Shown here one piece after another: positions 1-64,000 of a stretch of 64,000 bases of DNA; positions within the stretch are counted from its first letter, which is position 1, and the number at the start of each line of letters is the position of its first letter. Both the position numbers and the translations under genes were made by a program. This stretch comes from Limanda limanda. Lineage: Eukaryota; Chordata; Actinopteri; Pleuronectiformes; Pleuronectidae. The stretch lies in contig NC_083647.1 in NCBI RefSeq assembly GCF_963576545.1, forward strand, positions 5,127,507 to 5,191,506, given 5' to 3'. The notes under the pieces were generated by a model. The model was not told the origin of the DNA, ran no database searches, and saw only the letters and a program-made list of their open reading frames with translations.

Positions 1-2033
1 CTTAGAAAAAGTTGTAGCCAATCAGCTGTGTGAGTTTCTCCAGGAAAATAATATATATATATATATATGAAGACTTTCAGTCTGGGTTTAGAACCAATCA
101 CAGCACAGAGACAGCCCTGGCAAAAGTCACTAATGACCTTCTAATAGCTTCAGATCAGGGACTTGTGTCTGTCCTTGTTCTGTTAGATCTCAGTGCAGCA
201 TTCAACACAATTGACCATCAAATTTTATTACAAAGACTAAAACAGTTAATTAACATTAAAGGAACGGCCCTAAACTGGTTTAAATCATATTTTTCTGATC
301 GCTCCCAATTCGTACAAATTAATGATGAGTCATCTGTGCGCACTAAAGTTAACCATGGTGTTCCACAGGGGTCTGTGCTCGGCCCAATTTTATTCTCATT
401 ATATATGCTTCCACTAGGAAACATTATCAGGACACACTCAGTAAATTTTCACTGTTATGCGGATGACACCCAGTTATATTTGTCAATAAAACCTGATCAA
501 AGTAATCAATTAACTAAACTTCGAGCATGTCTCAAGGACATAAAAACCTGGATGACCCGCAATTTTCTCTTATTAAACTCAGATAAAACTGAGGATATAA
601 TAATCGGCCCTAAACACCTTAGAGAAACATTATCTAATGATATAGCTGCGCTAGATGACATTGCCCTTGCTTCCAATGAAACAGTCAGGAACTTGGGAGT
701 GATCTTCGATCCTGATTTGTCCTTTAATAGTCACTTAAAACAAATTTCTAGGACCGCCTTTTTCCACTTGCGTAATATCTCAAAAATCAGACATGTCCTT
801 TCGCAAAAAGATGCAGAAAAACTAGTCCACGCCTTTGTTACATCGAGACTGGACTACTGTAACTCACTATTATCAGGCTCCAGCAGTAAGTCGTTAAAGA
901 CTCTGCAGCTGGTCCAAAATGCCGCAGCACGTGTCCTGACAAGAACTAAGAAAAGAGCACATTTCCCCAGTATTAGCATCGCTACACTGGCTTCCTGTTA
1001 AATCAAGAATAGAATTTAAAATTCTCCTCCTCACCTTCAAGGCCCTTAATGATATGGCACCTTTTTACCTTAAAGAGATGTTAATACTATATCAACCTAC
1101 TAGAGCACTCCGATCCCAGAATTCAGGTTTACTTGTCGTCCCTAAAGTCTCTAAAAGTAGAATAGGAGCCAGAGCTTTTAGCCATCAAGCCCCACTGCTG
1201 TGGAATAATCTCTCACTTTCAGTTAGGGAAGCAGACGCGCTCTGTTCGTTTAAAAGTAGACTCAAAACCTTCCTTTTTGATAAAGCTTATAGTTAGAGCT
1301 AATTAGTGGAATTTATGACACAAGACACACGGAGCTTCTCTTTCCTGCTTCTCCTTCCTTTTCTCCATCCCTATCACATCAAAGTAATTCTTATCCCATC
1401 AGTACATGTTACTAACTTGACCCCTTTCCCGGAGTTTCTGTGCCTTAGCGACCGCGGATGCAGGGCCACAGCTGTGGCCGCACCATGGATATGATTATGG
1501 ATCGCGTGTCAGAGGTCGCAATGGTGGATCCAGTTCGGTGGATTCTGTATCGTGCCTGCTGATCGAAGTGGTAATGGAGGATCCTTTGTCGCGCTGGCAT
1601 CGGCTGATGGTGGACCACGACCGAGGCAGCAGCTGATAATGGATTCTAACTGGCGGCAGTGGACAATAACTGTGGATTATAGTGGATCCCATCCTGATGC
1701 TGGATCGTGATCTTGCTGCTGACCAGAGACTATTGCAGCAGGACTGCTTCACATATAGTATTGAAAAAATGTTTACCCTCATCGATGCTGCTAAAAACTT
1801 TAATCCTGATGATGTTTTCTTAACACTTGACATCTATTGCACTTCTGTCCGTCCTGGGAGACATGTGGCTCTCTCTGAGGTTTCTACATATTTTTACCTG
1901 TTAAAAAGGTTTAGTAGATTTTCCTTACTCTTGTTGAGTGTTAAGGACAGAGGATGTCACACCATGTTAAAGCCCTATGAGACGAATTGTGATTTGTGAA
2001 TATGGGCTATACAAATAAAACTTGATTGATTAT
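1..2033 (+). mobile_element. L2-type LINE, 3' half
   Basis: This is a non-LTR retrotransposon that enters from the left edge of the window. It contains the reverse transcriptase and the C-terminal part of the second ORF (2-1296), then about 740 bp of 3' untranslated sequence. The 3' end reads AATAAAACTTGATTGATTATG, the short TTGATT-type tail usual for L2-like LINEs in fish. No target duplication can be defined because the 5' end is outside the window. The element is broken by frameshifts, so this copy is inactive. It directly abuts a piece of retroviral sequence starting near 2085. Confidence 0.85.
2..1296 (+). pseudogene. LINE L2 ORF2 reverse transcriptase, broken
   Basis: The protein would copy LINE RNA at the target site. 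Visible motifs are LLDLSAAFNTIDH (palm motif A), GVPQGSVLGP (motif B) and CYADDTQLY (catalytic YADD), followed by the conserved DYCNSLLSG and LVQNAAARVLTRT blocks that precede the C-terminal domain. The reading frame changes twice. It first changes across an (AT)n run at about 50-68, between FLQEN and EDFQSGF. It changes again near 955-1000, after which the rest (HWLPVKSRIEF through LKTFLF) continues in another frame to a stop at 1294. The endonuclease half lies outside the window. Family assignment to L2/Maui-like elements rests on these motifs and the 3' tail. Confidence 0.85.
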
Positions 2034-2084
2034 GTTGTGGTTTCGCAGGATAACACACAGGTTTACTTCAAAAACACCAGCACC

Positions 2085-3110
2085 TACTCAACATTTCCTT
2101 CTGTTCCTCTTTCACTTTTCTTTCATTTCACTCTTCACACAAATTCATTGGTATGTTGACGATTACTGCCGATAAGCCTTATGTGAAATTGAAAGTGTGT
2201 GCCGTGTTTTAGATATGTTATATAGTCTCTCTGCCCAGACAATTACCTCTCTTTGTCCAGATTTGCCTCAAAGACTTTTATGCCACTCTGCCTAATGTAA
2301 AATGAACTAACTTTCACTGCTTCAACCTCACTCATGGATTACTTCTCATGGATTATCACTGGACTCTCGATCCTTGTTTGCCCTGGAAACCGTGGTCAAT
2401 GCCCCACTCTCCAGACCAAAGAGGCCTACAAGACATTCGAAAAAACAGTTCTACCAGTTTTCACTCTGAAGCCACACATTCCACAGCCAGCCTGGAGTCC
2501 TCTCCTGGTGGGGGAAGCATCTCCAGTGTCCTTCAGGAGGACCCCCGCTGTGTTCCAGGCCGCTCCGAGAGTTGAATCCTGACATTTCATTGGCTGATGG
2601 CCAGCATAAGCCGAGGGGGCAGGAACCTCTCAGTTGAATAAAACAGCTGAGCTCAAAGAAATCACTGCCATTTTCCCTGCTCTGAAGACTTCTAAGACCT
2701 CTACAGGTCTTCCCAGATGATTTAGCTACTAAAGGGGGAAACAACCACAGACAATTGTATTTTCATTCTCTTTATCCTCATCTTAAAGTCGACAATTTTA
2801 TTTTGATAGGACTTTTTGTAATTTTAACTTGAAAGGCTGCGCAAAAGGAAGTTCACTCGCTGGCCTAGAACACAGACTTTCCTCCACACGATCTACAAAC
2901 AGCTCCAAACAGCCGTTCATCCCTGCAGAAGAACGACGTTCATTCCGTTGAGGAGCAAGAAGAATCTGTTCCTGTTCGGCCCAGCACGACGCCCGCTGCC
3001 ACAGACGAACCAGCGAAACAGAGCTTGAGGCCAGGCATCATTCACTGGACTCCCAGGAAATCCGCTCCAAGCGCACATGCAACGCCACGAGGGTCACAGT
3101 AACAGGCTGT
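2085..3110 (+). mobile_element. Decayed relative of the large endogenous retrovirus (env 3' flank plus part of LTR)
   Basis: About 2100-2420 matches, with many differences, the stretch between the env stop and the 3' LTR of the provirus (32690-33040). Shared landmarks include GGTATGTT..ATTACTGCCGATAA, AAATGAACT.ACTTTCACTG and CCCACTCTCCAGACCAAAG, which is the run-up to the polypurine tract. Further on, 2840-3080 shares scattered words with the LTR, such as CACTCGCTGGCC, CTGCAGA and GAGGCCAGG, in the same order as in 21340-21530. The middle differs, so this is probably a related but distinct LTR subfamily. No coding capacity remains. Confidence 0.6.
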
Positions 3111-3125
3111 ATTGTCTGGGCAGAG

Positions 3126-4098
3126 TTGGCTTTGAGGGCTTTACCATGCTCAAATTCTTACCAAAATTTGCAGAAAGTTAGAAAGTGGTGAAAATGTACG
3201 TATTCTGAAGGTATTTGCAATGGGCATCGCAAAATGGCTCAACGGTGCCCCCCGAGACCCCTGGAACGTGTTCACATTGACCGGTCTTCACTAAAATCAA
3301 TATACAGGTGTATCATGACCAGACAAACAAAAAGTCTTCAGGTGCAATTGGAAAAACACAACAGGAAGCCTGCTATTTTGCATTTAGTGGCCATATTCCA
3401 CATTTTTACTTTGATGTACTTGTACCAGGGCTTTCATCGGATCAACTTCAAATTGAGATGAGTGTCATCACAACAAGACGGAGATAAAAAAGTGACTGAG
3501 GGATTGATTTTTAGTCAGTGTGACCGTGGCGTCAAAGTTTGATTACACGCCATTAAAACACGATGTTCTGTAACGCTGACATACATGGACCATGAATCCT
3601 TTGATGCTGAGCCGCAAACAAACAACTCTACTCCTGCAGTGTCAGTCTTCCTAGATCAAAGGAAACTTTATGTCTTGCAAAGGTCACGTCTCTTTCTCGC
3701 TCAGAATTGGGACTTTTCCTCAAACCGTGTAAACATTGTGGTACGGCCCGCTAAAAGAGTCCACTGTGATTATCCCATCACCACCAAACTTCTGTCTCAT
3801 GATCAGAGTCCAAGCCTGAACAGCTGTGTCAATATTTCCTCAGTCATTTTTTTTTTTTTCCAGTCAAAAAGTATGCAACGCTTCAAAATGCATGTGCCCG
3901 GGCCCACCCAGTGCTACTTTGCAGCCCTAGAAGTTTTAGGAATTGTATTTTATAGTTGGTACTTTCCAGGGTTGAGCAATTCTGATTATTATAATTATTC
4001 AGGCAAATTAATTGGCTTTGAGGGCTTTACCATGCTCAAATTCTTACCAAAAATTGCAGAAAGTTAGAAAGTGGTGAAAATGTACGCATTCTGGAGGA
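3126..4098 (+). repeat. Dispersed fish repeat, one 886-bp unit and start of a second
   Basis: An 87-bp block beginning TTGGCTTTGAGGGCTTTACC occurs at 3126-3212 and again, almost unchanged, at 4012-4098. The block includes CAGAAAGTTAGAAAGTGGTG. The 886-bp spacing suggests one full unit followed by the beginning of a second. The unit includes the phrase GGCTCAACGGTGCCCCC. It resembles low-copy tandem or dispersed non-coding repeats that are frequent in fish genomes. Open frames within it have no recognisable protein. Confidence 0.6.
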
Positions 4099-4211
4099 AT
4101 TTTCATTTTATGACTTTATTTTGGAAGGTTGATGTGTAGTTCCTGTTTTGATAGGAGTTTTAACGGAAGGGGGTGCTGTGGAGAAGAAGTTCGGGAGTGT
4201 GGAAAACAAAA

Positions 4212-6167
4212 ATGGACAGGTAAGAAGCGATGTCTTTTGAAAAAAGCTTTTTTTAAACTTTTTGCTGTCGGAAAACATTTAACAGCGTCCACTCAAAATC
4301 GCCATTGGGTCATGGTGGATGCCATTAGGTGATATACTGATGTTGTACATGAAAGCACTTGCTCCTCAGGTGCGGAGCAAAAAGTAACATCTAATAAATT
4401 GCTTCATCTAATAAAATGCTTCAGCTAGATTCCTACATAGCTTCTGGATGGTTCACCCTATTTCTTGTCTTGTGATTGAAATAGTAGGTCTAGTGAAGAA
4501 TATAACTGTAACGGTTTAGTATTTTCCAGAGATTCAGTTCAACAGCTGATTTTGAAGCAGTGTTTTCTATTTATTAGTACATCCCTGTAGTTTTCATACT
4601 TTCATGATTTTGTTTCTTGGGTTTGTGAGTGCAATACATCTTAGAATAATGTAAAATTACACATGAGCTACAGCCCTAAACATGCTCACTGCATAATGTA
4701 TTTCTTCACCTGTTTTTTGAAATGTTTAATGTTTTATTTATTTTGTTTTCAGATTCTGCACTTTTACAACCTTTGGAAAGGCAAGTGTTAAAGCACAATA
4801 CATTCACACAATATAAAAAGTATTTACTTTTGATCTTACTTTTAATAATACTATACCAGTCATTGTTTGTAAATAGTTTATATTTCACTGACACATCATC
4901 CTTTACTGCTTCAAAACCTTTTGTCATGCAAATGATTTATTGCCTTATTTAATTTCAAAGGGAAGACACCTGAAAAGCCTCCAAGAGATAGTATAAACTA
5001 TTTATACATTTTTTGAACCCGGTGTGAACAGTCCAGCTGGGTTTTGGAAAAATGTCTGCCGTGTATTGGAGGTTTCCAACACACTGGTTAATCGCGTGAA
5101 GCTCCGTAAGGCAGTGCTTGATCACCAGAAGGTAAACATTTAATTTATTGATAGAAATTTTGATTAACACATTTTTGTAATGAAGTACCTAATAAATGTT
5201 ATTTACAATAACTGTGATGTGTAATGTCATTTTTTCCTACAATTATGTTTTACATTCTATAGCGCACTTCAGGCGATACCCAAGTGTCGAATGACAAGGT
5301 TGAGGAGAGACCCACTGCAGACGAAACATCCTCTTTGGTACATATTGTGTCATTTCATCGAAAGTAAAACAGACAGCGGTTATTACGGTGGTGCTTTTTA
5401 AAAAAATAGGTTTATCAAGTGGGATTTTACAGAAACTTTGTAAAACGCAAACTGAATCATTTTGGCGGGTCTGTTACGTAATTGGTGTATGATTGATATG
5501 CACTTAAATTGATTGAGAGATAAGAACTGTAAGATGATGAAAATGTAATTTTTCATTCAACTTTCTAATATTTTTCGTCTATGCACTTCCTTGTGGTCTT
5601 TTAATTAATGATCCCACCCAATCTGTCTTTCCAGGATGTGCGGGAGAAAGACTTGGCTGATGACTTTCCCACTGATGTTGCATCATTGGTGACACAGGAG
5701 AGTGATGACAGCCTTTCGCTGCAGCCCACCTTGTACAAAAGGTAATTGCATCTATTATTGTAAATAACGTGCATTGTTAACCTTACATAGTGACAGTCCG
5801 GGAAAGAGCCCCAGCACACAGGTGTCTTGCCCATACAATTTATGGATTCAATTGTAAAATGTTCAGAAAATGGAAGAAAGCACAGAAAGTACTATTACCA
5901 TGTCAAAATACTGATTGGATGGGTAGTTTACATCCAGCCTTCAAAGTTGCACACTGTGCACCCACTCTTCTCGTAGTGACCCATGTTCACTACGAGGCAG
6001 ATTGTGACCTATTTTGTTCTTTTGAGCAAAAACATCTAGAATTGGATCACTGATGCTTTCTATGATATTTTTTTTCCCCATTTAACAGGTTAGTGACAAG
6101 GAACCAGGTTACTCCACAGACAGCAGCGAGACAGTACTGGATTATACCACGAAACTTTGAAGGATAA
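4212..6167 (+). CDS. Seven-exon gene of unknown function (141 codons)
   Basis: A coding model can be assembled from short exons with consistent phase: 4212-4219, 4286-4314, 4753-4780, 5032-5131, 5263-5337, 5635-5741 and 6089-6167. The start ATG has A at -3 and G at +4. Introns begin GT and end AG, except the third, which has a GC donor in the classic context AAAG|GCAAGT. The total is 426 nt including the TAA stop at 6165. The product starts MDSVHSKSPLGHD, has a helical, basic middle (VSNTLVNRVKLRKAVLDHQ), then an acidic Ser/Asp-rich stretch, and ends QYWIIPRNFEG. I do not recognise the family. There is no signal peptide or membrane segment, and the composition suggests a small soluble, possibly nuclear or scaffold protein. 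The second exon is the weakest call: its donor is GTGGAT and intron 1 is only 66 bp. Exons 4-7 are the best supported, by clean splice sites and an open frame across all three junctions. Confidence 0.6.
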
Positions 6168-6254
6168 CATTTTGGTGTGGGTCCAGGATTTTTTTTCCTG
6201 CCTTCTTTAACATTGTGAGATAGGACATTTTTTACATTTTCACTATTGACAGGG

Positions 6255-6260
6255 AATAAA
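6255..6260 (+). terminator. Poly(A) signal of the seven-exon gene
   Basis: AATAAA lies 88 bp after the TAA stop at 6165-6167, a normal distance for a short 3' untranslated region. A T-rich run follows. Confidence 0.55.
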
Positions 6261-6353
6261 GCCTGGATCTAGATAACATTTTTTTTTTTTTTTTAAATCT
6301 AGCATTTTTAGTAAACGGTTAATGAATTGAATTAATTACATTTACTCAATAAA

Positions 6354-6740
6354 TGTCAGGATGGGCAAAATGTCAAACATGAACCCAAAAGCACGACACT
6401 TGAGCAGGTGTAGGAAATAACAAGAGTTCTGGTTATTTGGAACGATCCAGGGGTCAAAAGCCAAGGAGACAGTCAGGTAGCAAACAATCTGACAGGGAGC
6501 AGGCAAAAGGGAATACAGGGTCCAGAAGGCAGGTCAGAGCGGAGAAAACACGGATAACGCTGGAAAGCCAGGAACAAACACACTAGACGATCTGGCAGAG
6601 AACAGAGGAAATGAGCCGGTATATATACTGGGTGACTAATGACTGATGGTAGCAGGTGAGTCTGGGGGTGGGGCAGGTAATGGGATCCGTGAGAGGAGGT
6701 GGTGCAGGGCAGGGGGGAGTGGCTGAGTTCTGAAATGACA
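6354..6740 (-). mobile_element. Solo LTR (387 bp), minus orientation
   Basis: The segment is bounded by TGTCA and TGACA. Read on the minus strand it has a TATA-like stretch, seen as GTATATATAC on the plus strand near 6619, and pyrimidine-rich blocks typical of short fish LTRs. No internal coding region is attached. A clear target duplication was not found. The adjacent LTR at 6783 lies in the opposite orientation. Confidence 0.5.
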
Positions 6741-6782
6741 TGAGAATTAGTATATGCAAAAAAAAAGATAAGACAATGAAAA

Positions 6783-7241
6783 TGTTAAGATTTTGTTGAG
6801 ATTTGTTTTCTCCCTCTGTTCTGTTTCCTCTTTTATTTTGTATTTTCTCCTCCTTGTGTGTTTTCCATCTTCACTTCCTGTCTTTGTCCTGTTTCCCGCC
6901 CTTGTGATTGTCTGCACCACTCCTCATGTGTTCCACCTGTGTTCAATTGCCTCTGCCTTCACTGTGTATATAAGTCTCTGTGCTTTGTTTTGTCCTTGTC
7001 GGATCGTCGTCATTAATGCCCCGTCTCTTGTGCTAGTCTTTCCTTTGCATCAGCTCCATCTCTCGTGAGCTCCTAGTGTTTTCCCCAGTGTGGTCTATGT
7101 TTTTTCAGTTTAGGCTTTTTGAGATTTCTCTGTTTAGTTGTTTTTTCCTATTAAGATATTTTGCAATTAAAAGGACACTTTTTGTTGAAACATCTGCCTC
7201 CGCATCTCGGGTCCACCTGCTCCACAAACCCTGACCGTACA
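6783..7241 (+). mobile_element. Solo LTR of the 56-kb element's family
   Basis: The segment begins TGTTAAG and ends GACCGTACA. It carries CCACCTGTGTTCAATTGCC, a TATA box in GTGTATATAAG, an ATTAAA poly(A)-like signal, and the end phrase GCATCTCGGGTCCACCT. The same layout recurs in reverse at 37323-37804 and at 56181-56609. The 56-kb copy is attached to an internal region, which shows that this is an LTR. The ORF inside it is a chance frame. No target duplication is evident. Confidence 0.6.
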
Positions 7242-7389
7242 TCTGATGAATGTCAATCTAGTCATAGTCTATGGCAGTAGCTGCAGGTGTGTACAGTATG
7301 TTAGTTACAGTAACGCACACCTCTTCCTTTAATGCCCTCTTTCTGGCCGCATTGAATTCAGTTGCCCTAAACAGAACCAGAATCAAATC

Positions 7390-7990
7390 AGTCTGAAATG
7401 TGCCTCCATGGTTTATTGACACCAACTGTTGTCAAAAGGAGGAGTGGAGTACAAAAGGGAAGCAAGCCAACTTGATGTTTAGTATGAGCACATGAAGGAC
7501 TTGATGAAAAAATATAATTCTGCAGTGAACAACGCATGAGCAAACTGCTTGCCCCTTAGACGTGGTTCCCACCAGAACGCTGACATAGACTTTGACTACT
7601 CTTGCTCTTTTAATTCTAGCAATTTTAAATAGCTCTTTGACTTCTGGCGTAGTCTCTTCTATTTTCAAAACTGCTCTAGTTGAACCACTCCTAAAAAAAT
7701 AAATTAACCTAGCGCCCTCCACTCTAAATGTTTAAAGACACTTTTTTTTTTATCCAAGATCTTTAAAAAAAAGCTGTGTTTAATCAATTAATAGAGCACT
7801 TGATGGACAATAACTTATTTAAAACATTCCAATCAGTTTTTTAGTCCTGCCGCGGTAAAGAAAATGCTCTTTTGAATTTGGTTCTGCAATAGATTTTTTT
7901 ATTTGACAAAGCTGAGACATTATCAGTTTTTCATTTATCTAATATTTTAGGAACAAGCGCAATCAATTGAAAACACACAAGGGTGTAATT
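7390..7990 (+). pseudogene. Old L2 LINE remnant (N-terminal RT region)
   Basis: Plus-strand translation with frame changes gives phrases typical of the part of L2 ORF2 before the palm: SSLTSGVVSSIFKTALVEP followed by LLKK, then SKIFKK, and LMDNNLFKTFQS near 7800. Stops and indels are frequent, so this is much older than the copy at 1-2033. The open frame on the opposite strand (7432-7722) is a shadow of this remnant. Confidence 0.6.
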
Positions 7991-8995
7991 CACGGATGTC
8001 AAGGATAACTAGTATTCCATAATGTTTCTACTAATATCAAAACATACCTATGTGCTACGATGCTGATTCTTGAACACTTTATCATGGCAGATTTACCTGA
8101 ATAATATGAGACATCTGCCAAGGTGCTGCATTGACAGCACACTTGCAAACACTGCACCAACAAATATAACTGTGGATTCCAGTTTTACTTTCCGAAGTTA
8201 GGAAGTACTGTCTCATGGTAGTGTAAACCACTGTGCAGTGTTTGGGTATTTAACAGCCCTGAGCGTGTCACTGGTACCTCTAGCAGCATGTCAAACCCAT
8301 TTTTAAAGCAGGGCAGTGTAGTCTTATTCTTAAAGGGTTTTTCTCTGGGGACGTATTGCTACTCAAGCATCTCAAGCTTTATCGACTTAACTCAATTGTT
8401 TCTGATTTAACAGAATATTGATAATTCTTACAGATAACAAAAAGACAAAATTGCTTGAACTTTATTAGAAAATAATGTTAACCTCACAAATACACATTTT
8501 AAGTAAGCTTAAAATAATGAACTAATATGTAAAGGCCATTAGTTTCTCTACAGAACCATAAGCTTTAGGACGATAGTTTTTACTTTGTCATCCTACCCAA
8601 TCCATTTCCTGTTGACAGTGTTATTACATTATTTAAAACCGTTAGTCACCTACCATAATAACCTTATTTATGATGTATGTCTATGCATTTTTTGGAGCAA
8701 AACCTCAAAGAAAGCAGAATCATTTGTGTTAGGGATGCAGAAAGTGTTTGTGGTTGCTGTGCCATAAAAATCTGAGCATAAGGTTAATATTTATATACTA
8801 CACTTCTATCATGACCCCTTTTGCATTCCTTTTACCATCACCTCCCTGTTCATCGGCCCATTGGTTTACAACTTGGTGTGTGGACTGTTTCTTTTAGGCA
8901 GTAAATGTCATGGATTTTTCAGTCATGCAAAAAAACTCTTATTTTCTTAGAATCAAACAAACCTCTGCAAGTTCATGATTGAAGTTGTATCTAAC
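7991..8995. other. Non-coding stretch, nothing recognised
   Basis: This is AT-rich unique-looking sequence with no exon, repeat family or RNA gene that I can support. Confidence 0.5.
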
Positions 8996-9309
8996 TGTGG
9001 AGGTGAGGGGGCTGGGAGAGCACCCTCACCTGCACCACAGAGGATCAATCAGCGCAGGTGGGAGCTGTTAGCTGATTTGTCCTCACACTTTAAAAGGCAG
9101 CCACTTCGCTGCCTCAGAGAGTAGAGACCTGAGAGGACCCGGACGAAGTTGAAAAGCTTGTCACCTTCTGTGTGCTATAAGTTTAGTCACGTGTGTGGTG
9201 TATTAATAAATAATGTTAAGAACGACCAATTCCGTCTCCCAGGCTGGTGGTGAAGCCAGTGTCCCCTGTCCCTGCACCCAGGCTGGTGGTGAAACCAGCG
9301 TCCTCCACA
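8996..9309 (+). mobile_element. Solo LTR (314 bp) with internal duplication
   Basis: The segment starts TGTGGAGG and ends CCTCCACA, a perfect 8-bp terminal inverted repeat. The flanks are CTAAC and CTAGC, a 5-bp target duplication with one mismatch. A TTTAAAAGG TATA-like box near 9090 and AATAAA near 9206 support plus orientation. Near the 3' end, a unit beginning CAGGCTGGTGGTGAA is duplicated in tandem at about 9240-9300, so the end of the LTR has partly expanded. Confidence 0.6.
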
Positions 9310-12049
9310 CTAGCATTATCCATATTTATAAAAATATCTTAAATTGTACGAGAACCAGCACGGACAGATGAGTCCAAAAGTATGGTGTAAGAAAATCTAA
9401 CGTCTATCAGACTTACCCAGTGTTGTTGACTATAGTATGCAGTGGAGAGGATTTACCTTTTTAACTCTGCATAGCAAGATACCTTATCGTCTCCCATTGT
9501 TTTAATATAACTCAAAAGTGATGATGGTGGCTTTTGATCGAGAATATGCCAAAGAGGTAGTTGTGTTTTCATTATCTTTTCAGATGAAGATGAACTTGTT
9601 CCTCATTGATCAAGGCCAACAAAGAACCTTTTGGGTTTGTTTTTGTGTGTGCAGCTCTTCCAGCATGTCTAATTATGAGTTTCTCCAGGCATTTCAGCTT
9701 CAGAGTGTGTTTCCATGTCATATGAGCCATCATACCAATATGTGCTCTCAGTATGTATCGGCCAATGGCTCCAGTTTAAAATGTTAGATCCATGCTAGTG
9801 TACTACATTCCTTTTTCCTCAGGAACTCTTCACTTGACATGGTGTGTGTGTGTCTTCCAGAGCATCGCAGTCATCTTCCCTAAACAATAGTCAAAAGCAG
9901 CAGCTCAGAAACATTCACACATTTTACTTTATCTGAAGCCCTTGAAACACTGTGGAGGAAGAATTGCGTGCAGCTTATTCGAATACACTTCCCCCCCACA
10001 CACACACAGTAAGTCTGACTAATGTGGCATATCTGTTCAGCCAAAAGTGTTGATCTTTTATGCCCGAGAGCAAAAGAAGGTCCCATTCCTCCAAACTGAG
10101 ATTCTGTATTTTCAGACTAACTGAAAAAATGTAGACTCGTCATCCAGCATTGGATCATTTACCAAGGTCAAATGGGCGAAGCAACCACATATGTTGCAAT
10201 TTATCTTTTGTCCAAGTGCTTACCCGTAATCAATCTTTTCCTTCACTTGTAAACGAGTGTTTCCTTGTTGAACTTTTACTATTCAGGGTTGTCACTACCT
10301 AAATACTAACAAGATAATATCAGTTTTCCAAAATTATGGAATGAGCGTAGAATATATCCCCATCTCCCCTTGTTTGCCTTCGTCACTCTCTGTCTCCTTC
10401 TTGCTGACATGTCTGATCCTAGTTAAGATTCCTCACAGGCACCGGGAGGCGTCAGGAAATGACAGGCCACTAAATGAACGGACAGATTGTTAATTTCCTT
10501 CCTCTGGGCACTGACTGGACAGGGTTTAAGTATAATTCTGTTTGGAGACAGAGCAAAATACTGCCACTTTTAGTAGCCTCTTGGCTACATTGAACCATCT
10601 CTCTCTCTCTGCCCTGACTTTCCATTCTTTACTTCTCCATCCACACTGCTCACTGTTTCTTTCTCTCTGCCTCCCTCTCGGGAAAACCAAGCTAAAAATA
10701 AAGCCTGCCACATTGTATATTAATAATAGATTGAATAAGCATTAGATAGGAGGGATGATGAGTCAAGCTGTGCTAGAGGAAGTCAAGAAGGTATTTGATT
10801 TCAAGTTTATGGGAGGACAGTAACTCCTCCACTTTTGACTTAAGCCCAATGTCAGAAACTCATGTTTTCTTGATACCCTTCTGACTGGCAACTTTATTTT
10901 TATATATATATATATATATACCTTCAATCAATGACCCTAGAACAACTGGTTAAAAAACAGTTATCTTTTATAAAGTTTATTAAAACTAAAAAAAACATTA
11001 AACTTATGGTGAAGGTACTGAATAACTGTTATTGGTTTAGGTAGTTTAAAGATGACTGGGTCCCAGATCTCTTAGCTGCTGTGCACAAACATATGGATCT
11101 AAGAAACCATTTAAGTTTTTTGGATGGATGATTTTTCTGGAAAATAAACAATTTAAATGAATCCATAACCATGTGTGCCAGTCCTAAACAAAGTGATACA
11201 AATTACTAATACAAATAAGGCGGCTTACATTAGTTATGCAGCCACTAAGTCCACTAAGCCTTCATCTGGATCAACACAGATTTCTCTCATATATTATCAC
11301 TTAATGTTAGGGGATATAAGAAACTAGTAAACATTAAGTGAGTAAGGATGAATTATAGAATAGGCATAGATAGACAAAATACAATTGATAATAAAAAATT
11401 ATCAAACAATTGGCACAATAAACTAAAACAAGCTGGTTGAATGGTTTCAGGTCCCAAACAAAGCAATGTGGCTGGATACACCCAGACCTTCAATATCTTA
11501 AACTTTGAATAAACTCCTCCCCTGTGTTCAGAGTTTAATTCCTCCCCCAACCCTGACCTCACAGAGTGGGCCTTGATTGTGTCTTAAGATTATTTAACAA
11601 AGAACATACTATTATTTAATATTCTACAGACCACTCTGTAGCAGATTTAAGTTGCAATTCTTCCATTTGCAGAAATGTTAATTCAGTACATCCCTGATAG
11701 GTTGTAAAGAGTACACACTAAGCGGGATAATATGCAGCATCAAATCTTCTTCTCACCTTGTGTGCGTGAACGATTTTTTAACTTAAATTGGAATGTAAGA
11801 CTCTTATCAGTCACAACCTTTTAAAATATAGAACAAGAGGCTATACTCAATTTTTTGATATTGTGTTTGTTGTAATGTTAAGTGAATTCAAACTTTAAAA
11901 ACACTCAGAAGAATACATTTAAAACTAAATATACAAAGTAATTTCTCTTTTAGAATGCCAGTGATGCATTTAGTCCGCAAACAAAGTATAACTATTTGTT
12001 AATGTATGCATTTAGCGGTTTAAAAATGATCATAATACCATCTGTTATT
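9310..12049. other. Non-coding stretch with a (TA)n run
   Basis: No gene can be supported. A TA dinucleotide run occurs at about 10900-10921. Open frames at 9518, 9880, 10526 and 11353 are short, lack family resemblance and have no flanking splice or poly(A) context. Confidence 0.5.
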
Positions 12050-12240
12050 TAGATTAGATTCAACTTTATTGTCATTGCACAGTACAAGTACTTATACAAC
12101 GAAATACAGTTTCCACTTGCAACATCTATGTACACGTTTGCAGTGTTGACTCTCGTGACTGTGAGATGTGTATGCAGCCAGCCCTCGTAAGTGTGGTGAG
12201 AGTAAGTTAGAGTTGACCATCTGCCGGCCATGGAACAGAT
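12050..12240 (-). mobile_element. LINE-type 3' tail, minus strand
   Basis: On the minus strand this ends TACTTGTACTGTGCAATGAC followed by AATAAAGTTGAATC. That is nearly the tail of the retroposon at 59180-59230 (TACTTGTACTCTGTGTAATG, then ACAATAAAATTGAATCC). The shared 3' end suggests both were mobilised by the same LINE machinery. The 5' boundary is uncertain. Confidence 0.6.
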
Positions 12241-13837
12241 GAAGAAAACTTAATTTTCAAGGAGCCGTCGGCTGAGAGAGACGAGCTCCAGTGGGAAGAT
12301 GTACAGTGACAGAGGCTGAGGGATGTAGTTCACAAACAGAGGTGACAGATGCCAATTTTCAAGGGACATGGATTCCTCCTGACAACAAAGATGCCACAAT
12401 TTCCAAATAGTTTTAATCATTATCTCTAGATCTGATATTTCAAGCTTAGCACATAGCAGTTTCAGGTCTTAAACCTGTGTACCTTTTATATACAATATGC
12501 ATCTGTGCTGCAGCACTGTATTCATAAAAATGAAACACCAGCTGCATCTGCAACAGATGGTAGGATTTTTTCTTTTCTTTTTTAACCCCCTCAAGTCTTT
12601 CATGCGTTTGGCTGCTATTGTTAACATTGTGACATACGGGAGAGTATTTACCTAAAAATGTGTTGTTTACTGGATGGAAACTGCACTGAGACTCCCTTTG
12701 CCTGAAGGTAATATCATTTTCAGCAGCAGTAGCACATAGACTGATGCAGCTCAGACTAATTGGGTCTGGAGGTACAGGCTTCATTGTTACCCTCTCACTA
12801 ACCTCTCTGTCTCTTTCAGTCCCACCAATAGAGCTCACTCCATCTCCATTACAGAGCTTTTCACATGCTACCTCTGCATGATTATGTACCATTAGGTATG
12901 CAGACAAATTAGCATGAACACCAGACAAGACTTATCTTGCTCAGAAAAAAGCAGTTTTCAGACATGAACCCTGCAGAATGTCTGGAAAATTGGGTTAGTT
13001 TTTTCTCTGGTATTTAAGTTTCACACACAAACACACACATGTATATAGATTTAGATATTTATTTATAGATACATATATAGGTATATAGATATTGCTATGG
13101 AAGTTTTCTGGAAGCTGGTGGAAGGAGAACTCAGGCAGGAGCTGATGGCTTATGCAGAAGATTTTAATGTAGACTTCATGCATCAAGGAGACCAGAAGGT
13201 GAAACAATATACCAACGCAAACAGTAACATGAGCAATTGTCTCCCACAGCATCTCCATACATCTTCCTCTTCTTGCATTACCCATTATAACAGCACACCC
13301 ATGAATGGCTGGAATTGCTGTCACTCTTTGTCACATGTAGGTTTTCACGTCCTATGGATAGTTAAGCCTAAATAATGCATTCCTAAATCAGTTTGTGTCC
13401 TTACGTCTTACCACTGGTGAAATACGCAAAAAAGTCAAAGTTGTTGAGGTTTGTGTCTCTCTCTCTCTGGCACATCTGAGTTAGATATCAAAGTCGTAGC
13501 GAAGACACTACAATGTACTGTCCTTTATCTATAACCTGACCTTGGGTACTGCTTAGAGATAGAAGGGAGTATATGTGGAATTAGACAGGCATTATTCTCC
13601 TGTACAGATATAGTATAATATAGAATCATTTATAGTGGCATATACAGAAGTGTGTAAAGATGATCAAAAATTCCTCAACAGATATAGAACGCAGAAGGAG
13701 ATTCTATGGTCAGGATGTAACTTACAAATTCTCCTGTGTGTCCTCAGTGTTTTTGTGTACATCAGTCTCTGACCATATTACCAAAACCTCTCAAAGCTCG
13801 CCTCTCCAAGTTAACATATTTGCCTGCAGTTAAGATT
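12241..13837. other. Non-coding stretch
   Basis: The longest open frame (12446-12928, minus) has low-complexity, unrelated-looking sequence. A simple repeat lies at 13020-13090 (CACACA, then TATAGATA-like). A frame at 13097 begins MEVFWKLVEGELRQELM and runs to AAG followed by GTGAAA at about 13198. It could be an isolated exon, but nothing upstream or downstream supports it. Confidence 0.4.
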
Positions 13838-14040
13838 AAGATACATTTATTTGTCCCAAACACATGCACAGACATGCAATTGTAGGGAAATTTAATATCT
13901 GCTTTTAACCCATCTGCTGCAGGACACACAGAGCAGCGTCTTTGTTTGTTTGTTGTTTCTCCGTGGAGTCGAACCAGGGACGAACCAGAGACCTTTTCTG
14001 CCCATAGTCCAAGTTTCTGCCACTAGTCCACCGCCTCTCC
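13838..14040 (-). mobile_element. tRNA-derived SINE, internally deleted copy
   Basis: Read on the minus strand, it starts GGAGAGGCGGTGGACTAGTG, contains a pol III box B match (GGTTCGACTCC), and ends in GGGACAAATAAATG followed by TATC. It is a shorter, diverged copy of the SINE at 61033-61413, lacking most of that copy's middle. Confidence 0.65.
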
Positions 14041-17000
14041 CTCTTTTACATGTAGCCAGAGCTGGAGCCGATTAAACCAGTGTCTACTGCAAAGTCATTT
14101 GCCCCGAAAGCAGATCTCGATTTTATCAATTCACATTGCAGATAAAAGCAAGACGTAAGTGGGTCTTTTTTTGACCAGTGGAAAAGGTGCTTCACAAATT
14201 TTTTTTTCTGCTTTTGCCCATTCTTTGCTACAATTCCTAACAGCCGTCGAACTTTACTGCACTGATGGTCAGTCTATTGTTTTCTCTAACTGAGTTCTCC
14301 TCAGTGGTTGCTTCTTTAAACAGATTCCCGGATAGTAAACCCCTTCCATAGCTAAAATATGCAGGATCAACATTTCCCTTAGCTAATTATTCCATTCATG
14401 CATCCATTAGTTACACGGCTTATCCTTTATGGGTCGTATAAACTGCATAATATATGAGTTTGTTATATTTATATGAGCATTAGTTGATTTTCTTTTAACA
14501 AGCTTGGCTGGTTGAGAAACATGTAAACTAATGTATTAAAAGAAACATATTCTGTAAAGAAGTCACCATGAAATACATGAGGCCACCTCTTCCTTTCCGA
14601 AACTGTTCCCCAGTCGAATCCACAACACTGTTCATGCTCAGAATTTGTCGTTGCTGGTCTGTTCTCACACAGGCTAGGCCTCCTATTGATTTTAGTCTCT
14701 CGGACAGTTCATTTTGACAGGGATGGAAAGCATGATCCATCTGGACATCAAAATAAAAGCCCATCCACATCATGTTATTGTGATGGGGCTGGCAAATTAA
14801 AAGCCCCCTGCTGACAACCACATGGTACCAGTGATGGTACTTTGGTTAGGCTGAGATGTGACAGTGATTGATGTCAGGTGTCCTGCAGCAAATTGTACAT
14901 TTCACACACACACACACAGAAAGAGAGCGAGACGGGGGGTGTGTGTGTGATTCACAAATGCTTGCATGCATCAGTACACACACATCCAAAATGCTCTCTC
15001 ACACATACAAACACCTGATTTATCATGACTGTGCACACGCGCACCAGCAGACTCTCTCTTCTCTCTCACACACACTGCGCCACGCGTCCTGGTGCACGTC
15101 ATCACACAGGCACACTCGAACACACAACAGTTCATACAGTGACACACACACACAAGTTCAAACCTCATACACACATCACGTTCAGCTTCTGTAGAAGATC
15201 ACGAGTGGATTCTTTTGAGCCACTTACACGGCGCACTACACATGCGTACTTCCCCAGTGCCCCCTCCAACACACACATTTTCCCATGAACCCCCCCCCCT
15301 TCAACAAGGCTCTATATGTGTCACTTAAGTCAAGTCGAACAGCTGAAGCTTTGGGCTGATAGGCCAATTATCGAGTGTTAAATCCTGGATTGTCAACCCC
15401 CCCAGTTAGATTAGTGAGCCTGTCAATCACCTTTGGCACTAATCCAGATAAATCACATGGGACTGAAAGAGACAGAGGCAGATGTCGATGTAGTCCGCCA
15501 GCAAAGCGTTTGACTTACTCTTATCATCTCATTCTTTGGACTCTTTCATCAGTACCTCCCTTGCTGACACACTATGATATTCCGACGTCTCGGCTCATGT
15601 TTCCTCTGCAGTACTTCCTCTCAGGGGTTTTGTTTGTTTCTATCATCCTCAGATGCACTCATCAATTATTAGCCACTAGGAGGCAGAAAACTATCGAAAT
15701 AGGCTGACTTTTGACATGTTGTAGCTTCATGAATTAGCTACAACCAATGTGCAAAAGACTCATACAAATCCATTGTGTTTTCTCTCATCGTATCTATCGA
15801 TCTTCTCATATTCCACCAGCTACTCAGTAGTTGTTCTCTGCCATTCAACCGGGGAGGTAGTGCAGTGTCTTCATGAATCTTTATCGGAGTGTTTTTCTGG
15901 AAATTGCTGCCGAACAACTGGATGATAGGAAAGCAATCCAACTATACTGAAAAGTTGAAAGCTCAAAACAATGACCGAAGAGATAAAGCTGCAGAGTTGA
16001 ATGAGTGATTATATTATAAACATTTATTATTTATAATAGACAGTATATTTGATCTACTTATGTTTTTGAAATGTAATTTTTTTTGACCGATATCAAATGT
16101 TTTTTAATGTAACCTTTCAAACATGACACCAGGTATAAACCCCTTGACGGAACCTTATGACGTCCATTTGCATCCTGCCTTTGTAAATAAGCTCTTCATA
16201 AATGACTTAAAATACCGAGAATTTGGCCACATAAATCTGTTGCTCAGTTGACTTGAAGTAGATATCTGTTGTCATGTTTGCCTTTTTTTAAATCAGTACC
16301 TTTGATTCAAATCTCAGAGGAAATCCTCAAGACAAAGAAAGTGAAAGAGGCACAGGCCCTTTTCATCTCCTTATCTCATCTGCTGTCTTGCGTTCGATTT
16401 GACTCTGCCTTTCTCTTCTCTTTTTCCTATCACCTTTATATAGTCCAAAGACCCATTAATATCACCGGGTTGAATGAACGTGCCATGGCTGGTGCAGAGG
16501 TCCACCGGCAGCTTTAGATGAGGAGTCCACTTCTGCACTAATCCAGTCGGCGCAAAGGGAAAGCTAGATGAGTGCAAGGGAGACAGACTTAATTTACACC
16601 TCATATTAAAATGTGATCTGCATGAGAATATGCTCTGTGGATAATGAGCAATCCAATCACTCCCTCCATTTACATCTGAATTTAATATGCATTGCTGTCT
16701 AATCTGCTTTGTGGATGCATCTCATTTATGAGATTTACGGAATAACAGCCACACTATGTTTTGAAAATAATGTATATAATGATTAAATGTTTATATTAAA
16801 ACCCTATACAATGATCCCTATCAATTATTATATTGTGGCAACTTAAGTTTGACTGATGACTTTATTGTTAACTGAACAGTTCTACGGTTAAGCAACAAGA
16901 AGTATAAGGTTAGGTCAGGGATACGTTGTTTTCATAGTTAACACATTAGCGAATGTGTGTAGTCATAGTTTAACCTGTATAAACACATGTGTTGGCCAAA

Positions 17001-18450
17001 CAGGTGTGGCACAACAAACTGTAAACACAACAGTAACATAAAGCCTTGTGAAAATGTTATAGTAGTCACTTCTTTATTATTTCAACAGGAGCAGCATTAG
17101 CATCTACCTCAGGTCACTTAAAGCTCCAGTATTATTGCCTGATTTTGGCCTCATCCAACTCCTGGGGAAAATATCCATACAGCAAAAAAATGGTAGCATC
17201 AGCCATTTAGAAAAAGGCTGAAAGCAACATTTAATATGTTAATGTTCATGTTGCATAACTCCTTAGTAGTTTTAGAGGCTTGTCAGTGAGAAGCAATATA
17301 AATGCAGTGTCATCATATTAAGACAAAGTCAATTGGGAAGGTTGTGGTAAATCACCAAAACATTATACTTATGCTACGTTCCAGACAACTCGGATATAGA
17401 CATTTTTCTGACCTCCGACTTGAAAAAGTGCAAGGGAACGCAACTCGTTCGATTTCCGAACATCACATAGCATGTAACACTTTCCTGTGGCGACTTGTTA
17501 CACCCAAGCTAATGACATTTCTACAAGTGACAAGGTGTGTTCCAATGGTGACAATGAAGACATACAGTGATGAACTGACTGACTTAGCTTTTGTCTGACT
17601 TCACCATCTCACAATTCCCACAAATTGCTTTGTGTGTGAATGTCAGCTTTAAGCTTCTTGCTAACCTAGATCAGATAGAGAGTAGGTCACACTGTAATAC
17701 CAGATGTAAACAGTCAGGAAACAAAATGTGCCCTGGACAGGAAAATGGACTGCATTACATTGGATGAGTCTCTGCTCCGACTAATTTGAGTTGTCCTTGT
17801 CCCTTTTCTGTCTTTGTCTTTAAACCCTCTTTGTATTTCTCTGCTTCCCCTCGTCGGAGTGTTAAAAACACTTCAGAGATCCCGGGCACAATGGGCTGGA
17901 TCAGCATATTGGTGGACTGATGAAGGGCCTTGTCAGTTGTGGTCAATGGACTGGAATACTGGAAGTGTCTTTTCCTCTTCATTTGCCCTCTCTTGTTTTA
18001 CCTTGTCCTTCGCCTCTTCTTTTCTCTTAAATATCCAACATATTCACAGCTCAGAAGCACAATACAGTGTAAGCAATAATGTTGCTTCCCCGGAAAGTTA
18101 CATATTTTTCATCTCCTTTTCTGTCCTTCCAGGTACATAATCAATTTTATTACACTAATTCTGAGAACTCATTCCTCATTTCTATTTTATTGACATACAG
18201 GCTACATTATGCTAGAGTGCAGTTTTGCCCATTTGTGTTTGTGAGCTGAACTGGATCTTCCTCTTCTTTTTCACTTGTTTTCAATGTGTGAATTTCTGTG
18301 TATTTGTTCCTCACTGCTCGGCTCTTAATGACTGTATGAATAAAAAGGCCATTGAGGGGTCTCCAATAAACTATTTAGTAACTTGAAATGCATAATTTCG
18401 GTTTTGTTCATTACTTAGTTTTATCTTGTAGCCATCGTAATTTCTCAATC
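14041..18450. other. Non-coding stretch with a CA-rich tract
   Basis: CACACA and CTCTCT tracts occupy about 14900-15280. Elsewhere the sequence looks unique. No splice-linked exons, conserved protein motifs or structured RNA could be supported; the open frames here are short and isolated. Confidence 0.45.
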
Positions 18451-18610
18451 CAGTGGTAAATGGACTGTATTTATATAGCAGGGCTTTTGAGGTTTGGATA
18501 TCTTCCCCAAGGACACATTGTAAAGTGGACTGGAGGAGCTGGGGATCAAGCCACTGACCTTCTGGATAGTGAAAGACACTCTCTACCTCTTGACCCACAG
18601 CCCCCACCCC
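18451..18610 (-). mobile_element. tRNA-like dispersed repeat (SINE-type)
   Basis: On the minus strand it begins GGGGCTGTGGGTCAAGAGGT, resembling a tRNA 5' half. A box B-like GGCTTGATCCCC follows, then CTTGGGGAAGATATCC and TATATAAATACAGTCCATTT. This is the layout of a common fish tRNA-derived repeat. It is decayed, and its 3' boundary is approximate. Confidence 0.5.
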
Positions 18611-20401
18611 CAAATTCAATGCATGTCCATTCTGCCCAGTCAACCCCCTGCAAATGTTCTTTGCTCCAGTTTTTGTGACTGGGCAGCAATTTACTAATGT
18701 ATGGCACAGTATGCTGTCTGAGGAGCCGTGGCTTTTCCTTAATGCCACTCACTTAATCATGGTTCCCCAAAACCACAAAAGCCCTGTGATAGTGTGAGTT
18801 CAGCCTGTGCTGTCTGATAGCACAACCATTCATCTGTCGTATTGACTTTTGTTCTAAAAAGTTTTTCTAACTCAGTTTAATGTTTGTGTTGCACAGGGAG
18901 TGAGTCAGCACTGAGGCTAAAGACTTAAACGAATTACCAATTACATTCAGTTCTATTGTCTCTTTGACTGTAACATCAGCACAATGGTCTTCAAAAGCAA
19001 GACAGTATAAAGTAGATACACTGCTTGGAAAAAGCAAAAACACTTGTAGTTAGAATTACAAATCAATACTTTTGTTCCAACGCAGGAAGCTGATAAAGTT
19101 GAGTATCAGCAGGAGGTTCACGCAGTGCCAAGCCAGTTGAGGCCAGTTGTATAAAGCAGGTTTTACTATGGGGTGGCCAACAGTCACTTATCAGACTTGC
19201 TTTAGTGAGCTGAGATAAAACATTTGAGTTCCGGTTGATTGGATCCTACTTCTCAAAGGACCAGATGACAAGATGATGAAGGGCTTCATCCTGAGTGAGT
19301 TTGGCCTACATTACCTCAGGTCACAGGGGAGTGCTTTGGTGCCAAATCTTGAACTCTGAGCATGTGAAAGATGAAAATCTAGAGCTAAGGCGTAACCCCC
19401 ATGGCCAGAAACACAAAACCCCAGGTCATCTCAGGACATTTGAATAGAACATGGAAAAGGAATCCTGATAAAAAAGGAAAGGAAACCTTTTTTAAAAGGC
19501 CACCCGAGAACTATATCATTGAACATGTATGTAATTTTATATGTTAATTACGTACAGATAACTCTGTGGCTGTCATACGGTAGTGATGATGATGATACTC
19601 CAAATTGTTTGCAGAAAACAGTTTGCAACAACAGCAATTCCTCCTTTGTATTAAACTTAGTAGTAATCACACTTACATAAATGGTCAGTTGGGCAACTTC
19701 ATAACTTCATGCAAATTTTTCTTCAGCTCCTTAAATTTTTATCTCACTCTTCACAACCTGCCCGCATGATATTGTCTTGTCCAAATGTGTTCTTATTAAA
19801 GTTGTTTGTAAGGCAACCAAACTTGGCTAAAGAGCAGTAAAGTCATGCGATTTGGCTTTGAGGTCACTGTGGCCATGTCTATACTGGATTGTCTCTTGCC
19901 TATTTCCCTTGATAAGCACTGCTTTTTTTACAGTCACCAGGCTTAGTGTCAGCTGGGCCACATAACAGTGGATCCCACTCACCCAGACTCTGACAGATAT
20001 ACAGTTGTTTCAGTCCACCACTGCACACAACACTAGGCAATGACATATAATTATTCAGCAGGTTTATTATTATGTGCATTATAATGCACACACCACTAGG
20101 CAATGATATTACATATATGTAATGCATGACAATATGAAATGTCAAGCATTACATTATTTGTCCACTTACTCCTCCCGCAGTTTGTCGCACTAAACTTACA
20201 CAAGCTTTTTGTGTATATGGTGTGCTTTAGGAAAAGTCAAATTTCAGGCTAAAAGAATGACAGGGTATGGTTCGTATTTTTACTGCTGTCAAATGTCAAA
20301 AAGGGTCATATTGTCTCTCTCGGTGTCAAATATTTTATATTGAATGTCTGTCAATTGGTACTATATTTCACCGGAATCTTATACACTATTTCATGTTGTC
20401 T
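18611..20401. other. Non-coding stretch
   Basis: A short direct repeat (CACTAGGCAATGA) occurs at about 20030 and 20092. Nothing else is recognised. Confidence 0.4.
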
Positions 20402-20835
20402 ACTGCAGACAAATGTCATTTGCTCCAAGATCCAGACGGGAGCAGAAGCTTCGTGAGAGAACGATTCCTGGACAATCAAGCGACAAGAACACAACAAACA
20501 ACTGAGCACACGACAAAACTGCATCAACTGAACTCAAGAAGTAGATATTGTCTGGGTTTTGAACCATACAGCAACAAGACCTTATGACGACCCTCAAAGC
20601 CGAGCTCCTCCAAGCCATTGGTGAGATGAAGGCTCTTAAAGATGGAAACTCATTTCTGAAGGAGCAGCTGCAGGACCAGCTGAATACAAAGATGGTCTCG
20701 TCAAAAAAGAGACTGCATGCAAGGCCATATGTAAGAGTTTGGAGGCAAGTCTGCACCTCAGCCTGAGTCAAGCTAGAGCAAAGACGAGAAGGAGAACCAG
20801 GCTCTGAAGAAGCCGGTCAACCTCCTGGAGGTCGC
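20402..20835 (+). pseudogene. Coiled-coil gene or retrocopy, 5' part, interrupted by the provirus
   Basis: The plus strand encodes charged heptad-like sequence in shifting frames: MSFAPRSRREQKLRER near 20415, then TLKAELLQAIGEMKALKDG and FLKEQLQDQLNTKM (20584-20700), then ENQALKKPVNLLEV up to the provirus. The coding sense continues after the provirus at 36042 (QRKLEDELIKTETKKGQAST). There are in-frame stops and frameshifts and no clear introns, so a processed copy is likely. The parent gene is not recognised; the product would be a coiled-coil protein. Confidence 0.5.
20832..20835 (+). other. Target-site duplication, left (TCGC)
   Basis: TCGC immediately precedes the 5' LTR and is repeated at 36038-36041 directly after the 3' LTR. 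Removing the provirus and one copy leaves the coiled-coil reading frame continuous across the site. Confidence 0.85.
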
Positions 20836-23098
20836 TGTTGGGCCTACCAGGGACAAAGAGGCCACAGACCTGAGGCCTTGTGTGACATTCCAATCCATGT
20901 TACAGTATTCTGGAGGGAAAAGGGTGAAGCCCCCAAACTACAGTGACCCCTGCTGTGTCTCAGATTTGATCTCTGACCCCATTGGCCTGAGACCTTTAGC
21001 CCCGCCGGAGGGGGGGAGCCAGTTCACAGATACTATTTAACTTCAGACTCATCTCAAATCTTTCTTTCCGGTTCCAGATACAGTAGAGCTAGCATCTCAG
21101 TTTAGTTCTTAGTGTAGAGGACACAAAGGAAACACATCTTGCAGCTGTTTGACCTTTCTTAAGTTTTACTTCTAAAACTTATCTTTTTGTAGTTCACTTT
21201 TAGTCTAAAGCTACCTTTTTCTAATCCAGTTTAAGCTTAACTTCTTTTTTAGTACATCGTAAGCTTATTTTTCCTTAAAGCTTTTAATTTGAATAAGCTT
21301 CTTTTTAAGTTGCTTTTATTTTGAAGAGAGCGCGACAGAGAATCCCCTCACTCGCTGGCCAAATCAGAGACATTTCCCCCGCCATCTACGGACAATCCGG
21401 ACACAGGTGTCCCTTCCTGCAGACGGGCACAGACTTTGCCACGGAGAACGAGAAGCATCCTCTCCGAATTCGGCCCGGCGTCATCTCATCGCCGCCTCCG
21501 CGGCTCCGTGATCATCGCTCTGAGGCCAGGAAATCATCCACTTCCTCCTTCCGGAATTCGCGCTACCACGGTCGTGCACGAAACCCCGCGAAGCAACACG
21601 AAGTAAGAGACATATGTCTGGGCATAGTTTAGTTTTATACTTGGTGTGTCTTATTTGAGTGTAAATTGATAGAAAGACCGCCGTGTCGATCTTATTGTGA
21701 AAAGCGCGCGGTGACGACCCGGCGCTTCCGGTTGGATTCGGCTCCCTTCAGGTCGGCCTCACTGAGTCGTGAATCTGTTAAAAGGACACCTCTCACGTAA
21801 CTGGTTTGCCGGTTTCACTGTGAGATCGCCTCTGACGGCGTTTTTAAGATCATCTCCGATCTGTGTTACTACTTGTGCTCTCTCTGTTGTTCTCTCACAT
21901 CCGCCGACACACACATCCTCGCACACACACACACACACAGTCACCTTATACCTAGCCATTCTGATACCCAGAGCCCCTGAACGCACCTCGACGCCGTTAG
22001 GCTCTAGAGCTAAACAAAGACAAAGAACCCCATTTTTCCTCTCTCAGCCTTTGTCTCACGAGTGTTTAAGTCGGCCATCTTTGACCATCTTGGCTCTAAG
22101 CCCTCGACGCCATTCGGCTAAAGCTAAGCTAAGATAAAGAATCCCTTTGTTCTCACTCAGCCTTTGTCTCACGTGGGTTCAAGTCGGCCATCTTTGATCA
22201 GTCTGATTCTAAGCCACATGGTCCGGCGGCCATCGACTGTAATAAACATCGAGGCCTGCCTCATTCAGGACTCTAAACTTCTTAGGCGACTCCGATATCT
22301 TGAGTTGTAGTTCTGGCGTATGACATCACCAATTTTGTAGTCAACCCCCAGGGTTAAGCCGGCCCTCTTAAGACTCGTGAGTCATCGACACACACACACA
22401 CTCACACTCACACTCACACATACACATACAAACACAGCTTTATCAGAAGTATTGCAGTGTGATATATTGTGATGAATGTGATGTGGCTGTATAGCGGATT
22501 GTGTTAAGTGAAGAATCATTTTGAACAACATTGACTTTTATAGCTTTTTAATAAATCCTCTTTTATACTTAAAGTATTTGGATCTTGTGATTATTTGTGC
22601 ATGACATTGTGAACACAGTTGGATAACTATAGCCAGTGCTCGAACTCAAGCCTGACTAAGTTGTTGGTCCCTGTTTACCAGGGTGGTGCCCTCTTCGAGT
22701 ATTAATATAGATAGTATTATTCTTAAATTGATAATTTTATTGTTTTGACTTATTTCATTATTCTTGGTTGATCACCTTAACATTGTTAATTGATAGCTTG
22801 TACTTTCTAATTGATAATTACTTGTTTTTCATTAATAGTTGTTATTCGTTGATTGATTATTCTTAAGTTTTTCATTGATTATTTAATTAATTGATAAACT
22901 TTATTCTCAAATTAATTTAATAATTCTTAATTGTTAAACTTCCTTATTTACTCATTAATAGTTTTATTGTTATTTGATTACTGATCATCAATTAATAATC
23001 TAATTATTTTTAGATAAAAAATCTTTATTGTTTCAATAATCATATTCCATGATTATTGATAATTAGCCAACATCGAGTCACCCTTCTATTGCACAACA
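20836..23098 (+). repeat. 5' LTR of the provirus (2263 bp)
   Basis: The LTR runs from TGTTGGGCC to TTGCACAACA. A TATA-like TACTATTTAAC lies near 21032, and possible poly(A) signals (AATAAA) lie near 22240 and 22551. A GC-rich block at about 21330-21620 contains a 103-codon open frame that is not preserved in the 3' LTR. CA repeats occur at 21925 and 22390. The last 400 bp are very AT-rich with many TTGATTATT-like words. At over 2 kb it is long for a gypsy-type LTR. Confidence 0.9.
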
Positions 23099-23746
23099 TA
23101 ATTGGTGCCCCCTGTGAGGCTCTTATTCCAACTGTGTCATAATATCTATGTACAATAATCCAACTTGATTTTTCAATAAATTGATTTTTCAACAAATTAG
23201 ATTTTTCAACAAATTTGATTTTTCAACAAATTTGATTTTTCAACAAATTTAATTTTTCAAAAAATTTAATTTTTCAAAAATTTAATTTTTCAATAATTTA
23301 ATTTGCGATAAATTTATTATATTTTTTTAATTTAATTTTTTTTTCCTTTTCCGAAATCTTAAATTGATTATAATAGATTGTTAAGAAAGATAATTTTAGA
23401 ATTTTTTTTTTTTTTTTTTTTTCTTTTCAAAATTTTATTTTTGATTCCCTTACACCTTTGCCAAGCAAGTATAGTAGGGCTGTGCGTAACTGTGGTTGGT
23501 TGCTGACTGCATTTTCAGTTGTTAGTAACTTTGGAGATTTTCTGCATGTTATTTTGATTTTTAGATTAGTTGTTACTTTCTAGGTCTAGAGGATTGAGCC
23601 GCCGAGCTATCCTGCCTAAAGTTACGCGATAGACACAGGTTAGAGCTCACCTGTGTTTCTGATCGTATAGTGCAACTTAAGTGTGTTACCCGCTGACATC
23701 CCAGCGTGTTTAAGTAATCCACTGATTGTCTTATAATACTTAGACA
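23099..23746 (+). promoter_or_regulatory. Proviral leader with primer-binding site and minisatellite
   Basis: Four bases after the LTR lies TGGTGCCCCCTGTGAGGC (23103-23120), a primer-binding site candidate because it starts with TGG, complementary to a tRNA CCA end. I could not assign the tRNA with confidence. At 23164-23310 a degenerate unit of about 17 bp (TTTTTCAACAAATTTGA) is repeated about eight times. A T-rich run follows at 23402-23422. The leader ends at the gag ATG at 23747. Confidence 0.65.
23164..23310 (+). repeat. Minisatellite in the proviral leader
   Basis: This is a tandem array of a unit close to TTTTTCAACAAATTTGA, with AA/CA variants and progressive shortening towards the 3' end. 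It is present only between the primer-binding site and gag, not in the LTRs. Confidence 0.75.
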
Positions 23747-25795
23747 ATGAGTAACCCCAGGCCAAACGACCTGCTGCAATTGGTCGGAGACCTGGCAAAT
23801 CTGTCAATTGATGACGTGAGTGAGTTCAGTGGGTACGATGTCAGTGCCTGCGATGACAAGATACAGGAAATAGTCACGTTCATTGAAGACCCCCAAGGCG
23901 CCCAACGCTCAATATCCCAACTTCTGGCCCAACTGACCATCCTGTATGACCGCCGATCCCAGCTGAAAGCCAAAGAACACTCTGACGCAATCAGCGCCAT
24001 GGAAGCAGTATGTCAGGCAGAGCAAGATGAAAAGTCCCAGTTGCAAGAGATAAGATCCTGTTTACAAAAGGAAGTTGATAGGGCTCATGAAAAATGGAAC
24101 AAGACACGGCAGGAGTGCGAGAGTCTGCGCGAGCAGATGAAACGTCAGAGTGAACAAGAGGCAAGAGACACAGGAAACGGTGTGTGGCCCCCTGGACTGG
24201 AAACAAGGTCAAGAATTGACAGCTCTTCCGGAGAAGCCAGTGAAATGGAAACACCTGAAGAGCAACTGCAAGTACGTCCACGCCAACGTCAGGTGGCCGT
24301 AACTGATTCACCCTGGCTTATCAACAACGATCGGAGATCCACCCCGGCCAACGCGAGGACGGAGCCAGCAGAAACGTCTAGGAGTACAGTGACGTTTGAT
24401 CTTCAGGCAACACCGAACACCCGTCCAGCGGACGGTGGGAATCCACTCACCTTAGGAAAAGCCCCCCCTGCACGAAACTTACCTGCTCCATATCAGGACG
24501 ACGGAAGAATGCCGCCCTGGATGGCTGAAGGAAATTCACAATCAGGGAGGAACCAGGCTAACAACCGTTCTCCGCCCACCACGCCGGCGGCTGCACGATC
24601 TGGTTCATGGTCACGTCCGGAGTGGCCCATCAATCCTAATGCACGCCAAGAAGATGAGTACTATGACCAGCACCAGGGGGGACATGACTCAGACGACTCT
24701 GAGCACCAAGAAGCACCAGTGGTACAGGGAATTCGCACCCGACAGATCGAGTCCCTGTCCAAATACATCGATCGGTTCGATCCCGACGTCCGAGGGTCCA
24801 ACGTGGACGATTACCTTCGTGAGGTAGAACGCTGCCTCTTGGACATAACCAACCCCTCAACCAGAGAAAAGCTGAAGCTAGTCTGGAAGACGACAGCCAG
24901 AAACGTCCATGCCTTCATGGAAACTCTGTCACATAGGGTCAGAGACAATTATTACGACCTATGTCAGGCCCTGCGCGAAGAGTACTCACTCTTCACCGAC
25001 CAGGCCTCTGCAACCCTTGGCGCCTTTGCGGTCCTGCAGAGGAAGAATGAACCTCCGAGGGAGTATTACAGACGTCTGAGAACGGCGTACTTCCAAGGGC
25101 GTAACGCCCCCGGGCTGGAAGATGACATGGCCTTCAAATCCCTGTTCCTGCACAATCTCCACGATAGTGTACGATATGATGTTACCATGTACTGCAGAGC
25201 TGGTAACCACTCAATGCAAGAGATGAGGAGGTACTCTCAACTAGCCTGGGAGACGCGAACACGCCCGCACAAAGGTCAAGAACAGGACGCCAGGGTTCTG
25301 GGGATCCAAGCTACACCCCACATGGATCTGGCGCTGGAGGGTAACGAGATACCCCTGGCCAAAACGCATCCCAGGAGAGAGGATCGTGAACGTCGACCCG
25401 ACGCCAGAAGAAACCAAGAAAGGGAGGGATCAAACCAGCCTCGCAACCAGAGGTCACAGTACCTAACAACCTCTCAACAGAGAGGCAGGGATTGGGCTGA
25501 GCGAGGACCCCACCAACGCCACGAAAAGAAATATGATAACATATCCCAAACAAGGGAGGCCACAGGAACATGGGAGGAAACAGGAACCATGGAACCCACA
25601 AGAACATGGGAAGAAACAGGAACCCTGGAATCCACAGGAGAACTGGAAGAAACCAGAACATGGGAGGAGACAGGGACCTATGAATCAACAGGAACGCTGG
25701 AACCAACAGGAGCTCCCCTCACAAATGCATCCACAAATGGAAAATTTAATACGCCGATGGGTGTCAGAGGCAGTAAGGAACCAAGATGCCCCTAA
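23747..25795 (+). CDS. gag: gag, capsid polyprotein (682 codons)
   Basis: This is the structural protein of the provirus. Residues about 1-135 are rich in charged heptads (for example RSQLKAKEHSDAISAM), suggesting a coiled coil for assembly. A disordered, Pro/Arg/Gln-rich linker follows. Residues about 350-510 resemble the retrotransposon gag fold (DYLREVERCLLDI, LCQALREEYS, YYRRLRTAYFQG, LHDSVRYDVTMYCRAGNHS). No CCHC zinc knuckle is present; an Arg-rich tail may bind RNA instead. The last 80 residues are short repeats around TWEETGT and ESTG. The frame that reaches the pol junction is a different one, open from 25467 to the TGA at 25854, so a single-base indel within 25467-25795 probably separates this gag end from the original. 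The start ATG is the first after the leader. Confidence 0.8.
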   Translation: MSNPRPNDLLQLVGDLANLSIDDVSEFSGYDVSACDDKIQEIVTFIEDPQGAQRSISQLLAQLTILYDRRSQLKAKEHSDAISAMEAVCQAEQDEKSQLQEIRSCLQKEVDRAHEKWNKTRQECESLREQMKRQSEQEARDTGNGVWPPGLETRSRIDSSSGEASEMETPEEQLQVRPRQRQVAVTDSPWLINNDRRSTPANARTEPAETSRSTVTFDLQATPNTRPADGGNPLTLGKAPPARNLPAPYQDDGRMPPWMAEGNSQSGRNQANNRSPPTTPAAARSGSWSRPEWPINPNARQEDEYYDQHQGGHDSDDSEHQEAPVVQGIRTRQIESLSKYIDRFDPDVRGSNVDDYLREVERCLLDITNPSTREKLKLVWKTTARNVHAFMETLSHRVRDNYYDLCQALREEYSLFTDQASATLGAFAVLQRKNEPPREYYRRLRTAYFQGRNAPGLEDDMAFKSLFLHNLHDSVRYDVTMYCRAGNHSMQEMRRYSQLAWETRTRPHKGQEQDARVLGIQATPHMDLALEGNEIPLAKTHPRREDRERRPDARRNQEREGSNQPRNQRSQYLTTSQQRGRDWAERGPHQRHEKKYDNISQTREATGTWEETGTMEPTRTWEETGTLESTGELEETRTWEETGTYESTGTLEPTGAPLTNASTNGKFNTPMGVRGSKEPRCP

Positions 25796-25865
25796 TAGCC
25801 CCACTGCACCTTCGGGCCCTCCGAAGAATCCAGACGGTGGTCCACCCTCAATGTGACTAGAACAG
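25467..25865 (+). promoter_or_regulatory. gag-pol junction with TGA-CTAG stop context
   Basis: The alternative frame is open from 25467 and encodes Gln/Pro-rich repeats (KQEPWNPQEHG), then a plausible gag C-terminus (MENLIRRWVSEAVRNQ). It ends in TGA at 25854-25856, followed directly by CTAG. Pol is in the same frame right after this stop, with no early ATG. UGA-CUAG is an established leaky stop context in animal and viral genes, so pol may be made by stop-codon readthrough. This is inferred, since gag itself now enters from another frame. Confidence 0.55.
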
Positions 25866-27635
25866 GTGTCCGCCATCCCCACCTCCAGAGTGTACTTTGT
25901 AGGCTGGGGAAACTCAAGCACCACTAGACCACATCCCGAAATCTTCACCACAGACACTGCTCCCTTCTTAACTTTCCTGGGCGACCTTGTCCGGAAAGGC
26001 AACGCACAACGCATCTACACCTCAGTAGTAATAGGACGCTGCTTCAGCTCCCTGGCTCTACTTGATTCAGGCTCGGAGATCAGCCTGATGTGTGCCAACA
26101 CTTTCTCCCAAGTTGAAACGACCATGTTATCTCTTGGAAAACCCCTGCAAATTGAAACCTGCAACATCAATATCACCAGCTACACTCAGGACCAGTCACC
26201 CATCACAAAGCGTGCCTGGATCGATATCACCTTCCAAGAGATGAGTCTAGCACATCCCATCTACATCTGCTCCATCGACACAGAACCACTGCTCATCGGT
26301 CAGGACCTGCTGGATCGATTAGCCCCGCTCATCGACTGTCACCAGGGACGCATTTGGGCTCAAGTCGATAACCCAAAACCTCTCGAGCCTAATGTCAGTC
26401 CTCCCATTCAAGTCGCTGCTATCCAGACACCCAGCAGAACATCCCCGATGCACATGCCTCTTCCAGAGACGGACTCCAGCTCGGATCCCATCAGGACCAC
26501 GGCAAGTGGGCCTGTGCCACGACATGAGTCAGAGAACACTTTCCAAAAACACAATTCATTCCTATGTTCCCTAGACAATGAGAACCCGTCATTGTACGTT
26601 CCCCGCATCAAAGAAGATGTTTTCCTAAATGGCATCCTGTCTTCCAAAACCCTAGTCGCCCTCTGGTCCGAAAAATCCGCAATCAGTATGGAAACGTACA
26701 CTGATTTGTGCAAACTGGAACTTCCACCTCTCTTTGTGCGACGCTGCCACCGACTTCTCTCAGCAGAGATACCACAGACCCCTATCAAAGCGACTGGAGT
26801 GTGCGCTATCTCCGTGCGAATCGGAAAACGGCAGATCTGGCATTTCGTGAGCGTTGTTCCTCAACTTCCCTCCTCATTCCTGGTAGGAGCAGATCTCCTC
26901 ATCAGACTCGGAACACAAGTGGACACCATAAACCAGGTTTTGTGGTCACAAGTCAACACAGAGAGACACTGCCTGTCCACCGACCCAGCCCAGATGCTCT
27001 CTGGACAAACGATTCCCCAAGCCTGCCAGGTCGCCAGTGAGGTTGACATGGTCATTCCTCCACGAACCGCCGGGGCCCCTATCCGACTTGAAATCCTCAA
27101 GGGACAAAGGTTGCTGGGTCCGCAGGCCTTCTTCCAACCGCTGCCCTCCTTCCAGGAACTCGACCTGGCAGTCTGTGGCACGCCGCTGCTGGAAGTGAAC
27201 CACCGAACGACGCATGTGCTCGTGAGAAACCCCACGCACTGCCCCGTTCAATTGAAGGCACATCAAGTAATAGGAATGTTGATTGACAGCTCATTCCACG
27301 ATTTCGAACTAACAATACCGGTCATTGGGGAACTTCCCCCCTCTCTAGCCAAAGACGACGCTGTGGATCAAGTCCTTCACACATTCCCAACCAACATGAT
27401 CACGGTCATGTGTCATGAGTCACTGCAAGACGAAGCCATTTGTGGAGCCTCTCTGACGACAGAAGGGGACATGATGGTTTATGCTCTAACAACTCAACCA
27501 GGGCAGGACTCCTCAGGGGATGCACAGACGGAAGAACTATATCCCGGGTTCGAGGCTGAGATCGAACAACAACTGGAGAAAGCAGATGCCCTGACAACAG
27601 ACGCACAGAAAAGTGCTTCGGGATCTGTTCCTTGA
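25857..27635 (+). pseudogene. pol: pol N-terminal part: protease plus a second protease-like domain
   Basis: Counting residues from 25866, 45-160 form a retropepsin: ALLDSGSEISLM with the catalytic Asp at residue 67 (26064-26066), and the closing LLIGQDLLDRL. Residues about 245-360 repeat the layout: LNGILSSKTLVALWSEKSAIS in the active-site position, then FLVGADLLIRLGTQVD. The Asp is replaced by Trp (residue 267) and Gly by Glu, so the second domain should be inactive on its own. It might be the partner half of a fused dimer. A region of unknown function follows up to the frame break at 27613-27635, where RT continues in another frame. The segment has no ATG near its start, in line with expression as a gag-pol fusion. 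Confidence 0.75.
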
Positions 27636-28557
27636 CTTCCAGCCAATCTTCTCCAAAGACTCTACGGATTGTGGGGTCACTGACCTTCACACTGTGCGCA
27701 TCCCCACGGATCCAAACGCACTACCAACCTTCGTACGTCAGTACAAAATGCCATTGGCAGCTTACGAGTCCATTCAAGACATCCTCGACACCTTGTTAGA
27801 GAAACGGATAATCAGGGAATGTAATTCAACTTACAATTCACCCATTTGGCCGGTGCTAAAACCAACCGGAAAATGGCATCTCACCATCGATTACCGTCCC
27901 CTGAACAAGCAAGTCCCCCTGTCCCGCTGGCCCATGATTCACCTGGATCAAGAGCTAGCCAAAGTAAAAGGAGCCACGTTCTTCTCCACCGTAGACGTGG
28001 CAAATGGATTCTGGACTATGAAGGTAGACCAAGCTGACCAATACAAACTGGCTTTCTCTTTAGGAGGTAGCCAGTATACCTGGAACCGCTGTCCATTCAG
28101 ATATTCAAACTCTCCATCCGAATTCAACATCTTTCTCCACAAAGCAATGAGTGACGCCGCAACACGTGGAAATCTCATTTATGTGGATGACATCCTCATG
28201 AGGAGCCAAACCTTTGAGGACCACATAATTGAAATCCGACATGTGCTCAAGCAACTGTCCAACGCAGAAGCTAAGCTGGCTCTCACCAAAGGCCAGTGGT
28301 GTCGCACCAAGGTGAAATATGTTGGTCTGACAGTCGGAGCTGATGGCATCGAACCCCAAGCAGGGCGGATACAAGCCATCAAGGACATCAAGGCCCCCAG
28401 GCGCCTAACCGAACTCAGAAGTTTCCTCGGGGTCTGTAACTACTCACGCCAGTTCATTGAAGACTACGCAGAGATAGCCAGACCTCTCACCGAACTCCTG
28501 CGTAAAGATAAGCCCTTCAAATGGGGAGAACCCAAGAACAATCTTTCCGTCAGATGA
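27613..28557 (+). pseudogene. pol: pol reverse transcriptase
   Basis: This is the RNA-dependent DNA polymerase of the provirus. Visible motifs are WPVLKPTGKWHLTIDYRPLN (fingers), FFSTVDVANGFW (motif A, catalytic Asp), RCPFRYSNSPSEFN (motif B) and LIYVDDILM (catalytic YVDD at 28180-28191), then VKYVGLTVGADGI and LRSFLGVCNYSRQFI of the thumb. YVDD is the retrovirus-like form of the box. The frame differs by one from the protease part upstream and again from the RNase H part downstream (28521 onward), so two indels bracket it. Confidence 0.9.
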
Positions 28558-28850
28558 AAGAAAAACTCTGCTCGGCATCCTGTCTGGCCTACCCAGACAA
28601 AGACAAAGAGTTCCATCTCGAAGCGAGCTTCTCCTCCCACTGTCTCAGTGCGGCCCTGGCACAGAAGTACGACACCGACAAACGGGTCGTTGCCTACGCC
28701 AGTCGACCCCTTAGCGGTGTGGAAATCAAATTCTCCGACTGTGAGAAAGCCCTCCTGTCCACAGTCTGGGCTGTAGAACACTTCCGCAGCTACATCGGAG
28801 GACAGAAGGTCAGAGGACAGAAGGCCAGAGGCTGAGAGGACAGGTCACAA
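28521..28850 (+). pseudogene. pol: pol first RNase H-like domain (degraded)
   Basis: The usual gypsy RNase H position after RT holds FHLEASFSSHCLSAALAQ, VVAYASRPLSG and DCEKALLSTVWAVEHFRSYI. The Asp expected before AS is Glu, and the segment carrying the third acidic residue is missing at about 28800-28826, where GGACAGAAGG is duplicated. The frame then changes, and RGQVTNSRIATWMMALQGYD continues. The domain has probably lost catalysis and acts as a connector, like the tether of vertebrate retroviral RT. Deletion damage in this copy cannot be separated from ancestral loss. Confidence 0.65.
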
Positions 28851-31015
28851 ACAGCCGTATAGCCACATGGATGATGGCACTCCAAGGCTACGACATCGAA
28901 GTGAAGTACGCTCAGAACAACAAGATGGCCCTGGGAAAAGGATTGGCGGAGTGCCACCATTGTGATGAAGATGAACGATCAGACCCCATCTCTCTCCCAA
29001 CAACCACTCCATCACTGCCTTCCAACCACCGCTATTATGAAGAAAACGTCTGCGAAGATCTTCCCAAGGTATATGTTGATGGCTGCTAGTTCCACCACGA
29101 GAGCCAGCTCCGGGCAGGAGTTGGCATTGCCTGGGTCAACTACAGCAGCAGCGAACCAACTCACTACAACCTAGGACCCAAGACCAGCCAGTACGCAGAG
29201 ATCGCTGCTATACTCATCGTCCTTCAACAAGCAGTCAAGCTGGCCATAACGCAGTTGGTGATCTGTTCAGATTCAAACTATGCCCGTCACAGTTTCATCT
29301 CCCATTTTCCTTTATGGAAGGAAAAAGGAATGAAAAATGCCAGGAACAAGGAAGTCAAGCACTCAGAACTCTTACTGACCTGTGATCAACTGGTAACCGA
29401 CCAAGGGCTGATAGTTTACTGGAAGAAAGTCAAAGGCCACTCCCAACTTGCTGGACCAGACAAAGACGGCAACGACGAAGCAGACAGACTAGCCAAGCTA
29501 GGAGCAGACAAAGGCGTGCACTGGGAACTACAGGGCGATGGACTTCAAAGTCCCCAAAACTGCGTAGTGAACGCGATCACCCGACGACAGGCAAGGGAGC
29601 GACAAGAGAACCCCCAAGCCTGCGACCAGATCCTGCATCTGGGTCGTAAACCCGAAGACACAGACTTGGTTGCCATGCAGGAACAGGATCCCGTCATCAG
29701 TGCCATCCGCCAGATAGTCGCGACACCTCCCCTGCAAAACTCGCAACCATTTACTGACCAACCCAAGGAGATACGAGCATATCAAACGGCTCTACCCCAC
29801 CTAAAGATGGAAAAGGATCTGCTCGTCTACACCCGTAATGGCCAAGGACCAAACCGGTGGGTCGTTCCGACCGACCATAGGGGGGTAATGCTGTCCCACG
29901 CTCACGATTCCCTTGTCGGTGGCCATAGAGGTTACAAGGCTACTCTAAATACCCTCCAGCAAGTCGGGTACTGGCCATCAATGGCCAGTGACACCCAATC
30001 TTACGTCCGAGGGTGCCTTACCTGTTGCCAGTTCCAACCGTCATCACCACTGAATCGCGCCCCACTTCAAGGAAGGGGGGTATCATTTCCATGGTCTCAC
30101 CTTCAGATCGACTGGATTGGACCGGTTCCAACGTCATCACGACGTAACAAGTACCTGCTCACCGTTACTTGTGCCTTCACCAAATGGGTGGAATGTCTCC
30201 CAGCATCCAACGACACAGCCGTCACCACAGCAGTCCTACTGCTAAATCACGTGTTCAGCCGCTGGGGCCTACCACTCTCCATTGATTCGGACCGGGGAAC
30301 CCATTTCACATCCCACGTCATGACCTCCCTCTGCGACATACTTGGAGTTGAAGTCAAATTCCACATCTCCCATCATCCCCAATCGTCAAGCCAAGTGGAA
30401 TGTGCCAACCGGACCATTATCCACATGCTGAAGAAGTACGTAGGAAGCAATGGAAAGGACTGGGACGTAAAACTTCCCCTGGTGCTGATGGCGATCAGGT
30501 CCACCCCGCACCGCTCCACAGGTGTCACCCCCTTTGAGATGATGACAGGTAGACAAATGACTCTTCCCCTGCATCTGCTGTATCATGCTGAAGACCTCAG
30601 CGTCATGACCGCATACACTGCACATCAATACGTGGCAGAGCTACGTGACCATCTGAAGACGACCTTTGCACTGGCACAAGAAACTCTGGAGGCCAGTGTG
30701 AAAGCTTCAAAAGCATACTATGACCGGAAAACCTCCCACCGTGAATACGAAGTGGGTGACAAGGTTTTCTACTTCAAGTTCATAAAACCAGTGGGGGTCT
30801 CCAAGAAATTCCTCCCCAGCTGGATAGGTCCCTTTGAGGTTGTGGGGAAACTCTCACCGGTAGCATACCGAATCAGGATCCCGAAACAGAGAAGACCCCC
30901 CACATACAAATGGGTCCACTCAAACCAAATCAAGCCATATCAACCTTCCCCAATCTCTTTGGATCCTCGGCATATTCCTCAGTCCCAAAATGGTTCAACC
31001 GGTTCAGGTGGTTGA
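28850..31015 (+). pseudogene. pol: pol second RNase H plus integrase
   Basis: After the connector, a second RNase H begins at VYVDG (about 29073). It keeps all four acidic positions: Asp in VDG, Glu in YAEIAA, Asp in ICSDSNYA and Asp in [10 protein letters not shown], with HSQLAG before the last. A TAG at 29087-29089, just after VDGC, breaks it. Integrase follows: an HHCC zinc-binding region ([12 protein letters not shown] to CLTCCQF), catalytic Asp 30110-30112, Asp 30290-30292 (SDRGTHF) and Glu 30398-30400 (SQVECANR). The last two are 35 residues apart, the DD35E spacing. A GPY/F-like end ([18 protein letters not shown]) completes it. No chromodomain is visible. Confidence 0.85.
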
Positions 31016-32735
31016 GCAAGGCCCGCCAACCGGGATTGTTCTCCAAAACACACCTGGCCTCCTCATCACGCGTTGCTGACTTTACACTCAAAGAGTCTAC
31101 GTCCGACTGGACCCCTGGGATGTGTATAGACATCACATCCGTAACCCCCCACAGCCGACTGAGGGGAGGTTAAGTGCGATCCAAACGCATGATACAGTGG
31201 GACATGCCAAGCAGACCACTAGGCATATGCTCGAGCAACTGCAAAAGTTGTTGGTCACTGAGAAAGACCTCAGTAACCAAAAGAGACCAAAAAGGTTCCT
31301 CGGGGCCCTAGTCCTTGCCGCGTCCGCTATCGGGTCACTGTTCTCTATTGGCCTATCAGCAGCCAACTCAATCAGCATCGGTGCGCTCCAAAGACATATG
31401 AGTGAACTAGACGACGAAATGCCAGAAATCCAACAGAGACTTAACCTCCAACAAAACCAGTTACAGGACCTGGGAAAAACACTCCAGGGCACTGTACTGG
31501 CTGTCAACCTCCATTCTGCTCTCCTAAACAATACCCTGCATGCCTTAGACACTGTCAATTATCGTGAGGGACGATATAACGTATGTTCAAGTAGTTAAAG
31601 ACTTAATGCAGGACCTTAAGAGAAGTTAGTTCCACTGTCAACAGCTTAAGTGCCGGTAGGATCCCCACCTATCTAGTGTCTTTAGATCTTGTTGAAATAA
31701 TCTTGCAGTCAGCTACCACTACGATCGTGCAGCCCTCTCAGGTACACCTGGCATTTAGTCTTGGCAGCGCAATCCCTATATCAGTTGATCCACAGAACCT
31801 CGAAATAGGATTCATTGTCAACCTACCTATCATTGAACAACAGAACGTGTACCACCTAAAGACCGTTCTCAATGTAGGATTCTGGCAGGGAAACACACAT
31901 GTTAACCTTAAAACACCACCATTACTCGCCTACCATGACGAAAACCCCTCGCTCTCTCATCCCAAATTTAAGTTTGTGCACGAAAACGAAGGACATACAT
32001 TGGATTTGTCCTAGCACCCCCTTTATCAGGGATGTTACTAATTACCTCTGTGGTGTGCGAGTCAATGCTCCAGAACAAAAGTGCCAAGGCAGCATGTCCA
32101 CCAGAAGTGAGGAAACCCCTACAAGAGTAGAGCGAGCTGGTGACAAATGGTTGGTTAACACACCCGCCACTGAAGCCATAATGGCCTATGACCGTCATGA
32201 TTCATCCACTAAACTAAGGCTGTTAAACCAGACGATGTTCTTGGTGGTTCCTCAAGGAGCCACTGTACATATTGGTGACATTGTCCTCCATCACCTCAAC
32301 TCCGACAGACACGACGCGGAGATTGAGATCATGTACGCCTTTCAGGGTCACAACCTTACGATTGACACAACCATCCGACAACAGCTTATAGCTGAAGGAA
32401 CTAAAGAGGTAAAGTTCAACGTTAGGTCAACTGGACTTACCACCGAATTTGGTAAAAACTTTCATCGGATGTCAACAATTACAGAACATCCCATTAGCAT
32501 GATCGCGCTGGGACTGCTCCTTAGTGGATGGGTTATTACGATAGGTGTGGCTTTCCTTCTGCACCGATACATTCAGAAACTCCAAACGAAATTGGACTCA
32601 CTCCTTTTCGTTCCGCTAAGAAAGCTCTCCGGTCTACCCAAGACATCCCACTTGTCTAAGAAAGTTTCTTTCTATCTCTTTTGCGCCGCTTTTCCTTTCC
32701 TTTCTTTTCATTTCACCTTTCGTATCTATTCATAG
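30910..32735 (+). pseudogene. env: env, fusion-type envelope glycoprotein, broken
   Basis: The first frame opens at 30910, overlapping the pol end as retroviral env genes often do. The frame changes near the C-run at 31142-31148, again after the stop at 31596-31598, and again near 31980. Landmarks in order are a short N-terminal part of about 125 residues, a furin-type site RPKR (31284-31295), a hydrophobic Gly/Ala-rich fusion-peptide-like segment right after it, Leu-rich helical sequence, N-glycosylation sites, a Cys cluster near 31975-32090, and a membrane segment near 32495-32570 with a basic cytoplasmic tail. A small subunit before the cleavage site and a long one after it resemble the F-type envelopes of errantiviruses more than typical retroviral SU/TM. 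No signal peptide is obvious. The breaks make this copy non-functional. Confidence 0.75.
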
Positions 32736-33035
32736 GTATGTTACAATTACTGCCGATAACATTGTGTGAAACTGAAATTGTGTGCTGTGTTTTAGAAATA
32801 GTCTCTCTGCCTAGATTATGCCTCTGTCTGCCCAGACATCACTGTCTCACTCTGTCAAGGTTATGCTTCCGTCTGCCCAGACATATATGCTCTCTCTCTG
32901 CCAAGGACACATCGCATGTAAAATGAACTGACTTTCACTGTTCCCACTTCACTCAAGGATTATCACATGGATTATAATTGGACTGTAGACCCTTGTTTGC
33001 TCTGAAAACCGCGATCAACGTCCCACTCTCCAGAC

Positions 33036-33046
33036 CAAAGGGGGGA
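33036..33046 (+). promoter_or_regulatory. Polypurine tract of the provirus
   Basis: The purine run AAAGGGGGGA ends at the 3' LTR start (TGTTGGG at 33047), the expected position for plus-strand priming. A homologous CCAGACCAAAG lies at 2410-2420 in the decayed relative. Confidence 0.8.
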
Positions 33047-36037
33047 TGTTGGGCCTACCAGGGACAAAGAGGCCACAGACCTGAGGCCTTGTGTGACATT
33101 CCAATCCATGTTACAGTATTCTGGAGGGAAAAGGGTGAAGCCCCCAAACTACAGTGACCCCTGCTGTGTCTCTAGCCGCGCCTCAGATTTGATCTCTGAC
33201 CCCCCTATTGGCCTGAGACCTTTAGCCCCGCCGGAGGGGGGGAGCCAGTTCACAGATACTATTTAACTTCAGACTCATCTCAAATCTTTCTTTCCGGTTC
33301 CAGATACAGTAGAGCTAGCATCTCAGTTTAGTTAGTGTAGAGGACACAAAGGAAACACATCTTGCAGCTGTTTGACCTTTCTTAAGTTTTACTTCTAAAA
33401 CTTATCTTTTTGTAGTTCACTTTTAGTCTAAAGCTACCTTTTTCTAATCCAGTTTAAGCTTAACTTCTTTTTTAGTACATCGTAAGCTTATTTTTCCTTA
33501 AAGCTTTTAATTTGAATAAGCTTCTTTTTAAGTTGCTTTTATTTTGAAGAGAGCGCGGCAGAGAATCCCCTCACTCGCTGGCCGAGCTCAGAGACATTTC
33601 CCCCGCCATCTACGGACAATCCGGACACAGGTGTCCCTTCCTGCAGACGGGCACAGACTTTGCCACGGAGAACGAGAAGCATCCTCTCCGAATTCGGCCC
33701 GGCGTCATCTCATCGCCACCTCCGCGATCATCGCTCTGAGGCCAGGAAATCATCCACTTCCTCCTTCCGGAATTCGCGCTACCACGGTCGTGCACGAAAC
33801 CCCGCGAAGCAACACGAAGTAAGAGACATATGTCTGGGCATAGTTTAGTTTTATACTTAGTGTGTCTTATTTGAGTGTAAATTGATAGAAAGACCGCCGT
33901 GTCGATCTTATTGTGAAAAGCGCGCGGTGACGACCCGGCGCTTCCGGTTTGATTCGGCTCCCTTCAGGTCGGCCTCACTGAGTCGTGAATCTGTTAAAAG
34001 GACACCTCTCACGTAACTGGTTTGCCGGTTTCACTGTGAGATCGCCTCTGACGGCGTTAAGATCATCTCCGATCTGTGTTACTACTTGTTCTCTCTCTCT
34101 CTCTCTGTTGTTCTCTCACATCCGCCGACACACACATCCTCGCACACACACACACACAGTCACCTTATACCTAGCCATTCCGATACCCAGAGCCCCTGAA
34201 CGCACCTCGACGCCGTTCGGCTCTAGAGCTAAACAAAGACAAAGAACCCCATTTTTCCTCTCTCAGCCTTTGTCTCACGAGTGTTTAAGTCGGCCATCTT
34301 TGACCATCTTGGCTCTAAGCCCTCGACGCCATTCGGCTAAAGCTAAGCTAAGATAAAGAATCCCTTTGTTCTCACTCAGCCTTTGTCTCACGTGGGTTCA
34401 AGTCGGCCATCTTTGATCAGTCTGATTCTAAGCCACATGGTCCGGCGGGCATCGACTGTAATAAATATCGAGGCCTGCCTCCATTGAGGACTGTTGCGGG
34501 TGGAAATCAAAGGCAGGAGGCGTCGTTCTCAAGTTCAAATTAAGCAGGTTTATTCAGAGGTCACAGGTCAGGAAACTGCGGTGTCTAGCAAATGATCATG
34601 CATGGTCCACTGATCCTGTACAGGAAAAAATGGCGGTGAGGCAGAGTACGCAGAAAGCTTATATATTGATACTGGGCATGACAGATTTTCTTCTTGGATT
34701 GGGATTGGTCGGATCTCGTCGGGTCGTCCTCCTGGCGTCGTTTGGTCCTCCTCCTGGCGTTGCGTGATGACGTGCAAGCCGTGTTGCGGTTACTAAAGTT
34801 CATGAGCATATTGCCTCGCGTGTGCGCTTATTTTATGTGTGTGTGAAGTGAAGTGAGGTCATAGAAAACTGTGAGAAAGGCATGAAAACCTCTAGTATAA
34901 TCTGTCCGCTGTGTGTGTGTGAGGGAGTCTCAGAACTAATATAATGAAGTGATTCATGAAGCCAGAGGTTTGAAAACCTGTTATCTGTCCGCTATGCCAG
35001 ACTCCCTTTTTAAGGAGTATGAAACATTCTGAGGTTGAGAAGCAGGAGAAGAACTATGTGTTATGTTTGTGTGTTTACGCTATGTGTATCTGACTACACG
35101 TTAAAGTGTGTGTGAACAGTGCTGTATTGTCAACAGGACTCTAAACTTCTTAGGCGACTCCGCTATCTTGAGTTGTAGTTCTGGCGTATGACATCACCAA
35201 TTTTGTAGTCAACCCCCAGGGTTAAGCCGGCCCTCTTAAGACTCGTGAGTCATCGACCCCCCTTCTTCCTCTCTCACACACACACACACACACATACAAA
35301 CACAGCTTTATCAGAAGTATTGCAGTGTGATATATTGTGATGAATGTGATGTGGCTGTATTGTGTAAAGTGAAGAATCATTTTGAACAACATTGACTTTT
35401 ATAGCTTCTTTTTAATAAATCCTCTTTTATACTTAAAGTATTTGGATCTTGTGATTATTTGTTCATGACATTGTGAACACAGTTGGATAACTATAGCCAG
35501 TGCTCGAACTCAAGCCTTCACTGTTAATTATATAATCCTTATTATCAATTTAACTTTATCAGATGAGACTGATATTTATAGATTAAGTTGTTGGTCCCTG
35601 TTTACCAGGGTGGTGCCCTCTTCGAGTATTAATATAGATAGTATTATTCTTAAATTGATAATTTTATTGTTTTGACTAATTATTTCATTATTCTTGGTTG
35701 ATAACCTTAACATTGTTAATTGATAGCTTGTACTTTCTAATTGATAATTACTTGTTTTTCATTAATAGTTGTTATTCGTTGATTGATTATTCTTAAGTTT
35801 TTCATTGATTATTTAATTCTTTGATAAACTTTATTATTCTCAAATTAATGATTTAATAATTCTTAATTGTTAAACTTCCTTATTTACTCATTAATAGTTT
35901 TATTGTTATTTGATTACTGATCATCTTCAATTAATAATCTAATTATTTTTAGATAAATAATCTTTATTGTTTCAATAATCATATTCCATGATTATTGATA
36001 ATTAGCCAACATCGAGTCACCCTTCTATTGCACAACA
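33047..36037 (+). repeat. 3' LTR of the provirus, with nested solo LTR
   Basis: It matches the 5' LTR along its length, with small indels: an extra CTAGCCGCGC near 33173, a missing block near 33722, and an extra stretch of about 60 bp near 35520. It carries a 644-bp insertion at 34492-35135, which accounts for most of the difference in length (2991 versus 2263 bp). Confidence 0.9.
34492..35135 (-). mobile_element. Solo LTR nested in the 3' LTR
   Basis: The insertion starts TGTTGCGGG and ends GTCAACA and is flanked by GGAC on both sides (34488-34491 and 35136-35139). The 5' LTR has the empty site with a single GGAC at 22268-22271. Read on the minus strand it has a TATA box (CAATATATAAG, plus-strand position about 34658) and an AATAAA signal (34549-34554), the layout of a retroviral LTR. 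It belongs to a different family from the host provirus. Confidence 0.85.
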
Positions 36038-36041
36038 TCGC

Positions 36042-36330
36042 ACAGAGGAAACTGGAGGATGAGCTGATAAAGACTGAAACAAAGAAGGGACAAGCTTCCA
36101 CCAAATCATACCTCGCCTTCTTTGAGAAGCTGAGTGAGTCAGACAGCGAGCTGGAGAGTGTTGGGAGGATGTGGAGGAGAGAGGAGCAGCAGCTGGCGAC
36201 AGTGAAGGTGTAGAACGAAGACAAACTCATGAACCAGCAGACAAATCATTGCTCAAAGAAGAGACGGATGAGTAGATTGTAGTTTGTCCTGAAACCTCAA
36301 CCTTTTCCCTTCTGAATTAAATACATGAGT
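36042..36330 (+). pseudogene. Coiled-coil gene or retrocopy, 3' part
   Basis: This continues the sequence interrupted at 20835. It encodes QRKLEDELIKTETKKGQAST, FFEKLSESDSELESVGRMWR and EEQQLATVKV, then TAG at 36211-36213. An ATTAAA poly(A)-like signal occurs near 36317. The stretch is open and rich in Glu/Lys, supporting a coiled coil. The parent gene is not recognised. Confidence 0.5.
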
Positions 36331-36539
36331 GTGAATCGTTTACTTTGCTACTATTCCCAACAACCCAACACAGCAAAAGAAGACAAACAATGTTTCTTTC
36401 ATTTTTGACAATTGGTTTCATTTATATAATAACTATGACAATAAATAACCTTGTCAGTTAGTCTTCATATTTATTTTAACTGTTTGGAGATGATAAATGT
36501 AAAAATCACGACATTAGGCAACTATCTGTTTTGTAAACC

Positions 36540-37100
36540 TTGAAGATTTCACAGCATCTTTTGTGTAACAATGTAAATTTTAAGTTGTTCGCTTGTTTAC
36601 AAATGATACAAAGATTTGTTGGAAGCATTTTAAAACAGATGGATAAGTGGAGCTACAATCACTATGGACTGACTGGAGTTAATAGATTTAAACTGCTCAT
36701 CTTTCTGAGTGGACTTCAATCTGAAGGTGCAGCTGCACAGGTGTCAGGAGAGAGATCTGTGGCAGTGGTTTCAGGAAAATCAGTATGTCCAGGATATCAA
36801 ATCGTGTCATAATCTGCTCCCCCTATTAACAGGTGAAATAAAAAATCAGCCTGAAAAACAGTTTTTCGTCCTGGTCCCGAGTAGGAATGTTAAAGGCTCC
36901 TGCATCTTTCAGAGAGTTGCTGTGGGGACACAGTTTGAGTGCAGGTCCCAGTTTCAGGTTCATGTTCATGGTGCTGACCAGGTGATCCTCGTGAGAAGCA
37001 GCAGAGCCTGACCGTCGATTTCCTGCGAACGAAACTCTTCAGCTACAACTCGACCGCCTGGAGAAAGGAGAAGAATACAGAGAATCCAAGTGTCAGCTCT
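36540..37100 (+). other. Unrecognised open frame, possible gene remnant
   Basis: A 100-codon frame (36709-37011) encodes MDFNLKVQLHRCQERDLWQW, FFVLVPSRNVKGSC and QFQVHVHGADQVIL. The composition is protein-like rather than repeat-like, but no intron borders or family match are evident. It may be another exon or a fragment of a retrocopy. ATT/AAT triplet repeats follow at about 37150-37250. Confidence 0.3.
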
Positions 37101-37322
37101 GGGCAGTTATAATGAAAACATAAGAGTGTAAAGATGTTGATTATTAATCATAGCAGCAACAATTCATATAATAATAAATGAATACGTTTTATTATTATTA
37201 TAATAATAATATTGACATTGCTATTAATATGAATAATAATAGTAGAGAGACTATGGGAAGAAAACGGCACATAGTTAGTGACATGTAGTCAAATTAATAA
37301 ATGAATGTGGGGGCAGAGAGAC

Positions 37323-37804
37323 TGTTACGGTTTGTTGAATAGAGATGGACCCAGATGCAGAGATTTTAAAATAAAAAAGGTAATTTAATTAAATAAGTTC
37401 TTTTAACTAAACAAAACATTAACACTAACAGGTAACAAACTGGAAAAAAACAAAACACAACAAAGCTTACGCAGGGATTCAAAGATGAAGAAGCTCAGGA
37501 GATCAGGCCAGCACCATGGAAGACAGCGGGTAGAAAAACAAACGATCCGACAAAGGGAAACACAGAGGCTTAAATACACAGGGAAGGCAGGGGCAATTGA
37601 ACACAGGTATAACACATGAGGGCAGGGCTGACAAAGACAGGAAGTGAAGACGGAAACAACACACGGAACAGAGACTACAAAATAAGACAGGAAACAGAAA
37701 CAGAGTGGGCAGACATGAAAACAACTAGAACACACACAACAGAGATCTAAAACAGAAAACACTTAGAGACTGAAATAAACAAACTGAAATGACAGAACAT
37801 GACA
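37323..37804 (-). mobile_element. Solo LTR, same family as 6783 and 56181
   Basis: Plus-strand ends are TGTTACGG and GACAGAACATGACA. The phrase GATGGACCCAGATGCAGAG and the reversed TATA region (GGCTTAAATACACAGGG) match the 56-kb LTR. The flanks are GAGAC and GAGAG, an imperfect 5-bp duplication. Confidence 0.7.
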
Positions 37805-37869
37805 GAGAGAGAGAAGGGGAGAAGTGCCCAGTGCATGATGGGAGTTCCCCAAGCTGTCTAGGCCTAAAG

Positions 37870-38382
37870 CAGTGGTTCTCAAAGTGGTTTTAAATTAAAA
37901 AAGAAAAAAAATTCCTCACTCGTTCCTTAGTTATACCTTCCTGCACGTGCAGTAGGCCTAATCGTAACCTAATCTAAGGAGTAATTTGCTCAAGTCTTTA
38001 GAAAGCTTGTTGCCCCAAGAGCTAGCCTTCTAGCTAGCTAACTTCTTCCAACTGCAGCTTGCCCTTTTCTCCTTAACACCTACCTTTTCAGCTTCAATCA
38101 TCCACCGTGTTGCAACAAATAAAACACCAGCACTCAAATATACTATACTGTGCTGTCCTTGCCTACATTGTGTCCTGTTTGTTTTGTTAGGAACCATTGC
38201 ATAGCACAGCCTTATTCATTGTTCGTGTGCAAGTCGCTCACAGCCACACATACAAACACACTCACAAGAACACGACGTTGCAATTAGAACTTTATTATTT
38301 TCAAACACCCTGTACTATGGACAAGTTTCTGATTCGTAAAAGCTTTGGGGGGGCCCAGCTTGCAAAAGTTTGAGAACCCCTG
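37870..38382. mobile_element. hAT-type non-autonomous transposon
   Basis: Ends are CAGTGGTTCTCAAAGT and TTTGAGAACCCCTG, a standard hAT terminal inverted repeat. The 8-bp flanks GCCTAAAG and GACTAGTG match at five positions only, so the duplication has decayed. No transposase remains. Confidence 0.7.
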
Positions 38383-38650
38383 GACTAGTGGCCCTTTTGT
38401 TCAACCATTTACAACAGAAACCTGCTAGTAACTCTATGCACCTCACTAGTAGCACCAAAGTCCCTACTAGTTGGCTTTTTGCTGGACTAGTGGCAAAGTT
38501 GAAAGGTTGCTTATTATCATGTTAAGATTTATTGGGATTTTCTGGAAAAAGTTGACAAAAGCATTAAACAGCATTTCGTTTATATTAAATGACTACTGCA
38601 TGACAAATAATGTCTTTATCTCGGACTCCAGCTACATTGTTCTCAATCAG

Positions 38651-40560
38651 GTTTCTCTCTAAGATACAAAAGTGCAAGACTGCAGGGGACCTGACTGCAC
38701 TTCAGCAAGATTTGGGTGACTGGATCTCTGAGTGCGGCATCCCAGGCATATTTAGTGCAACATATGAAGACATCCCAAAAATCTATACGTATGTGGTGAA
38801 GCACTACCTCTTTCTTAGGTAAATACATACACAAATGAAATGAGCTGTACTGTACAATACAATAGTAGTCAATATAAAACATTCATTTATTGTACGTATG
38901 AGCTGGAAATTTGTATAATGTACATATGGAAAATATCAGTATTATATATCAGTTTAGTAATTGTTATATTTTGTTCACAAATGCATACATACTTGTAAGA
39001 TCATGTGTAATCAAGGCATTGTGACTTGGTAACATTCAGAAGTTTGGAATCACAGAAATGTTTATGTATGTATTTGTTCATTTGGGACAAAGGTTGATAC
39101 TTTTAATACCTCAATGCAGCACCAAATAGATCAAAAATAATAATGATGTTATTGATAATGCCATCTAAGGATCATTTGAGCATTTGTTATTTGTTGTTTG
39201 CTAGACATGTACTTTTCCACTTGCACGGGTTCAGTCTGTGCTTTCTCTTGTCTTTCTCTCCTGGCTGCTGAGACTACCAAGCCGCTGTTAACATATACAT
39301 TACAAACTGATTTCATCCAGTAATAGTCATTTGTATAATAATTGTATAATTATAACAGTAATGTACATGTTTTGTCTCTGTTGGTTTATAGAACGGCCAA
39401 GATGATCCTCCAGTTAACCGATTGAGTCAATGCATTTGGGAAACTGTGAGACGTTTTAAAGGCCAAATGGATAGCATTGCTGTTATTCACAAACATGCAG
39501 GAACCCTTACCATTTTCGACTACAGCTACAGCAGTAGAGGAAGCAACCATCTTGAGGCAGAGGAGGACACCATCTACTGCTGGGAGATGGTGCTGAACAT
39601 GATTGAAGGTACATTTGGTACATACCTGTGGGGAAATTGTGGCGCAATAATCAGGATCTTATAAAAATAAATGACACAATACTCAAACATAAAGGTACAC
39701 TTGAAATGTACTATGAAAGATGGCAAATAGTCATAGTGTTATTGTGGGAGTTTTCAAATTTCTAACAATGCAGGTCCCGACCACACTGCGTTGTGTTCTG
39801 GTGCACAATGACATGCTGGACACAGGGGTATCTAGCTGAACTCGGGTTTATTCCTGTGATGTAACCAAAGAAGCTAAAAGGCTGTCACATGGATTCATCT
39901 CTTCCCATCAACACTCCTATCGCAGTCAAATACAGCGCAGACTGATGAGAGACTGGAGCTTATGCGGTACTTACTCCAACCCTCAAAATAAAAGCTCAAC
40001 ATTTGTCAAAAAATTACAAAACAAAAGTGAAGAAATGCAAATTAATACTTTACTCCCAATACCAAGAAAAATTTATGTAAAACTGGTGAAATATTTTGGT
40101 TTCAATTAATATTTATGAATTAATATAATTAATATACATTATAAAACTACACAAACTATAGGAATATTTTTAATTACTGAGGTTACTTACTATCTGTTAC
40201 CTTCACATAACCTACATTTTTGAGATTTTTTTTGGGGGCTGGCATAAAATATAGTCTTGTTAGACAATCGATTTTATAAATGAATGCAAATGTTACTTAT
40301 ATTTTACTTTTTTCATGGCAGACAAAGAAAGTGTATTGACGTATGAAGAGCTCCTCATCTTCATCACTGGAGCGGATGAGGTTCAGGCGTGGGCTTCACA
40401 AACAAACCCAGCATAGACTTTTTCCGGCAAGAGGCAGGCCAACGTCAGATGCCATATGCATCGACCTGCATGATGTGTTTGTAACTGCCGAGAGGCATCA
40501 CGGAGGAGGAGGAACTCCACCAAATGCTTCCCGCATTTTCTTTTTTTTATTAAAGAGTTT
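38651..40560 (+). pseudogene. HECT-domain (G2E3-like) gene remnant
   Basis: Three exon-like blocks are visible. Block 38651-38818 encodes CKTAGDLTALQQDLGDWISE and GIPGIFSATYEDIPKIYTYV. Block 39392-39608 encodes RRFKGQMDSIAVIHKHAG and EAEEDTIYCWEMVLNMIE. Block 40322 onward encodes TYEELLIFITGADEV and, after a frame break, FRQEAGQRQMPYASTCMMCL. The phrase YASTC matches the active-site Cys region of HECT ubiquitin ligases, and the order resembles multicopy G2E3-like genes of fish. Blocks two and three join in phase with GT-AG borders. Blocks one and two do not, and block three has a stop near 40416, so it is probably a decayed copy. Confidence 0.6.
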
Positions 40561-40689
40561 GATTTAGAAATGTCCTACATTAAGTTTGTTAGTACTGTAA
40601 ACATTTAATGGTTATTTCTTTGTGCAGATGTGATGGAGAAGGCGGAGGAGAAAAAGTCTTTTTAAAATAAATTTGAAAATATTCATGTG

Positions 40690-41650
40690 TTTCGTGTGAC
40701 TCTTATTTTAGTACACTGCCTCCGTGCCAACTACTTGGCATATCTAGTACGCCATCCCTCCCTGAAGCAGCACCCCTTGCCAATCGGACATGGATGGCAG
40801 TTGCTGGTTGGTCATTGTCGCCCTGTCCGCTAAACACGACCTGCTCTTCCAACTCATCTACCTGCATAGGATTCTAGTGAGGCAGAATGCTCTGATTTGG
40901 ACTAATCTTATATATATCAATGCCCTTATTATTCACCAGTTACATTGTTAGAATAATGTGTAGCATTTAACAGCATGAAAGCATGCTGTAATTAACAATT
41001 TTATGTCTTTTTTTAATGACTAATTTTAATGATTTAAGGTGTTTTTCGTTCCTTTAAGTTAGTTATTAAATAAAACTTATTTCTGATATTCTTTGTTTTT
41101 GTCCTTCCATAAGTAATGTATAAAGGCCGTACACAACCCATCTTCTGGAGACCTGGGGGATGATTTGTGTATAAAACTTTACATTTTGCTCTCCCGGATG
41201 GTGGGCATCTTGGATTTTGGAGTCAACAGATTGTCTTAATGTCAAACACTGCATGAAAACAAGCGTTTGTGTCAATCTGTGTCGCATCCTTCGGTTAACG
41301 ACTTTCACACGTATCTGCAGGCAGCAAAGGAAACTCTGCAGTTTTCAAGCCTGAGAGCTGTTTTGAGGTGACCCCCCCTACTCCTACGCCTAGAGGACGC
41401 TTTCACATGCAAATGACAATGCTCTGAGCTTCACAAATGAAAATTAGGATAGTTCCCCTCAGAGCAGATAACACCTCTTTCTAAGAGTATACTAAACTAT
41501 CTGGCAGAGTGAACCAGGCTGAAAATATATATAAAACCTGAAATTTTAAATTGTTCTTAAATAAGTAAGTGTGCTATAATGAATTACATTGTATACCACG
41601 AACAAAGGTCAATGCTGTCAAATTAAACAATGCACTTATTTCAAATTTTT
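40690..41650. other. Non-coding stretch
   Basis: A minus-strand frame near 40690-40880 reads MQVDELEEQVVFSGQGDND and could be the tail of a transposase-like protein, but I cannot assign it. The rest is AT-rich without recognisable features. Confidence 0.35.
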
Positions 41651-41729
41651 ATTGTCATCCAAAACAATCCTGAATCTCAACAACTGTACAGAGTGGCATG
41701 ATTACAGTCACTTTTTCAATTGTGCTGGT

Positions 41730-42750
41730 TAAATGCACAGAGGATTTGTCAACCACACCTCTACCAGCAAAGAAATGTTTGCTGTTCCCTGGAGGAGAAG
41801 ATGAGTGCGTGGGAAGCAGAGCCGCGGGCCCGGTGTGGACGAGTCGAGCCGGAGAAGACGGGCGCACAGTCCCTGAGTTACGGTGAGAGCTAAACTAAAC
41901 GGAGCCGCCATGCTAACTACTAAGCTAACCCTACATCTGAAAAGCATGTCCGCCACTTTGGGATAGCGAGAAAGTTGCTAAAATACGAATACAGCATCGA
42001 GTGCTGGAGCAGATCTAGTGCATGTGTAAATATGTATGAATTACTTAGATGTAACAGTTTGTTCTCGTTAAGTTTTTTCATCGTGACTTTTTTCTGTATG
42101 TTTTCACAGCCCCCCCCCCCCCCCCACAACGAGGCGGTCACTGTGCGTGAGGCCGAGACGCTGAAAGTCCGGATTTAAAGTGCAGAAAATTAAGCCATTG
42201 AATGGAAGTAACTGTTTATGAATTGTTTTGGTGTTTTTTTGCTGTGGATCTTCCAGCGGTGATGCAGCGCGGCTATTTCCGTTTATTAATAATAAACTCA
42301 TGTTACTGGTGTTTTCCAGCTGCCTGTCCATGACGTACTAAGACACACTATGAGCCAGTTTGATCCGACCAGACCTTACATCAGCATTGAGGAGTTGTCG
42401 GAGAAGAAAGAGGGTAAGGTTATATTCATTAAATAATTTTCCAGTTACATGTAAAGGTGTATGTTGTCATTGAACTGTGCTAATTTTACTGAATGTGTTT
42501 ACAGCTGATTGAAGCGGGACAGATGACATGGATCCATCCTTCCACAGCCAGGAGCGCACCGACCTGTGTCCCACACTTCATATAAGACTGGAAGCTACAC
42601 TGATCTCACAGCTACACACCACAGACGATTCAGGCAGAGCACCACAAAGAAGTCATGACCCAGAGGCTGCAGAGAAACATTTCAAGCCTCACCTGAGTTT
42701 TTGTACAATATTTTTGCTGTATGTAAATAAAGCTTTCACTCCACATATAC
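41730..42750 (+). other. Candidate small transcript with a 23-codon ORF
   Basis: A GC-rich first exon ends at GTTACG followed by GTGAGAG (about 41881). A later exon starts after TTTTCCAG at 42320 and ends at 42413 before GTAAGG. The last exon starts after TTTACAG at 42505. The ATG at 42350 opens MSQFDPTRPYISIEE and stops at 42510-42512 after crossing the last intron. AATAAA occurs near 42725. Splice sites and the poly(A) signal are good, but the peptide is very short, so this may be a non-coding host transcript, a micropeptide gene or a partial copy of a larger gene. A C-run of about 16 sits beside a possible acceptor near 42110. Confidence 0.35.
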
Positions 42751-42899
42751 CTTGTTCACATTTGTTCCCTGTACAATATGTTCACCTATAACATCAAGCA
42801 TCACATGAATGTTTAGTTTTAATTAACTGCAGTGCTTTTGGTAAAGGCTTACTAATAAATAATAATAAATATTAATATATACATTTTTATTATTAATAT

Positions 42900-43600
42900 T
42901 GTGTGGGAGGGGCTTACCCCACGTGCGGAATGCTGTGACCCCACGTGTGCACTGCAATGACCCATAAGGTGACCAATAGCAACACTTCTACCAACCAATC
43001 ACGAGTGACATTAGTTTCAAGGGTCTGTGGTATCCTCCAATGGTGAGTAGAGAGAGGTTCTAGCCAGCGGCTGGACTCCGATTCATATGCTAATTAGATC
43101 ACACGTCGCGATCGGTCCGCGCGGCGGAGCGAGCCCCCCCACGGCTCTCTCCTTTTGTTCTCCAAATCCCCCTTAAGGTCCGCAAACGCCAATAGACCCA
43201 CCTTATCTTCACTGGCGAACGCCGAGGTAACATCATGGAAACAGTTGGTTACAGCAGGGGATCAGGCCTGTCCGAAGAGGTTCACTGTGACAATAATACT
43301 GCTTTTCGTCTAGTGAAAATGATGTCAGAATCACAATCCGTATGGTCAATTTACCACAAAAAGTGTATTCATACATTATTATAGGTGCTCTGGTAAAAAA
43401 GTCACTTTTCCAGGTGCTGGCTGCCATTTTTGATTCAGCCCTCTAGCAAAAAATGCCGACATGTTTGCGAGGGACATGGGGGCTACATTTTTTATAAAAA
43501 AAAGGTGCAAAGAAGTCAAATCTGTCGTCAAAACATATTAGCCAGATATTGGTCACGGACTTGAGGTTCCTGACCCTACTAAACACTACATCGTTTTGAC
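42900..43600. other. Non-coding stretch with a CpG-rich patch
   Basis: The section 42960-43150 has CCAAT-like words (ACCAATAGC, CCAATCAC), an octamer-like ATGCTAAT and a CpG-rich patch (GTCGCGATCGGTCCGCGCGG). It looks promoter-like or could be part of an LTR, but no linked transcript is visible. Confidence 0.3.
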
Positions 43601-43654
43601 AAGGTTTTGTCATCCAGGACTTGTTTTGGACAAGGTGAGTTTATTCTATATTTA

Positions 43655-43801
43655 GCCTCGAGCCTTGAAACAAACCCGTTCTTCAGGGCAGGCTTTGGAC
43701 TGTTGGGGATCGGGACAACAGTTGTAGTGGCCAAGACAGTGGCCCGAAAGGGAATAAACTTCTTATCCAGAAGGTTCACAGTCTCCGTGAAGGTCCCCTT
43801 A
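43655..43801 (+). pseudogene. BCS1-like N-terminal fragment
   Basis: The frame encodes SSLETNPFFRAGFGLLGIGT, then AKTVARKG and SRRFTVSVKVPL. The pattern NP(F/Y)F.AGFGL.G.GT ... ARKG ... RR ... VP is the start of the BCS1 mitochondrial AAA chaperone, containing its single membrane segment. Only this N-terminal part is present and no AAA domain follows, so it is a fragment. The next bases encode a hAT transposase piece instead. Confidence 0.6.
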
Positions 43802-43808
43802 ACTAAGC

Positions 43809-43883
43809 TGGGACATGTGCGTCGGTATCACAACTGATGGTGCTGCCTGCATGACAGGAAACAACTCAGGGGTTGTTACTTGA
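43809..43883 (+). pseudogene. hAT transposase fragment
   Basis: A second frame, beginning eight bases after the BCS1-like part, reads WDMCVGITTDGAACMTGNNS and ends at TGA. The TDGA..M.G..SG motif is typical of the catalytic core of hAT/ZBED-type transposases. Flanking transposase sequence is absent. Confidence 0.6.
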
Positions 43884-44609
43884 GAAAGCGCAGAATGCAA
43901 CTTGGAACCATTGTTTTTTTGCATAAAATAAAATCAAAAATACAATAACTCAAAGAAACACACTAAAAATAAAATCAAAAACTGAAAACATGTTACGGTG
44001 TCACTGTGTTTCGCACCTCCAGACGCGATTCGACCCTCTCTGGTCTTCTTACGGTGTTATTAGGCATGTGAAAAAGCAAAATATTTCTATCTGAGCTGTG
44101 AAGTCCATCCACTACAACATCCAGAGCAAGAGTGAGTGAGGACACTGAGGGCTCTTATTTATAGGCTGCCTCTCACAGACTCCTCCCCCTTGTCGATTCC
44201 ATAGTGATCCTTTACTAAACTGTGAATAAAAATTTACTTATTTATAACATCATTCATGATACTGTGTATCTATGAATATATTATTGTTTTATTGGACTTA
44301 GTGATATATTTATTTATTTATGTTCTATTTAAGATAAAATTGTGACTTTAAACGATTTTTGTATCTATAAACTGTGATTGTTTTAACTCACATATCAAAT
44401 TACATGTTATTAATTTGAGTTGTGTACATCCATATATTGTTGTAATAAATCATGTTATTACTACTTTGACGTCAATGATTTGTCTTTTTTTTTATAACTG
44501 AACTGTGACTTGTGATTTTAAGCGAATTTCGTATAGATAAACTGTGATTGTTTTAACTTACATATCACATATTATTTATTTCCTTAGTGTTTATTTGAGT
44601 TGTCTACAG
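43884..44609. other. Non-coding, AT-rich stretch
   Basis: A partial duplication is visible: AACTGTGATTGTTTTAACT followed by ACATATCA occurs near 44370 and again near 44540. No gene is seen. Confidence 0.4.
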
Positions 44610-45076
44610 CAGTGGTTCCCAACCTTTATTCAGTGATGTACCCCCTGTGAATTTTTTTTTCAGCCAAGTACCCCCTAACCAGCGCAAAGCATTTTTTGGT
44701 TTCGCTGTGTCTGATTTATTAAACTTTGTAACTACACTTTCAAATTTCAAACATTTGAGAATACATCAACAAAACATTTACAACTCCTTCCATGTGCATA
44801 ACATTGCTCATTTGTAGTGGTCTCTCTTGAACTACTTGGAAATAAAAATATTTAATGGGTCTTGGTTTTTTAGGATAATGAAAATGAATAGCCTACTGAA
44901 TATACTATTCAGTTTATGAACTTACACTTATATTTTATTGAATATTTATTAAATAACTATTTTTAAAGGATTTTTCAATGGATGCTAATTTTAAATATAT
45001 ACATTTATCTCAAGTACCCCCTGGAGTGCCTTCACGTACCCCCAGGGGTACAAGTACCCCCATTTGAGAACCACTG
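44610..45076. mobile_element. hAT-type non-autonomous transposon, exact target duplication
   Basis: Ends are CAGTGGTTCCCAACC and TTTGAGAACCACTG. The flanks GTCTACAG at 44602-44609 and 45077-45084 are an exact 8-bp duplication fitting the hAT pattern nTnnnnAn. Internal GTACCCCC words recur. There is no coding capacity. Confidence 0.9.
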
Positions 45077-45084
45077 GTCTACAG

Positions 45085-46095
45085 AATATGTTGTACAGAA
45101 TATCTGGACTTAGATAAACGCTGTTGTTCTCAAGTTAGAAGGTTTTAGGTTTAGGCAAAGGTCCATAGTGGCTAGGGCCTGGAGTCTTATTTAGTGTAGT
45201 TCGGAGGTTAGGTTTAGGCAAGGGTCCATCGTGGTTAGGGTTAGGGCAAGAGTCTTAGGTTTAAGAAGGGAGAGTGTGTGAGTTAGGTTTAGGCAATAAT
45301 AGAGTAGGTTTAGGCTTGGGTAGGAAATGATTAGGGCCCTGGTCCACGGCCAGGATTCTAAACCCACTGTACACTCTATGAATTGGGTCTCCTGGGTGAT
45401 GAATATTATCTTCATTCTAATAAAATAACCCATGTTGTTTAGGAGTCATGAAATATTCACAAGATTGTTGAATTCATTGTAACATTCAGGCAAATTGGTT
45501 ATTTCGTGTTTATGAGGAAGATCCATCTACTCTCCATTTTCTTTTGTTCTATATCAGTCCAAGACAAATTTAATTGGAGGCCTTCTACTCTAAGCGATTG
45601 TGGTTCATGTAATATGAAGTGTTTGGCTAGAGGAGTATTTGTGTTTTTCTTGTCTCTCAAATTATACCTGTGTTGTAGGCCTACCATTCTTGTAGCTGTG
45701 GAATTTTGTTTCTCCAACATACTGTTTAACAGAATATTATGTACACGCAATTGGACGTCTGTGGTGTGAAATGCTGTGAAATTATGAAATTGATATTGGT
45801 GTGTGTGTTTGACGAATTTATGTTAAAGCACTTGTAATAACATATTGTTTTTCTTGTGATGCATCGGTGTGAGTGTTGCCTTAGCTAGCCGGTCTTAAGT
45901 TTGTATTCCTCCTGTAAACCGAAATTACTTGGAATCTGTCCAGTAATCCTTTTTACCGCAAGTTGATTTGGTTCCTTGGTGTCTTAATGAAATGTCTGTA
46001 ACATATTTTGATCAAAATACCACAAGGATTATCTAAAACAGCACCCTTTTTACCTTATTTAAAACAGCCCTCCTCAGAGTGACCTATTTTGAGTG
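45085..46095. other. Non-coding stretch with degenerate TTAGG-like repeats
   Basis: At about 45140-45320 the words GTTAGGTTTAGGC, GGTTAGGGTTAGGGC and similar recur irregularly. No gene is seen in the remainder. Confidence 0.45.
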
Positions 46096-47225
46096 CCTGG
46101 GGCCTCATTTATAAAAGAGTGCGTAGGATTCATACTAAAAGTGTACGTACGTACAAAATCCGGAAATGGCGTACGCAAAAGATAATTCCGATTTATAAAA
46201 CCGTGCGCACGTACACCTGAATGCAATGTTCGCTTTAAAAATCACAGTCCACTTGGAAACGTTCGTACGTGGATCTGCCTCCAAATCCGCCCTCCACACG
46301 CCCACTTTCCACCATAAATGGTCAACGCAAAGCACGGCGTGAATATTGAATAATGCTGCTGACCAATGGGTTTCCACCGTGAGTCCTGACGGAGTCACCA
46401 CATCAAGCGATGTGAAGAGGAAGTGAAACTTTCTGACACTGACATCAAGGTGTCTGTTAGTGAGGTGGAGGTGAAGAGCGACGTTATGGGACAGCAGCGA
46501 TAAAGAAAATACACTGATACTCTGCTGCTGTGGATAACACACAGTGTGAGATCAGACATCACATAACACAGTGTGAGATCAGAGATCGCTGAACCCTCGC
46601 TTCCTCCTCGTTCTTCCATTCACATGCACACATCGAGCAGTTCCCCGCACCGGTGTCACGGCAGTATTTATTTATTTAGAGCATCGGACCGATTCCCTCA
46701 CATCAGTGGATCCTCACCTCCTCTGGGATATTATTTGGAAAGTTTCCTCATTTCTTATAAGTAATCTCCAGTGTGCTCTGTGCGCTCTCTGGCTCAGTCC
46801 CGTTCACTGCAGCGATCTGATGATACACGCACAGTGTTAGAAGATATTATTAAAACCTATTAATGACTCGGCACCGTAACTCTGCCGTTAAATCGAATCT
46901 GAACCTTATTTGCTTAAAGTTGATTTATATTTTTTTAAATTAAAAGGCTCGTGTGGAGCAGATGCTTTGCGCGAGAAAAACTGTTGGTTTTAATGTAAAT
47001 GATGAATTGGATCAATAATCTGCTGCAGTTCACCACCTCACGTCTGTGTCGCCGTTTTCCCGTCTCCCCAAAACGCTCGTAAGGGTGGGTCTAAGTTTGC
47101 GTAGAAATACGCACATTTTCCCGTCAAGTTTGTTTTTATAAATCCCAACGTTGGCATGAGAAGTGGCGTACGCACGTTTCAGGCCCGTTTTTTGCGTACG
47201 CAACGGTTATAAATGAGGCCCCAGG
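46096..47225. mobile_element. Inverted-repeat DNA transposon, CGTACG-rich ends
   Basis: The ends CCTGGGGCCTCATTTATAA and TTATAAATGAGGCCCCAGG are a perfect 19-bp inverted repeat. Subterminal regions on both sides are rich in GTACG and CGTACG words. It is 1130 bp with no transposase. I found no target duplication, so the superfamily is left open. Confidence 0.75.
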
Positions 47226-47270
47226 TAACTAAAAACCAACTTACCACATTGCCATACAAAACAGGAAACT

Positions 47271-47482
47271 CCAGGACTGGTTTTGCAAAGGCCGCAAACC
47301 AGTCCTGGTGTTGGGGGGTTCTAACATCAATAGAACCCCCCCTCCATAACAACCCGAACGTACAGTTAGACACTTACCTGGGGGCTAACATGTACCATTT
47401 TCTCAATCTGTGAAAAATCTCTTCCAAATCCCTCAACAAAAATCCTGGTCCTCTCAATCGGGATCAATAACAAGGACCAGGA
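47271..47482. other. Cluster of three hairpins
   Basis: Three inverted repeats occur within 212 bp. The first is 47271-47286 with 47294-47308 (CCAGGACTGGTTTTGC arm, 15 bp with one bulge). The second is 47313-47323 with 47331-47341 (GGGGGGTTCTA arm, 11 bp, 7-nt loop). The third is 47443-47452 with 47473-47482 (TCCTGGTCCT arm, 10 bp). They begin 45 bp after the inverted-repeat transposon. The function is unknown. Confidence 0.7.
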
Positions 47483-50400
47483 CCCAAAGCAGACCTCCTG
47501 CAAACAATTAAAATCGTTATACAAACTGTGTTTTGGGAGTGAAGTGATCTATTTGGATATGAGCTCTTTGATTGAAGGGGCTTGATTGTTAAGGGTTTTT
47601 GTAAAATTGTGTAGAGGTACATTTCTCTACTTATATGACACTATATATTTTACAAAAGCTTTGAAACCTCAACACACTTCAGGGAAATGAAGTCCATGCA
47701 AAATAGACAAAACACGAGAAAATTGTAACCACCAGCCATTTTCAATATCCTCTGACAAAGTAGAGCTGAAGCCACATCAGTACCTGGCTTAGAGTTGATT
47801 TAACAAAACACTTTTTGCACGATACACTGGGACGGATGTCTGACATCATCCTCTCCGTGACACACACTGATCGTTTCTGGCATCATTTGCTCTCTCTCCC
47901 TCCCAACTTGCTTCCTCAGCCTGGTCTTCATGGGAATGGGAGGATCGTCTTCCTCTTCCTCCTCCTCCTCTTACTCCTGAGCCCCCTATTCCTCCTCTCT
48001 CAGTGAGCACTGCTGAGTCTCCTCCAAGGCACCTGACCCATGAGCCTGTTGAGCACACTGTCTTTTGTGTTTTCCACTTTAATGTTCTTGATGCATAGTG
48101 ATATTTTTCTAAATAAATGTTTAATTTCAAAGAGGTCACACAAAACTATTTAGATTTCTCATTACCAATTTGTAAATAAAACTTTATAATGAAAAAATGT
48201 TTTAATTCAAGCAACAAAACGACATTGAGAAACGACCTGTTTACACAGACTAATTTCACTTCACAATGACAGTTCACTCAGATTCTCACCCAGATAATAT
48301 CAAGTCAATCTGAATATTTAAAGTTAAAAAGCACTTGGAAATATCATATTTTCATGTTTTGATTGTAGCAACTGAAATTAAGATTCTTATCTCTGGTTGC
48401 CGGCTGGACCAAACTGTGATGCGTCATCCTCATTATACGAAAAACTCAAAAGTAACAATGTCATGCCATCCCAATAAAACCAAGCCTGTTTAAACAACAA
48501 CCAGCCAGACACTTCAGATCAATGACGACAGGACAAGCAATTAGGCCCTTATCCAGAAATAATTACCCAAGAATTTAGTCTTTTCCTTCTGCAGCTTTTT
48601 CATTGGATGGATGAAGTCTTCTATTCTACAGGCTTTTCTTAAACTCAGATACTCGAGACATTTTTAATGACTAAAACTGAACAAAGTGTAGAAACATACC
48701 AATGTCCGCACTAATGATACAATGTGAAACAAACAGATTTGATATGTTTCCTATGGTCAGCAATGGTTCGTTTTAAATGAGCAGCAGCACAAAGAAGAAA
48801 GACAATGGCCATTAGCAGGGTATGAAACAGGCTCAGTACGAACAATAACCTCATTCCTTGTTACCAGACATGTATGAAACACGAGGTACACAATGGAAGG
48901 GAGCGGAGAATGAAACTATTAAACAGGAGTAGACTAATGAGTTGATGAAAAGGCTGCAGAGATCAATCGATAGACTACTGCCACAGAGATAAACAAGAAT
49001 TAATGAGTTGTTGTGAGAAGGGCATTTAGGGAAAAAGAGGAAGGCTGCAGAGGGATCATTTGGATTAAAATGATTTTTTTATGGTTTGCAATAGGAGAGT
49101 TGATACATTGATATGATTTCATGTGTTTCGAGAAAAGAAAAGAAAAAGTTGGACGAGAGCATCATTTTTACAATCCTTATTAGATTGACCCTCATGCTAC
49201 AGTTGTCCTGTTGTCCATATTTTGTTTTTCGCTTATGTCTGTTTCTGCTTTCATGTTTGTTTGGCGAAGTTGTTAAGCAACTCTGTAACTTGTTTCTTCA
49301 ATTAGGCTGCAGAGCTTTCAAGTACTTGTGATGACTGCATGGAACAGCTATTTTACATCACCGCATGTTTGTGCATTTGTGCGCAATATGCTTTTCTCTA
49401 TACACCAATTAGCCACAACATTAAAACAAGTGGTGTTGTGATGTTATGAAATTCATCAACACAATGTTCAGTCTTGCCAATTGTTCCGACACATTCAAAA
49501 TCAATAGACAGCTTGCTTTGAGCTTGCATATGAAATTCAGGCCTATATTTTAAAGACTTGTTGATACGGGTGTTATGTTCTCTGTAATGTAGCACAGTAT
49601 TAACTATGTTAATTACAACATTCTTTTCCAATCATTTTCACTATTGGAACAGCATATTCAGATATTTGACTAAATATGATAAAAACTTGGCTTAAACTAA
49701 TGTATACTAATTATCTCGGAAAACATGTGCTCATTGGTCGCCCATTAAACTCTGCTTACTCTCTGCATGTGTCAGACAAAAGAGGTGGCATACTGTATTG
49801 TAAAGGAAGAGGTCTCATTAAGCCATTAGTGCAGAAGAGATACTTTGCTAAATGTTAGTAGACAGTATAAATGGCACTAGGAGAAGAAGAGGAAAAGAAA
49901 AGGGGGATGAAAAAATGGAGGAGGCTTTGGGCTATCAGAAGTATGAAAAAAAGATCATACAGCCTCAAGTCAAAGGTCTCTGCTTAAGACAGGAGTGTTC
50001 CAGGAGTGTTCAATGCTGCATCACCAAACAGTGGCACTGACACCACACACACACAGACATTCAAACTGATTTGTTATCACTTCCTCTCCAGGGTCACTGC
50101 TGGTGTTTGATTGGCTGCCACACTGTAATTTAGAGGAAGTGGAATGCTGCTATGCTGACACCTGTCAAGACCGGAAACAGAGACGGGGAAAATCAGATGC
50201 TGCGTTTCTAATTGGATACTTCAGTCAGTCCACTCGTATGTAGTACACTGTGTGCACACTCACTGAGGCTAGTGCGTGAATTTTGATATACTGGTTGATT
50301 GGCCTTTATACCTTTTAAATAAAGGATTTATTCCAACATAAGGCAGAGCTGCAAAGCTAGCCAGATAGTCATGGTTTTGAAGTATATTCATTTACAGTGG

Positions 50401-53400
50401 CACCCTGCCCTCCACAGATTGACGCTTGTATTTCTGGATAACACAGACATTTAGTTAATACTGTCCAGCTTCATTAGCCTTGATATTGAGAGTTATTTCT
50501 TGGAAAAGATGGAGACATTTTTACTCCCTGAGAAAAGTTGAATTCACACATGAGAGACGATTCTCAGATGAGACACTGAAGTACTGCATAAATGTTCTCT
50601 CAGCATGTATTCAAGAAGAAATCAAAACGGATGAGGTTTACATAGTTCAAACAAAACATGGGACAAGTTCTGCATGAGGTGGTGTCCTCATGTATAAATG
50701 TCCAGTGCGACCTTTGTCTTAGGATATATCCTTAAATCATCTTCCTTGGCACAGACCATGTCAGTAATTGTGTATGATGAGCATATGAACATAACCAAGA
50801 ATGTGTGCATAGATGGTAAATACATAATCTCAATACCGACCATCATTGAGCAGTCATGGCCTCTGTTAATGCTAAAAGGGAATACATATTTGTGACACAT
50901 CAGTTTTACTTTGTCTCAATTTGCACACGACCGTACTCGCAGATGTCTCATTTGATCAGACGGGTGTTTTAGCTTAATGCCAGAAGTAATCTCTGTCCTT
51001 ACTAACAAACCCGATAACGTATGTTCTGGTACAATGCTGAAAAGTAAGAGCAGGGCTTTCTTTGCTCTTTGGAGAGATGACGAGGTGGAACTGCATAGCA
51101 AGTTAGAAACCCTTTGCATTCGCTGCTTGTACTGAGCCATGACTCCTAAAAACCAAGAGGCCTGAGGTGGACATGTCACAGACAACCCACCAAACAGCGG
51201 GTTCCTTCACAAGCTCCTGCCAGGGGACCTTGGCTGACCAGGGTTTCACAGCAGGTTGGATTGTATTCTCTGGGGTAGTAAAGATGGAATAAAAAGGGTG
51301 GCTTAGTTGGTGCAGAATTAGTGACACAAATCGACATGAAGGAAGAACCTGCTCGAGAAATATCTCCAGTGAGAATCCAGGTTGTAAGAGTGGCTGGAAT
51401 GCTCCGGCAGAAATGTCCTCCGCTCTCCCTGTAAAACTGCATTAGAGTGGAGCAAAAATTGCCATGTGGAGGACGGCCATATGGACATGATACTGTTAAC
51501 ATGCTGTGCCCTGCTATCCCACAGTGCTTTAAGATTGATTAACTTAATTTAAGTTCATGTAAAATGTTGATGCATCCTTAAAAACGTTTAAAAGGTTCTT
51601 AGAGCTTCAATGTAGCTCAAACCAACATTCTCCATAATTCATTAAAAATTTACTTTTACAGAACTTTATCAAGGAAATGTTACATTTTATATCTTTAAGT
51701 TGCTGTAACGCTGAGCTCTGAGTGCCACCGCTCAACTTCTAATGTCCTTGTGGGGTGGGTGGGTGGGTGGGTGGGGGGGGGGTTAGCATCAGTACGCTGC
51801 GGTTCCAGCTGCACCCCTCCAAAACCTGCTTAACCGTGGAGGGAAAAAAACTCAAGTGATGATGAGGTTTCAGACACTTGCCCCTGTCTGGTGTGACCAT
51901 GTGTCAGTGAGCAAACTGAGAAAAGAATGAGAAGAAGTCTCACTTATGTCTGAACATCGAGTGCTTCAGGTTACATCAAAGTATTTCAGCTGGTGTGTAT
52001 TGATGTGGGTCTGAGCTAGTACTCATTTTAAACAGTTGCAGTGAATAACATGATAGACGACTGACAATGTTAACTGATCATTCTGTTTTAACCCTCTGTT
52101 TTTCTTTCGCAGTGTCATATCACTTTGAGTTTTTGTATTGGTATATAGTGAATTTTACAATTATCATACTTAAATACCTAAATAAAACACATCAGATTGA
52201 CAATATAATAAATTATGTGTTAAAAACTTCGGTCTGTGGATGTGGGGAAGAGGAGAAAATGAAGAAAAGGAAAAAAATATGAGAAATCAGACAAATTTAG
52301 GGCACAATCTTTGAGTATGTTGTTGCCTCTGTTGTAAACACACAGCATATCAGAGAGTGAACAACAGCAAAACCTCAACGGACAAGCTACAACCAAAGGA
52401 ATTTTTTTGGGGCACTTTGACTTGAAAAATGACATGAAATGATTAATCACAAGTCCATTGGGCTAACAAGACAGCAATACCAACTAATATGATCACAATC
52501 TACAGTTCCTCAAAAGATTCCGTTTACTCTACAGACATGTCCTTTTAAAGAGAAAAACTGGGGGTTGTTCTTGGTTGACATTTGGAAAACCACAATGTCT
52601 CCCCATCTAGATGGAAGATACCAGTTCTTCATTGGGCACTAAATACACACCTCTGCCTTTTCTTTGAGATTCTATTTAATGTGACATTTTAAACAAATAA
52701 ATCCTCCTGATTATTTCAATCTTGTTTTCATCAGGTACTGAAATTTTTTTATTTTTATAATCCACATAATATTCAGCATTACTCTAATCCCTCATTTTTA
52801 ATCCCCTAATCTGTGACACTGCCATATTCCTGTTGCCATCTGAAAAGCATGAGTGTATGACTGAGGACTTCAAACAAAAAGATGGGACAAACATTTCAAC
52901 TGCTGGAAAAAGAGAGATGCAAACTTCAGGGTAAGAAGAAAGTGTCGTACCCACTTACATGTTCTGGCAAGCATGTAAATACTTTTTCCTGAGATTCAAA
53001 GAAGAGACGGGTTGCCTGAAAGGCATTGCCCACACAAAATATAAAGACATAAGCACGGTTGGATGAATTTATATACACCCAAGACTTTTACTTCGGATTT
53101 TTAAGCCTCCACACCGGGGACAGCCAGTGGCCAGAGGCATTATGTTGATAAGTTGATACATTCATAAGTTCATTCCATTCTTCCGAACATGATATCTCAA
53201 GAATGCCTTACGGGAATTTCTTCAAATTTTTTAAAAGTGTTTTCAGTTTTACTGAAGAATAAACAGAATAGATTTTTGTGGTCAGAGGTCAGTGTGACCT
53301 TACAAATCCCATTGACAGCCAGGCATTAAAACAAATCTCTGCTCAAAACGCATGCAAACCATCAAACCTGTCACAATGTCAGGGACTAGATACAGTACAG

Positions 53401-56180
53401 CACAACACAGGATCACTACACAAGGAGACAAAGATGAGCCAAAGTCTAATTTGCAAGAGAAGGTGAAATTGTGGAATAATTTGTGCAAGTTCTGAATATT
53501 AGAAGAGTTTAAATCTTTTAGTCCTTTGGGTAGTAACTCTGTATAACTGAGGTCATTCAAATGCTATATGGTCTGGACTTTAAGACCTTAAAACATGAAG
53601 GTCATAGAGGCTAGAGAGCCGATCTTGATTTATCTCAAAAATGTTGCTGGTAACTATGACTAGCTGACCAAGCTTAATCCTGTCTCCTAGAGTCAGGTTT
53701 CCAAAGCATGGCATAGTATAAAACGTACAGAGCTGGATACAGTTGCATATCAAGTAGTTTCTCTTGTTCTCCATGTTGAAAATGAGCATCTGAAATATCA
53801 TCTATAATTTTTTCAAACATTTAAACTACTGTTGTCGTAATTGCCTGATCTCTTTTTATCGTGTAAAACACTTTCCGTTACATACGGGGCCTCATGTAAT
53901 GCTTCTTTTACAGCACATACTATATGTAATAAATCTGCTATAATATTATTAGTTGATTTGAAACTTGGAGGTCAGGGTACTGTAGTGTCTGACTACATTC
54001 ATTTAGATTTCCACATTTGGGTAGAATTTGGCATATTTACCCAAAGGCCCAGCAACTGAAACATTTAAAGAGCTATGAACCATTTTTGGTTGTGTGGCCA
54101 CTTAACCTCAACCATTCAAGAATTTTTAACACAACATAACATGTTAAAGTAACATAAATTTGAATGCTCATAAAATGTTGCAGATACCCTGGTTTGTCCA
54201 AACCACAGTAAGAGGCCATCATCTTACAGGTCATTCAATTTCATCTTGTGATGTTCCTCCTCGAAGGATTTTTAATTGAGGAATATGAAAAGTCTGTCAA
54301 GAAAGCTCTACCTTCCATAGTCTGACAAACCTAGACGCAGAAAACTTAAGAAATAATGTTGTGCAAAAAAAGGAAAACGTAAAAGAAATATATAACAGTA
54401 GCAATATAGTCAAAGCCCCAGAAGGTAAAAAGATTAAAATAAAAACTGTTTTCAAACTAAGGTAAATTCTGCATAAGATTTAGAATCAGACTGATTTAGT
54501 TAGTCGATGGGGACAGTCATGCACACACACAGTTATACACAAACAGTGGGTTCAGTGTTGGGTCAGTAGGTGTCGGACTGCTGCTGTGTTTGCAAAGTGT
54601 TAGTGACGGTTTCACTGCCAAGCCCTGCTTTGGTTTTCTTCTGCTTTCTTCTCGTGTGTGTGGCGTTTGCGTGCATCTGTCTGTCCTCTGTTTTTCTCTT
54701 TTTGTTTGCCAACAGCATTAATTACATCACTGTCCCTGCACTCATGCATACACAGACACACAAACAAGCACACACAGATACCGAATACATGACCTGGTTT
54801 GAAGCATCTAACAGATCTACCTATGTTCTTTCATACAGCTAATAAAGCCCAAGTCTGAACCCCTCCTGGATTTCACCACAACACTGCATCTGACTGCAGC
54901 TGCTGCAGGATTTACTTACATCACAGGCATCATAGGCTCCTGTTATTTTCAGAAATCCCTGGAACAGCTCAGACACGCTTTAGCACGGCACACAACATAT
55001 CGTGTTGCACAGAGTGTGCCGCAGGTTTCCTAACTTAGCCCCGCTCATGTTTTTTTTGTTTCTCATTAGGGTGTGCTGTTACATGAAGGCCTGTGTGGTG
55101 ACTGTGACAGAGGAAGAAGACAGGAGATTTTTTTTCTCTAGTCATTCCTTGTATTCAGTTCTGCTAAAATAGAAACACTTCTATGTGCTTTCTGAATGCA
55201 CTGTGGCATCCACAAGTCATATACATAAGTCTGTTACTAGATTTATCTGATTTACGGTGACAGATTGAGTTTGTCAAGGCTGCAGTGCTGCTTCTCCTTC
55301 CTCCAAATAGATTTATTTTGAACATTTCATGGACATTAGTGCCACGAGAATAGAAATGTAGATAAGTGTTAGCCTTTACTGGAAAATGTTGCATTTTCTG
55401 CTCAGTAAAGAAAGCACAGTGTAAGCCTGTTTATCTTCACAAGCCATAATGAAAACATAATATCTATTTCCCTATCATGTTATGTCAGTAATTTGACAAA
55501 TGTGTAACTGTTCAACTTGTGTTTCTGTGATAATTACGTGAGGCAAGATTACCTCATCGATAATGGTATGTCTGAGAGAGTAATTCAGGAAAAGCTACGG
55601 TCTGAGTGATTTTGCTGAGCACTATAAATCTAGCATCATGTTATCTATTATTCAACCTGCATTAATTAATTTTTTTTGCTTGGGGTCAGCGTGTCTGGCT
55701 GTTTACACACAATTGCATATTGTGGCACGTTATTGTGACTGTGTTAGTGAAAAAAAGATCTAGCAGGCATGAAACAACATTTATTAGGAGTCATGTTTAT
55801 GTTCACCTGATGGATGTGCTGACCAACATTCACTGTCCTTTTCAGTTTTCTGCTAAATGCTGAACCCACTCAGCTAATGTGCGAATGTGCTTTTTAGTGA
55901 TGAGCACGTTTCACAAACAAAACTGCCAAATGGGGTTGATACATTTATTCGATTCCTCCATTTTGAACAGCAGGTAATCTATCTCTACTCTCAAGGGATT
56001 GATAGACACGTTTACTGAATAATTGCCCAATCAACAACAGGAGATATGCCACTAATGAACTGCAAAAGATTGTGCAGAAAAATTGATAATCAAGCCCTTT
56101 TATGTTGTTTTTGAAAAAATTTGGCACTGAGACTAGTGGGCAGGGCCTGTGTACCAAATGCAGCACCGAAAACAACATAT
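47483..56180. other. Long non-coding stretch
   Basis: No gene is supported. Items seen are a CCTCCTCTT-rich tract at about 47945-48000, a GGGT/G run at 51757-51782, a possible decayed transposon end at 49400 (CACCAATTAGCCACAACAT), and a dispersed fish repeat at about 53140-53330 (CTCAAGAATGCCTTACGGGA, then GTCAGAGGTCAGTGTGACCT). Open frames are short and isolated. Confidence 0.4.
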
Positions 56181-56609
56181 TGTCACGGTAAGTGGAGGGA
56201 GAGATGGACCCAGGATGCAGAGGTTATAGATAAAAGGTAATTTTATAATACAAAAGTCTTTTACAAAGACAAAAACAAAACAGGAACACAAACAGATAAC
56301 TACTGGCGACAAGGCGCACTGAGAACATTGAAAGAAGCTGGACGAGGCAGCAGACAAGACTAACCGTTAGGACGACGTGTAGAAACAAGTACAACCCGAC
56401 AGAGGACAAGGGGAAACACAGAAGCTTAAATACAGAGGAGGAAGGCAGGGGCAATGAGACACAGGTGAAACCCATGAGGACAGAGGAGGATAATCACCAA
56501 CAGGAAGCGAAGACAGAGACAACACACAAGAAACACCAGACTACAAAATAAAACAGGAAACAGAAAAACCAGAGACAGAAATAACAAACTAAAATGACAG
56601 AACATCACA
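56181..56609 (-). repeat. 3' LTR of the minus-strand element
   Basis: Plus-strand ends are TGTCACGG and AACATCACA. Read on the minus strand, it has the same order of words as the LTRs at 6783 and 37323, including GGGTCCATCTC at its 3' end. Confidence 0.75.
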
Positions 56610-56629
56610 GTACACAGTACACCGAGACG

Positions 56630-57826
56630 GGAGGGAGAATGGGGGAACCGGAGGAGGGACTCTGGGACGTGTCTGGCAGAGTTCTGAGGCTCAGGAGGAG
56701 GGCACCGTGGCCGCTCCGGGACAGAGTTCTGTGGCTCAGAAGGACGGCGCCTAGGCCGCACAGGGACAGAGTTCCGAAGCTCTGGAGGACGACACCGCGC
56801 CGGCACTGGGACAGAGTTCTGAGGCTCCTCAGGCGGGCGGCCCGAAGACCGGTCAGGAGCGGAGGGCAAGGGCTCCGACCTGAGCCCCGGGCGAGGGGCA
56901 GGAACTGGTGCTGGCTCCGCGAGGACCTCAGCCGCCGGAACCAGGCGGTCCGCCGGGATCCTCCGGCGTGAGGCAGGGACTGGAGCGGGGACAGGAGCAG
57001 GGACAGGAGCTGACACCACGAAGAGCCCTGATGCCTGAGGAGTCGGGACGTCAGCCGGAACAGGTGAGGACCTCTGCCGCCCGAAGAGGGGAGACGTCGG
57101 CCAGGACCGGAGCAGGGACTGAAGCTGGCACCGCGAAGAACCCTGATGCCTGAGGAATCGGGACGTCCACCGGAAGCCTCCGACGTGGAGCAGGAACCGG
57201 GGCTGGAACCGGAGCAGGCAAAGCGAGGACCTCTGACGTCAGCAGAAGGGATACGTCAGCCTGGAGCCTCGGATGCGGGACAGGAACCGAAGCAGGTGTA
57301 GCGAGGACCTCTGACGTCAGCGGACCGGGGACGACAGATGGGAATCTCCGGCGCGGAGCTGGAACCGGAGCAGGCGAAGCGAGGACCTCTGACGTCTGAG
57401 CCCGCTGCTGGAGAGAGAGGCTTCCGCTGTGGATTACCCCTCTCCAACGACCGCAACCTGCCGCAGGATACCACTTGAGGTTGCAGGGTCCCCAAAAGGT
57501 GCCTGCAAGCTGGGCTTGGAGACGCAGGGGCACTGCTCCCACATCTGCCAACAACCGCAGAACTCAACTGCAGGGGCCAGGCAGGTTCCCTCAAACGGGT
57601 TAGAGAAGGGGACTGCAGTGCTGCACAACCTCCTCAGCTTCTCCTGCACCTCCGGGAGATATGGCACGGTGTGGCTCACCCAGGGGTAATCCTGAAGCCA
57701 GGCCTCCATCTCCACGATGTCCTCCATGGTCTGGGCAATGTCTGGGCCTCCGTCCTCCAGCTCATACACCAACCAATCAAAATAATAAACTTTTTCAAAA
57801 AATAAATTAACCTCTGCTGGGTCCAT
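56630..57826 (-). pseudogene. gag-like protein with Pro-rich repeats
   Basis: The ORF starts at MDPAEVNLFFEKVYYFDWLV (ATG at 57826 on the minus strand), then YELEDGGPDIAQTMEDIVEM and a helical, Trp-rich segment to about residue 70. Downstream, in shifted frames, are tandem repeats around SEVLASPAPVPAPRRRFPS (about 57380-57150) and then around RPRRRPSEPQNSVP (about 56860-56660). Two frame changes (near 57440-57550 and 57020-57050) break it. The N-terminal part resembles short gag-like proteins scattered through fish genomes. It has no zinc finger or enzymatic domain. Confidence 0.55.
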
Positions 57827-57843
57827 GATTTGGTCGGGTTGTT

Positions 57844-58018
57844 CTGTCAAGGTAAGTTGAGGGAGAGATGGACCCAGGATGCAGAGGTTATAAATAAAAC
57901 GTAATTTAATAATGCAAAAGTCTTTTACAAAGACAAAAACAAAACAGGAACACAAACAGATAACTACTGGCAACAAGGCGCACTGAGAACATTGAAAGAA
58001 GCTGGACCAGACAGCAGA
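57844..58018 (-). repeat. Truncated 5' LTR of the minus-strand element
   Basis: It matches 56181-56358 from TGTCA.GGTAAG through GAAGCTGGAC.AG.CAGCAGAC, then stops where the next element begins. Confidence 0.75.
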
Positions 58019-58157
58019 CTTTTCTTCTTCAGGCTCTCTCCGATGGCGGTCGCATTTTCTCTCCCTCTCCTCCCCATGACCTTCCCTGCTTTGCTTCTTC
58101 GTCTTGTCTTGTCTTGTCTACTTGAGAGACTCTCTCCGCACCGCTCTACGAACTAAA

Positions 58158-58229
58158 ATGATGGATTTGATCAGTTGGTCTCTCAACAAAAGTGACACCA
58201 TCCACACATCTACCTATTCGGAACCATGA
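58158..58229 (+). CDS. Upstream small ORF (23 residues)
   Basis: It begins MMDLISWSLNKSD and ends in a TGA that overlaps the next start as ATGA (58226-58229). This overlap could couple termination to re-initiation at the main ORF. Confidence 0.4.
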   Translation: MMDLISWSLNKSDTIHTSTYSEP

Positions 58230-58480
58230 TAACAGGCTTTCTGCTGATTGGAATAGGCGCTGCCCTGGTTTATCGGAAAATAATGGAAACGGTGACAGCT
58301 GTCAAGAGCCCCTTAAAGCTGCCCTTGATGATTGATGCACTGGGCAGAGCTGTTGGCACTCAGACCGCGGACTTTAACCGCCAGGTGGATAACATCATGG
58401 AGAAGCTCACGGCTCTGCTAAGGAAATCGGATCGATTCGGAGACCTGGTGGATAAAATGGAAAAAGGAGACAAAGAGTAG
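58226..58480 (+). CDS. 84-residue membrane/coiled-coil protein of the retroposon
   Basis: The protein starts MITGFLLIGIGAALVY, a likely single membrane or signal-anchor segment, then RKIMETVTAVKSPLKLPLM. A helical C-terminal part follows (RQVDNIMEKLTALLRK, DLVDKMEKGDKE) with heptad-like hydrophobics suggesting a short coiled coil. The frame is uninterrupted to TAG at 58478. It lies inside a repeat-like unit with a LINE-type tail, so it may be element-encoded. I do not recognise a family. Whether it is translated, and whether it helps the element or is a captured host exon, is unknown. Confidence 0.45.
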   Translation: MITGFLLIGIGAALVYRKIMETVTAVKSPLKLPLMIDALGRAVGTQTADFNRQVDNIMEKLTALLRKSDRFGDLVDKMEKGDKE

Positions 58481-59227
58481 ACGCGCAAAAATTGGAATGC
58501 GGCTACTGCAAGTCCAAACACTCCCAATCTTATCTTTCGCCCCCCCCCCCCCCCCCCCCCCAGCCAGCACGGGCCCGACCAAGGCCGTTGCTGGAACATC
58601 AACTCCACTGAAGAGCGCTGCTGTGAGACACTCTTGCTTCCCTTCCCCCCCCCCCACAGACACCGGTGGATTTTTGTCCCTGTCTAGGACCTTTCGAGGC
58701 GGTCTCCACGGCAACAACAATCTTGCGAACAGAGAATCTGGCCGATGTGGCCTTGGGGAGGGCGACAACACAGGCGTACCTATACATGAACTTTACATAC
58801 ATACACACGTACATACTACACACAGATATGCATCACCCACACCCCCCATCCCATGCCTTCGCCTGCTTCGTACCCCCAGTGTGACAGGCGGGTCTGGTGT
58901 CTTGCGCTGCGAGGCTGCGGGAACGGATGGCTGCTTGTCAGGCTGGCTTACCTCCATCCCCCATCTGGCTGGGCTTAGAACACCCAGTCACTGGCTCTCC
59001 TCCCCCTCCCCCCTCCCCCTCCCCATTGCAAGTCATGTTTAAAATGTTTGTGCTTATGTGCTGGTTTTTTTTTTGCATTTCCCAAACTGTACTCCTCTAG
59101 GAGCATAGTCTGGGGGTTGTGTTTTCCCTCCTCCTTCCCCTCATGTTATGCTATAATCTTTTAACATTTCTTTACATTTCGTTGCCTGTGTACTTGTACT
59201 CTGTGTAATGACAATAAAATTGAATCC

Positions 59228-59228
<1 letters not shown>

Positions 59229-59275
<47 letters not shown>
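59229..59275 (+). repeat. (TA)n microsatellite
   Basis: An uninterrupted TA run directly follows the retroposon tail. Confidence 0.95.
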
Positions 59276-59277
<2 letters not shown>

Positions 59278-60642
59278 GGTCTGTTCCTTGTCATACTGGT
59301 TTATTAATTATTGATCCAAAAAGTCCTGATAATATGATTATCAGATACTTTTGATGACCTTTCTCGCCGTAACATAATACAGATACTCTTACAGCAATAC
59401 ACATGTGTGCCTGACTTATAGGTCCATAATAGTAAAAGACTAAATAGATAAATGACAAAATATGGAAATACAATCGTTTACATAGTGAAATTGCTGTAGT
59501 AAAGGTTTGGTTTGATTTAGGCACAAATTCAACTTTGAAGATTTGGACTCATTTGCTTGAATAACTGACTGGTGGTGTCTCACAAAAACAGAAAAAATGT
59601 TTCTCGTCAAAAAAAATAACTTGGGGTCTTAATTAGCTGCTTTTAAAATCAGCCTATGCTTTTATAGGATGTTATAAATAGAGTGATTAAAAACTCTAAC
59701 ACAATTGCAACATCAAAAGAAAATGTGATCTGAAGGATGCTAAAATGCTACTGTCAGCATAGGGGGAACTATGGATTGCATGGGTTTTTAGGGACCATTC
59801 TTATTACAGACATTAAATCCAGTCAAAATAAAAAAAATGTTAAGCAGTGTAGGTTTAACGTACTCTACATAAGAAATATGTGTTGATAGTTTGATGCTGA
59901 ACTCACAAGGTCTGATAGATTAGAAAGTTACCAGCTGATAATGTTAATGATGGATATAACTGCAGCAAATACAATTGGGAAAAAACACGACAGAAGAGAT
60001 ACATCACATGATAAAGGCATTTAAATAAGGTTTTGCTTCATGGTGGTAAACTGAAGATTTGTTATATATATTTGTAAAAAGCAATATTGAGGTATACATT
60101 AATCCATACACAGTACAGGTACAGATTGATGAAAAGAAAACCATAGAAATTAACCAATCCACTTAAATCTATAATCGTCGTAAGGTTGTGTCATTCAACG
60201 ACCCTGTTCAGACCTGGTCTAAATGACATGATCACAAGTGGACAGCTCTTAACACAGGATGAAACACATTAAGGATCCATTTGAGATACAATTGTGACCA
60301 CATTGGGAAGTGGTCTGGGACACATGTGGCCACATTCCTTTTGCAGTGTGAATGTGAATGTGTCCCGGGTCACTTTGAAGGACCGTCTACTCAGCAGATG
60401 TCCTCTGACCCGCAACAGTTTCACAATTAATCAAAAGCAATTTTATAACTCCCAACATGTCACATTATATGGTTACAATATTAATATTAATCACCACAAT
60501 TCATTCAATTTTCAAATGGGTAAAATCCCTTGGCCCCTCCTAGTTCTGATATCTCCGTTTCTCTCTCACACACACACACACACACACAAACATACACACA
60601 CACACACAAACACACTCTTACACAACTACATTGACAACAGAC
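59276..60642. other. Non-coding stretch, (CA)n at 60558-60617
   Basis: A phrase at 60280-60420 (GTGGTCTGGGACACATGTGG, then GTGTGAATGTGAATGTG) resembles a dispersed fish repeat. There is no gene. The 180-codon open frame at 60294-60836 spans a CA repeat and the hAT boundary and is not credible. Confidence 0.45.
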
Positions 60643-61435
60643 CAGCGGTGGGAAGTAACAGTAGAAATACTTTGTTACAACCAGTGCATTTCGTCAGATG
60701 CACTGGTCCATTACTATTTGAACCTCAGCATCTAGGGTTCAAAATTTGTAAAATTATACATTATATGCATATTGTTGAAATAAATCGTGAGGAGAAACAT
60801 TTTGGTTTGTTTTGTGTCTGTATAGGCCTACTATAAAAAGCACTTTTAATTTTGGTACTTGTACTTTTGATACTTAAGTATCAAAAGTGTCTGGTGTTTA
60901 AATGTACTTAAGTACATTTAATATGAGCTACTTTAAGACTTTTACTCAAGTCATTTTCTGACAGGTGACTTTTACTTTTAACAAAGTCACTTTCAGGTAA
61001 GATATCTGTACTTTTACTCAAGTATGGCTTTTAGAAGAAGAAACACTTTATTTATCCCACAAACATGCACAAACATGCAAAGACAGACTCATGCAATGGG
61101 GAAATTAGTCCTCTGCTTTTGACCCATCTGGTGCAGGACACACTGCAGAGCAGAGCAGTGGGCAGCTGTGTACGGCGCCCGGGGAGCAGATGTTGGGGGA
61201 GTAAGGTGCCTTGCTCAGGGGCACTAGACAGGGTAGGGAGAATAGTCATTTGATCTTTGGACAGGTCCAGGTTCGTCTTTTTATGTTGTTATACCATCCA
61301 GGTAAGTTTTCGTTGAAACTCCGAGGAGACGAACCGTGGAGTCGAACCAGCATCGAACCAGAGACCCCTTCTCTGCCACTAGTCCAAGTTTCTGCCACTA
61401 GTCCACCGCCTCTTTAAGTACTTTATACACCACTG
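60643..61435. mobile_element. hAT-type element carrying a SINE
   Basis: Ends are CAGCGGTGGGAAGTA and TACTTTATACACCACTG. The flanks CAACAGAC (60635-60642) and CAACAGAT (61436-61443) match at seven of eight bases. The left part has TACTTAAGTA and TTTACTCAAGTA words typical of a very abundant fish hAT MITE. A SINE occupies 61033-61413. Confidence 0.8.
61033..61413 (-). mobile_element. tRNA-derived SINE nested in the hAT element
   Basis: On the minus strand it starts AGAGGCGGTGGACTAGTGGC, with a duplicated GGACTAGTGGCAGA unit and box B GGTTCGACTCC (about 61343). It ends GGGATAAATAAAGTGTTTCT followed by TCTTC. The ACTAGTGG and box B blocks support pol III transcription. It is a longer copy than the one at 13838-14040. 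Confidence 0.75.
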
Positions 61436-61443
61436 CAACAGAT

Positions 61444-62664
61444 ATATATGTAGACTGGATAAAAATAGCATCATCTAGTCTTTGCGAAACAAAAAGGACA
61501 CACGTGTGTAAGTTGGGACATGTGGATATTAAGAAGCTACAAGGTGTGAACTGACATACTGAGAGCTGTCCCCTTGTGATCAGATCCCTCAGGACGATTG
61601 TTCATACCAGGTCTGCCACATTAACACCGGTAACACACTGAGTTATCATTAAAAACACCAACACACACTCTAAGTACACACTCAAACAGAGCACAGCCAA
61701 CAGATCACAGTAAACAACCCCCCCCCCCCGCTTTGATCCTGCAAATTCCTCCTCTCTTCCTCCTTCCCTTCATCACTTCCTCTTGCCTGCACTAGGAAAT
61801 ATTAGACTAATAAAACAAAAAGCCAACTCAACACACTTTGATCTTTGCAACAAGCCCGGTCCATTTCCTTCCCTACTTTCTCTAGCTGCCACACATCTTC
61901 CCGCCATCCTTTTTCGCTTATTCTTTTGCCAACTCGTTCTTTCTATTTCCTCACATTTGTTCTCCAAGCACACGCTCTCTCCTCTCCCTCCATTCTTCAC
62001 TCTCCTGAAGTTTGCTTTCCAGAAGCCCGCCCTCATCTCTGAGTAGTTCCCCACCACAACTCCCCTGAAGCCAAGTCCACTCCACACCACTCCCACATGA
62101 TTAGGAGTAGTGAACTTGTTGGGAGTTCATACTACACGACTCACTGACGACAGGGGGTCACACACACTACATGATCTTTCACCTGGAGAAACCCTCGCCT
62201 CGTATGTCTGGTGTCCAAGCCAATCCACAGCATATTTGATCAAAGGAACACACATGAGAACACACATGGTGACCCCTGCTCTTCTGTGTCATCCTGATCA
62301 CAACATGACACATCAAGCTTGTGGAGAGGTGAAGCTCTTCTTTGGAGATCTTAATGGTATCGGACACAGCTCGGGCCACAGTGTTGTATCTGAACCCATT
62401 CAACAAGAACCGAGTCCAACCAGAATCTGAGAGAAATTGTGTTTCATTCATATGGACCCCAAACTAGCCCTATGCAGTGTGCAGAATTGATTGACATCTA
62501 GTGGTATCTGTAGAGAGAGGACTCCCTCCTGATGTAAATATAAAGTATTTAAATATAAAGGGCTCCTTCTTGGGTAAAGAAAACAACAATGCGTAGAATT
62601 TAGATTAAACACGCTAGTGAAAACATCACTAGGATAATTTTATATTCAATTTCTGCCCATAGAT
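61444..62664. other. Non-coding stretch
   Basis: A C-run of 10 lies near 61720, followed by pyrimidine-rich sequence at 61740-62040 whose open frames in several registers reflect composition only. No gene is supported. Confidence 0.4.
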
Positions 62665-63484
62665 TAGTGTTGCACGGTGTACCGGTACTAGAAAGGTACT
62701 GCGGTACCCTTACGTCAAAAACGATACGGTTTAGCATATTTTTAGTACCGGTACTTTATTATGATAGCACGCATTCAGAGCGCAGTCACCGCTCCGCTCC
62801 CTGTCACGCTGCTTGCATGCATTGACTGCGAGGGGCGGGGCTGCCCAGCTCGCACACATGAAACAGGCAGCTTCACTCACAGCGAGTGATCTCAGGGAGA
62901 CATGGCTGACCCTGTGCAGTGTTCACATGTTGAACGGGAACGCCACGTTAATTTGTCAAATCAGCATCGTATCAGGCCAGCATGAAAAAAACAGGAGCAG
63001 GGGTGTGTGTGTGTGTTTGCGTTTGCGTGCGCGCCCAGACAGCGCACACACACACTCACAGGCCCCGGGGCCCTGCCCCCACTCACTCACTCAGGTGGCA
63101 TGTTTTTACCTTTTATCACCTCAAACACACATCTGTAAAATTATGTAACTCATACTTGTGGAAATAACTATGTAGTCATATAGTCAGATACGGACAATTG
63201 GCCTGCATAGCCGTATATAATCAATGCTACGATGTCCCCATGTAGTTTTCATTAATATCTTGCTGTAGGCTAATACTAATATGAATAGCTGGGCAGGAAC
63301 AAGCTGGTAAAAAAGGGAACCCTACAGATGTTTTATTTATTACCATCATAGATAAATATACCAGTATCGTATCGTATTTGTGGTATTGTATCGTATTTGT
63401 GGTATTGTATCAAAAGTATCGAGTATCGTGATATTTTGGCAGGTATAGTATCGAAGTCATAATTTTGGTATCGTAACAACACTA
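62665..63484. mobile_element. hAT-type non-autonomous transposon, exact target duplication
   Basis: Ends TAGTGTTG and CAACACTA are inverted repeats. The flanks CCATAGAT at 62657-62664 and 63485-63492 are an exact 8-bp duplication. Both ends carry GTACCGGTAC- or GTATCGTATCG-like words. The interior contains a GC-rich block and a GTGTGT run but no transposase. Confidence 0.9.
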
Positions 63485-63492
63485 CCATAGAT

Positions 63493-64000
63493 CCCCTTCA
63501 CATAAATCTTACACACTGGATCTTTAATGTTTCATGGAATGAGTTTGAGTTGCCGCTCCATGTACCTAACCCACCGTCACCCTGTTTCTATCACTCTGAT
63601 TGGTTGTAGTTGTAGCTAACTTGAAATCTAGTTAGAGTCTTTGAAATGTTGGCGTGGCCTTCAAGCCATGTTTCTGAAGAGTTCACACACGACAATCGGT
63701 GAGTGCCGATTGAACAACATTTTACGTCTGAACAGGAGTTTAGTCAGATGAATATTTCAGAGATTCCTGTGTTGTTGTGAGTGGTCTGACAGGACAACCT
63801 GCTCCTGCTTTGTTATTGGTGTGTGAAAGGCAAACTTTTGTCTCCGCAGTTCTTGTCTGAAAACAGCTATAGAGGGCAACTAGATGATCAGCTTTCTGCT
63901 TACACCAGCACGCACATGGCCTGTGCATGTATCTGTGGCCTGAGTGTGAAGACATGACGCTGTGACATTAGGCGTGTTATTTGTATTTAACAGATTCGTG
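63493..64000. other. Non-coding stretch
   Basis: Nothing is recognised up to the window end. Confidence 0.4.

What the first reader, a model, noticed from the sequence alone, without database searches (positions are those of the whole stretch)
25990..26960. Two tandem protease folds in pol, the second without its catalytic Asp
The first domain has LLDSGSEISLM and ends LLIGQDLLDRL. Exactly 200 residues later a second block has LVALWSEKSAIS at the same place and ends FLVGADLLIRL. The layout repeats, but Asp-Ser-Gly has become Trp-Ser-Glu. Retropepsins work as dimers of identical halves. A covalent active/inactive pair would be a departure, perhaps a regulator of dimerisation or an asymmetric enzyme. 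I know of no description of this in fish gypsy-like elements, but I cannot search.
Basis: partly seen in the sequence, partly recalled or inferred. Interest (0 to 1): 0.75.

Follow-up and report, generated by a model that had tools for sequence, protein, structure and literature searches.

The report
Dead protease twin in fish retroelement
This fish retrovirus-like element makes a normal viral protease followed by a second copy of the same fold that has lost its cutting site, and related elements in many fish and in frogs keep the dead copy, which suggests it has a non-cutting job.

Summary
This is no one-off decay. Two protease domains precede RT in 42 of 62 pol fragments examined. PR1 has Asp in 36 of 36 readable rows, PR2 in 3 of 57, all frog-type Asp-Leu-Lys/Arg. 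PR2 is as conserved as PR1 (40.1% v 42.4%), with dN/dS near 0.25-0.32.
Best reading: an old duplication in lokiretrovirus-like elements, whose second copy became a conserved structural pseudoprotease, probably a dimerisation or regulatory partner. That function is inferred. The model does not show a pepsin-like PR1:PR2 pair, and a single duplication is favoured but not settled. Five elements lack PR2 and the following dUTPase-like domain. I found no description in open-access searches; the original lokiretrovirus paper was not available.

The parts
25998..26369 (+). PR1, retropepsin domain with Asp-Ser-Gly (residues about 45-168 of the ORF)
26064..26072 (+). catalytic triplet Asp67-Ser-Gly of PR1
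   Evidence: Asp in 36 of 36 readable PR1 rows
26370..26591 (+). linker between PR1 and PR2, mostly predicted disordered
   Evidence: pLDDT under 50 at model residues 138-182; 24.0% mean identity against 40.1% for PR2
26592..26981 (+). PR2, retropepsin-fold domain without catalytic Asp (residues about 243-372)
26658..26666 (+). Ala265-Leu-Trp, the position of the lost Asp-Ser/Thr-Gly
   Evidence: ALW in 43 of 57 readable PR2 rows
26994..27365 (+). D3, a third domain, probably with a dUTPase-like fold, unrelated to the protease
   Evidence: HMM boundaries residues 379-494; stand-alone viral dUTPases among fold matches of the whole model, E 1.9e-3 to 2.0e-2; no profile match to PR1 or PR2
25866..27635 (+). 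open reading frame (589 aa) that carries PR1, PR2 and D3; start of pol
27613..28557 (+). reverse transcriptase part of pol, in another frame in this copy
   Evidence: RVT_1 E 2.5e-22
28521..28835 (+). first, tether-like RNase H part of pol
   Evidence: RT_RNaseH_2 E 2.8e-28
29255..31015 (+). second RNase H (end part) and integrase part of pol
   Evidence: Pfam RNase_H, Integrase_H2C2, rve
20836..23099 (+). 5' LTR (approximate extent)
   Evidence: direct repeat with 33047-36038, 93-96% identity in three blocks
33047..36038 (+). 3' LTR (approximate extent)

Best explanation
The pol gene of a lokiretrovirus-like endogenous element in what is inferred to be a fish genome carries an old tandem duplication of its retropepsin. 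The first copy (PR1) keeps the catalytic Asp and should be the working protease, acting as a PR1:PR1 dimer. The second (PR2) keeps the fold but has exchanged Asp-Ser/Thr-Gly for a conserved Ala-Leu-Trp, so it cannot add a catalytic Asp. Shown: both folds, by prediction; homology; loss of Asp; conservation in many fish elements; a state with Asp kept and Gly lost in frog-type elements. Inferred: PR2 is retained as a structural pseudoprotease. Because the triplet sits at the centre of the retropepsin dimer (recalled) and became hydrophobic rather than polar, I think PR2 most likely still packs against a partner (a second PR2 in a dimerising Pol, or PR1) and so holds Pol together or controls when PR1 dimerises and cuts.
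Against: No function was measured, and the dimerisation step rests on the nature of the residues and on general retropepsin knowledge. The tandem model does not pack the two halves as a dimer. Elements in lamprey (P0061), Nothobranchius (P0055, P0063, P0069) and Hypomesus (P0037) have one protease and no PR2 or D3, so PR2 is not needed by every relative. The support for PR2 as one group is below the starred level, and the PR1 rows do not form one group: frog PR1 falls nearer the PR2 rows, on weakly supported forks. Four closely related copies in this genome (L005-L008) share a stop codon at the Trp of ALW; with L006-L008 left out, PR2 has 10 synonymous to 10 nonsynonymous codon variants, one of them that stop, a weaker signal. 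Many database rows are gene models or broken copies and are not independent.
Confidence: 0.6

Rival explanations
1. Passive structural retention. PR2 is only a folded spacer between PR1 and D3/RT: it is kept because an unfolded domain would harm the polyprotein, not because it binds anything.
For: dN/dS of 0.25-0.32 would also follow from a need to fold. The five elements without PR2 also lack D3 and have only 77-174 residues between PR and RT, so PR2 and D3 may be one dispensable cassette.
Against: The ALW triplet itself is conserved (43 of 57), with Ser/Ala-Glu/Asp after it in most rows; a mere spacer has no reason to keep a Trp at the old active site.
Confidence: 0.22
2. PR1 and PR2 form an asymmetric covalent pair, as in the first reader's idea: an intramolecular heterodimer that is inactive (a built-in brake) or works with one Asp.
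For: Tandem layout resembles the two-lobed pepsins; Foldseek aligns the model along single-chain HIV protease, plasmepsins and renin over more than 320 columns.
Against: In those alignments rmsd is about 16-22 A, so the lobes are not placed as in a pepsin. The linker is disordered and poorly conserved. An active one-Asp retropepsin has no precedent that I know (recalled).
Confidence: 0.13
3. Decaying relic: PR2 lost function and is drifting.
For: Loss of Asp; absence in some elements; a stop at the ALW Trp in L005-L008.
Against: Same conservation as PR1, low dN/dS, and a conserved new motif across many fish elements.
Confidence: 0.04
4. PR2 is a dUTPase, mistaken for a protease, as happened historically with retroviral 'pseudoproteases'.
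For: The same naming error occurred before (PMC4531489, passages seen), and dUTPases do appear among the fold matches of the whole model.
Against: The 50 rows shown for PR2 alone hold retropepsins and no dUTPase; the dUTPase matches most likely come from D3, which shows no profile match to PR1 or PR2.
Confidence: 0.01

Closest known systems
Lokiretroviruses (lokiorterviruses; Wang and Han)
   Same: Pol with RT, a tether-like RNase H plus a second RNase H, and integrase; an env ORF with a weak match to a paramyxovirus fusion protein; hosts named in the hits include fish, lamprey and amphibians, as reported for the group (PMC9040795, passages seen)
   Different: The passages seen describe one protease. 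A second, inactive protease domain and a dUTPase-like domain are not mentioned there. The original 2021 description was not held, so it was not read
Retropepsins of the DDI1 and retroviral type
   Same: Fold of both PR1 and PR2; PR1 keeps Asp-Ser/Thr-Gly
   Different: They are single domains that dimerise (recalled); PR2 has no catalytic Asp and is fused behind PR1
Pepsin-like two-lobed aspartic proteases
   Same: Tandem duplication of a retropepsin-like lobe in one chain (recalled)
   Different: In pepsins both lobes give an Asp and are packed together (recalled); here the second has none and the model does not show the packing
Retroviral 'pseudoprotease', later shown to be dUTPase
   Same: Name, and the probable presence of a dUTPase-like domain in the same ORF
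   Different: PR2 here is a retropepsin fold; the dUTPase-like fold is most likely D3
BIV dUTPase-related protein
   Same: A retroviral pol domain without detectable catalysis that is nevertheless needed for replication (PMC4531489, passages seen; PMC4261571, title and start of abstract in the listing)
   Different: Different fold and position

Membership tests
Retropepsin fold (PR2) | Retropepsin fold | tested here: met
Active retropepsin (PR2) | Asp-Ser/Thr-Gly catalytic triplet | tested here: not met
   Ala-Leu-Trp in the window; Asp absent in 54 of 57 readable PR2 rows
Active retropepsin (PR1) | Asp-Ser/Thr-Gly catalytic triplet in a retropepsin fold | tested here: met
Active retropepsin (PR1) | Proteolytic activity as a dimer | not testable with these tools
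   Needs purified protein
Lokiretrovirus | Dual RNase H (tether plus new RNase H) | tested here: met
   Window 28521-28832 matches RT_RNaseH_2 at E 2.8e-28 and the next ORF RNase_H at 4.7e-12; relative P0029 has both in one protein. Loss of catalysis in the first was not tested
Lokiretrovirus | Env related to Mononegavirales fusion glycoproteins | tested here: inconclusive
   ORF 31122-31598 matches Fusion_gly at E 0.0021, 16.9 bits, below the 29.8 cut-off; no member of the homologue alignment matched it
Lokiretrovirus | RT groups with published lokiretrovirus RTs | not tested
   No published reference sequences were labelled in the data at hand
dUTPase (D3) | dUTPase-like fold | tested here: inconclusive
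   Stand-alone viral dUTPases match the whole model at E 1.9e-3 to 2.0e-2; D3 was not predicted alone, and the listing does not give the aligned range in the model
dUTPase (D3) | Five conserved catalytic motifs | not tested
   None was recognised by eye from recalled motifs; no Pfam dUTPase match at E<=1

The most novel reading that the evidence does not exclude
Lokiretrovirus-like elements have a built-in pseudoprotease: an ancient second retropepsin whose active site was rebuilt from Asp-Thr-Gly through something like the Asp-Leu-Lys of frogs to the Ala-Leu-Trp of fish into a permanent protein interface that pairs with PR1 or itself and sets when the real protease fires. It would be a covalent catalytic/pseudoenzyme retropepsin pair.
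Probability: 0.3. Interest if true: 0.82.

Novelty: new variant of a known kind. Interest (0 to 1): 0.62.

Why it matters
Retropepsin activity is controlled by dimerisation, and how a virus times it is a long-standing question (recalled). A clade that carries a conserved dead copy beside the live one gives a natural experiment: a possible intermediate state in frogs, a fixed replacement motif in fish, and lineages that lack the copy together with the next domain. It also resembles the duplication step thought to have led to two-lobed pepsins, but with the second half turned into a non-catalytic part. If the dead half binds the live one, it would be a natural genetically encoded regulator of a retroviral-type protease.

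Tried and rejected
D3 as a third protease copy was rejected (profile match 0.1% probability); overlapping D3/PR2 hits in P0073 and P0075 look like chimeric gene models and were left out of that test. PR2 as a dUTPase was rejected. Pfam gives no family for the ORF, P0001; a profile of the first 27 proteins found six PDB sequences, all polymerase chains. The viral-contig scan did not run because the alignment had no stretch conserved enough and was not repeated. An RNA structure after the gag stop is not unusual (z -1.07). The fold searches cannot show what is absent: only Foldseek's top chains were aligned and 50 rows shown.

Not in print: searches were 'lokiretrovirus'; tandem/retropepsin/pseudoprotease/retrotransposon; lokiretrovirus with protease terms (20 of 253 listed); two protease domains/inactive protease; lokiretrovirus/sister lineage; retroviral protease/duplication/pseudoenzyme/dUTPase; pseudoprotease/retroviral/aspartic; six phrases for two or tandem protease domains; pseudoprotease/dUTPase. 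None of the listed titles or opening abstracts describes this; only open-access papers are held. Papers: passages seen of PMC9040795, PMC12440569, PMC10996621, PMC11673190, PMC4531489, and one passage of the reference list of PMC3230847; the others in listings only. The 2021 lokiretrovirus paper (DOI from recall) was not held.

Full report
What is there. The window holds an LTR element (LTRs about 20836-23099 and 33047-36038, matching in three blocks at 93-96% identity) in a genome of 717 Mb. That the host is a fish is inferred from the named homologues. Between the LTRs lie a gag ORF, a pol split over several frames in this copy, and an env-like ORF. The finding lies in the first pol ORF, 25866-27635, 589 residues, with no Pfam match of its own.

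The two blocks. All quoted motifs are present, starting at residues 65, 142, 263 and 338, that is 198 and 196 residues apart rather than exactly 200. The two blocks align with each other at 26% over 122 residues, E 3.2e-7. Profiles of PR1 and PR2 match each other at 98.5% probability, E 1.6e-15; a PR1 profile finds 44 of 44 PR2 sequences at E<=1e-3 and none of 880 shuffled ones at E<=0.1, and a PR2 profile finds 26 of 26 PR1 sequences and none of 520 shuffled ones. The sequences were gathered with an iterated model that had merged the two, so the window-only comparison is the cleaner test.

The active site. In the common alignment PR1 reads LL-DSG-SEIS and PR2 reads LV-ALW-SEKS; Asp, Ser, Gly have become Ala, Leu, Trp, and the following Ser-Glu is kept. 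After removing 10 rows of other retroelements from 137, 127 domain instances were sorted by score. Of 61 PR1 instances 36 have the three columns, all 36 with Asp (25 DTG or DSG, 8 DTA, and one each DSR, DTS, DLG). Of 66 PR2 instances 57 have them, 3 with Asp; 43 of 57 read ALW. The three with Asp are of the frog type (DLK, DLK, DLR); a fourth (P0146, DLK) was found later. Of these four, P0076, P0104 and P0146 are named frogs and P0079 is unnamed but groups with P0076. P0082 (DLG, next to D3) was scored as PR1 but lies beside the PR2 branch; if it is a PR2, the count becomes 4 of 58. Rows include near-identical copies and gene models.

Distribution. Searches returned 26 homologues of the ORF (of 7992 candidates scored), 175 of the RT of which 120 were listed, and 5 with a frog query, three of them new. 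Of the 145 proteins then held, the window ORF and 40 proteins judged outgroups were set aside; 11 of those 40 do have a protease hit and an RT hit. Among the 62 others with both hits, 42 have two protease domains before RT (29 with both starting near the beginning of the profile; one of the 62 is the window genome's own copy P0028), and 41 of the 42 have D3. Of the 20 with one, 12 score as PR2 only, 7 as PR1 only, and one is P0082. Several PR2-only proteins simply begin inside or just before PR2. Six of the seven PR1-only proteins also lack D3: P0016, whose RT hit is partial, and P0037, P0055, P0061, P0063, P0069 (Hypomesus, Nothobranchius three times in all, lamprey). P0144 has D3 without PR2, and the PR2-only P0091 lacks D3. 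On a quick RT tree of 71 rows the frog type branches outside the fish and lamprey rows, and the Nothobranchius rows sit inside the fish rows that have PR2, which points to loss or replacement there. The lamprey position is not firmly supported. On the protease tree (86 rows; 19 proteins and short rows left out), the 45 PR2 rows lie on one side of a branch with support 97/78, below the starred level. The PR1 rows do not form one group; the two frog PR1 rows and the lamprey protease fall on the PR2 side of a weak fork. A single duplication before the fish and frog types split is the simplest reading, not a proven one.

Selection. Over 17 proteins with every part present (136 pairs), mean identity is PR1 42.4%, PR2 40.1%, D3 46.5%, RT 69.0%, linker 24.0%. 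In the window's own genome, L002 against older copies gives dN/dS for PR2 of 0.25 (L009, 131 codons) and 0.32 (L011, 120 codons), linker 1.10 (L009, 52 codons), D3 0.20 and 0.16, PR1 0.49 (L012, 66 codons). With the window copy L001 in place of L002 against L009, the raw counts are PR2 13 synonymous per 99 sites and 12 nonsynonymous per 294, linker 5 per 36 and 14 per 120, the same direction. Eight near copies give PR2 14 synonymous to 10 nonsynonymous changes, PR1 6 to 3, linker 3 to 3 and D3 6 to 8; binomial P for PR2 is 0.0006, or 0.004 with a lower neutral expectation, and not significant for linker and D3. On five copies (L001-L005) PR2 is 10 to 10 by codon, one of them a stop. Copies L005-L008, which differ from each other by 1 to 10 of 1743 bases, share that stop at the Trp of ALW; this is one inherited change in a group that may be defective or duplicated with its surroundings.

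How it probably works. PR1 should be the protease, as a homodimer; this follows from family knowledge and its Asp-Ser-Gly. PR2 cannot give an Asp. In retropepsins the triplet lies at the dimer centre (recalled). A site left exposed would be expected to become polar; here it became Ala-Leu-Trp and stayed so, which suggests a buried interface. I therefore favour a structural role in dimerisation or timing of PR1, with PR2:PR2 or PR1:PR2 contacts both open. That PR2 and D3 are mostly present or absent together suggests one functional cassette.

Comparison with known systems. The window carries RT, a tether-like RNase H, RNase H and integrase; its env-like ORF has a weak fusion-glycoprotein match; hosts named in the hits include fish, lamprey and frogs. 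These fit lokiretroviruses (PMC9040795, passages), and zebrafish Bhikhari families are described as relatives of that clade (PMC10996621, passages). Published lokiretrovirus RTs were not available for a tree, so the filing is 'lokiretrovirus-like'. The passages seen describe one protease. Retroviral 'pseudoproteases' of the older literature proved to be dUTPases (PMC4531489). Here a retropepsin-fold pseudoprotease and probably a separate dUTPase-like domain are both present.

Verdict. It is a new variant of a known kind on present evidence: a retroelement pol with a conserved inactive second retropepsin. The mechanism is open.

Noticed in passing
window 25854-25856; loci L001-L008: One TGA in identical context (ATG TGA CTA GAA) lies just before the pol frame in 8 of 8 copies. 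In L003 and L004 the pol frame is open for more than 1.4 kb up to that stop, on the gag side, which suggests Gag-Pol by stop-codon readthrough; TGA-CTAG is a leaky context from recall. No notable RNA structure follows.
   Followed up: partly
window 26994-27365: D3, behind PR2, probably explains the dUTPase rows in a fold search of the whole model; no catalytic dUTPase motif was recognised by eye. It was not predicted alone.
   Followed up: partly
proteins P0055, P0063, P0069: Nothobranchius elements nested among fish elements have a single protease on its own branch, no PR2 and no D3, perhaps a protease replacement.
   Followed up: partly
proteins P0076, P0079, P0104, P0146: Frog-type PR2 keeps Asp but as Asp-Leu-Lys/Arg, a possible intermediate state; the stretch between PR1 and PR2 differs from the fish linker.
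   Followed up: partly
loci L005-L008: Four near-identical copies on contigs of about 1 Mb or less share stops, including one at the Trp of ALW in PR2; perhaps one duplicated locus.
   Followed up: partly
window 23747-31015: In this copy pol is split over several frames and gag is out of frame with pol; other copies in the genome are less broken. Described only.
   Followed up: partly
window 31122-31598: Env-like ORF with a below-cut-off match to paramyxovirus fusion glycoprotein.
   Followed up: no
window 23152-23336: AT-rich tandem array with a period of about 17 bases just after the matched part of the 5' LTR.
   Followed up: no
window 56181-58019: GC-rich, strand-skewed stretch with several internal repeats, one pair of 175 bases at 95%.
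   Followed up: no
window 32695-33040 and 2109-2421: The end of the internal region resembles a stretch near the start of the window at 82-84%.
   Followed up: no
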